41,355 nucleotides of DNA from Dehalococcoidia bacterium (GTDB taxonomy: Bacteria; Chloroflexota; Dehalococcoidia; GIF9; AB-539-J10). Numbering within the stretch: position 1 is the stretch's first letter; every line of letters begins with the position of its first letter. The notes under the pieces are model-generated. The model was not told where the DNA came from and made no database searches. It worked only from the letters and a program-made list of their open reading frames with translations. Shown here in pieces: positions 1-41,355 of this stretch. The translations under genes were made by a program, and so were the position numbers. Location: positions 1-41,355 of the forward strand of contig JAUVZB010000018.1 in assembly GCA_030602785.1 (NCBI GenBank), read 5' to 3'.

Positions 1-35
1 CACCAACACCTCCACCTGCATCCATCGCCCCCACC

Positions 36-64
36 ACGGGCAGGCGCAGAGGCCTGCCCCTACA
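36..64. repeat. REP-like hairpin ending in CCCCTACA, copy A
   Basis: An 8-bp perfect stem (GGGCAGGC at 38-45, GCCTGCCC at 52-59) with a short GA-rich loop, followed by CCCCTACA-type sequence. The same architecture recurs at 1971-1999 and 15138-15164, with the stem sequence changed but pairing kept. All copies lie between genes. The rest of 1-232 holds no convincing gene. Confidence 0.6.
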
Positions 65-126
65 TTTCGCGCTTCGCGCACCAACCCTGCCCTACGCTGT
101 GTAGCCTCACCGTCAGTGTGTTTATT

Positions 127-152
127 CCGACAGGCTCCTAGGAGCCTGTCGG
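127..152. repeat. 26-bp perfect palindrome
   Basis: Perfect inverted repeat: arm CCGACAGGCTCCT followed directly by its reverse complement, with no loop. It lies in the intergenic space downstream of the HAD phosphatase gene, which is read toward it. It could be a terminator for that gene (no T tract is visible), a mobile-element end or a repeat-family member. The sequence shows only the symmetry. Confidence 0.55.
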
Positions 153-232
153 AGTAATGTTTTGCCTGAAGCTAAATGCCCCCGATTCTTAGGTTGCTCT
201 AGCTTTGACTCAGGGATTACTCGGACACACTC

Positions 233-874
233 CTAGAGGCGGGAGAGTCCGTTCGCGACCTCTCCCAGGTCGTCGAATGGCTCGCAAGGGAGTCCATTCC
301 GCCGGTAGTAGTCGAGGAGGTCGCCTGTGGCGAACACCGTGTGCGCGTGTCGCGACGCAAACGTGTCTGATATTCCGTTGCCGGCATAGAGGACTCTGTA
401 GCCCTGGCTCAGGAACAGGTTGATATAGGCCTCCTTGAAGCCGTCCTGAAGAACCGTTCCATCGGGGCCTACGTACTCGACCTTCACGCCCCCGGGAGCG
501 AAGGCGTTCTTCGCAGCGTGTACCTCGATACCGCTGATGCCCAGCGCCCGCAAGATTGCCTCGATGTAGAACTCAAGGCCGTTGCTCACTATCACGAAGC
601 GGAACCCGCGATATGCACAGCGGTCCAGGAGTTCCCTGAAACCGGGCCTGATGCGCACGTTCTGCTCCAGCGTGTTCAGCAGAACAGACTGATCCACCCT
701 AATCATCGCGAACGCGCGCGTGTTGAAATCGCCAACCGTGATCCTGCCTTCCTTGTATTCCTTGAGTATCGCCCGCCAGTCTCCCTCGGCGTATGCGTCG
801 AGGAGATAGAAGCTGGCGTCCTCTTCGGTAATGGTGCCGTCAAAATCGCACTGGAATAGTGTTTTCATCATCAC
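233..874 (-). CDS. HAD-family phosphatase, MtnX / phosphoserine phosphatase-like
   Basis: A 213-residue cytosolic HAD hydrolase. Motif I is DFDGTI (nucleophile Asp10, acid Asp12), motif II is in IVSNG, and a late GNGISDTFAS stretch supplies the motif III/IV acidic residue. The size and the layout around motif I resemble the MtnX branch (2-hydroxy-3-keto-5-methylthiopentenyl-1-phosphate phosphatase, methionine salvage) and the SerB-like subfamily IB. No other salvage gene is nearby, so the substrate is open. The start is GTG at 874 followed by ATG at 871 and 868; no strong ribosome site separates them. The gene runs the same way as exonuclease III, 63 bp downstream of it. Family confident, substrate not. 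Confidence 0.8.
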   Translation of the reverse strand: MMMKTLFQCDFDGTITEEDASFYLLDAYAEGDWRAILKEYKEGRITVGDFNTRAFAMIRVDQSVLLNTLEQNVRIRPGFRELLDRCAYRGFRFVIVSNGLEFYIEAILRALGISGIEVHAAKNAFAPGGVKVEYVGPDGTVLQDGFKEAYINLFLSQGYRVLYAGNGISDTFASRHAHTVFATGDLLDYYRRNGLPCEPFDDLGEVANGLSRL

Positions 875-937
875 ATGCTTCTGGCCCGTCGTGGAGGTGG
901 GCCGGACGTTGATTGTAGCACGGGTGAAGTCGCGGCC

Positions 938-1711
938 TTACGTGGACAGTGTCAGACTCACGGGGCAATGGTCGGAGCCCATGACGTCGGACAGGATTTC
1001 TGCCCCTGTGACGGAGCCGAGCAGGTTGTCACTCACGAAGAAGTAGTCGAGGCGCCACCCTGTGTTCCTCTCGCGTGCCCTCGTGCGCATGCTCCACCAC
1101 GTGTAGTTGCCGGGGTCCGTGTTGAACAGGCGGAAGGTGTCAGCGAACCCGTGACCTGTGAGGCGGTCCATCCAGGCACGCTCTACGGGCAGGAATCCGG
1201 AGGTCGTCTCGTTCTCCTTCGGATGGGAAAGGTCGATTTCCGTATGGGCCGTGTTGACATCGCCACAGACTATGAGCTTCTCACCTCTCTCTCGCAGGCG
1301 CAGGATGTGCTCAAGGAAAGCATCGTAGAAAGCGAGCTTGTACTGCAGGCGCTCCTCGCTCTTCTTCCCGTTGGGGAAGTACACGTTGAACAGGGTGAAC
1401 CCGGGGTAGGCCGCGACGAGCACGCGCCCCTCGGCATCGAATCTCTCGATGCCGAACCCCTTCGTCACCCGACGTGGCTCCACGCGTGAGAACAGCGCTA
1501 CTCCACTGTAGCCCCTGCGCTCAGGGTGGTCCCAGTAGGCGAAGTAGCCCCCAGGGGGAGAAAGCGCCGGCGGCACCTGCTCCGGGTGCGCCCTGGTCTC
1601 CTGGAGGCACAACACATCGGGAGCCTCCTGTCGGAGCCAGTCGAGAAAGCCCTTTTTCTCCACGGCCCGTATGCCGTTGACGTTCCAGCTCAGCAGTCTG
1701 ACGGTGCTCAT
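938..1711 (-). CDS. xth: Exodeoxyribonuclease III (AP endonuclease family)
   Basis: 257 residues, the usual length of the Xth/ExoA family. It cleaves DNA 5' of abasic sites and degrades 3' ends of duplex DNA in base-excision repair. Visible family blocks in order: [10 protein letters not shown] (metal/active-site Asn10), CLQET (metal-binding Glu38), [16 protein letters not shown] (catalytic Asp and Asn), DYFFVSD, and the terminal SDHCPV with catalytic His248. All key residues are present, so the enzyme should be active. The start ATG at 1711 begins the family's usual N terminus; the ribosome site is weak. It may be co-transcribed with the HAD gene downstream. Confidence 0.95.
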
Positions 1712-1970
1712 ATCTTGTTTGTAGAGTAGCAGCTTAAAGCAGACGTCTCAACGCCTGGCTGCGGGAGTGTAGACGGTCTACGATTCTGTCAGTCCGTGGT
1801 GTTGTGGGTTGTCGGTTGGGGGGGGGGGCAGTTCTCTGTAAGGGCGATGCATGCGTCGCCCGCCGGGCAGTGATTCCTCCAGGGTTGTGGTGAATTCTCG
1901 ACCGTTGTGTCACGACCAAGCGACGGGCCAGGCATGCCAGTCCCCTACGTCTGGAACCACCACTCCTCTC

Positions 1971-1999
1971 ACGGGCGGACACAGAGGTCCGCCCCTACA
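1971..1999. repeat. REP-like hairpin ending in CCCCTACA, copy B
   Basis: Stem GGGCGGAC (1973-1980) pairs with GTCCGCCC (1987-1994) around the loop ACAGAG, followed by CCCCTACA. It has the same layout as copy A with compensating stem changes. A degenerate relative (GACGGGCCAGGCATGCC then CCCCTAC) sits 50 bp upstream at about 1922-1946. Confidence 0.6.
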
Positions 2000-2100
2000 G
2001 CAGACTGCACTCCTATCCGCGGGCACGTGCAACGTACTCTGCAATGATTGGACTCGTGGTCTCCCGCCTCTTCCTCCCCTTCCTGTTCAACCTCACCAAC

Positions 2101-2146
2101 TCCTGCATGCGGACGTTTTCGCTCAACAGTCAGGGGCGGACAGAAC
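2101..2146 (+). repeat. 46-bp dispersed repeat, copy 1
   Basis: Matches the reverse complement of 14982-15027 at 43 of 46 positions. The two copies lie about 12.9 kb apart in opposite orientation, both in gene-free regions that also carry REP-like hairpins. It contains the core GGACGTTTTCGCT followed by CAGTCAGGGGCGGACAG. No coding sense is conserved. Confidence 0.7.
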
Positions 2147-2233
2147 AGTGGACCGCTAACACGCAGGAGCGGGCCACTTGAAACCTGAATGTGAATGCAG
2201 CAGAATGACGGTGAGATTGGAGGTATGCAGGTC

Positions 2234-2866
2234 ATGGTGAGAGTGCTTGTTGCGGATGATCACGCGGTCGTGCGCCAGGGGCTGAAGCAGATACTCGCGG
2301 ACACGTTTGGCATGAAGGTCGTGGCGGAAGCCGCGGATGGGGCGGCAGTGCTTGAGAGGCTGCGTGGTGGAGGGGTGGACATCGTCGTCCTTGACCTCTC
2401 CATGCCCGGGATGAGCGGCGTCGAGGTCATCAAACAGATACGGCGTGAGTATCCCTCGGTCTACATTCTTGTGCTCAGCATACATTCCGAAGACCAGTAT
2501 GCCGTCCGCGTGATGAGGGCAGGCGCCTCCGGATATCTGACGAAGGAGAGCGCCCCCGGTGAACTTGTTGCCGCGTTGCGCCGCGTAGCTGATGGACACA
2601 AGTATGTGAGCGGCTCTCTTGCGGAGAAGCTTGCGATGGGCCTTGAGAGAGGCGCTGACAGAGAGCCCCACGAGACTCTCTCGGACCGCGAATACGAAGT
2701 CCTGCGCCGCCTTGCCGCGGGACAGACTGTTGGGCAGATTGCGGCCGAATTGGTGCTCAGCCCAAAGACCGTCAGTACCTTCCGGTCACGCCTGATGCGT
2801 AAGATGCACATGCACAACAACGCTGAGGTCATACGCTACGCCATCACGCATGGATTGTTTGACTGA
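2234..2866 (+). CDS. NarL/FixJ-family two-component response regulator
   Basis: 210 residues. An N-terminal receiver domain has the acidic pair Asp8/Asp9 and phosphoacceptor Asp54 (VVLDLSMPG), followed by a C-terminal LuxR-type helix-turn-helix (from LSDREYEVLRRLAAG to SPKTVSTFRSR). It should bind DNA on phosphorylation by a partner histidine kinase; none is adjacent. Start: a perfect GGAGGT at 2219-2224 stands 9 bases before the ATG at 2234, which gives the family N terminus MVRVLVADDH. The in-frame ATGs at 2195 and 2225 are poorly placed. It is first in a + strand block leading into HD-GYP and PilT genes, so its targets may include motility or signalling genes (inference). Confidence 0.93.
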   Translation: MVRVLVADDHAVVRQGLKQILADTFGMKVVAEAADGAAVLERLRGGGVDIVVLDLSMPGMSGVEVIKQIRREYPSVYILVLSIHSEDQYAVRVMRAGASGYLTKESAPGELVAALRRVADGHKYVSGSLAEKLAMGLERGADREPHETLSDREYEVLRRLAAGQTVGQIAAELVLSPKTVSTFRSRLMRKMHMHNNAEVIRYAITHGLFD

Positions 2867-3017
2867 GGCAATGTAGGACAAATGCCTGCAGAAAGAGCCG
2901 CACAATGCCTACACGAAGTTGAGGGCACGGCTGATGGTGGGTTCTGTCCGACGCGAACATAATTATGATGAACACGTGCTTGATAGAGGTGCGCGCAGTG
3001 GGTAGGGGGCGAGAGAG

Positions 3018-3392
3018 ATGAAGGTATTCGTTGTCGATGACTCTGCGTTGGTGAGGGAGCGGCTGGTGTCGCTCCTGTCGGAGGTGGAGGGGGTGGAAGT
3101 GGTGGGCTCAGCCGAGAGTGCGGAGGAAGGAATAGAGGGTATTTCCAGGAGCAAGCCTGATGTCGCCGTACTCGACATCCGGATGCCTGCCGGCAACGGG
3201 ATAGCGATACTGGAGAGGATCAAGCGACACGGCAGTTCTCCCACGGTCATCATGTTGACCAACTATCCCTATCCGCAGTACCGGAAGAAGTGCATGGAGG
3301 CAGGGGCGGACTACTTCTTCGACAAGTCGGGCGAGTTCCACAAGGTGACGGACGTGATCGAGCGCATGGTGGCGAAAGAAGCTACGGGCTGA
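3018..3392 (+). CDS. Single-domain CheY-like response regulator
   Basis: 124 residues consisting only of a receiver domain: Asp7/Asp8, phosphoacceptor Asp53 (VLDIRMP), conserved Thr81 (IMLTN) and Lys103 (FDKSGEF). There is no output domain, so it probably works by protein-protein contact, like CheY or a phosphorelay intermediate. The start ATG at 3018 follows a purine-rich stretch. It ends 80 bp before the large PAS/HD-GYP protein on the same strand, making that protein or an unlinked kinase the likely partner. Family certain, pathway inferred. Confidence 0.92.
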   Translation: MKVFVVDDSALVRERLVSLLSEVEGVEVVGSAESAEEGIEGISRSKPDVAVLDIRMPAGNGIAILERIKRHGSSPTVIMLTNYPYPQYRKKCMEAGADYFFDKSGEFHKVTDVIERMVAKEATG

Positions 3393-3472
3393 GTAGGGGG
3401 TGTGGTAGTGGTGGAGGAAGGGAGGGGGCGATGGAGGAGATTGACGGGCCGAAGGAACGAGGTTCTTGAACG

Positions 3473-6400
3473 ATGTGGCACAATCGCGAGGGAGCGATTG
3501 ACTCTCGGCTCGCATGGGGCGCGCCGGATGAGGTTCGGCTGCCCGTGCATGGCATCACGCTGGAAGGCCGTTTCCTCTACGTAAACGATTCCGCGTGCGC
3601 CAGCCTCGGCTACACGCGTGACGAGTTGTTGCGGATGACGGTCGCAGATGTCGACCCGGACTGTCCGTCCGGCACCCGGCAAGCCCACTGGGACAGGCTG
3701 AAGAAACACCGGACACAGAGCTTCCAGTCCCGGCATCGTCGCAAGGACGGGACGACGTTCCCCGTGGAGATAGCCGGCTCCTATGTCAAGTCCGGGGGGC
3801 AGGAGCTTGAGTTCGTCCTGGTGCGCGACGTGACTATGCAGGAGCGCGCTCATCAGGTCCTGAAGGACAGTGAGGACAGATTCCGCTCACTCTTCGAGTT
3901 CTCCGTAGATGCGATATCTCTAGTGGGACCGACTGGCCGTTTCCTCGAGGTGAACCATGCGTGGCTCGACCTCTTCGGCTACTCCCGCGATGAGCTTCCG
4001 GGCATCAGTGTGGTTGAGCTGTACGCGAAGCTGGAGGAGCGCGAGGACTTCCTGCGCAGGATAGCCGAGACCGGACTGGTTGAAGACGAGGTGCGTTTCA
4101 AGAAGAAGGATGGCACCGCAATGGACTGCCATCGGACCACGGTGGCGCGGAGGGATGCGGATGGGAATGCCGTTGCCTATCAGAGCCTCATCCGCGACGT
4201 CACCGAGCAGAAGCGCACTCAGGAGGAACTGCGCAGTAGCGAGGAGCGCTACCGCCTGGTTGCAGACAACACGCTGGACGTCATCTGGAGCATGGGGCTG
4301 GACCTGGTTTTCACCTACGTGAATCCCTCCATCTACCAGACGGCCGGATACACGCCGGAGGAGTGGGTCGGAAGCTCACTTGCCGACCACTGTACTGCCG
4401 AGCACTTGCAGCAGATGAAGGACGTCATCGGTCATTCGTTTGCCAACCCGCAGGTCCACCCGGGGATCGTTTTCGAGACCGTGATGCGTCACAAGAATGG
4501 CGATAGTCTTCCGGTTGAGATACACGGCAGAGTCGTGCTGGATGGCGAGGGCAGACCTGTGGGGCTTCAAGGGACGACGATTGACATCGCCGAGCGGAAG
4601 CGGGCCGAGGAGGCCCTTCGGGAAAGCGAGGAGAGGCACAGGGCAGCGTTCGAAAACAGCGGGACCGCGACGGTGATGTTTGAGGAGAACGGGATTGTGT
4701 CACTCATGAATCGCTGGACGGAGGAGCTCCTCGGGTACACGAGGGAGGAAATCGAAGGCCGGAGAAGCTGGGGGGAGTTCGTCGCACCTGAAGAACTGGA
4801 GCGTCTGCAGGACTACGACAGGAGAAGACGGCTTGGATTGAATACCCCGGCGGAGTACGAGACAAGGCTTGTTCACAAGTCGGGTGAGCACAGGCAAGTC
4901 TTCGTCAGCGCCTCGGTTGTTCCCGGTAGCAGTCGGACCATCGTGTCGATGGTCGACCTCACCGAACGGCGACGAATGGAACTGGAGGTGAGGCGTCAGC
5001 GGGAGCACTTCAGGGCTCTCTTCGCCAACTCGCCGGAAGGCATTGTCTCGGCTGACCTCAAGGGCGCGGTCATCGATGTGAACCCCGCTTTTGAGAGGTT
5101 GTTTGGCTACCGGCGTGAAGACGTGGTCGGTAGGAAGACGGACGACCTCATAGTGCCGAAAGGTCTTGAGAAGGAAGCCAGGGAGGCGACGCGCAGGACA
5201 CTGCGCGGTAGCGTCTCCATCCTCGAGACGATGAGAAGACGGGCCGATGGAAGCGCATTCCCGGTCTCTATCCTGGGGGCAGGCGTCATTATTGACGGCA
5301 AGAAGACCGGCGGATTTGCCATCTACCGTGACATGACTGCGTATCGAAACGCACAGAACCGTCTCCAGGAATCGTTCATTGACCTTGCGGAGACGATGGC
5401 GAGCTCGATGGAAAGCCTCGATCCCTACACCTCAGGCCACCAGCGGCGCGTGGCCCGCCTTGCGGACCTCGTGGGCCGGGAGCTTGGCATGGACGAAGAC
5501 CGGCTGCAGGGCCTCTACATTGGTGCGCTCCTCCACGACATAGGCAAGCTAAGCGTGCCGAGCACGATTCTTACCAAGCCGGGGAGGCTTACCGAACAGG
5601 AATGGAACATCATCAGGTCGCATCCTCGCAGGGGGTATGACATCCTGAAAGAGGCGAACCTGCCATGGCCGGTGGCCGAGATGGCCCTGAGGCATCACGA
5701 GCGCCTGGACGGCAGCGGCTACCCGGACGGGATGAAGGGCCCCGAGCTCAGTCTGGAGGTGAGAATCCTCGGCGTGTGTGACGTCGCCGAAGCGATGGGT
5801 TCCGACCGGCCATACCGGCCCGCTCGGCCGGTGCAGGAAGTCATACAGGAGCTCAGGACCGGCAGCGGCCGGAGATACGACCCGCAGGTCGTCGAGGCGA
5901 CACTCAAGGTAGTTGAGAGCGGTGCGTTCCCTCTTGGCGAAGGCTATGGTGGTGCTGGTGGGGGCGTACCAGGAGAAGAGAGGCGGACATCGTACGTGGG
6001 GCCTGTCGGCGCCGATGACACTATGGAGGTGGAGCGGACTGCAGAGACCGGCGGCCCTGCCCCGGAGCGTGAGCCAGCGGGCGGAAAGCGACTGGAAGAG
6101 CAACCATGGGAGGAGTTTCTCAATCTGGCGGAGACACTCTCGCGCGCTATGGCTTCGCGTGACCCGAGCACCACCAATCACCAGAGACGTGTGGCGGACC
6201 TTGTCGTGCAGGAGGGCTCTCGTTTGGGACTGTCCGCCGAGCGTCTGTGGGATCTGAGGCTGGGAGGACTCCTCCATGACGTGGGCAAGATTGCTGTGCC
6301 CGAGCTCATCCTCACCAGGCCCGGCAAACTGAGTGAGGAGGAGATGGAACTCGTGCGGAGGCATCCTCAGGAGGGCTACGAGATACTGCGCGACGCCGGA

Positions 6401-6685
6401 CTTCCTCCTGTCGTGCCGCTGATGGCGCTGCATCATCACGAGCTGCTCGACGGCTCGGGGTATCCGCACGGACTCACGGGCGACTCGCTGGCCATGGAAG
6501 ACCGGATACTCATCGTCTGCAACGTCGTGGAAGCGATGGGGGCGAACAGGCCTTACAGGCGTGGTCTGGGGAAGAAGGAAGTGATTGCCGAGATTGTCGC
6601 CGGGCGAGGCACCCGGTACGAGCCGGCCGTCGTGGACTGCGTCCTGGGGATGCTTGAGTCGGGCGAGTTCGTTCTGGGGGAGTAG
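3473..6685 (+). CDS. Multi-PAS sensor with two tandem HD-GYP domains (predicted c-di-GMP phosphodiesterase)
   Basis: 1070 residues, no membrane segment, so a cytosolic sensor. Five PAS domains at roughly 10-130, 132-254, 255-382, 383-505 and 510-630, each closing with the usual D(V/M/I)T-type end. Then HD-GYP 1 (about 635-815: HD at 688-689, HHERLDGSGYP with GSGYP at 747-751, Asp770 in VCDVAEAM), a Gly/Pro-rich linker, and HD-GYP 2 (about 875-1070: HD at 935-936, GSGYP at 994-998). HD-GYP proteins hydrolyse c-di-GMP. In domain 2 the conserved Asp equivalent to Asp770 is Asn1017 (VCNVVEAM), so this copy may be impaired or regulatory. The first PAS has a weak N-terminal edge; the ATG at 3473 is the only start in frame nearby. 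It is followed 71 bp later by pilT. Confidence 0.9.
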   Translation: MWHNREGAIDSRLAWGAPDEVRLPVHGITLEGRFLYVNDSACASLGYTRDELLRMTVADVDPDCPSGTRQAHWDRLKKHRTQSFQSRHRRKDGTTFPVEIAGSYVKSGGQELEFVLVRDVTMQERAHQVLKDSEDRFRSLFEFSVDAISLVGPTGRFLEVNHAWLDLFGYSRDELPGISVVELYAKLEEREDFLRRIAETGLVEDEVRFKKKDGTAMDCHRTTVARRDADGNAVAYQSLIRDVTEQKRTQEELRSSEERYRLVADNTLDVIWSMGLDLVFTYVNPSIYQTAGYTPEEWVGSSLADHCTAEHLQQMKDVIGHSFANPQVHPGIVFETVMRHKNGDSLPVEIHGRVVLDGEGRPVGLQGTTIDIAERKRAEEALRESEERHRAAFENSGTATVMFEENGIVSLMNRWTEELLGYTREEIEGRRSWGEFVAPEELERLQDYDRRRRLGLNTPAEYETRLVHKSGEHRQVFVSASVVPGSSRTIVSMVDLTERRRMELEVRRQREHFRALFANSPEGIVSADLKGAVIDVNPAFERLFGYRREDVVGRKTDDLIVPKGLEKEAREATRRTLRGSVSILETMRRRADGSAFPVSILGAGVIIDGKKTGGFAIYRDMTAYRNAQNRLQESFIDLAETMASSMESLDPYTSGHQRRVARLADLVGRELGMDEDRLQGLYIGALLHDIGKLSVPSTILTKPGRLTEQEWNIIRSHPRRGYDILKEANLPWPVAEMALRHHERLDGSGYPDGMKGPELSLEVRILGVCDVAEAMGSDRPYRPARPVQEVIQELRTGSGRRYDPQVVEATLKVVESGAFPLGEGYGGAGGGVPGEERRTSYVGPVGADDTMEVERTAETGGPAPEREPAGGKRLEEQPWEEFLNLAETLSRAMASRDPSTTNHQRRVADLVVQEGSRLGLSAERLWDLRLGGLLHDVGKIAVPELILTRPGKLSEEEMELVRRHPQEGYEILRDAGLPPVVPLMALHHHELLDGSGYPHGLTGDSLAMEDRILIVCNVVEAMGANRPYRRGLGKKEVIAEIVAGRGTRYEPAVVDCVLGMLESGEFVLGE

Positions 6686-6756
6686 TCCGCGTTTACAGGC
6701 GCAGCGGCTTCGGCTACCATTAGGCTGCGATGACGGAGAGTCAGGGAGGGCGGCAG

Positions 6757-7818
6757 ATGAATGTGAAGGAACTACTGCGCCTGATGGCGGAAAGGGATGC
6801 ATCGGACCTGCACCTTCGTGTGCCTGCGCCGCCCATGCTCCGGGTTGATGGGGAGCTGGTCGCAAGCGACGGCCTGCCACGAATGGGCCCCGCGGACATA
6901 GAGGAAGCGTTCCGGCAGATTACGAGTGAATCGCAGCGCGAGCGCTTCTACGATGAACTGGAACTTGACTTCGCGTACAGCGTGCCCGGCCTGGCGCGTT
7001 TCCGCGTAAACGTGATGCTGCAGCGTGGAACGATGAGCATCGCCTTTCGCCGCATACCGTTTACGATTCCAACCATCGGGGAGTTCGGCCTGCCCGACGT
7101 GTGCAAGACTCTCATCATGAAGCCTCGGGGGCTCGTTCTTGTGACCGGTCCCACCGGCAGTGGCAAGAGCACGACTCTCGCTGCCATGATTGACTACCTC
7201 AACGAGCTCGAAGCGCGGAATGTCATCACCATTGAAGACCCGGTCGAGTTCCTGCACCACAACAAGAAATGCCTCATCGCCCAGCGGGACCTGGGCGATG
7301 ACACCAAGTCGTTTGCAAACGCTTTGAAACACGCACTGCGTCACGACCCTGATGTCATTCTCGTGGGCGAGATGCGCGACCTCGAGACCATATCAACGGC
7401 GATAACGGCCGCCGAGACGGGACACCTGGTCATGGGCACGCTGCATACGGTTGACGCGGTCCAGACTGTCGACCGCATCATCGACTCCTTCCCTCCCGAG
7501 CACCAGCACCAGATACGTCTACAGCTTTCGCAGGTCATCGAAGGGGTGATCTCACAGACTCTCGTGCCGCGGGCAGGTGGCAAGGGCCGTGTGGGCGTAT
7601 TCGAGATACTCCTTGCGAACGGAGCCGTCAGGAACCTCATCAGGACGAACAAGACATACGAGCTGCCAAGCGTGCTGCAATTGGGCAACAAGGCGGGCAT
7701 GCAGACGCTCAACCAAGCGCTCGCGCACCTGGTGAACACGCGGGTGATTACTGCAGAGGAAGCCGTGAGGAAGAGCAGCGACCCGGAGCAGCTGCAGCGG
7801 CTTGTCCACGGGTACTGA
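6757..7818 (+). CDS. pilT: Type IV pilus retraction ATPase, PilT family
   Basis: 353 residues, typical of PilT, a hexameric cytoplasmic ATPase that powers pilin disassembly and pilus retraction. Visible blocks: an N-terminal ASDLHLRV segment, Walker A GPTGSGKST (131-139), an Asp-box near EDPVEF, Walker B (ILVGEMRD), and a His-box with GHLVMGTLHT. Start: GGAGGG at 6745-6750 is 6 bases before the ATG at 6757 (MNVKELLRLM), the family's usual start; the in-frame ATG at 6730 lacks such a site. It overlaps the next gene by one base (TGATG). No pilB, pilC or pilin gene is in the window, so the rest of the machine must be elsewhere. Confidence 0.94.
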   Translation: MNVKELLRLMAERDASDLHLRVPAPPMLRVDGELVASDGLPRMGPADIEEAFRQITSESQRERFYDELELDFAYSVPGLARFRVNVMLQRGTMSIAFRRIPFTIPTIGEFGLPDVCKTLIMKPRGLVLVTGPTGSGKSTTLAAMIDYLNELEARNVITIEDPVEFLHHNKKCLIAQRDLGDDTKSFANALKHALRHDPDVILVGEMRDLETISTAITAAETGHLVMGTLHTVDAVQTVDRIIDSFPPEHQHQIRLQLSQVIEGVISQTLVPRAGGKGRVGVFEILLANGAVRNLIRTNKTYELPSVLQLGNKAGMQTLNQALAHLVNTRVITAEEAVRKSSDPEQLQRLVHGY

Positions 7819-8294
7819 TGGGCTCCGACGTTGCCTTCTATCAGATTGTCCTGCTGTGGGTTGGCAGGACGGCTCTCCTGGCGTTCATAGCCTCGCTCCT
7901 TGGCTGGCTGGGTATCATGGTTCTCGATGCCCTCACGCCTGGCATCCGTCAGCGTCAGCGCATCGGCGAGCATCCCGTGGCTGTCGGCCTCTTTGTGGGC
8001 GGATTCATGATAATGATCGGCCTGGTTATCCATGGCGTGGTCACCGGGCCCGTTCTTATCGGCGCGGGAGTGTTGCGGAGTCTTGTGGATCCGGCGCGGC
8101 TCAGCCTCATCGCCGTGAGCTTCTTCGTGAGCCTGCTCCTGGGGATACTCCTGCTCCATATAGTCGACAGGCTCACCCCGCGCATACGTTTCTGTTCCGT
8201 TGACGCGGATCCGATTGCTGTGGGGATATACGTCTTCGGATACCTTGTGTTCTTCGGGCTCATACTCCATGGCGCACTCAGCATGCCGCTGTAG
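7818..8294 (+). CDS. DUF350-like four-helix membrane protein
   Basis: 158 residues with about four hydrophobic segments arranged as an internal repeat. Each half has a helix ending in D(A/R)LTP(G/R)IR, a short polar loop and AVG(L/I) leading into a second helix with G(L)(V/I)(I/L)HG. This two-fold pattern is that of DUF350 (YjfL-like) inner-membrane proteins, whose function is not settled. It is translationally coupled to pilT by a one-base overlap and followed 4 bp later by the transglutaminase-fold gene, so the three probably form one transcript. The family call rests on the repeat pattern. Confidence 0.7.
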   Translation: MGSDVAFYQIVLLWVGRTALLAFIASLLGWLGIMVLDALTPGIRQRQRIGEHPVAVGLFVGGFMIMIGLVIHGVVTGPVLIGAGVLRSLVDPARLSLIAVSFFVSLLLGILLLHIVDRLTPRIRFCSVDADPIAVGIYVFGYLVFFGLILHGALSMPL

Positions 8295-8298
8295 ACCT

Positions 8299-9132
8299 GT
8301 GGCGTCGCGCGTGGCACGGGTCATGCTGTGCCTGGTGTGCCTCTGCTTCCTTTGCCCTCTCGTTGTGCTGGCGATTCCGACAGGCAACTTCTACGAGGGT
8401 GGAGCTGACATCTACGACGATTGGGACATATGCCGCACGCGAGGCGACGGGCCGGACGGCTTCTTCCAGTACGTGGGCGGCGGATTCGACCCGGTCATTG
8501 CTGCGGAGAGCCTGGGCGGCAACGCTAACCGTGCGTATCTGCGGGGACTCCAGTTCGCACAGGAGTATTCGGACCTTGAGCGGCGGGCTGAAGCCATATT
8601 CGCGTATGCTCGTGACAACGTCCGCTATACATCGGACCGCAGTCAGTTCGGCTATGTCGAATTCGCTCAGAACGCCGACGAGATGCTGGCAATCGTCGAT
8701 GAAGACGGCGTGGCGTATGGCGACTGCGAGGACTACGCGGTCCTGCTCGGCGTCATGTACCTCGGCGCAGGCATGCGCTCGGCGGTCGTCCTGGCGCCTG
8801 ACCATGCGGCGGCGCTGGTGTATGCTCCCGGCTACGACCGGGCGAACCGGATACTGACCTTGGACGGCGAGACCGGATGGGTCTGGGCGGAGGCAACGGG
8901 CGGCAACAACCCGTTCGGGTGGATGCCCGAGCAGTACATGGGTGTCGAACTGCTTGCGCATGAGCTTGTGGATGAAGGCCTGGTGAGCTCAGGTCCGCCC
9001 GACAGGCCTGTGGCCACGGTCTCACGACAGACCGGCGGGGGCTTCGTGCTTCCGGTGTCCCCTTTCTTCCTGGTGCTCATGCTCCTCTGGCTGCTGTCCT
9101 CTGCGGGCAGGCGCCGCCGGCGCTCGCGGTAG
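8299..9132 (+). CDS. Secreted, membrane-anchored transglutaminase-fold protein
   Basis: 277 residues from a GTG at 8299 (ATG at 8323 is an alternative). A signal peptide (MLCLVCLCFLCPLVVLA core) is followed by a domain with the transglutaminase/cysteine-protease pattern: Cys143 in YGDCEDYAVLLG, then His169 in PDHAAALVY, and a Trp-rich stretch (WVWAEATGG). The C terminus is one hydrophobic helix followed by RRRRRSR, so the domain should sit outside, anchored at the membrane. The fold is used by proteases and peptide cross-linkers; activity here is unknown. The gene sits directly after pilT and the DUF350-like gene, so a role in envelope or pilus maturation is possible but unproved. Confidence 0.72.
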   Translation: MASRVARVMLCLVCLCFLCPLVVLAIPTGNFYEGGADIYDDWDICRTRGDGPDGFFQYVGGGFDPVIAAESLGGNANRAYLRGLQFAQEYSDLERRAEAIFAYARDNVRYTSDRSQFGYVEFAQNADEMLAIVDEDGVAYGDCEDYAVLLGVMYLGAGMRSAVVLAPDHAAALVYAPGYDRANRILTLDGETGWVWAEATGGNNPFGWMPEQYMGVELLAHELVDEGLVSSGPPDRPVATVSRQTGGGFVLPVSPFFLVLMLLWLLSSAGRRRRRSR

Positions 9133-9214
9133 CACTTCGACGCCCCCGTTCGCGATCCTGTTGCGTCCGGAGCCCCGGTGTCTCAGGCGCCCCTCTTCCG
9201 GCTGTCCAGCTTCG

Positions 9215-9243
9215 TTGATAATGGAAGAATCGGTTGCTACAAT
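9215..9243 (+). promoter_or_regulatory. Sigma-70-type promoter for the acyl-CoA synthetase gene
   Basis: TTGATA at 9215-9220 and TACAAT at 9238-9243, separated by exactly 17 bases. It lies in the non-coding gap 73 bp before the chosen ATG at 9316, and so argues against the longer reading frame that would start at 9178. Confidence 0.75.
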
Positions 9244-9315
9244 TGCGGAGGTTTCCTTGAGGGAAGTGAAAATCGGGCACGCGCGTGCCCTGTGAGAAAA
9301 GGAGATAAAGACAAG

Positions 9316-11250
9316 ATGACGCACCTACTTCCACCGCAGGTGGTGGGCTTCATGAAGGGGGCGGAGGAGGACTACGAGGGGTTCTGGGAGGACGCCGCAA
9401 TCGCGGCGATGGACGATATCTACTGGTTCAAGGAGTGGGACACCGTCCTGGAGTGGGAATACCCGACATTCCGCTGGTTCACTGGAGGCCTCACCAATAT
9501 CTGCTATAGCTGCGTTGACTACAAGGTTGAGCGGGGCTATGGCATGAAGGCCGCCTTCATCGCCGAAGATGGAGACACCGGAGTAGTCCGCACGGTGACC
9601 TACATGCAGCTGCTGGAAATGGTCAAGCAGTATGCGGCTGCGCTTCGAGGGCTGGGCGTCCAGAAGGGCGACAGGGTTGCCCTCTACATGCCCATGGGGG
9701 TTGAGGCTGCCGTGATAATGCTCGCCTGTGCACGCATAGGCGCGATTCACATGGCCATCTTCGCGGGGTTCTCGCCGGGCGCGGTTGTCGACAGGTTGTC
9801 ACTGACCGGCGCGCAGTACATCTTTGCCCAGGACGCAGGCAGCAGGAGAGGCAAGCCGATTCCGCTCAAGGTCATGGTCGACGAGGCGATAGAGCTCCTC
9901 GAGGATGAAGCACAGATCAAGAGCGTCGTTGTTCTGAAGAGCGGCACGGTGGACGTGAAGATGAAGGAAGGACGCGATATCACGTGGGGTGAGTTCCTCG
10001 CGAAGGCTGAGGGCCAGAGTCCGGATGTCGTTCCGATGGAGTCGGACGATGTTCTCTTCGTCATGCCCACGTCGGGAACAACGGCGAAGCCCAAGGTGAC
10101 CGTTCAGCGTCATGGCGGCTACCAGCTCTACATCTACTCCATGGCCAAATGGATCTATAACCTGCAGCCGGACGATGTCTGGTTCTGCACGTCCGACATC
10201 GGATGGATAGTCGGGCATAGCTACAACGTGTATGGGCCACTGCTGGTGGGTTGCACCTCCATCCTCTTCTCGGGAACACCGGACTATCCGAGACCGGACA
10301 TGTGGTGGGACCTTATCGAGAGGAACAAGGCCACGGGCCTGTGGTTCTCTCCGACCGGCATCCGTGGCCTGAAGCGGCTCGGCATCGAGCACGCCTTGAA
10401 GCATGACCTGGGTTCTGTCGAGCGTGTGTTCTGTGCAGGCGAGCTGCTCAACCCCGCAGCCTGGGAGTGGCTGCAGAACGATGTATTCGGCGGCGCTATC
10501 CCTGTCATCGACCACATGTGGCAGACCGAGACCGGCGGCCCTATCGTCGGCAACCCGTACGGCATCGCGATAGCCCCGATCAAGCCTGGTTCAGCGGCCA
10601 TTCCCGTGCCGGGCCTCATTGCGGACGTTGTGGGTGACAAGGACGGCCACGTCTGCGAGCCCATGGAGAAGGGTGTGCTCGTCATCAAGAAGCCGTTCCC
10701 CGGCCTTACTTCCACCCTCTGGGGCGACTCCGAGCGCTACAAGGCTGACTACTGGGAGACCAAAGAGGGCACGAAGGGCATGTACTACGCAGGTGACTCT
10801 GCGGCGAAGGACGAGGACGGCTACATCTGGTTCTTCGGTCGTGCGGACGAGGTCATCAAGATAGCCGCCCACAGGATAGGCACCGTTGAGGTTGAGAGCT
10901 CACTTGTCGCACACCCGGCGGTCGGTGAGGCCGGTGTCTCGGGTGTTCCGGACGAACTCCGGGGCGAAGTCGCGAGCGCCTTCGTCGTGCTGACCAAGGG
11001 ATATGAGCCCGGCGACGAACTCAAGAAGGAGCTCATCGCCCACGTCAGGAAGACGATGGGTCCTATCGTTGTCATCGGGGATATCAAGTTCGTCAGCATG
11101 CTGCCAAAGACCAAGAGCGGCAAGATCATGCGGCGGGTGATGAAGGCCCTCCTGACGGGCCAGGACCTCGGCGACCTCTCGACAGTCGAGGAAGAAGCCT
11201 CGGTCGAGGAGATTCGTGAGGCAACTCAGAAAATGAAGGGCGACGCCTAG
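9316..11250 (+). CDS. Acetyl-/propionyl-CoA synthetase-like AMP-forming acyl-CoA synthetase
   Basis: 644 residues, ACS length. It activates a carboxylic acid to its CoA thioester via an acyl-adenylate. Blocks: an ACS-like N-terminal segment with NICYSCVD, GDRVALYMPM, the P-loop PTSGTTAKPK (251-260), WQTETGGP, GRADEVIKIAAHRIG, and the C-terminal PKTKSGKIMRR with catalytic Lys603. The P-loop differs from the usual ACS TSGSTGKPKG (Thr and Ala for Ser and Gly, and no Gly after the Lys), so substrate preference may differ. Start: AAAAGGAG ends at 9304, 11 bases before the ATG at 9316, and the promoter lies between this ATG and the longer reading frame. It faces the acyl-CoA dehydrogenase operon. 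Family sure, substrate not. Confidence 0.9.
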   Translation: MTHLLPPQVVGFMKGAEEDYEGFWEDAAIAAMDDIYWFKEWDTVLEWEYPTFRWFTGGLTNICYSCVDYKVERGYGMKAAFIAEDGDTGVVRTVTYMQLLEMVKQYAAALRGLGVQKGDRVALYMPMGVEAAVIMLACARIGAIHMAIFAGFSPGAVVDRLSLTGAQYIFAQDAGSRRGKPIPLKVMVDEAIELLEDEAQIKSVVVLKSGTVDVKMKEGRDITWGEFLAKAEGQSPDVVPMESDDVLFVMPTSGTTAKPKVTVQRHGGYQLYIYSMAKWIYNLQPDDVWFCTSDIGWIVGHSYNVYGPLLVGCTSILFSGTPDYPRPDMWWDLIERNKATGLWFSPTGIRGLKRLGIEHALKHDLGSVERVFCAGELLNPAAWEWLQNDVFGGAIPVIDHMWQTETGGPIVGNPYGIAIAPIKPGSAAIPVPGLIADVVGDKDGHVCEPMEKGVLVIKKPFPGLTSTLWGDSERYKADYWETKEGTKGMYYAGDSAAKDEDGYIWFFGRADEVIKIAAHRIGTVEVESSLVAHPAVGEAGVSGVPDELRGEVASAFVVLTKGYEPGDELKKELIAHVRKTMGPIVVIGDIKFVSMLPKTKSGKIMRRVMKALLTGQDLGDLSTVEEEASVEEIREATQKMKGDA

Positions 11251-11278
11251 GCGCCACCCCCCCCTTCTCTTGAGACTC

Positions 11279-11308
11279 TAACGGGGACGCGCTAGCGCGT
11301 CCCCGTTA
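11279..11308. terminator. 30-bp perfect palindrome, bidirectional terminator between convergent genes
   Basis: Perfect inverted repeat with arm TAACGGGGACGCGCT. It starts 28 bp after the synthetase stop codon, and on the other strand contains the last codons and TAG stop (11292-11294) of the acyl-CoA dehydrogenase gene. No long T tract follows on either side. Its position between converging genes supports a shared terminator or RNA-stabilising hairpin. Confidence 0.65.
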
Positions 11309-12434
11309 TCTGTCGGGCAATCGTCCAGCGCTGCATCTCTGAGGTTCCTTCGTATATCTCCGTAATGCGTTGGTCCCTGTAGAAGCGCTCGACGGGGAAC
11401 TCCCTGGTGTAGCCGTAGCCTCCGAATATCTGCACGGCCTTGTGGCAGATACGGTGTGCCGCCTCGCTGGCGTAGAGCTTGGCCATTGCGGCTTCCTTCA
11501 GGGGCGACTTGCCCTGCTGCTGCGTGAGCCAGGCGGCCCGGTAGGTGAGCAGTCGCGCGGCGTCGAGTTCCACTGCCATGTCGGCAATCATGAACTGTAT
11601 CCCCTGGTGGCGGGCAATCTCCACGCCGAACTGTTTCCTTTCTTTGGCATAGCCAACGGCAGCGTCGTATGCGGCCTGCGCGATGCCCACTGCCTGTGCG
11701 GCGATAGTGACCCTGCTCGCGTCGATGGCTTCCATCGCGATTCGGAAGCCCTTGCCCTCCTCTCCCAGGAGGTTCTCCGCCGGGATACGGCAATTGTCGA
11801 ACACGAGTTCCGCTGCCGACGTGGGATGGATGCCCATCTTGCGCTCGACTTTGCCCACGGAGAAGCCCGGCGTTCCGGTCTCAACAACGAAGGCGCTGAA
11901 CCCCTTGTGGCCCAGCGACCTGTCTCTTGTTGCAAACGTCGTCATGAAATCGGCCTCGGCGCCATTCGTGATGAATATCTTCGTGCCGTTCAGAACGAAC
12001 GAGTCGCCGTCTTTCTCGTAGCGCATGTCGAGGTTGGCGACGTCGCTGCCTGCCATAGACTCCGTCAGCGCGAATGCCACCGTTGCTCCGTCGACAACGC
12101 GTGGAATGTACTTCGCCTTCTGCTCGTCGCTGCCGTGCATGGTGATGGGATACATGGCGAGTCCGATGGTCACGATATAGGAGATGCCCAGGCCTCCGGA
12201 GCCGCGCGAGATTTCCTCAGAGGCGATTGCGAATGTCAGCTCGTCCCCGGTGCCGCCGTGTTCCTCGGGCAGCCCGATGCTGTAGAGGCCCAACTCCGCC
12301 ATCTTCTTCACCGTGTCGTACGGAAACTCGTCTGACTCGTCCCAGTCCGATGCGTACGGCTCTATCTCGTTCGAGACGAAATCACTAACCATCGCCTGAA
12401 ACATCTTCTGCTCTTCGCCAAGTTCAAAATTCAT
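11292..12434 (-). CDS. Acyl-CoA dehydrogenase (paralogue 1 of 3)
   Basis: 380 residues, the standard length for the FAD-dependent acyl-CoA dehydrogenase family, which inserts a trans-2,3 double bond in acyl-CoAs and passes electrons to ETF. It shows the N-terminal helical domain, the beta domain block ALTESMAGSD, FVLNGTKIFITNG, ERKQFGVEIARHQGIQFMIA, and the C-terminal RITEIYEGTSEMQRW with the catalytic Glu of YEGTSE. It is third in a leftward operon of three paralogues, 38 bp after the second. AAGGAG stands 11 bases before the ATG at 12434. It is the most diverged of the three. Its 3' end lies inside the 30-bp palindrome. Confidence 0.93.
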   Translation of the reverse strand: MNFELGEEQKMFQAMVSDFVSNEIEPYASDWDESDEFPYDTVKKMAELGLYSIGLPEEHGGTGDELTFAIASEEISRGSGGLGISYIVTIGLAMYPITMHGSDEQKAKYIPRVVDGATVAFALTESMAGSDVANLDMRYEKDGDSFVLNGTKIFITNGAEADFMTTFATRDRSLGHKGFSAFVVETGTPGFSVGKVERKMGIHPTSAAELVFDNCRIPAENLLGEEGKGFRIAMEAIDASRVTIAAQAVGIAQAAYDAAVGYAKERKQFGVEIARHQGIQFMIADMAVELDAARLLTYRAAWLTQQQGKSPLKEAAMAKLYASEAAHRICHKAVQIFGGYGYTREFPVERFYRDQRITEIYEGTSEMQRWTIARQITGTR

Positions 12435-12472
12435 GGCCGGCGCTACTCCTTGCGGTATGTCCCTGTGTGTTT

Positions 12473-13615
12473 CTACCTGGCCGCGGTTATCTGCCGCGCT
12501 ATGGTCCAGCGCTGCATCTCCGACGTGCCTTCGTAAATCTCGGTTATCCGCTGGTCTCTATACAGCCTTTCAACGACGAACTCCCGCGTGTAGCCGTAGC
12601 CTCCATGTATCTGCACGGCCCTGTGGCAGATGCGGTGGGCTGCCTCTGTCGCGAAGAGCTTGGCCATCGCCGGCTCCTTGAGGGATACCTCGCCGCTGGT
12701 CTGCATCAGCCACGCGGCCCGATAGGTCAACAGTCGGGCTGCGTCGAGGTCGACGGCCATGTCAGCAATCATGAACTGGATGCCCTGGTGGCGGGCAATC
12801 TCCACTCCGAACTGCTTGCGCTCCTTCGCGTATGCCACGGCTGCGTCGTATGCGGCCTGCGCGATGCCCACAGCCTGGGCAGCCACGCAAACCCTGCATG
12901 TGTCTATGGCCTGAAGCGCGATGGAGAAGCCCCGGCCCTCCTGCCCCAGCAGGTTGCGCGCGGGCACACGGCAGTTGTCGAATACCAGTTCAGTGGCGGA
13001 TGCGGGGTGCATTCCCATCTTGCGTTCGGACTTGCCGACGGAGAAGCCCTGCATACCACGCTCAACAATGAAGGCGCTGATGCCCTTGTAGCCAAGTGAC
13101 CTGTCGTGCGTGGCAAAGGTTACGAGGAAATCGGCTTCGGCGCCATTTGTGATGAATATCTTGCTGCCGTTCAGGATGAAGTAGTCCCCGTCGCGCTCGT
13201 ACCGTGTGTCGATGTTGGAGACGTCACTTCCGGCCATGGGCTCCGTCAGACCGAAGGAGACATTCGCGCCCTGCATCACCCATGGGATGTAGCGGTCCTT
13301 CTGCTCCTTGCTCCCGTGCATGACTATCGGGTTCATGGCAAGGCTGAGCGTAGTGACATATGAGGCGGCGAGGCCTGCGCAGCCACGTGAAATCTCCTCG
13401 ACCGCGATGACGAAGGTGAGATCATCGCCGCTCCCCCCGTATTCCTCCGGCATGTGGAGTCCATAGAGGCCCAGGTCCGCCATCTTCTTCACAGTGCCGT
13501 GAGGGAACTCCTCCGTGTCGTCCCACTCGGCCGCGTTTGGCGCAATCTCGTTGTCCACGAAGTCGCGGACCATTGCCTGGAACATCTTCTGTTCCTCGTT
13601 CAGCTCGAAGTCCAT
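12473..13615 (-). CDS. Acyl-CoA dehydrogenase (paralogue 2 of 3)
   Basis: 380 residues with all family blocks (GLTEPMAGSD, FILNGSKIFITNG, RKQFGVEIARHQGIQFM, EIYEGTSEMQRW with the catalytic Glu). Start: GGAGGAG ends 9 bases before the ATG at 13615, giving MDFELNEEQKMFQAMV like paralogue 3; an upstream ATG at 13624 abuts the ribosome site and is unlikely. Middle gene of the operon, 38 bp from each neighbour. Closest to paralogue 3, so the pair looks like a recent duplication. Substrate chain length cannot be read from the sequence. Confidence 0.93.
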   Translation of the reverse strand: MDFELNEEQKMFQAMVRDFVDNEIAPNAAEWDDTEEFPHGTVKKMADLGLYGLHMPEEYGGSGDDLTFVIAVEEISRGCAGLAASYVTTLSLAMNPIVMHGSKEQKDRYIPWVMQGANVSFGLTEPMAGSDVSNIDTRYERDGDYFILNGSKIFITNGAEADFLVTFATHDRSLGYKGISAFIVERGMQGFSVGKSERKMGMHPASATELVFDNCRVPARNLLGQEGRGFSIALQAIDTCRVCVAAQAVGIAQAAYDAAVAYAKERKQFGVEIARHQGIQFMIADMAVDLDAARLLTYRAAWLMQTSGEVSLKEPAMAKLFATEAAHRICHRAVQIHGGYGYTREFVVERLYRDQRITEIYEGTSEMQRWTIARQITAAR

Positions 13616-13653
13616 CTGCTGCATCTCCTCCTGCGCCGAATGCTGCCCGATGC

Positions 13654-14799
13654 CTATTTCAGTCCGGTTATCTGGCGGGCGATGGTCCAGCGCTGCATCT
13701 CCGATGTTCCCTCGTATATCTCAGTGATGCGCTGGTCGCGGTACAGTCGCTCTACCAGGAACTCCTTCGTGTAGCCGTAACCGCCATGAATCTGCACAGC
13801 TTTGTGACAGATGCGGTGTGCTGCCTCGCTCGCAAAGAGCTTTGCCATGGACGGCTCCTTGAGTGATATCGAGCCTGTTGATTCCTGCAGCCAGGCTGCC
13901 CTGTAGGTGAGCAGCCGCGCTGCATCGAGGTCGACGGCCATGTCAGCAATCATGAACTGGATTCCCTGGTGGCGGGCAATCTCTACTCCGAACTGTTTCC
14001 GCTCCTTGGCATACGCGACGGCAGCGTCGTAGGCTGCCTGGGCAATGCCGACCGCCTGGGCTGCGATGCACACGCGGCAGGAATCGATAGCCTGAAGGGC
14101 TATCTTGAAGCCCTTCCCCTCCTCTCCGAGGAGGTTTGCGGCGGGCACCTTGCAGTTGTCGAAGATGAGCTCGGCCGCGGAAGCAGGATGCAGCCCCATC
14201 TTCTTCTCGATCTTGCCGATGGAGAAGCCGGGGGTGTCCCTGTCCACGATGAAGGCGCTGATGCCCTTGTAGCCGAGCGACTTGTCCCTGGTGGCGAAAG
14301 TGACGAGGAAATCGGCCTCGGCGCCGCTTGTGATGAACGTCTTCGTGCCGTTGAGGACGAAGTAGTCGCCCTCTCTGACATACCGCGTGTCCAGAGCAGA
14401 CACGTCGCTGCCCGCCATCGACTCGGTGAGTGCGAAGGAGACGGTTGCGCCTTCGTTCGCAACCCGGGGGATATACTTGCTCTTCTGGTCCTCGTTGCCG
14501 TGCATCACTATCGGGGTCATTGCGAGGCTTACGGTGGTGATGTAGGCACTCGAAAGACCGGCGGAGCCCCTGGCGATTTCCTCGTTCGCTATCGTGAAGG
14601 TGATGTGGTCACCGCTGCCGCCGTACTCTTCCGGAAGACGAAGGCCGCAGAGACCGAGCTCGGCCATCTTCTTGATTACGTCATAGGGGTACTCGTGTGT
14701 CTCGTCCCATTCCGCGGCGTGGGGCACGATTTCGTTGTCGACGAAGTCTCGCACCATAGCCTGGAACATCTTCTGCTCTTCATTCAGTTCGAAATCCAT
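13654..14799 (-). CDS. Acyl-CoA dehydrogenase (paralogue 3 of 3, first in operon)
   Basis: 381 residues. It carries ALTESMAGSD, FVLNGTKTFITSG, RKQFGVEIARHQGIQFMIA and EIYEGTSEMQRW with the catalytic Glu, so all three copies should be active. A strong AGGAGGT lies 5 bases before the ATG at 14799, the best ribosome site of the three. No clear promoter was found in the repeat-rich region upstream. The operon pairs with the convergent acyl-CoA synthetase, suggesting an acyl-CoA activation and oxidation module; no ETF, hydratase or thiolase gene is in the window. Confidence 0.93.
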   Translation of the reverse strand: MDFELNEEQKMFQAMVRDFVDNEIVPHAAEWDETHEYPYDVIKKMAELGLCGLRLPEEYGGSGDHITFTIANEEIARGSAGLSSAYITTVSLAMTPIVMHGNEDQKSKYIPRVANEGATVSFALTESMAGSDVSALDTRYVREGDYFVLNGTKTFITSGAEADFLVTFATRDKSLGYKGISAFIVDRDTPGFSIGKIEKKMGLHPASAAELIFDNCKVPAANLLGEEGKGFKIALQAIDSCRVCIAAQAVGIAQAAYDAAVAYAKERKQFGVEIARHQGIQFMIADMAVDLDAARLLTYRAAWLQESTGSISLKEPSMAKLFASEAAHRICHKAVQIHGGYGYTKEFLVERLYRDQRITEIYEGTSEMQRWTIARQITGLK

Positions 14800-14981
14800 A
14801 CGTTACCTCCTTGCAGTAGTGAGCGGCCGCACGGCGCAGGCAATGGCACAGTCAGGGCCGGTGGGTGAGGGGGCTACTGAGAGCTGACACGTGTTCATCG
14901 TGCTGCGTAGCGGCTGGTGCATGGTAGCATGGGCGCGGAGTCACGGCAACGATGGTCTCCGGGCTGTGTAGAGGGGCTGCG

Positions 14982-15027
14982 GTTCTGTCCGCCCCTGACT
15001 GTTCAGCGAAAACGTCCGTATGGAGGA
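14982..15027 (-). repeat. 46-bp dispersed repeat, copy 2 (inverted)
   Basis: Reverse complement of 2101-2146 with three mismatches. It starts about 180 bp upstream of the acyl-CoA dehydrogenase operon. The inverted arrangement of two copies 12.9 kb apart could support recombination that flips the intervening block (inference). Confidence 0.7.
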
Positions 15028-15137
15028 ACTGCTGACGTTGCACACGCCTGTGTGGTGGGTGGTGTTGATATCTGCCGTAGGGTAGTGTGGCATTCAGGGC
15101 CGTGTTGATCTTAGCGGCCTTGTGTGCTGACGGAGTG

Positions 15138-15164
15138 ACGGGCCAGGCATGCCTTGGCCCCTAC
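15138..15164. repeat. REP-like hairpin ending in CCCCTACA, copy C
   Basis: Stem GGGCCA (15140-15145) pairs with TGGCCC (15155-15160) around a GGCATGCCT loop, followed by CTACA. It shares GACGGGCCAGGCATGCC with the degenerate copy at about 1922. Confidence 0.55.
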
Positions 15165-15455
15165 ATTCGGACACCGCCCCACGCCCGCCGGGCACGTGCA
15201 ACGTGCCACTACATACGAAGCCACTACACCACCCCGATTACCATGGGCGGACACGGATATCTGCCCTCACGGCGGACTGCCACTCCGGGGCAGACCTGGT
15301 GGGCGTTGCAGTCGGCTGCGGTTACGTGCCGTCACCTGGCGAAAGTGACAGCAGTACTGACCGCTCAAGAGGGCATTTGCGCTGGACAGCAACACACTGG
15401 TCTCCGGAGCACGACGGAAGGGCGAGAGGTGAATCGGCGCTTGCCCCGGACCGGC

Positions 15456-18164
15456 CTACTTCCGGCGCCTGTGCACGGGCTGCCACTTGCCCGCTGAGAA
15501 CAGTCGTGGAGCTACCAGCTTGCGGGTCTCCTCGACGGTGAACAGAGTGGCTGCGGCCGCGACCGCGATGCCCCACTGCTCGATGCTGAGCGGCACTGTG
15601 TGGAACGCCGTCTGCGCGAACGGCAGATAGACAATCGCGAGCTGGAGCAGAATCGCGACCGTGATGCTTGCCAGCAGGTAGGGATTCCTGAAGAGGCCGA
15701 TTGAGAGCAATGTGCGCTCGTCGGAACGGGCATTGAAGGAGCGGAACCATTCGAATGTGACCATCGAACAGAAGGCCAGGGTGCGTGCCTCATCCAATGG
15801 CATACGGGCCTGAGCCCAGTTGAAGATAAGGAAGACGCCGATGCCCATCATCCCCGAGAGAAACACTATTCTCGTGATGAGACCGGGGAAGAGGAGCCCC
15901 ACACGTGGGTGCCTCGGGGGCTGTGTGAGTTCGTCACCGGCCTTCGGCTCCAATCCGAGAGGGATGGCGGCCGCCGTGTCCGTCACGAGGTTGACCCAGA
16001 TTATCTGCACGGCTAGCAGGGGCGCCTTGCCCACCACGGCAACCGAGACGGTGAGAGCGATGAGTTCTCCGATGTTCGTGCTGAGCAGGAAGAACAGGAC
16101 ATTTCGCAGCCGGGCGAAGATGGCCCTGCCTTCTTCGATTGCTGCGACGACCGATGCGAAGTTGTCGTCTGCGAGAACCATGTCGGAGGCTTCTTTGGCG
16201 ACGTCCGTACCTGTGATGCCCATGGAGATGCCGATGTTGGACGATTTCAACGCCGGCGCGTCGTTCACTCCATCCCCGGTCATGGCCACGATGTGCCCCT
16301 GGGACTTGAGCGCGTTTACTATGCGCAGCTTGTGAAGGGGTTCGATGCGGGCAAACACCGAGATGCCATCTATCTCCCCGGCCAGTTCGTCGTCGCTCAT
16401 CTGCTGGAGCTCTTTGCCCTCGACTGCCCGCCCTTCAGGCAACTCCAGTTCACGTGCAATTGCTGCGGCGGTGATCTTGTGGTCCCCGGTTATCATCATG
16501 ACCCTGATCCCTGCCCCGGCACATTGCCTGATTGCCTGCCTGGCCTCCTCGCGCGGAGGGTCGGCCATCCCCGCGAGGCCCAGGAACGTCAGGTTTCCCT
16601 CAACGTCCTTGCACTTGAGCTTATGTGGTGTCTCAGGGATGTCCATGTACGCAAGAGCGATTACGCGCATTGCCTCGCCCGCCAGCGCCACGGTGGCCTC
16701 CATGACCGCGGACTGCTGCTTGTCAGTAAGCCGGAAGGCTTTCCCCTTGCGGAGGATGCTGCCGCTCATCGACAGAACTCTCTCGGCCGAGCCTTTGACA
16801 TAGACTCTGACTGCCTTCTCCTCCTGGTATCCGACGGCCATGTACTGCTGCTCGCTCTCGAAGGGCACCTCGCACGTGCGGGCGAGGTGTCTCTGAAGGT
16901 CGTCCTTGTCGATGCCGACCTTGGCAGCGGCGACAACAAGCGCGGCCTCCGTCGGGTCTCCGATGACCTCATAGCGGCGCCCTCTCTTCACAACCGACGC
17001 ATCGCTGCAGAGCGCTCCGGTGCGGAGCAGGAGGCCAAGCGCCGAATCGTTCCCGGGGTTGAAAGCCTTGCCGCCCCTCTGCAGGTCTCCCTCGGGGCTG
17101 TAGCCCTCTCCTGTCACGTCCACGAACTCGCCATCGGCGTAGAGCCGACGCACGGTCATCTCATTCATTGTGAGAGTGCCTGTCTTGTCAGTGCAGATGA
17201 CCGTAGCTGAGCCGAGTGTCTCGACAGCCACGAGGCGTCTGACGACCGCATTGCGTCGCGCCATCTGGCGCATCCCGATGGCGAGGACGACCGTGACCAC
17301 GGCCGGAAGTCCTTCCGGTATTGCCGACACGGCAGCGGCCACGGCGAGCAGGAATATCTCCAGATGGTCGAGCTCACGCCGAAAGCCGACGTACACCAGG
17401 ACGGCAATGATGCCCAGCACCACCACAACGATGTAGCGGCTGAGGCCTTCGATGCTCTTCTGGATGGGTGTCGGCTCGGGCACCACCTCCTGCAACGAGG
17501 AGGCTATCGTTCCAATCTCGGTGTTCATGCCCGTTCCGACGACGACAGCGGCGGCCCGGCCGTAGGTGACAATGCTGCCCATGTACACCATGTTGTTCCT
17601 GTCGGCCATGGAGGTCGCCTCGGGCAGCTCGTCCGTCTCCTTGTCGACCGGCAGTGATTCGCCGGTCAGGGAAGACTCGTTGACCTTAAGGTTGGCCTCC
17701 TCGATGATGCGTGCATCGGCCGGCACCCTGTTCCCGCTCTCAAGGAGAATCACATCCCCGGGCACGAGTGCCTCGGCAGGAATGGACATCACCGTGGCAT
17801 CGCGCCGCACCTGGGCCTTCGGAGCGGTCATTCTCAGGAGGGCCTCCATCGCCTTCTCTGCCTGTCGCTCCTGCACGAATCCGATGATTGCGTTTAGAAC
17901 GAGCACGCCCATGATTACTCCTGCATCGAGGTAGTGGGCAACGACGACGGAGATGATGGCGGCCGCGAGAAGAACGTAGATGAGAGGACTGAGGAACTGC
18001 CTCAGGAAGAGCACGACTGGAGAGGTCTTCTTCTTCCGCTCAAGCCTGTTTGGCCCGTGCTGGGACAGAAGGCGCTTGGCGTCGCCAGCCGTGAGTCCAA
18101 ACGGCTTCGAGTCCAGGATCTCGAGGACTTCGCTGGCCGTCAGCGCGTGCCAGTTCTGGGCCAC
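15456..18164 (-). CDS. P2-type cation-transporting ATPase (calcium-type)
   Basis: 902 residues, a full-length P-type ATPase pumping a cation across the cytoplasmic membrane. Actuator-domain TGES, M4 motif IPEGLP, phosphorylation site CTDKTGTLT (Asp326), hinge GDGVNDAP, and M6 with NLVTD are all present. M4 PEGLP and M6 N..D fit the SERCA/PMR1-like P2A group, pointing to Ca2+ or Mn2+, but the M6 tail (TDTAAAIPLG) differs from the usual TDGLPA, so the ion is uncertain. The start is GTG at 18164, in the family's N-terminal region (LTASEVLEIL). It is last in the leftward run from the MBL-rhodanese gene, 72 bp after the DUF1622 gene. Confidence 0.92.
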   Translation of the reverse strand: MAQNWHALTASEVLEILDSKPFGLTAGDAKRLLSQHGPNRLERKKKTSPVVLFLRQFLSPLIYVLLAAAIISVVVAHYLDAGVIMGVLVLNAIIGFVQERQAEKAMEALLRMTAPKAQVRRDATVMSIPAEALVPGDVILLESGNRVPADARIIEEANLKVNESSLTGESLPVDKETDELPEATSMADRNNMVYMGSIVTYGRAAAVVVGTGMNTEIGTIASSLQEVVPEPTPIQKSIEGLSRYIVVVVLGIIAVLVYVGFRRELDHLEIFLLAVAAAVSAIPEGLPAVVTVVLAIGMRQMARRNAVVRRLVAVETLGSATVICTDKTGTLTMNEMTVRRLYADGEFVDVTGEGYSPEGDLQRGGKAFNPGNDSALGLLLRTGALCSDASVVKRGRRYEVIGDPTEAALVVAAAKVGIDKDDLQRHLARTCEVPFESEQQYMAVGYQEEKAVRVYVKGSAERVLSMSGSILRKGKAFRLTDKQQSAVMEATVALAGEAMRVIALAYMDIPETPHKLKCKDVEGNLTFLGLAGMADPPREEARQAIRQCAGAGIRVMMITGDHKITAAAIARELELPEGRAVEGKELQQMSDDELAGEIDGISVFARIEPLHKLRIVNALKSQGHIVAMTGDGVNDAPALKSSNIGISMGITGTDVAKEASDMVLADDNFASVVAAIEEGRAIFARLRNVLFFLLSTNIGELIALTVSVAVVGKAPLLAVQIIWVNLVTDTAAAIPLGLEPKAGDELTQPPRHPRVGLLFPGLITRIVFLSGMMGIGVFLIFNWAQARMPLDEARTLAFCSMVTFEWFRSFNARSDERTLLSIGLFRNPYLLASITVAILLQLAIVYLPFAQTAFHTVPLSIEQWGIAVAAAATLFTVEETRKLVAPRLFSAGKWQPVHRRRK

Positions 18165-18236
18165 GTGGCTACTATAGCATAGCTACTGGTCGTGCCCGCT
18201 GCGCAGCGAGACGGTCTCGTTGTCTCCTCGTCGCGT

Positions 18237-18596
18237 CTATCCGGCAGGAGGCGTCGTGCGCCACGTGTCAGCCATCTCCCTGTGCAGGAAATAGCTGATG
18301 ACCGTCCTGATGGCGACGATGCCGCCGAGGATAGCTATCTCTTCGAGTGTCGGCTGGACAACGGTGCGTATCACGTCCGCGGCGATGAGGAACTCAAGGC
18401 CCAGGAGCAGTGAGGCCCCCAGCTCCTGGCGCACGAGAATCTTGTCCCGGGCCGTGCCTCTTCCCCGCAGGGAGGCGACTTCGACTCGCACCTCGGTGAC
18501 CAATGAGACAAGCACGCCCCAGACTATGACGGCCACGCCGACAATGCCGACCCCGTGTGATATGTGCCCCAGAATAGACGTTGCGTCCAGGTCCAC
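18237..18596 (-). CDS. DUF1622 family membrane protein
   Basis: 119 residues with about three hydrophobic helices and the DUF1622 hallmark: LGASLLLGLEFLIAADVIRTVV, PTLEE, then IVAIRTVISYFL (shown in pieces). Function unknown; such proteins are small inner-membrane proteins often near ion transporters. Here it sits 72 bp before the P-type ATPase and 62 bp after a YeeE gene, all on the minus strand. Confidence 0.85.
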   Translation of the reverse strand: MDLDATSILGHISHGVGIVGVAVIVWGVLVSLVTEVRVEVASLRGRGTARDKILVRQELGASLLLGLEFLIAADVIRTVVQPTLEEIAILGGIVAIRTVISYFLHREMADTWRTTPPAG

Positions 18597-18658
18597 GTTC
18601 GTACTCCTCCCGCCGGTTTCCCTTCAGTCCGTTGACTGCCTCTGGTTCTGTGGAACGA

Positions 18659-19213
18659 CTAGAAGCCGAGCCACTCCAGCGCGGCCAGCAGTGCTATCAA
18701 GATGACTGCCGTGGGGATTACAGCCTGCCATGTTCCAACGTGCATGAGTTCCTGCAGTGTCTCATTGCGGAATTCCCCGCGGGCAAGGAAGGGTGTGAGT
18801 CTCGGATAGAGCACCGCGAAGAGCCAGGAGCCGAACACGAGGCCGGTCACGCCACCAACAAGGGCATCCAGGGAGCCCTGTCCGACCGCACCTGCGACGG
18901 TGCCGGGGCAGTATCCCAGCAGAGCGAAGCCCGCTCCGAAGATGAGACCTCCCACCACAGTGGAGCCGAACGACCCCCCTCGAACATGGAGTCGGACCAG
19001 ACCTCTACCGTTCATGAAATGGACTCCGAGCATTCCTACGATGACAGCGGACATCATGACCTTGACAACTGTAAAGTCCATCAACAACAGCTGCCCGATG
19101 ATGACTTCGTAGCGCGTCACTCCAGATTTCTGCAGAAAGATGCCGAACACGATTCCGAATAGCAGACCCAGGGCCAGTTGTCCGTTCTTGTTGCCTCTGA
19201 TTCGTTCGAGCAT
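18659..19213 (-). CDS. YeeE/YedE half-transporter, C-half type (GYCPGT)
   Basis: 184 residues, about five membrane helices, with the family signature LLGYCPGTVAGAVGQG, which in full-length YeeE/TsuA forms one side of the thiosulfate path and includes a conserved Cys. Start: ATG at 19213 (MLERIRGNKNG), 10 bp after the stop of the partner gene; the longer frame upstream reads through that partner and is rejected. Together with the next protein it makes one YeeE-size transporter split in two, as in PmpA/PmpB-type pairs. Expected role: uptake of a sulfur species (thiosulfate or similar). Ligand inferred. Confidence 0.86.
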   Translation of the reverse strand: MLERIRGNKNGQLALGLLFGIVFGIFLQKSGVTRYEVIIGQLLLMDFTVVKVMMSAVIVGMLGVHFMNGRGLVRLHVRGGSFGSTVVGGLIFGAGFALLGYCPGTVAGAVGQGSLDALVGGVTGLVFGSWLFAVLYPRLTPFLARGEFRNETLQELMHVGTWQAVIPTAVILIALLAALEWLGF

Positions 19214-19223
19214 ATCTGTCCCC

Positions 19224-19745
19224 TTATCCCGCCAGGGCCGCGTAGAGCAGTGTCGCGACGGCGATGCCGCCTGCGAAGAAGCATATGGAGGCCACCCAGC
19301 TGCTGATGGCCAGCTGCATTGTGCCGCTGATGCCGTGGCCGCTCGTGCAGCCGTCGGCCCAGCGTGCTCCCAACCCGAGCAACGCCCCGCCCACGAAGGC
19401 CACAATCAGGCGGGGGCCAACAGCGGCGCCGAAGGCAGTGAGCCATGGCTCCGGGACCCACTCAAGCCGTGCCTGGCCGGACAGCATCGAAGACAGGAAC
19501 GCGCCGATGACTATGCCGAGGACGAGCATCCACTGCCAGTCCACGGTCGGCGGGACCTTCTGAAAGAACTCGCGCTTCAGGACGCGGTCGCCGCGGAAGA
19601 GCCTCTCTATCATCCCCGCTGTTCGCACATAGGACGTTGAGGTCCCCAGCGGCTTGTCCGAGAGCAGGAAACTGAGCCAGCTCAGTATCCCGATGCCGGC
19701 CCCGCATATGTAGGGTGACCATTGCTCCAACCTCAGCCATTCCAT
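19224..19745 (-). CDS. YeeE/YedE half-transporter, N-half type (GCTSGHG)
   Basis: 173 residues with about four to five hydrophobic segments and the signature DGCTSGHGISG (conserved Cys), the N-half counterpart of the next gene's GYCPGT. Start: AGGAGG stands 6 bases before the ATG at 19745 (MEWLRLEQW); the longer start at 19775 lacks a ribosome site. It follows the MBL-rhodanese gene by 39 bp. The genetic pairing with a persulfide-handling enzyme supports sulfur-compound import (inference). Confidence 0.86.
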   Translation of the reverse strand: MEWLRLEQWSPYICGAGIGILSWLSFLLSDKPLGTSTSYVRTAGMIERLFRGDRVLKREFFQKVPPTVDWQWMLVLGIVIGAFLSSMLSGQARLEWVPEPWLTAFGAAVGPRLIVAFVGGALLGLGARWADGCTSGHGISGTMQLAISSWVASICFFAGGIAVATLLYAALAG

Positions 19746-19784
19746 GCCGCGCCTCCTGTCGGGTGCGATTCGCACTCGATTATG

Positions 19785-21161
19785 TCACAGTTCGGTCGGA
19801 AGGCCCGCGGCGAGGTAGCCTGTCATTCCGCCGGCCACATTCGTGACACTCGCGAAGCCATGTTGTTTGAGTATGCTTGCTCCTAGACTTGCCCTCTGTC
19901 CGTCAGAGCAGATCAGGGCTATTGAGGAGTCGAGCGCGAACTCGGCACAGCGTGTGCGAAGGTCAGCGACGGGCATGTGTGTCGCCCGCTTTATGTGGAG
20001 GTCGTCGTACTCCGCCTTCGTCCGGACGTCCACTACTTCGAGCGCGTGGTCGGAGAGGAGCTGCTCGTGGAACCGCGCCGGGGACAGCAGTTCAATGGAT
20101 GCCGTCTCGTAGCCGGCCGAACACCATGCCGGGATGCCTCCGTCGAGGAAGCCATGGACCCTGTCCAATCCCACGCGGCGGAGCCACACACTCGCCTCGT
20201 CCGCCGTCTCTGCCGTTGGCGCCACGAGAATGATGTCGGTGTCGGGAGGCAGCACCCAGCCGGCCAGAATCGGCAGATTCGTGTCGGGGTCGATGTGGTA
20301 GCTGCCGGGGATATGCTGCCCCGCGAAAGCTCCATATGAGCGCACGTCCACGACGATGGAGCCGCCATCTTTGTACTTCGCATGGAACTCGGCTGGTGGG
20401 AGTGGGCCAGAGATGCTCAGACCGGCCACCAGAGCGGGCCCCCTGCCATTGACTGCGCTGCAGCGGCTGAAGTGGTCGGGCGCAGGCGGCATGTCCGTGG
20501 TGAGCGAATTGATGAACTCCGTGCGATCCTTGATGAGAAGAGCCGGGTTGTACAGCCGCTCGTAGCCTATCGTGCTCTGCCACTTGGCGCCCACCGCCCT
20601 GCCGCAGAGAGAGCCGGCGCCGTGGGCCGGATAGACTTCGCAGAAGTCCGGAAGTCTCAACAACTTGTCGTGCAGGCTGCAGAAGAGCAGTCCGGCAAGC
20701 TCCTCGGCCCGTCCCGGGAAAAGGTCGGGGCGGCCGACGTCTCCCACGAAGAGCGCGTCTCCGCAGAACACGCCAACCGGCTCGCTTCCGCGCGATGTGT
20801 CGGTGACGACGTATGACACGTGCTCCGGTGTATGACCGGGGGTCTCAAGCACGTGCAGCACCATGTCCTCGAGACTCAGCTCGTCACCTTCGGAAACCGC
20901 CACATGGTCGAACGAGCACTTGCCCAACCGAGGTGCGTAGATGGTTGCCCCGGTTCGTTCTGCCAGGTCGAGGTGGCCTGAGATGAAGTCGGCGTGCAGA
21001 TGAGTCTGCAGCACGTGTGTGATTCTCACCCCGAACGACCTCGCGGCGTCGATGTAGACCTGAACATCTCTCCTGGGGTCCACGATGGCGCAGGTCTGAT
21101 TGCCTGCGAGGATGTACGAGCTGTGGGCAATCTTGGGAGTGAAGAAATGCAGCAGCAGCAT
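19785..21161 (-). CDS. Metallo-beta-lactamase / double rhodanese fusion (persulfide dioxygenase-like)
   Basis: 458 residues, cytosolic. The N-terminal MBL domain has THLHADFISGH (metal ligands His54, His56, Asp58), HTPEHVSY, GDALFVGDVGRPDL and YPAHGAGS, matching the ETHE1-like persulfide dioxygenase branch that oxidises glutathione-type persulfides to sulfite. Two rhodanese domains follow (about 250-350 and 365-455). The second keeps the catalytic Cys418 (LICSDGQRAS); the first has no Cys at the equivalent loop (VAPTAETADE) and is probably structural. GGAGGT is 6 bases before the ATG at 21161. First gene of the operon, with its own promoter at 21191-21219. Expected role: detoxifying or shuttling sulfane sulfur. 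Confidence 0.92.
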   Translation of the reverse strand: MLLLHFFTPKIAHSSYILAGNQTCAIVDPRRDVQVYIDAARSFGVRITHVLQTHLHADFISGHLDLAERTGATIYAPRLGKCSFDHVAVSEGDELSLEDMVLHVLETPGHTPEHVSYVVTDTSRGSEPVGVFCGDALFVGDVGRPDLFPGRAEELAGLLFCSLHDKLLRLPDFCEVYPAHGAGSLCGRAVGAKWQSTIGYERLYNPALLIKDRTEFINSLTTDMPPAPDHFSRCSAVNGRGPALVAGLSISGPLPPAEFHAKYKDGGSIVVDVRSYGAFAGQHIPGSYHIDPDTNLPILAGWVLPPDTDIILVAPTAETADEASVWLRRVGLDRVHGFLDGGIPAWCSAGYETASIELLSPARFHEQLLSDHALEVVDVRTKAEYDDLHIKRATHMPVADLRTRCAEFALDSSIALICSDGQRASLGASILKQHGFASVTNVAGGMTGYLAAGLPTEL

Positions 21162-21190
21162 GTCTCGACCTCCTACTCAGCTTGGTAGCA

Positions 21191-21219
21191 ATAGTATTCA
21201 GTCGTCACGCGCAAGGCAA
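21191..21219 (-). promoter_or_regulatory. Sigma-70-type promoter for the sulfur operon
   Basis: On the minus strand TTGCCT (21219-21214) and TACTAT (21196-21191) are 17 bases apart, 30 bp upstream of the ATG of the MBL-rhodanese gene. This marks the operon as separate from the MscS gene upstream. Confidence 0.6.
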
Positions 21220-21279
21220 GTACGTGGGCGTCACGATTGCCGCAAGAAATACAACACTCATGAGACAGCTGGCGTGGAG

Positions 21280-22524
21280 TCAGGCGTTGTCCGGAGGATG
21301 CGTCTTCTGAAGTGGTGTGCCGCACTGAGTGCAGAACTTGCTCTCTTGAGAGTTCCGGCAGTTGCAGGAAGGACATATGACCCGGGGTGGAGGTGCTTGC
21401 TCGCCGTAGTACAGCTTCAGATGTGGCCACGGAATCTCGATGCCTTCCTGATCAAAGGCCTTCTTGATGCGGAGTCGGAACTCGCGCGTAACTTCCCACT
21501 GCATCATCGCCTTGGTGTCTCCAAGCACCTTGATGTGGATACCCGAATCGCCGAACTTGTTGACGCCCAGGCTTCGGGGAGCGCTTCGTATCTTCGGAGC
21601 CCAGGCAGGGTCCTCGGCCATTTCCTGCCCGACCCGGTTGATGACATCGATGCAGTGGTCCAGGTCCTCGCCGTATGCCACCGGCACATCGAGATGGAGG
21701 CGGGAGTACTGCTTCGTGTAGTTGCTTGCAGTCGTAATCTCCCCGTTCGGGATGCTGTGCACGATGCCGTCGAGGTCGCGCAGGACGGTGCGCTTCAACG
21801 TGACGTCTTCGACCAGTCCCGCAATGCCGGCCACCTTCACGACATCGCCTTTGTTGTACTGGTCCTCCGTCAGGATGAAGAGGCCGGCAAACAAGTCCTT
21901 TATGAGGCCTTGCGCGCCCAGACCGATGGCGATGCCGGCAACGCCGGCAGTCGCGAGCAGAGGAGTCACATCCACACCGACCTCGGTAAGGATCATGAAC
22001 ACGGCGGCAGTCCCGATGACGATGCCGACCAGTGTCGTGAGGGAGCTGCTCAACGTCTGCACCCTGCGGGCAAGGTCTTCGCGCGCCTTCTTGCCTCTGC
22101 CACGCGCTGACATCGAACTCTCAACGATGTTCGGGACAACCGACTTCAGGAGCAGATACAGCAGACACGCGATGGCTGCAATCAAGAGCACGAGCAGCGC
22201 GTGCTCCATGAACCAGAGTTTGATGGTCTCCGGCGTCATCAATGCCTGCGGCCCCCCTCGCGAAAGCGTGATAGAGATGGCGGCGGCCGCGATGACGATG
22301 AGAATCAGTCCGTCGAGCGTCGCGATGACGGCGTCGCAGACTCGTTGCAGCACCTGCGCCCGGTTGCGCGGGCTGACGTGTTGGAGTCGAGCGCGAAGCC
22401 TGGGTCGTCCAAACACAAGAAGCGCCAGCGCCAGCGCGGAAAACAAGAGAACCCATATGCTGTACGTAGTGAACCATTGCCACGCGGAGGTCAGGCTGGT
22501 CAGGGGGCCAGAAGCGTATGGCAT
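21280..22524 (-). CDS. MscS-family mechanosensitive channel with C-terminal zinc ribbon
   Basis: 414 residues. Three to four N-terminal membrane helices lead to the MscS pore helix and Sm-like beta domain: TPLLATAGVAGIAIGLGAQ, DLFAGLFILTEDQY, GDVV, SIPNGEI, and the C-terminal MscS domain. Such channels open on membrane tension to release solutes in osmotic downshock. Unusual: the tail (about 383-405) has CPSC and, 14 residues on, CTQCG, a four-Cys zinc ribbon absent from standard MscS. The ribbon may serve in assembly or metal sensing (inference). Start ATG 22524 (MPYASGPL). Confidence 0.9.
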   Translation of the reverse strand: MPYASGPLTSLTSAWQWFTTYSIWVLLFSALALALLVFGRPRLRARLQHVSPRNRAQVLQRVCDAVIATLDGLILIVIAAAAISITLSRGGPQALMTPETIKLWFMEHALLVLLIAAIACLLYLLLKSVVPNIVESSMSARGRGKKAREDLARRVQTLSSSLTTLVGIVIGTAAVFMILTEVGVDVTPLLATAGVAGIAIGLGAQGLIKDLFAGLFILTEDQYNKGDVVKVAGIAGLVEDVTLKRTVLRDLDGIVHSIPNGEITTASNYTKQYSRLHLDVPVAYGEDLDHCIDVINRVGQEMAEDPAWAPKIRSAPRSLGVNKFGDSGIHIKVLGDTKAMMQWEVTREFRLRIKKAFDQEGIEIPWPHLKLYYGEQAPPPRVICPSCNCRNSQESKFCTQCGTPLQKTHPPDNA

Positions 22525-22633
22525 GTATCAAGTCTAGGTTGGCCCGAATCGCCCGTCAAGCCCACGCTGCACCGATTCCTGGTGGCCTCAGGAGTTGGCG
22601 CTGGTATCGGGGGGTGGGCTCTGCGGTCTGGTC

Positions 22634-23689
22634 CTAGGGGGGGCGGTGTCCACGCAGCTTCTCCCGCTCGACGGCGAATGTGTGTCTGGTTGGGGCAGGA
22701 GGTCTGCGGAGACGGAACCAGCCACGCCGCCAGAAGAGGACCAGAGCAACCACAATGACGGTTCCCATGGCTCCGAGGACGGCGAAGTATGCCCAGGGCC
22801 AGTGTAGCTCCGGCATGTATTCGAAGTTCATGCCGTAGATGCCGGAGAGCAGCATGAGGGGAAGGAAGATGGCTCCGACGATGGCCATCACCTTCATCGT
22901 CTCGTTCTGGCGGTTGCTCACCGAGGAGAGGTAGGCAGAGAGGGAGTTGTCCGCGCTGTCGCGGATGGCCTCGTTGAGGGACTCGATGGTTGTAAGGTGG
23001 TCGTAGATGTCTCGATAGAACGGCGCTGTCTCGGGCCTGATGTAACTGCCGAGTTCACCGCGGCTGAGTCGATTCAGCAGCTCCTTCTGGGGAACCATCG
23101 TGCGGTGTATCTGTCGTACGGAGCGCTTGAGCCTGAGTATGGTTTGCAGGATGCCGGCGGAAGGGGCGCCGGTTGCCCCTTCTTCGATTTCGGCGGCCAC
23201 CTCGCTCATGCGGTCGAGTGTGGGAAGGACGTTGTCCACAAGTGAGTCGACTAGCGCGTGCGCGAGGAAGTCGGAGCCCCGTTTCATGGGTGGGCCGTCG
23301 TTTTCCACCTGGTGCTTGACTGCCTCGATGCTGTAGAGAGGCAGGGTGTGGCTACTCACAACGAAGTTGTTGCCGACGAACAGGGCCAGTTCGGCAGTTT
23401 CGACCGCGTCTGAATCCTGAGCGTGATTGATGCCATGGACAATGACGAACAGATGGTCGCCGTAGTCGTCGGCCTTCGGGGGGTCGATGCGTGGACCGAC
23501 GCAGTCCTCGATGGCCAGATGATGGAAGTGAAACAGCTCGGCCAGGAGCCTGCCGTCTTCTTCCGAGGTCTCACAGAAATCCACCCACAGCAGGCCACCG
23601 CTGCGGGCCAGTGCCGCGCGAATCTGTTCGAGTGTGAGCTCCTGCTCGAACCCCCCATCAGGCCCGAGATAGTACGTGCTGCGAATCAT
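22634..23689 (-). CDS. corA: CorA-family magnesium/cobalt transporter
   Basis: 351 residues: a large N-terminal cytosolic domain, then two C-terminal membrane helices with the pore signature YGMNFEYMPEL between them, diagnostic of CorA pentameric Mg2+ channels. Length and order are standard, and the basic C-terminal tail (REKLRGHRPP) is usual. The start ATG at 23689 has no strong ribosome site. The neighbouring MscS gene lies 109 bp downstream on the same strand, so the two may share a transcript. CorA/ZntB-type ion choice (Mg, Co, Ni, Zn) cannot be fixed from sequence. Confidence 0.92.
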   Translation of the reverse strand: MIRSTYYLGPDGGFEQELTLEQIRAALARSGGLLWVDFCETSEEDGRLLAELFHFHHLAIEDCVGPRIDPPKADDYGDHLFVIVHGINHAQDSDAVETAELALFVGNNFVVSSHTLPLYSIEAVKHQVENDGPPMKRGSDFLAHALVDSLVDNVLPTLDRMSEVAAEIEEGATGAPSAGILQTILRLKRSVRQIHRTMVPQKELLNRLSRGELGSYIRPETAPFYRDIYDHLTTIESLNEAIRDSADNSLSAYLSSVSNRQNETMKVMAIVGAIFLPLMLLSGIYGMNFEYMPELHWPWAYFAVLGAMGTVIVVALVLFWRRGWFRLRRPPAPTRHTFAVEREKLRGHRPP

Positions 23690-23855
23690 GTTCCGATATC
23701 GGCGGACGACCGTTTCACGGATTCTAGCACTTCATGGGCACTGCAACATGACCCTGGACTGCCACGGAGGCATGTTTCCAGCATAGGGGAATGCTCATCA
23801 AGAGCGCGGGGTGGCGTGGAGCAATCAGAGAAGGCTGCGAGTTGGCGGGAGGAAC

Positions 23856-23932
23856 TGGCGACCCCGGGGGGATTTGAACCCCCGATCTCCACCGTGACAG
23901 GGTGGCATGTTAGGCCGCTACACCACGGGGCC
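23856..23932 (-). tRNA. tRNA-Asp (GTC), CCA encoded
   Basis: Complete cloverleaf on the minus strand: acceptor GGCCCCG / CGGGGTC, anticodon loop CTGTCAC with anticodon GTC, T-arm GGGGGTTCAAATCCCCC, discriminator G and a genome-encoded CCA (23858-23856). 77 nt. It stands between the CorA and CoA-transferase genes with its own promoter. Confidence 0.97.
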
Positions 23933-23953
23933 AGTCATAGAAACAGCGCAGCG

Positions 23954-23983
23954 AGTGTAGCAAGAGGGCTTCCATCGTGTCAA
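23954..23983 (-). promoter_or_regulatory. Promoter for tRNA-Asp
   Basis: Minus strand TTGACA (23983-23978), 18-base spacer, TACACT (23959-23954), ending 22 bp before the tRNA 5' end. A strong -35 and correct distance. Confidence 0.72.
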
Positions 23984-24016
23984 ACGTTTGTACGCACGGT
24001 GTACGCACGGAATGGG

Positions 24017-25525
24017 CTACTTTCCCGACCAGCGGTGCCCCTGGTTGTCCCAGCCACATAGCTCGCTGGAGTAGAGATGCTTGTAATCGCGTAGATCCTC
24101 CCAGTAGTCCGGCAATCGCCTGTCAGGCGATAGCTTGAAAGAGCGTGGCAGAAGGTGCAGCTCAAACGCTGCGCGCTCCAGCTCCTCGCGGTCATCGGGG
24201 TGTGCAAGCACGCCGATGATATCACGTGCCTTCTCCGCCTGCGTCTTGCCTGAGAGGTTGACGATGCCGTTCTCGGTGGCGACCCATGAGACAAACTGGC
24301 TCGGCACGTCGACTATCGTTCCTTCAGGCAGCCGTGGAACGAATCTGGAGCGGCCCTTGGCGTCTCTTGAAGTGGCGGCGAGCACACCACGTCCACCCTT
24401 TGCCATGGCGCAGCCTACGATGAACTGAAACTGTCCTCCCGTTCCGGAGATCGGCCGCCCGGCGTAGAAGCCGCACGCATCCTGGCCGTACAGGTCCATG
24501 GTGAGGAAGCTGTTGATTCCGATGGCATTGTCGTTCTTGCTCAGCGTCAGGATGTTGTTCGTGTAGTGGGAATCGTAGCCGGCGAAAAAGCTGTTGTGGT
24601 GCAGGAACTTCTTGTAGCGTTCGATGTTGTAGGGAAACATGAAGTTGAAGACACAGCGCCCGGGGTCGATGTTCTTCCGACTGTTGTCCAGACAGCCTGC
24701 CTCAATGAGAGTGAATATCCATTCGCCCCCGAGTTCTGTGTGGACGCCAAGATGCTTCAGCCCGGCGTCTCTTACTCCGAACACGACTGCGAGTGGGATT
24801 GCCCCGATACCCACCTGGAGGCAGTCGCCATCGCCCATGATGCCAAGAATATGGTGGGCTATTGCCCTGTGGGCGTTGGTGAGTGAAATACCTGCCTCGT
24901 CTACTTCGGGCCACCGGTATGCAGGATTGGAGAGGTCCACCTCGATGAAGTAGTCGACATCCTCCACCGGCAAGATGATGTTGCGCCCGGGTTCGCACCA
25001 TGCGTAGTCCTCTCGTATCTCCACGACCACCTTCTTTGCAGTTCGCGCGGCGGTCATGGAATTGGCAACACCGTAGCTCAAGTTGACGAAACCGTTCTCG
25101 GGCGGCGCGACTGAGATGATGCCCCAATCCATAGCGCAGTCGCTCTTCTGACGTCGTGACCAGCGGGAATACAAGTAGCACATGCCTGCGGACCACCCCC
25201 AGTGTCCCCAGTCAACCGACCTCTGCTCGTCATTCCAGCGGCGGGTGTGTCCGTTGAAGAAGTACTCGTGAAAGAGGCAGTACTCGGCCCTGGGGTCGGC
25301 CTTGGAGAGAAACGGGGCGCAGAGAGTGCTGCATTGTGCCCAGATCTCGATGCCCTGCACCTTGCCGGGACCGTCCCCGAGCCGTTGGCATAGGGAGTCT
25401 ATGGTGGCCACTGGATCGGAGCCGGGTCCTCCCGTATAGACCCAGTCACCAGGCTGCACCATATCGGCCCACCGGGCTGCGGTAATCGTCTTGTCACGGA
25501 CTTGTTGCTGCCAGCCTGTGGACAT
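24017..25525 (-). CDS. Acetyl-CoA hydrolase/transferase family protein (acyl-CoA:carboxylate CoA-transferase)
   Basis: 502 residues, in the Cat1/Ach1/4-hydroxybutyrate CoA-transferase superfamily. Family features: GGPGSDP near residue 35, a mid-protein GDGDCLQVGIGAIP, LGVHTELGG with Glu264 as the likely catalytic nucleophile that forms the glutamyl-CoA intermediate, INSFLTMDLYGQ, and GTGGQFQFIVGCAMAKGG in the CoA-binding region. It probably moves CoA between short-chain acids, fitting the acyl-CoA genes elsewhere in the window. The ATG at 25525 follows AGGGGGT by 5 bases. It has its own promoter (25556-25585). The protein is longer than AbfT-type enzymes and rich in Trp/Tyr at 90-130, so the substrate may be unusual. 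Confidence 0.87.
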   Translation of the reverse strand: MSTGWQQQVRDKTITAARWADMVQPGDWVYTGGPGSDPVATIDSLCQRLGDGPGKVQGIEIWAQCSTLCAPFLSKADPRAEYCLFHEYFFNGHTRRWNDEQRSVDWGHWGWSAGMCYLYSRWSRRQKSDCAMDWGIISVAPPENGFVNLSYGVANSMTAARTAKKVVVEIREDYAWCEPGRNIILPVEDVDYFIEVDLSNPAYRWPEVDEAGISLTNAHRAIAHHILGIMGDGDCLQVGIGAIPLAVVFGVRDAGLKHLGVHTELGGEWIFTLIEAGCLDNSRKNIDPGRCVFNFMFPYNIERYKKFLHHNSFFAGYDSHYTNNILTLSKNDNAIGINSFLTMDLYGQDACGFYAGRPISGTGGQFQFIVGCAMAKGGRGVLAATSRDAKGRSRFVPRLPEGTIVDVPSQFVSWVATENGIVNLSGKTQAEKARDIIGVLAHPDDREELERAAFELHLLPRSFKLSPDRRLPDYWEDLRDYKHLYSSELCGWDNQGHRWSGK

Positions 25526-25555
25526 GGATTACCCCCTGTTTGTGGGAATTCGACA

Positions 25556-25585
25556 ATTGTACAGGCGGAATCGGCGTGGTGTCAC
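25556..25585 (-). promoter_or_regulatory. Promoter for the CoA-transferase gene
   Basis: Minus strand GTGACA (25585-25580), 18-base spacer, TACAAT (25561-25556), 30 bp upstream of the ATG at 25525. It is back-to-back with the + strand promoter at 25629. Confidence 0.6.
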
Positions 25586-25628
25586 TGGGTTGCGCAGCGT
25601 GGTCGCTATGCCCGGAAACGAACGTTTC

Positions 25629-25657
25629 TTGACACCCCTCTCGCTCAACAGCACAAT
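25629..25657 (+). promoter_or_regulatory. Promoter for the FAIM1-like / surE pair
   Basis: TTGACA (25629-25634), 17-base spacer, CACAAT (25652-25657). The predicted start of transcription, about 25664, keeps the GGAAAGGAG ribosome site of the next gene, so the 5' leader is very short. Confidence 0.65.
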
Positions 25658-25681
25658 ACGTCGGAAAGGAGAACGCGCAAA

Positions 25682-25960
25682 GTGGCCAAAACCAAGAGAT
25701 GGACCGTGGAAGTCGACGGTAAGACACACAAGGTAGAGGTGCGGCGCAAGCCGTGGCTCGCTATCGGGGAAATCAAGGTGGACGGCGAAAGGGTGGGTAT
25801 TTTTGCTGCGAAGGCGATGTCCGTTACCCTTTCCTCGCACTACCGCCAGCACCCGTTCGAGGTCGACGGAACGCTGTTCTCGGTCGTGATCAAGCCGAAC
25901 TTCTTCGGCTACAACTTTGATCTCAACCTGAACGGTGAAATCCTTCCCCCTGACGCCTGA
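25682..25960 (+). CDS. Small beta-rich protein, FAIM1-like pattern
   Basis: 92 residues from a GTG at 25682, 10 bases after GGAAAGGAG; the longer in-frame start at 25502 would begin upstream of the promoter and has no homology-like content. No signal peptide or membrane helix. Pattern: WTVEVDGKTHKVEV, then IKVDGERV, HPFEVDGTLFSVVI, and YNFDLNLNG. These spaced (V/I)DG turns and a final LNG resemble one repeat of eukaryotic FAIM1, a beta-sandwich fold, but I cannot confirm this by search. It lies 33 bp before surE on the same strand. Function unknown. Confidence 0.72.
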   Translation: MAKTKRWTVEVDGKTHKVEVRRKPWLAIGEIKVDGERVGIFAAKAMSVTLSSHYRQHPFEVDGTLFSVVIKPNFFGYNFDLNLNGEILPPDA

Positions 25961-25993
25961 CCTCTTGGTTTGTTCTCTGCGTTCAACAACAGC

Positions 25994-26779
25994 ATGCGAA
26001 TACTGCTGACAAACGATGACGGCATCGGCGCGCCTGGCCTGTGGGCGCTGGCCGGTGAACTTGCCCTGGTCGGGGACCTCGTGGTGGCTGCTCCCGGAGA
26101 GGAGCGCAGCGGCGCAGGCACGTCAATCAGCCTGCGGAAGCCGATAAGGGTGCAGGAAGTGGCGCCGCAAGTGGAGGGCGTGCGCGCCTTCTCTGTGTCG
26201 GGGACACCCGCCGACAGCGCCATAATCGCCATCAACAGCCTCTGCTCCAGCCAATTCGACCTCGTCGTCTCGGGAATCAACCGTGGCTCGAATCTTGGCC
26301 ATGATGTGTACGTGTCCGGCACGGTCGGAGCGGCCATGCAGGGATACCTCCACGGCATCCGGTCTCTGGCTGTGTCGATGTATGCCTACGAGAACCTCGA
26401 CTTCAGTGCTGCGGCCAGAGTGGCGGCTCTGATAGCGAAGCGCGTGGGCTGTGGGGCGCTCAATGGCCCGATGCTGCTCAACGTCAATGTGCCGAATCTG
26501 TCCCTCGGACGGATAAGGGGAGTGGAAGTCACGCGCCTCAGTAGCGCGAACTACTGTGACAAGATAGAGAGGGAATCCGACGAGAGCGGCGAGTACTATC
26601 TCATCACAAGGCACGAGGACATGCACGATGCGCCGCAGGGGACCGACCTGTGGGCTGTGGAGAATGGCCGGGTCTCTGTCACGCCGCTGCCGGATCGAGC
26701 GGTCGACGAGCAGTTCATCTCGAGGCTCAGGCCGCTTGTGGTTGATATCGAGGCTGAGCTTGCTGCGTCGGCGGGATAG
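25994..26779 (+). CDS. surE: 5'/3'-nucleotidase SurE
   Basis: 261 residues, family length. SurE dephosphorylates nucleoside monophosphates (also polyphosphate) in a metal-dependent way. Signature blocks: MRILLTNDDGIGAPG with metal-binding Asp8/Asp9, APGEERSGAG, TPADS, and SGINRGSNLGHDVYVSGTVGAA with the active-site Asn. The ATG at 25994 gives the canonical N terminus; a longer TTG start at 25970 is unlikely. No strong ribosome site, so translation may depend on the gene upstream. The terminator at 26973-27008 lies well downstream, and the pan promoter lies between. Confidence 0.95.
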   Translation: MRILLTNDDGIGAPGLWALAGELALVGDLVVAAPGEERSGAGTSISLRKPIRVQEVAPQVEGVRAFSVSGTPADSAIIAINSLCSSQFDLVVSGINRGSNLGHDVYVSGTVGAAMQGYLHGIRSLAVSMYAYENLDFSAAARVAALIAKRVGCGALNGPMLLNVNVPNLSLGRIRGVEVTRLSSANYCDKIERESDESGEYYLITRHEDMHDAPQGTDLWAVENGRVSVTPLPDRAVDEQFISRLRPLVVDIEAELAASAG

Positions 26780-26833
26780 GACCGCCGCGCTCCGTGCGAT
26801 TCTGTGGACTGCACGCCTCGCAATCCTCGAGCT

Positions 26834-26863
26834 TTGACCAGTTGCGAGTGTTGATGCTAGCAT
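26834..26863 (+). promoter_or_regulatory. Promoter for the P1 peptidase-panD-panC operon
   Basis: TTGACC (26834-26839), 18-base spacer, TAGCAT (26858-26863). Transcription would start near 26870, giving a leader of about 145 nt before the ATG at 27018, an unusually long one for this window. Confidence 0.55.
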
Positions 26864-26869
26864 ATGGTA

Positions 26870-27017
26870 GGCTGCTGACCTGTCAGGCAGCGAGCCAGGG
26901 CAGCAGATTCCCTGTATACAGCCCGCTTGGATCGATTGCCGACCGAGACGGTGAATAGGAGACTCCTGGAGGGTCCTCTCGGTCATGTGTGCCGCGAGGG
27001 CTTTTTTTGTGGTGACG
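26870..27017 (+). promoter_or_regulatory. Structured 5' leader with mutually exclusive hairpins: candidate attenuator or riboswitch
   Basis: The leader folds into hairpin 26871-26891 (GCTGC/GCAGC with an inner TGA/TCA), hairpin 26896-26914 (CAGGG/CCCTG), and then two competing structures. The antiterminator pairs GACCGAGA (26941-26948) perfectly with TCTCGGTC (26977-26984). The terminator pairs 26973-26982 with 26992-27001 and is followed by seven Ts. Both use 26977-26982, so only one can form. This is the classic layout of a transcription attenuator. I do not recognise the sensing part: no T-box core (AGGGUGGNACCGCG) and no known riboswitch core was found. The downstream operon suggests a pantothenate/beta-alanine-related signal (inference). 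Confidence 0.6.
26973..27008 (+). terminator. Intrinsic terminator inside the pan leader
   Basis: Ten-pair stem (26973-26982 with 26992-27001) with one mismatch and one G-T pair, nine-base loop, then TTTTTTT at 27002-27008. It lies 9 bp before the ATG of the P1 peptidase, so no separate promoter fits between it and the gene; it must be conditional for the operon to be expressed. Confidence 0.7.
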
Positions 27018-27980
27018 ATGTCTGGTTCAATCACTGACGTGCCCGGACTGCGGGTCGGGCACCATACGAACCTGGATGCTGCGACCGGGTGTACGGTCGT
27101 GCTCTGCGAGCGCGGCGCCGTGCCGGGAGTGCATGTGAGCGGCGCGTCTCCCGGCGGCAGGGAGATTGAACTCCTCAGACCGGGTTACTCCATCAACCTT
27201 GTTCACGGTGTGCTTCTCAGCGGCGGCAGCTCATACGGACTGGATGCCACTGCGGGTGTGATGCGATTCCTCGAGGAACGTGGCGCCGGCTTTGACACGG
27301 TGGCCGGAGTAGTACCCATCGTCCCCGCCGCAATCATCTTCGACCTCTCCATCGGTGACTCGCGTGTGCGGCCAACGCCTGACAATGCCTATGCCGCGTG
27401 CTGTGATGCGACCGACGACCAGATGGCCGAGGGCAGTGTTGGTGCAGGTGCGGGCGCGACGGTCGGCAAGTGCCTCGGCATGGAGCACGCTACCAAGGGC
27501 GGCATCGGCATGTCCAGCGTGGACCTCGGCAATGACGTGGTGGTTGCCGCACTTATGGTCGTGAATGCTTGGGGAGATGTCATCAACCCGACCTCGGGCC
27601 ATGTACTCGCCGGTCCTCGTGACCTTGCCGGCGAAGGCTTCCTGCGGACGACTGACTTGCTGAAGCAGGGCCGGATGCGAAGTCCGTTTCCTACCTCCAA
27701 TACCATCGTGGGCGTCGTTGCCACGAACGTACGACTGCGCAAGACGCAGACGCACCGGCTGGCTCAGATGGCGCAGGTCGGACTCGCACGCACGATTGAC
27801 CCCTGCGGGTCCATGTATGACGGAGATACCTTGTTTGTCCTGTCCTACGGGGACAGGAGATGCGATATGAATGTCCTTGGCGTTGGCGCGGTGGAAGCGG
27901 TGACCCGGGCTGTGCAACGGGCAGTGTTGCAGGCGGAGAGCGTCGCGAAAGTGCCTGCCGTCAGGGATCTCAAGGAGTAG
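27018..27980 (+). CDS. P1/S58-family self-processing peptidase (DmpA/BapA/NylC-like)
   Basis: 320 residues. P1-family proteins are N-terminal-nucleophile hydrolases that cut themselves into two chains; members include D-aminopeptidase DmpA, beta-alanyl aminopeptidase BapA and nylon-oligomer hydrolase NylC. The N terminus [13 protein letters not shown] and [12 protein letters not shown] are family hallmarks. The likely self-cleavage site is Asn228/Thr229 in [11 protein letters not shown], as in the NylC type. The ATG at 27018 is chosen because the alternative at 26985 lies in the terminator loop and [15 protein letters not shown] is the expected N terminus. panD starts 4 bp after its stop, so the genes are coupled. 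A beta-alanine-releasing role is plausible from this context, not shown. Confidence 0.85.
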
Positions 27981-27984
27981 GAAC

Positions 27985-28338
27985 ATGCGGACAATGCTCA
28001 AGGGCAAGATTCACCGGGCGAGAGTGACCCAGGGGAACCTCGACTATGAGGGGAGCATCACTATTGACAGGACTCTCATGGAGGCCGCTGACCTCTACCC
28101 GTACGAGCGAGTCGACGTGTTGAACGTCAACAACGGAGCACGGTTCAGCACCTATGTCATCGAAGGCGAAGCGGACTCAGGTGTCATCGGCCTCAACGGC
28201 GCGGCTGCGCGCCTCGCGGTTGTCAACGACCTCGTGATTATCGTGTCCTATCGCATGATGGGCGATGAGGACGCGCGGAAGCTCGAGCCGGTCGTCGTTC
28301 ACGTGGACGAACAAAACCGGATTGTCCGGCACGACTAG
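27985..28338 (+). CDS. panD: Aspartate 1-decarboxylase
   Basis: 117 residues. A pyruvoyl enzyme converting L-aspartate to beta-alanine for pantothenate synthesis. It is made as a proenzyme that cleaves itself between Gly and Ser in YEGSITID (Gly23-Ser24 here), the Ser becoming the pyruvoyl group. Lys8 in LKGKIHRA, Tyr (LYPYERVDV) and NGAAARL are the usual active-site and fold residues. AAGGAG overlaps the stop of the previous gene just before the ATG at 27985. Only 4 bp from the P1 peptidase and 28 bp from panC. Confidence 0.96.
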
Positions 28339-28366
28339 TATGCCGTAAGCGCACAGGACAGTAACC

Positions 28367-29203
28367 ATGGAAGTCGTACGCAAGATTGACGATTTGAAGG
28401 CCCTGCGTCCCTCGTGGCCTCGACCGGTTGGTCTCGTGCCGACGATGGGCTACCTGCATGACGGACATCTGTCGCTTGTACGGCGGGCGCGGACCGAGAA
28501 TGCCGCGGTGGTTGTCAGCATCTTCGTCAACCCCACGCAGTTCGGCCCGTCGGAGGACCTCTCCAGCTACCCACGCAACCTGGATAGAGACCTGGAGTTC
28601 CTGGAGCGAGAGGGAGCTGATGTGGTCTTCGTGCCGCCGGCCTCAGAAATGTATCCCGGAGGGTACCCCACCTGGGTGGATGTGGAGGGAGTCACATCCC
28701 TGCTGGAAGGGGCCTCAAGGCCCGGCCATTTTCGTGGCGTTGCCACGGTGTGCAACAAGCTGTTCAATATTGTGGCGGCAGAGAGAGCCTACTTCGGCCA
28801 GAAGGATGCGCAGCAGGTGGCTGTCATCGCGAAGATGGTGCACGATTTGAACATGAATCTGGACATCGTTGTCATTCCGACAGTGAGGGAGACGGATGGC
28901 CTTGCGATGAGCAGCCGCAACGCCTATCTGGGGTCGGAGGAGAGGGTGGCTGCCGGGGTGCTATACAGGGCTCTCACGAGCGCTCGTGGCATGTGTCGCG
29001 AGGGATGTCTCGATGCGGCCCTGGTTCGCAAGAGGATGGCAGACGTCATTCGGACTGAATCCCTGGCTTCCCTGGACTACGCCGCTGTGGTTGCCCCCGG
29101 TTCATTCGAGGAATTGGAGTCGCTGGATGGGCAGGCACTTGCTGTTATCGCTGTTCGCATCGGGGCGACGCGGCTCATCGACAACATGACGTTGCTCGAT
29201 TGA
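28367..29203 (+). CDS. panC: Pantothenate synthetase (pantoate-beta-alanine ligase)
   Basis: 278 residues, the standard length. It joins pantoate and beta-alanine with ATP to give pantothenate, via pantoyl-adenylate. HIGH-like motif in PTMGYLHDGHLSLV, FVNPTQFGP, RPGHFRGVATV, FGQKDAQQ, and the KMSKS-like MSSRN are all intact. It takes the product of panD directly. panB and panE (pantoate supply) are not in the window. A strong hairpin follows 7 bp after the stop. Confidence 0.96.
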   Translation: MEVVRKIDDLKALRPSWPRPVGLVPTMGYLHDGHLSLVRRARTENAAVVVSIFVNPTQFGPSEDLSSYPRNLDRDLEFLEREGADVVFVPPASEMYPGGYPTWVDVEGVTSLLEGASRPGHFRGVATVCNKLFNIVAAERAYFGQKDAQQVAVIAKMVHDLNMNLDIVVIPTVRETDGLAMSSRNAYLGSEERVAAGVLYRALTSARGMCREGCLDAALVRKRMADVIRTESLASLDYAAVVAPGSFEELESLDGQALAVIAVRIGATRLIDNMTLLD

Positions 29204-29210
29204 CGAGACA

Positions 29211-29236
29211 GGGCACGCCACCGAAGTGGCGTGCCC
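29211..29236. terminator. Terminator hairpin between panC and the TAXI gene
   Basis: Perfect 11-bp stem GGGCACGCCAC / GTGGCGTGCCC with a CGAA tetraloop. It starts 7 bp after the panC stop and 50 bp beyond the end of the convergent TAXI gene. The following T tract is weak, so termination may be bidirectional or assisted. Confidence 0.75.
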
Positions 29237-29286
29237 CTCACTCATAGTTTCTTCGGGGCTGTCTGGCCCCCGCCCTTTATGCAGGA

Positions 29287-30279
29287 CTAGCCGATGAGTT
29301 CGGACGGGACAGATACGCCTGCTTCCTTGTAGTACTTCACGGCCCCGGAATGGAGCAGCAAGCTCATTCCATCGAGCGCCGTATCAAGCGTGATATCGTT
29401 CGCCTTCGTGTGAATCGCCGTGAGTTCCCCGACCTGCTCGAACAGAATCTTCGTCATTTCGTAGACGATGTCCTCGGGCACGTCTGCGCCGACGCAGAGC
29501 ATTGCCTGCACGGCCACGGTGGACACGTCCGCATCCATACCGTATGCGCCTGCGGGAAGCTCCTGCCGGACGTAGAAAGGATAGCCCGCTTTGCCAAGTG
29601 CCTTGAGGATGTCATCGGAGACATCGACGATTCTCACGTCTGTTGAGACGGCAAGTTCTTCGATAGCCGATGTGGGAAAGCCGGCGACGAGGAAGCCGAC
29701 GTCAACCTGGCCCAGCTTGAGGGCGGACGCCGCCTCTCCGAAGTTGAGGTCGAATCTCGTGATGCTGTCCCAGACACCGGCTGCGACGAGTACCTGCTCA
29801 CAGGCTACGGCGGTGCCGCTCCCGGGCGCTCCGACGGCAACATTCTTGCCGGCCATGTCTGCCAGGGACATTATGTCGCCGTCTGCCTTCACGACGAACT
29901 GGATGGTTTCGGGGTACCAGCACGCGATGCCCTGGAGTTCGGGAATCGGTGCATTGAACATGTTGATGCCCTTGCGCGCGTAGTAGGACACGTCGTTCTG
30001 TGCCAGTCCTGCCTGGCATTCACCCGTGCCTATCGCCTTGCAGTTGGTGACACTCGCGCCACTCGTCACGGCGCTGGCGTCGATATTGTCCGAGTACTGA
30101 TTCAGCAGTTCCGCATACTTGGACCCAAGCGGGAAATACGTTCCGCCTGTTCCCCCCGTGTAGATTGTGACTTCCGTCTTGCCGCCGCCACCGGCGCAGC
30201 CGGCGACGCCGGCAAGCAGTGACGTGACCACGATGGCCAGGGTGAGGATTCGGAGAACCGACTTGATAGCTGGTCGCAC
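29287..30279 (-). CDS. TAXI-family TRAP transporter solute-binding lipoprotein
   Basis: 330 residues. A lipoprotein signal (ILTLAIVVTSLLAGVAGC) puts it on the outer face of the membrane. Body: TIYTGGTGGTYFPLG, SGASVTNCKAI, AQNDVSYYA, GAPGSGTAVA, and a late HTKANDIT, the TAXI pattern. It captures a carboxylic or amino acid ligand for the fused TRAP permease. Start: GTG at 30279, 6 bases after GGAGGT (30291-30286 on the minus strand); the frame continues upstream but has no ribosome site. It is read away from the permease genes instead of with them, which is unusual. Confidence 0.92.
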   Translation of the reverse strand: MRPAIKSVLRILTLAIVVTSLLAGVAGCAGGGGKTEVTIYTGGTGGTYFPLGSKYAELLNQYSDNIDASAVTSGASVTNCKAIGTGECQAGLAQNDVSYYARKGINMFNAPIPELQGIACWYPETIQFVVKADGDIMSLADMAGKNVAVGAPGSGTAVACEQVLVAAGVWDSITRFDLNFGEAASALKLGQVDVGFLVAGFPTSAIEELAVSTDVRIVDVSDDILKALGKAGYPFYVRQELPAGAYGMDADVSTVAVQAMLCVGADVPEDIVYEMTKILFEQVGELTAIHTKANDITLDTALDGMSLLLHSGAVKYYKEAGVSVPSELIG

Positions 30280-30378
30280 CTTTTCACCTCCTTGTGATGG
30301 ACGGGATGCGGGTCTGATAGGCAATAGTGCCATGAGTGCGCATCGGAATGGAAGAACACGCTACAACTGCACGGGAAG

Positions 30379-30405
30379 GAGGAGCCCTTCACCGTGCGGC
30401 TCCTC
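30379..30405. promoter_or_regulatory. Hairpin in the TAXI leader
   Basis: Inverted repeat GAGGAGCC (30379-30386) / GGCTCCTC (30398-30405) with an 11-base loop, in the untranslated leader of the TAXI gene. No T tract or known motif; role unknown. Confidence 0.35.
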
Positions 30406-30419
30406 GCATAGCAGCTATG

Positions 30420-30455
30420 CTTCCATATTACGACTATAGTACTATTGGAAGTCAA
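30420..30455. promoter_or_regulatory. Divergent control region with operator-like palindrome
   Basis: Inverted repeat CTTCCA (30420-30425) / TGGAAG (30446-30451) brackets a central ACTATAGT palindrome (30433-30440). A minus-strand -35 box TTGACT lies at 30455-30450 with possible -10 boxes 17-19 bases on (CGTAAT or TAATAT). The symmetry and the position between divergent transporter genes suggest a repressor site; the regulator is not identified. Confidence 0.4.
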
Positions 30456-30523
30456 GGTCTGTGCCTGTGTGGCTCCCGTCTCATTGCTGTGGCATAGATT
30501 GTGGAGCGGTTGCAGAGCGGATT

Positions 30524-30979
30524 GTGAAGCGCCTTCTCCTGTTGTTGCTGGTTCCGCTTTTTTTCCCCGTACCCGTGCTGGAGGTGGGTGCAGAGGGAGA
30601 CAGCCACACTTGGGTGACGAGTCTTCGCGAGCAGGCTCGGGTGACGGTTGGCTATGTTCACAGTGTGGAGCAGACCTGGGTGGAGGAGGCGTATGAAGCC
30701 AGTCGCGATGGCGTGCGACTCCGCACAATGAAGTGGCAGTCGTTCGGGGCGGGGCTTCCCGATGAATACGACTATTACGAAGATGGTTTCTATGTTAAAG
30801 AGTTGGAACTCGACATGGGGCCATCACTCAGCTACTGGTTTCTGCCGCTCAATCGAGTGGAGATCTGCGTCGATGAAAGGGTGGTGTTCCGTGGACCGGA
30901 GCAGCCGTCTCGAGTCAACGCGAGGGTTTGCCGCATGCCACTCGCTGGTTTGCTTGTGTCGCAGTGGCTCCAGGCCTGA
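30524..30979 (+). CDS. DUF1850 protein of TAXI-TRAP systems
   Basis: 151 residues from a GTG at 30524. A signal peptide (RLLLLLLVPLFFPVPVL) precedes a small domain with VGYVHSVEQTWVEEAYE and a MKWQSFGAGLP / YYEDGFYV stretch, the DUF1850 pattern. DUF1850 proteins are typically encoded beside TAXI receptors and fused TRAP permeases; their role is unknown, perhaps as accessory envelope factors. Here it begins the rightward half of the divergent system, 104 bp before the permease. Confidence 0.82.
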   Translation: MKRLLLLLLVPLFFPVPVLEVGAEGDSHTWVTSLREQARVTVGYVHSVEQTWVEEAYEASRDGVRLRTMKWQSFGAGLPDEYDYYEDGFYVKELELDMGPSLSYWFLPLNRVEICVDERVVFRGPEQPSRVNARVCRMPLAGLLVSQWLQA

Positions 30980-31083
30980 AGTTGCCTCGTCGGCTGCCCG
31001 CATCAGATACTGTGCGAACGGCAGCGCAGCGTTCGCGTCGCCGGACTTCTCAATGAGACTTGTCACGGTTGGACGGTGTGCCC

Positions 31084-33390
31084 ATGAGTGAGGAGCAGCA
31101 GACTTCGGGCTCTGCCCCACAGTTCACACGAGCACTGGTCTCGTGGCCGGCTCGCGTCGTGACTGCCGCGGCCCTCCTGTTTGGTCTGTACGAAATCATC
31201 TTCGTGTTCAACTTCAACTACACGCTCTATTCCTTGTTCTCGCGGTTGGGCATTGAACTGGCCTTTCTGAGGCACACGTTCCAGACCAAGCAAGGCATGG
31301 CGTTTGTCCTGGCAATGGTCCTCATCATTGCCTTTCTTCTCTACCCTGCCCGTCGTGCCAGGTCCGGCTCGCGCGTAGGGGTAACGGACTGGCTTCTTGC
31401 TGCGCTTGGCGCCCTCTGTGCTTTCTACATCTTCGCTGTCTATGGCCGCTACGCCCAGAACGCTGAAGTGCTCCTTCCCGATATCGTCTTCGGGATGCTG
31501 ACGGTGGCCCTTGTTCTCGAAGCCACCAGGCGCGTCATTGGCTGGGTTCTTCCGGCAGTCGTCGGCAGTTTCCTTCTCTACGGCGTCATTGACCTGGGAT
31601 TCAGGTGGTCGCGTATCACGCAGCAGCTCTGCTTCGATGAGGGCATTCTTGGCATTCCTCTCATGGTCATGGTCACGTACGTGTTCGCCTTTGTCTTCTT
31701 CGGCGCATTTCTTCTGCGGATAGGGATCAGCGAATACATAACGGGGTTCATGATCTCGGTATTTGGCCCCAGGCCGGGCGGGCCGGCAAAGGCTGCGGTC
31801 GTATCGAGCGGACTGATGGGCACGGTGAGCGGCAGCTCGGTGGCAAATGTGCTGACGACGGGCACGTTCACCATTCCCCTGATGAAGAAGGCTGGCTATC
31901 CTGCGGAGGTCGCGGGCGCCATTGAACCGGTGGCCTCGACGGGAGGGCAGCTAATGCCTCCCATCATGGGCGCTGCCGCGTTCATCATGGCCGAGTTCCT
32001 TGGCATTCCGTACAGGACCATCATCATCGCTGCGATAGTCCCGGCGGTGGTGTACTACTTCAGCATCTACGTCTTTGTGGACCTGGAGACCAAGCGCCTG
32101 GGTCTGGGCGGCCTTCCGCGCGAACGGCCGGTGAGATACTTCCTGCGCAAGACCTATCTGTTCATTCCCGTAGTCGTGATTACTGCCGCGCTGCTGCGTG
32201 GGCTGCCTCCGCAGGTCTGCGCGATTGCTTCACTTGGAGTCGCTGTATGGGTTGCGTGGATAGCCCGGGACAGTATTCCGGGGTCCGAGCCCGTGTACGT
32301 TGCGATTGTCTCCGCCGGCACCGTACTGATGTTTGTGGGAGGCGACCACAACGGGGTTGTGGCGGCAGTACTGCTCTCCATTCTGGTGCTGCTGGTTGCC
32401 CTCTCATTCCTGACGAAGCTGGTCAGCCGCAACGAGAAGTTCTACATGAGCGCGCTGTTCATTCTCTTCATCAGTGCTGCCAAGGCGGTGGATGTGAACA
32501 GCGAGCAGGTTCTTCTGCTCTCGGGCATTGTCGGAATCCTCATCTCGCTCCTGGTCTCGGGCCTCTCGAAGAGCCGGGAGGGGCAGGGGATGTGGTCCGC
32601 CACGTACGATGCGGTTGTCTCTGCGAGCAAGACCAGTGTAAGCGTGATGCTGGCGGCGGCCAGCGCCGGCCTGATACAGGCCGTCCTCACGATGACCGGG
32701 CTGATAACCTCCATCGGCTATGACCTCGTCTCACTGACAGGCGGGACGCTGTTGTTGCTGCTGCCGCTCGCAATGCTGTTCAGCCTGATCCTTGGTATGG
32801 GGGTGCCGACGACAGCGAACTACATAATCACATCGCTGGTTGTCGCGCCCGCCATATTCCTGGTTGTGAGAGAAACGGGGGTGTACGGTGTGCCCGTGCC
32901 GGGTTACTCGACGGCTGTGGCCCTGCTGGCAGCGCATTTCTTTGTCTTCTACTTCGGGATTCTTGCTGACGTTACGCCGCCGGTCGCGCTTGCGTCCTAT
33001 GCAGGGTCGGCGCTTGCAGGAGGAGATTTCTGGAAGACGGCTCTAAACGGTGTCAAGTATGCGTCGGCGGGCTATGTGGGCCCGTATATCTACTTCCTGC
33101 ATCCGCAGATGTTTCTGGTTACGGTTGGTGACTGGAACCTCATGGCCGTGGCCGACGTGCTCTTCTGTATCGCGGGCGCGCTGGTTGCCATGTATCTGCT
33201 GGCCATGGCACTCACCGGCTGGTCGAACGGGAAGCTGAGACGGGAAGCGCGGGCCGTACTCCTGGCCTCTTCGCTGATCATTGTCGTTACACTCCACCCG
33301 GCCGCAGTCGTGGTGGGGTTCGCTGCTATCGTCTTTCTGCGGCGGTACTCGGAGAAGGCTTCCGATGTGCTGTACATCAAGGCGAAGTAA
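31084..33390 (+). CDS. TRAP transporter fused permease (4TM/12TM, TAXI type)
   Basis: 768 residues with roughly 17-19 hydrophobic segments. It combines the small DctQ-like and large DctM-like membrane parts of TRAP carriers, which use ion gradients to import the ligand delivered by the TAXI protein. DctM signatures: GPAKAAVVSSGLMGTVSGSS, TGTFTIPLMKKAGY, EPVASTGGQLMPPIMGAAAF, and a matching second-half block GMGVPTTANY. Start: ATG at 31084 (MSEEQQTSG); an in-frame TTG at 31060 is less likely. The dehydrogenase gene follows 19 bp later and probably shares the transcript. Confidence 0.93.
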   Translation: MSEEQQTSGSAPQFTRALVSWPARVVTAAALLFGLYEIIFVFNFNYTLYSLFSRLGIELAFLRHTFQTKQGMAFVLAMVLIIAFLLYPARRARSGSRVGVTDWLLAALGALCAFYIFAVYGRYAQNAEVLLPDIVFGMLTVALVLEATRRVIGWVLPAVVGSFLLYGVIDLGFRWSRITQQLCFDEGILGIPLMVMVTYVFAFVFFGAFLLRIGISEYITGFMISVFGPRPGGPAKAAVVSSGLMGTVSGSSVANVLTTGTFTIPLMKKAGYPAEVAGAIEPVASTGGQLMPPIMGAAAFIMAEFLGIPYRTIIIAAIVPAVVYYFSIYVFVDLETKRLGLGGLPRERPVRYFLRKTYLFIPVVVITAALLRGLPPQVCAIASLGVAVWVAWIARDSIPGSEPVYVAIVSAGTVLMFVGGDHNGVVAAVLLSILVLLVALSFLTKLVSRNEKFYMSALFILFISAAKAVDVNSEQVLLLSGIVGILISLLVSGLSKSREGQGMWSATYDAVVSASKTSVSVMLAAASAGLIQAVLTMTGLITSIGYDLVSLTGGTLLLLLPLAMLFSLILGMGVPTTANYIITSLVVAPAIFLVVRETGVYGVPVPGYSTAVALLAAHFFVFYFGILADVTPPVALASYAGSALAGGDFWKTALNGVKYASAGYVGPYIYFLHPQMFLVTVGDWNLMAVADVLFCIAGALVAMYLLAMALTGWSNGKLRREARAVLLASSLIIVVTLHPAAVVVGFAAIVFLRRYSEKASDVLYIKAK

Positions 33391-33409
33391 ACAAGAAAAG
33401 GACTGGGAC

Positions 33410-34453
33410 ATGGATAGAGAGATAAGAGCAGTGCACGTGGGGCTTGGCCCCATGGGTCTTCGGGTTGTGCAGCATGTACTTGCTGAGAGGAAGGGCATCC
33501 GCTACGTGGGGGCCGTGGATGTGGATCCGCGACTCGAAGGTAAGGACCTGGGTGAGATTGCCGGCCTCGCTTCACCCGCCGGGGTGAAAGTCACCGGCGA
33601 CGCGTCCGCCGTCTTCGAGCAGACCAGACCGGACATCGCCATCTACACGACAGTGTCCCCGCTCAAGGCGTTTCTTCCTCAGACAGAGGTGGCGCTTCGC
33701 AACGGCGTGAACGTAATCTCCACGTGCGAGGAACTGGCATTCCCCTCGTTTGTGGATGCGGACATGACCTCCAGGTATGACGAACTGTGCAAGCTCCATG
33801 GTGTCAGCATGCTGGGTACCGGCATCAATCCCGGCTTCCTGATGGACCTCAGGGCGTCGCTGCTGTCCGCTGCGTGCACGGATGTGCAGCGGATTGAGAT
33901 TACACGGCGGATGGATGCAACGCCGAGGCGACAGCCCTTTCAGAAGAAGATTGGCGCAGGAATGGATGCGGATGAGTACAGGAAGGCAATTGAGTCTGGC
34001 GCGATAACGGGCCATGTCGGCCTTGAGATGTCTATCTGCCTCATAGCTGACGCGCTTGGCTGGGAGCTGGAAGAAGTCCGCGTCACCGGGCCGGAACCGG
34101 TCGTCGCGGAGAAGCAGGTCTCGTCGGAGTATTTCACGGTTGCGAGGGGGCAGGTCAAGGGGACAGAGCAGGAGGCAATCGGAATCGTAGGTGGCGAGAG
34201 CAAGATACGCTTGAGCTTCTCGGCCTTCCTTGGCGCGACGCCGTCGTTCGACGAGGTTGTGATTGTAGGGACGCCCGAGGTGAGGGCCCGGGTGTCTCCA
34301 TGCTGGCATGGTGACTACGGCACGGTAGCGATGTCTGTGAACCTGATACCGGCGGTCATCAATGCGCGCCCGGGCTTGCTGACCATCAATGATATCGTGC
34401 CGGTGTCGTTCAAAGCAGGCAACCTTGGCGGATTTGTCGCCCAGGGCGCCTGA
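33410..34453 (+). CDS. DapB-fold NAD(P)-dependent dehydrogenase, 2,4-diaminopentanoate dehydrogenase-like
   Basis: 347 residues. The N-terminal Rossmann fold (VHVGLGPMGLRVVQHVL) and a central catalytic/dimer domain with GTGINPGFLMD place it with dihydrodipicolinate-reductase-like enzymes of the Ord/DAPDH group, which oxidise amino groups of substrates such as 2,4-diaminopentanoate. AAAAGGA lies 9 bases before the ATG at 33410; longer frames upstream overlap the permease and are rejected. Its place 19 bp after the TRAP permease suggests it acts on the imported compound, perhaps a diamino or amino acid (inference). Confidence 0.83.
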   Translation: MDREIRAVHVGLGPMGLRVVQHVLAERKGIRYVGAVDVDPRLEGKDLGEIAGLASPAGVKVTGDASAVFEQTRPDIAIYTTVSPLKAFLPQTEVALRNGVNVISTCEELAFPSFVDADMTSRYDELCKLHGVSMLGTGINPGFLMDLRASLLSAACTDVQRIEITRRMDATPRRQPFQKKIGAGMDADEYRKAIESGAITGHVGLEMSICLIADALGWELEEVRVTGPEPVVAEKQVSSEYFTVARGQVKGTEQEAIGIVGGESKIRLSFSAFLGATPSFDEVVIVGTPEVRARVSPCWHGDYGTVAMSVNLIPAVINARPGLLTINDIVPVSFKAGNLGGFVAQGA

Positions 34454-34546
34454 CAGGACTTCCATCGGGGACGTGGAGTTGCTATAATGCCCTGTTGTTG
34501 CGCCGCGAGGCTGGCTGGGGCTGGTGGTGGGGGAGGAGTGGAGTGT

Positions 34547-34576
34547 TTGACAGGAGATAGCCACCTCAGGTAGAAT
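34547..34576 (+). promoter_or_regulatory. Promoter of the 23S rRNA unit
   Basis: Perfect TTGACA (34547-34552), 18-base spacer, TAGAAT (34571-34576). Transcription should start near 34583, about 60 nt before the mature 23S. A second -10-like TATAAT is at 34483-34488 without a good -35. Confidence 0.75.
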
Positions 34577-34611
34577 TCCCTTTCGCGAGTTGCGCGTCCG
34601 TACGTTAACAA

Positions 34612-34641
34612 TCGAATACGTTTTGTGTCTGGCTTGATGTA

Positions 34642-34649
<8 letters not shown>
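34612..34649 (+). other. 5' arm of the pre-23S processing stem
   Basis: This stretch pairs with 37577-37614, including G-T pairs, over about 38 positions with few mismatches; the inner 8 pairs (GGTCAAGG / CCTTGACC) are helix 1 of 23S. Such a stem is the normal RNase III substrate, and shows that this 23S is excised from its own precursor. Confidence 0.75.
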
Positions 34650-37584
<2,935 letters not shown>

Positions 37585-37633
37585 TATGTCAAGTCGGATA
37601 CAAAACGTTTTCGAAGCGCGGATGCGCACCCGT

Positions 37634-37708
37634 CGCGGGGTAGAGCAGTGGAAGCTCGTCGGGCTCATAACCCGGAGGCCGTTGGTTCGAATCCAACCCC
37701 CGCTACCA
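37634..37708 (+). tRNA. Initiator tRNA-fMet (CAT), CCA encoded
   Basis: Cloverleaf of 75 nt including CCA: acceptor CGCGGGG / CCCCGCT with a C1:T72 mismatch, three G-C pairs below the anticodon loop (GGG CTCATAA CCC), and T-arm GTTGGTTCGAATCCAAC. The unpaired first position and the GGG/CCC stem are initiator marks, so this is the start-codon tRNA, not elongator Met. It lies 49 nt after 23S in the same transcription unit. Confidence 0.95.
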
Positions 37709-37722
37709 ACAACTCGCACCCC

Positions 37723-37750
37723 AAAGGGGCACAGGCAACTGTGCCCCTTT
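37723..37750 (+). terminator. Intrinsic terminator of the 23S-tRNA unit
   Basis: Perfect 12-bp stem AAAGGGGCACAG / CTGTGCCCCTTT with a GCAA tetraloop, followed by TCCTTTTG. It lies 14 bp after the tRNA and closes the rRNA unit. Confidence 0.85.
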
Positions 37751-37876
37751 TCCTTTTGCCTTGTGGCAGTCGCATGTGGCCAGGGAGGAAGGGGCCGCGC
37801 GAGAAGGAGCTGTCGCTGCTTCGCCGGGCAATCAGCGCCTGGCAGGCGAGTCGGCCCTGCGCATTCAGCGCAATGC

Positions 37877-37920
37877 GGCTGTCCCTCCAGGCCAGCCACT
37901 TTCTCGAACGGCGGCGGCTT
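37877..37920. repeat. Accessory-region repeat, copy 1
   Basis: Shares GGCTGTCCCTC, AGCCAC and TTCTCGAA with 39903-39944 at nearly all aligned positions apart from a short central gap. It overlaps the recombinase remnant. The two copies bracket the Fic gene and the tandem array in the same orientation. Confidence 0.5.
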
Positions 37921-37976
37921 TCGTTGGGCGTCAGCCAGCATTCGCTGGAACTCGGGCTAGTCCGGGTTGAACCCGG
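37891..37976 (-). pseudogene. Serine-recombinase remnant
   Basis: On the minus strand an in-frame stretch reads NPD*PEFQRMLADAQRKPPPFEKV, matching the block just before the catalytic-domain core of large serine recombinases (usually RPEFQRM.ADA..KPPPF). A stop codon sits inside and the flanks do not continue the family, so only about 28 codons survive. It implies that a mobile element once integrated near the tRNA. The rest of 37751-38133 shows no gene. The call rests on this short match. Confidence 0.4.
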
Positions 37977-38133
37977 TCAGGCCATCATTCCGGCAGCCCA
38001 CCACGACTTCCCTGCCCTTGCCCCGTGCGAATGACTGACATTCGTTCTCTCCGCCGAGGATCGGGATATCCTCTCCTGCCTGCGTGTCCGTGGAGACTCG
38101 GCAGGAGATGGCTGCTTTCATGGCTATCAGTCT

Positions 38134-39225
38134 CTACGTACCCGTTCCTCGAGGCACTTCCTTGAGCTCCACAGTCGGCAAGTAACGTCTAGCCCGCGTG
38201 GTCCCTTGAGCCTCCAGCAGCTCCAACTGGGCGAGATGTCTGAGATCCCGAGTCGCGGTGACGGACCCGACCCCGGTGATTTCGCGGTAGTCCCCGCGAG
38301 TCAGGTGACCCAACCGGACGGCGTAGATGAGACCGTCTATCTGCCGGTCTCTCAAGCCGTATTCCTTGTACCGGTTGTGGATTGAAGCTACCGTCATCTG
38401 CCAGTCGGTCAATCGTCTCTCTAGGGCTGCTGCTTGAGCCACAACCGACTTGGTGAAAAAGTGAAGCCATGGCGTAGCGTCGTATGTAGTAGTGAACTCC
38501 GGTCCCACCGATTCACGAAGCGCGTTGATATAGGGATCCCGGTTTCTCTGGTAGTAGGCGTCCAGAGACAGCAGCTTGCGGAATCCGTACCCGGATAGCT
38601 GGAGAAGAAGGGCGGCTAGAAGGCGCGCGGTGCGGCCGTTTCCATCGATGAAGGGATGGATTGCCACCAAGTGCAGGTGGGCGATGCCAGCTTTGAAGAT
38701 CTGGTGGATCTCAGTGGAATCCCGAAGCCAGTGCGCTAAGTCAGGCATGAGATGCGGCACATCGAAGTGCGTCGGAGGGCTGTACACTGGGACTGCGTTG
38801 TCACCCACCTTGTTGTCAACTTTTCGATACTTGCCAGGTTGTGCGCGGCCTCCGTCGATCCCCGACATTAGGGTGAAGTGGATGTTTCGGATGGTCACTT
38901 CAATGGTCTCGAGGACATTTCCCGGTTCATCGGAGAGAGCATCCACCCGTTCCAGAGCCCTTCCGTAATTGTTGACGTCGGGTCGCTCTTTTGGGATCGA
39001 CGCTGCAGGCGAGGGCTTCGCGGCTTCCTCTAGTTCCTGCTCGCTGATTGAGGCATTCTCGACCATCGTTGAGGTGTAAGCCGTGCGCACGAAGGCCTCC
39101 CTCCGGAGCCACTGTTCGTGTTTTGGCATTATGAGCATGTTCTCGATCCGGAATCGGAGCCGGTCAATTTCCTGAAGGTTGTCCTGCAGTATTTGGGAGT
39201 CAGTATTGAACTTCGGTGAGAACAT
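38134..39225 (-). CDS. Fic-domain protein, class II (AMPylator-type), with C-terminal winged helix
   Basis: 363 residues. The catalytic motif HPFIDGNGRTAR (His190) is complete, so transfer of AMP from ATP to a target protein is expected. An N-terminal helix carries STMVEN (52-57), fitting the [S/T]xxxE[G/N] inhibitory motif that blocks ATP binding in class II Fic proteins. The C-terminal part (about 290-350) looks like a winged helix (LTRGDYREITGVGSVTATRD). Start: AAGGAGGT is 5 bases before the ATG at 39225; the longer frame to 39303 runs beyond it and is rejected. A stand-alone gene next to a repeat array and recombinase remnant; typical of accessory regions. Target unknown; no antitoxin gene seen. 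Confidence 0.9.
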   Translation of the reverse strand: MFSPKFNTDSQILQDNLQEIDRLRFRIENMLIMPKHEQWLRREAFVRTAYTSTMVENASISEQELEEAAKPSPAASIPKERPDVNNYGRALERVDALSDEPGNVLETIEVTIRNIHFTLMSGIDGGRAQPGKYRKVDNKVGDNAVPVYSPPTHFDVPHLMPDLAHWLRDSTEIHQIFKAGIAHLHLVAIHPFIDGNGRTARLLAALLLQLSGYGFRKLLSLDAYYQRNRDPYINALRESVGPEFTTTYDATPWLHFFTKSVVAQAAALERRLTDWQMTVASIHNRYKEYGLRDRQIDGLIYAVRLGHLTRGDYREITGVGSVTATRDLRHLAQLELLEAQGTTRARRYLPTVELKEVPRGTGT

Positions 39226-39396
39226 GAACCACCTCCTTTTCGCAGAGACGACGACTACGTCGATGAGCTGCTGTGTTGGGGATTGGTTTGTACGCGCTGC
39301 CACTGCTGATCGATGCCGTGCTCCTGTTTGCGACCTGCGTTGTGTGCATTGGGCTGATTCGGCTTTCCCTGGCTCATCAGCTCCGCGTTGACAGCG

Positions 39397-39830
39397 ATGC
39401 GCATCCTATGTGCACGACGCGCAACATGATCATATGATCGAATGAATATGATCATCAGCTGTTTCATGATGATGATGCGCATCCTAGCGCGCGACGTGCA
39501 ACATGATCATATGATCGAATACATATGGCCATCAACTCGTTCATGATGATGATACGCATCCTAGTGCACGACGTGCAACATGATCATATGATCGAACAAA
39601 TATGATCATCAGCTGTTTCATGATGATGATACGCATCCTGGTGCACGACCTGCAACATGATCATATGATCGAATGAATATGATCATCAACTGTTTCATGA
39701 TGATGATGCGCATCGAGCAGCACGATTGTGTGGGCGAATGGCTATGAGCATGAACGCCGTCGCCATCGCGATGTTCATCATGGTCGTCAACATGATGCGT
39801 GATCATATGGTCGAATGACCGCTGTCACCA
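39397..39830. repeat. Tandem array of 77-78-bp GATC-rich palindromic units
   Basis: Four consecutive units: 39397-39474 (78 bp), 39475-39551, 39552-39628 and 39629-39705 (77 bp each), then degenerate copies to about 39830. Each begins AT(G/A)CGCATC, carries GCAACATGATCATATGATCG (which includes the perfect palindrome GATCATATGATC), and ends TTCATGATGATG. Units 1, 3 and 4 have three GATC sites each, and the array is AT-rich in a GC-rich genome. The 77-bp period is not a multiple of three, so it is not protein-coding. No spacers vary as in CRISPR. Function unknown; iteron-like or protein-binding array is possible. It lies upstream of the Fic gene. Confidence 0.85.
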
Positions 39831-40141
39831 TGATTGCCGTGGCGATGATGTGAATCGCTCTCGGCGGTCTCATGTTGTCGTGTCAGGCATGCGACCTCAA
39901 CGGGCTGTCCCTCGGATAGCCACCTTCTCGAATGGCGACGGCCTGCATGAAATGCTGTGTCGGCTCCATCAACGGTGGGCAAGCAAGCTGACTGAGGCGT
40001 TCGAGATGGATGGAGAGAGCGGTTTCGTGAAGCATCCGTGTGACTTGTTGCAGAACTCATGCCGGAGCCGTGGTGACAGACCTGTGCGGTTGTTCGTCGT
40101 CTCCTGGGGCAGGTGGGTGGGGACACCGGACGTCGGGGACT
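39831..40141. other. Intergenic region with no supported gene
   Basis: About 310 bp after the array. It holds the second accessory-region repeat (39903-39944) and an open frame on the + strand without recognisable domains or ribosome site. Confidence 0.5.
39903..39944. repeat. Accessory-region repeat, copy 2
   Basis: Counterpart of 37877-37920 in the same orientation, 2 kb apart, with the shared blocks GGCTGTCCCTC, AGCCAC, TTCTCGAA. Outside these blocks the flanks differ. Confidence 0.5.
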
Positions 40142-41062
40142 CTAGTGTGCAGGAACGTCGCCTTTAAGCACTTCGATGATGTGTTGTCTCAGGAGAGCAG
40201 GTGAGAGCGCTGCCGTGATGTGGCCCCGCTCCATCACGCGGATGGGGTGGTTCTCGTAGCACTCGCGTTGTCGTTCGAACACTATGTACTGGTCATACCT
40301 CGCAAGCAGAGGGAACACATTGTCCGTCTTCACTTTCTGATAGTCCGCCTCGAAGTTGAGCAGCTCCCTGACGAGTTCAGGGTGGCGCCTGCCCTGCTTG
40401 CCCAGCAGGCGGCGATAGGCCGACGATGTGAACAAGTCGCCGTGCGCGGCTCCGGAGAGGAGGGGGACGTACAAATCTGCCGTGTCATAGTGAGTCCGGT
40501 GCAGATTGGTGACCAGGCCGCCAAGACTTATTCCCGCAACCATGATGCGTGGACTGCCCTCTTCACGGCAGACGCGAATCAGCGCGTCTATCAGCCGGAC
40601 CGAGGTCGCCAGCATTGCCATGAAGTTCGTCAGGTCTCCCATGCGGCGCATGTAGTCCCTCGTTGGCCAACGGTGGAACGGTGCACGGACAACGATGAGG
40701 TTTGCCTCTATGTGGCGGACGTCGGCAGCGAGAACAGTGCGAAAGGTGTTCTTTGACCTGCTGCCGAAGTCGAAAGGACGTTCCTGGTTGCCGTGGTGGT
40801 AGATGATGGTGGGAGAGGTGGGGCCCCGCCAGTGGTAGACGAAGAACGCCGGGTCCACCCTGCCGACAAGCGTATCAGCGGACAACTCGTGCCGACCGTG
40901 AGTGAGTTCCGGTAGGGGCTGCAGGTGCACGTGCGCGAGGTGCTCCCGCATGGGGGCGCTTTCGACAGTTCGCTGAAAGAAGCGGTCCCGCCCCGTTTCC
41001 AGTGCGGCCATATGCAGCGCGAAGAGATCGACGAAGGCGTGCCGGTTCAACCTATCTCTCAC
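40142..41062 (-). CDS. Alpha/beta hydrolase family protein
   Basis: 306 residues. The oxyanion-hole segment IIYHHGNQERPF (88-97), nucleophile elbow GISLGG with Ser179, and a late His281 in RGHITAAL are the expected alpha/beta hydrolase triad parts; the Asp may be in the LLARYDQYI stretch. No signal peptide or membrane helix, so cytosolic. The start GTG at 41062 follows AGGAAA closely; the ATG at residue 18 is an alternative. No neighbour hints at the substrate; it could be an esterase, lipase or peptidase. Confidence 0.75.
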   Translation of the reverse strand: MRDRLNRHAFVDLFALHMAALETGRDRFFQRTVESAPMREHLAHVHLQPLPELTHGRHELSADTLVGRVDPAFFVYHWRGPTSPTIIYHHGNQERPFDFGSRSKNTFRTVLAADVRHIEANLIVVRAPFHRWPTRDYMRRMGDLTNFMAMLATSVRLIDALIRVCREEGSPRIMVAGISLGGLVTNLHRTHYDTADLYVPLLSGAAHGDLFTSSAYRRLLGKQGRRHPELVRELLNFEADYQKVKTDNVFPLLARYDQYIVFERQRECYENHPIRVMERGHITAALSPALLRQHIIEVLKGDVPAH

Positions 41063-41355
41063 TTTCCTGATGACGCCCCGGGTGTGTCCAGCCTGACGTG
41101 CCAGTTCGAGCCGTCAGCAGTGCGTTTCCTACGAGGGCGTTCATTGCTCCTTCCTGAGGCAACGTTGCGCGAAGAATAGCCCCGCGTGTGCCCACAGTCA
41201 AGGCATCCCGGCGTCCCGTAATCCGTGGATTGATGGGAACGGTGGGTGCATGTGGGCTTTGCCGCCACGCTGAGGCGGTTTCTTGGACGGTGATGGGCCG
41301 TTGGTCCGGCGTCGAAGACGCTCAGTATCAACCGGAGAGCACGGATGAGAGCAAC
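41063..41355. other. Terminal non-coding stretch
   Basis: About 290 bp to the window end. One minus-strand frame (41059-41331) has no recognisable domain and low-complexity Arg/Ser/His composition. The hydrolase promoter should be here; no clear boxes were found. Confidence 0.4.

Follow-up and report, generated by a model that had tools for sequence, protein, structure and literature searches.

A palindrome-rich tandem array upstream of a fic gene in a Dehalococcoidia bacterium, a candidate intergenic minisatellite

Intergenic minisatellites of bacteria (VNTR-type arrays) are built of non-coding units of tens of bases that are repeated head to tail at a single locus, with a homogeneous core and decayed copies at the edge. 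In a Dehalococcoidia bacterium we analysed a stretch of 41,355 nt, here called the window, and within it a tandem array with the same properties: head-to-tail, non-coding units at one locus. TRF placed the array at 39396-39714, with a period of 77 bp, 4.1 copies, 88% matches and a score of 510. TRF reported no other array in the window, and none in a 331-kb genome sample scored higher; that the genome also has tandem repeats that differ in sequence and score lower is a point in favor of a minisatellite. The four well-conserved 77-bp units (39396..39714) were spaced by a repeat finder at exactly 77, 77, and 77 bp and differ from each other at several bases. Two more diverged copies follow in register (39717..39857, end approximate), and their local alignment to the unit scored 76 compared to 47 +/- 7 for shuffles, none of 500 being as good. 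Counting these, the total is about six copies, with the decayed ones at the edge far from fic and the four similar ones nearer to it, a pattern that also argues for a minisatellite. No further unit copies were found in the gap between fic and the array (39226-39395). An earlier, sequence-only reading had described a tandem array of 77-78-bp units beside a Fic gene, with four well-conserved units and then degenerating copies, and was correct on each of these points. It had also called the array non-coding because the period breaks the frame. The array is indeed non-coding, as no long ORF in the ORF list of the window crosses it and short ORFs occur at chance level, but a break of frame is not a valid reason in itself.

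The simplest account of the array, which we favor with modest confidence, is a palindrome-rich intergenic minisatellite that has grown by local duplication inside a variable Fic segment. Slippage during replication, or a switch of template, would have produced head-to-tail copies of a sequence upstream of fic, with its short palindromes promoting the process; copies far from fic have decayed, while the four nearer to fic stayed similar. The array belongs to a Fic segment of about 2 kb that a congener lacks. We infer that it plays no essential role; no function need be assumed for it, and its position leaves room for an effect on fic transcription.

The adjoining gene (38134..39225, minus strand) encodes a Fic-domain protein of 363 aa (Pfam PF02661, E 6.9e-19, and translation). 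The translation contains the Fic motif HPFIDGNGR, and HPFIDGNGRTAR satisfies the pattern HxFx(D/E)GNGRxxR. STMVEN is a possible inhibitory motif, and the C-terminus may form a winged helix, with a weak match to a regulator below the Pfam cut-off. Within the order, its nearest Fic relative is remote (32%). Gene order at the locus is 23S rRNA (34642-37586, plus strand), tRNA-Met (37634-37708, plus strand), fic, the array, and an alpha/beta hydrolase gene (40142-41062, minus strand). Alongside 23S rRNA and tRNA-Met (34642-37708), Rfam detected no 16S or 5S rRNA in the window. In another part of the window, a pan motif RNA (26870-26955; 36.8 bits, just over the gathering score of 36.2) was detected upstream of the genes for a peptidase S58 and a pantoate-beta-alanine ligase. 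The start of fic is best placed at the ATG at 39225, which is preceded by the SD sequence AAGGAGG. As the gene runs on the minus strand, the array lies on its 5' side and ends approximately 170 bp upstream of the ATG, a position that counts against a minisatellite.

This position is the first argument for the main rival explanation, an operator or promoter array for fic in which the dyad of each unit is bound by a candidate regulator, possibly the C-terminal winged helix of the Fic protein itself. Each unit carries on the strand of fic a promoter-like pair, [C/T]TGATG-N18-TATGAT, that points to the gene; however, such sites are not above shuffles (2 compared to 1.6). The weak C-terminal regulator match lends the rival some support, but is below the cut-off. 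The dyads themselves cut both ways. The 12-bp palindrome GATCATATGATC occurs in 4 of 4 good units (39428..39439 in unit 1, and at 39505, 39582, and 39659) and has no further copy in the 2.57-Mb genome; a variant, GATCATATGGTC, is located at 39801. A second palindrome, ATGATCAT, is found in units 1, 3, and 4, and unit 2 has ATGGCCAT in its place. Both palindromes had been noted from the sequence, one in every unit and the other in three of four, and both were recovered. In unit 2 the changes are symmetric (GTGCAC to GCGCGC and ATGATCAT to ATGGCCAT), so that both sites remain palindromes (P 0.013, post hoc), which weakly favors an operator and counts against a minisatellite; two other palindromes are broken. 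Palindromes are somewhat more abundant in the unit than in shuffles (P 0.036), while the 12-bp palindrome alone is not above them (P 0.22). The longest invariant block across units has 22 bp, and its P value of 0.063 lends weak support to an operator and was also counted for a minisatellite. Diverged copy 6 retains 18 of the 19 bases of the palindrome block, a point against a minisatellite; in diverged copy 5 the core of the dyad is gone, which speaks for a minisatellite and against an operator. Furthermore, no comparable array occurs beside the other Fic genes that we fetched from viral contigs and congeners. Taken together, a role of the array as a control region for Fic is possible, and the operator explanation in this form appears doubtful, though worth weighing. 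It is unlikely that the array represents a Fic regulator of an undescribed kind, be it a tandem operator bound by the winged helix of Fic or an RNA from the repeats that holds Fic in check. Taken as a minisatellite, the array is nothing unusual; it would become important only through a demonstrated control of fic by its units, since we know of no Fic enzyme that is controlled by repeats upstream of its gene, and a literature search for the combination of such a repeat array with a Fic gene returned nothing.

The minisatellite reading draws further on comparison with other genomes. In congener G006, the end of the 23S rRNA gene, tRNA-Met, and the hydrolase gene are joined directly, without the Fic gene and the array, and the hydrolase protein is 95% identical to the one here. 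By blastn and alignment with stretch L016, the segment that is present here and missing at the same G006 locus spans 37931..39896 (boundaries approximate). It is bounded by imperfect direct repeats on the plus strand, at 37847..37930 on the left and 39879..39943 on the right; the repeat sequence has two copies here and a single copy in G006. Since G006 has the same locus without fic and array, about 2 kb are variable, and this comparison of two genomes fits an insertion here or a deletion in G006 alike. The absence of the segment from G006 counts for a minisatellite, as does the restriction of the array to a single locus: searches of 60 related genomes and of plasmid and phage collections, as had been proposed for relatives and plasmids, gave no copy of the unit. 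The 20-mer AACATGATCATATGATCGAA is likewise absent from viral contigs and its single match in the genome collection, within an open reading frame of a Cytophagaceae MAG, appears fortuitous. That the array is an assembly artefact, with a wrong copy number or a wrong junction with the fic segment, is quite improbable: the assembly, a draft, consists of 141 contigs and has an estimated contamination of 5%, but both flanks match the congener, and the units differ at several bases, so that reads could tell them apart.

The array had been described from the sequence as AT-rich on a GC-rich background, and this held, with 42.9% GC compared to 60% in the genome sample; 3% of 319-bp windows have a GC content as low. 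More conspicuous is the tetranucleotide GATC, which occurs 11 times in the 319 bp of the array (34 per kb), compared to a maximum of 6 among sampled 319-bp windows. In the genome GATC is strongly avoided, with an observed/expected ratio of 0.35 in a 290-kb sample (L025-L044), and ratios of 0.17-0.28 were obtained for congener stretches (L045-L047). One further congener contig, L048 (G005:C68), has a nearly normal ratio of 0.79 and is possibly foreign or from another organism. We regard GATC avoidance in the genus as the stronger side observation, against which the array is conspicuous; its GATC density in a genome that avoids this site counts against a minisatellite. The fic part of the segment has a near-normal density of 6.2 GATC per kb (9 in 1461 bp), compared to a background of about 1.5 per kb (Poisson P 5e-4), while the tetranucleotide composition of the fic part and the segment is not unusual. 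As the tetranucleotides are ordinary and the GATC density alone favors a foreign origin, a recent arrival of the Fic segment is only suggested by its sequence. The proposal of a methylation-sensitive, Dam-type control of the Fic gene found no support, as neither this genome nor its six congeners have a Dam match above the curated cut-off (TIGR00571). A predicted D12-class DNA methylase gene adjoins that of a NotI-family restriction endonuclease on another contig (L049 847-2665, G000:C51); it is the one D12 methylase found.

The remaining explanations are best judged against the systems that they invoke. The array resembles type III toxin-antitoxin loci (ToxIN-like) in that its repeats immediately precede a toxin-like gene and share its sense orientation, and a repeat RNA might accordingly restrain Fic. 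RNA from the minus strand folds somewhat better than plain shuffles (z -2.98); compared to shuffled units in tandem, however, the difference shrinks to z -1.9 (4 of 150), and with this control RNA structure as the function of the array is marginal. No terminator was found between array and fic (39226-39395), and near the array Rfam gave a chance-level match but none that reached the gathering score. Type III toxins belong to the ToxN/CptN/TenpN family, whereas the gene here encodes a Fic protein (PF02661), not a ToxN-type nuclease or other type III endoribonuclease, that apparently has its own inhibitory motif. We therefore consider a repeat RNA very unlikely. Folding of the plus strand is at chance level (z 0.07). 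Chained overlapping mini-ORFs (MNMIISCFMMMMRIL..., with the stop/start overlap ATGA) on both strands were rejected as chance, since dinucleotide shuffling of the unit yields them in 62% of cases on the plus strand and in 84% on the minus strand; both results count for a minisatellite.

The idea of an integrated element stands in so far as a segment with fic and array, bounded by direct repeats, is missing in a sibling genome, and fails in that fic is its sole gene. Plasmid iterons share with the array repeated dyad-containing units in AT-rich DNA, but it is hardly credible that the array represents the iterons or the partition site of a plasmid or phage that has integrated: the segment has no integrase, replication or partition gene and thus no adjacent Rep (replication-initiator) gene, plasmid and phage collections gave no match, and iterons are usually much shorter than the 77-bp unit. 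Like REP/BIME elements the array is palindromic and intergenic, but it occupies one locus and is not dispersed, and it repeats the whole 77-bp unit without the unique spacers of a CRISPR, so that both had rightly been set aside from the sequence alone. From the bacterial intergenic minisatellites that it otherwise resembles, the array differs in being palindrome-rich and in being GATC-rich for its genome.
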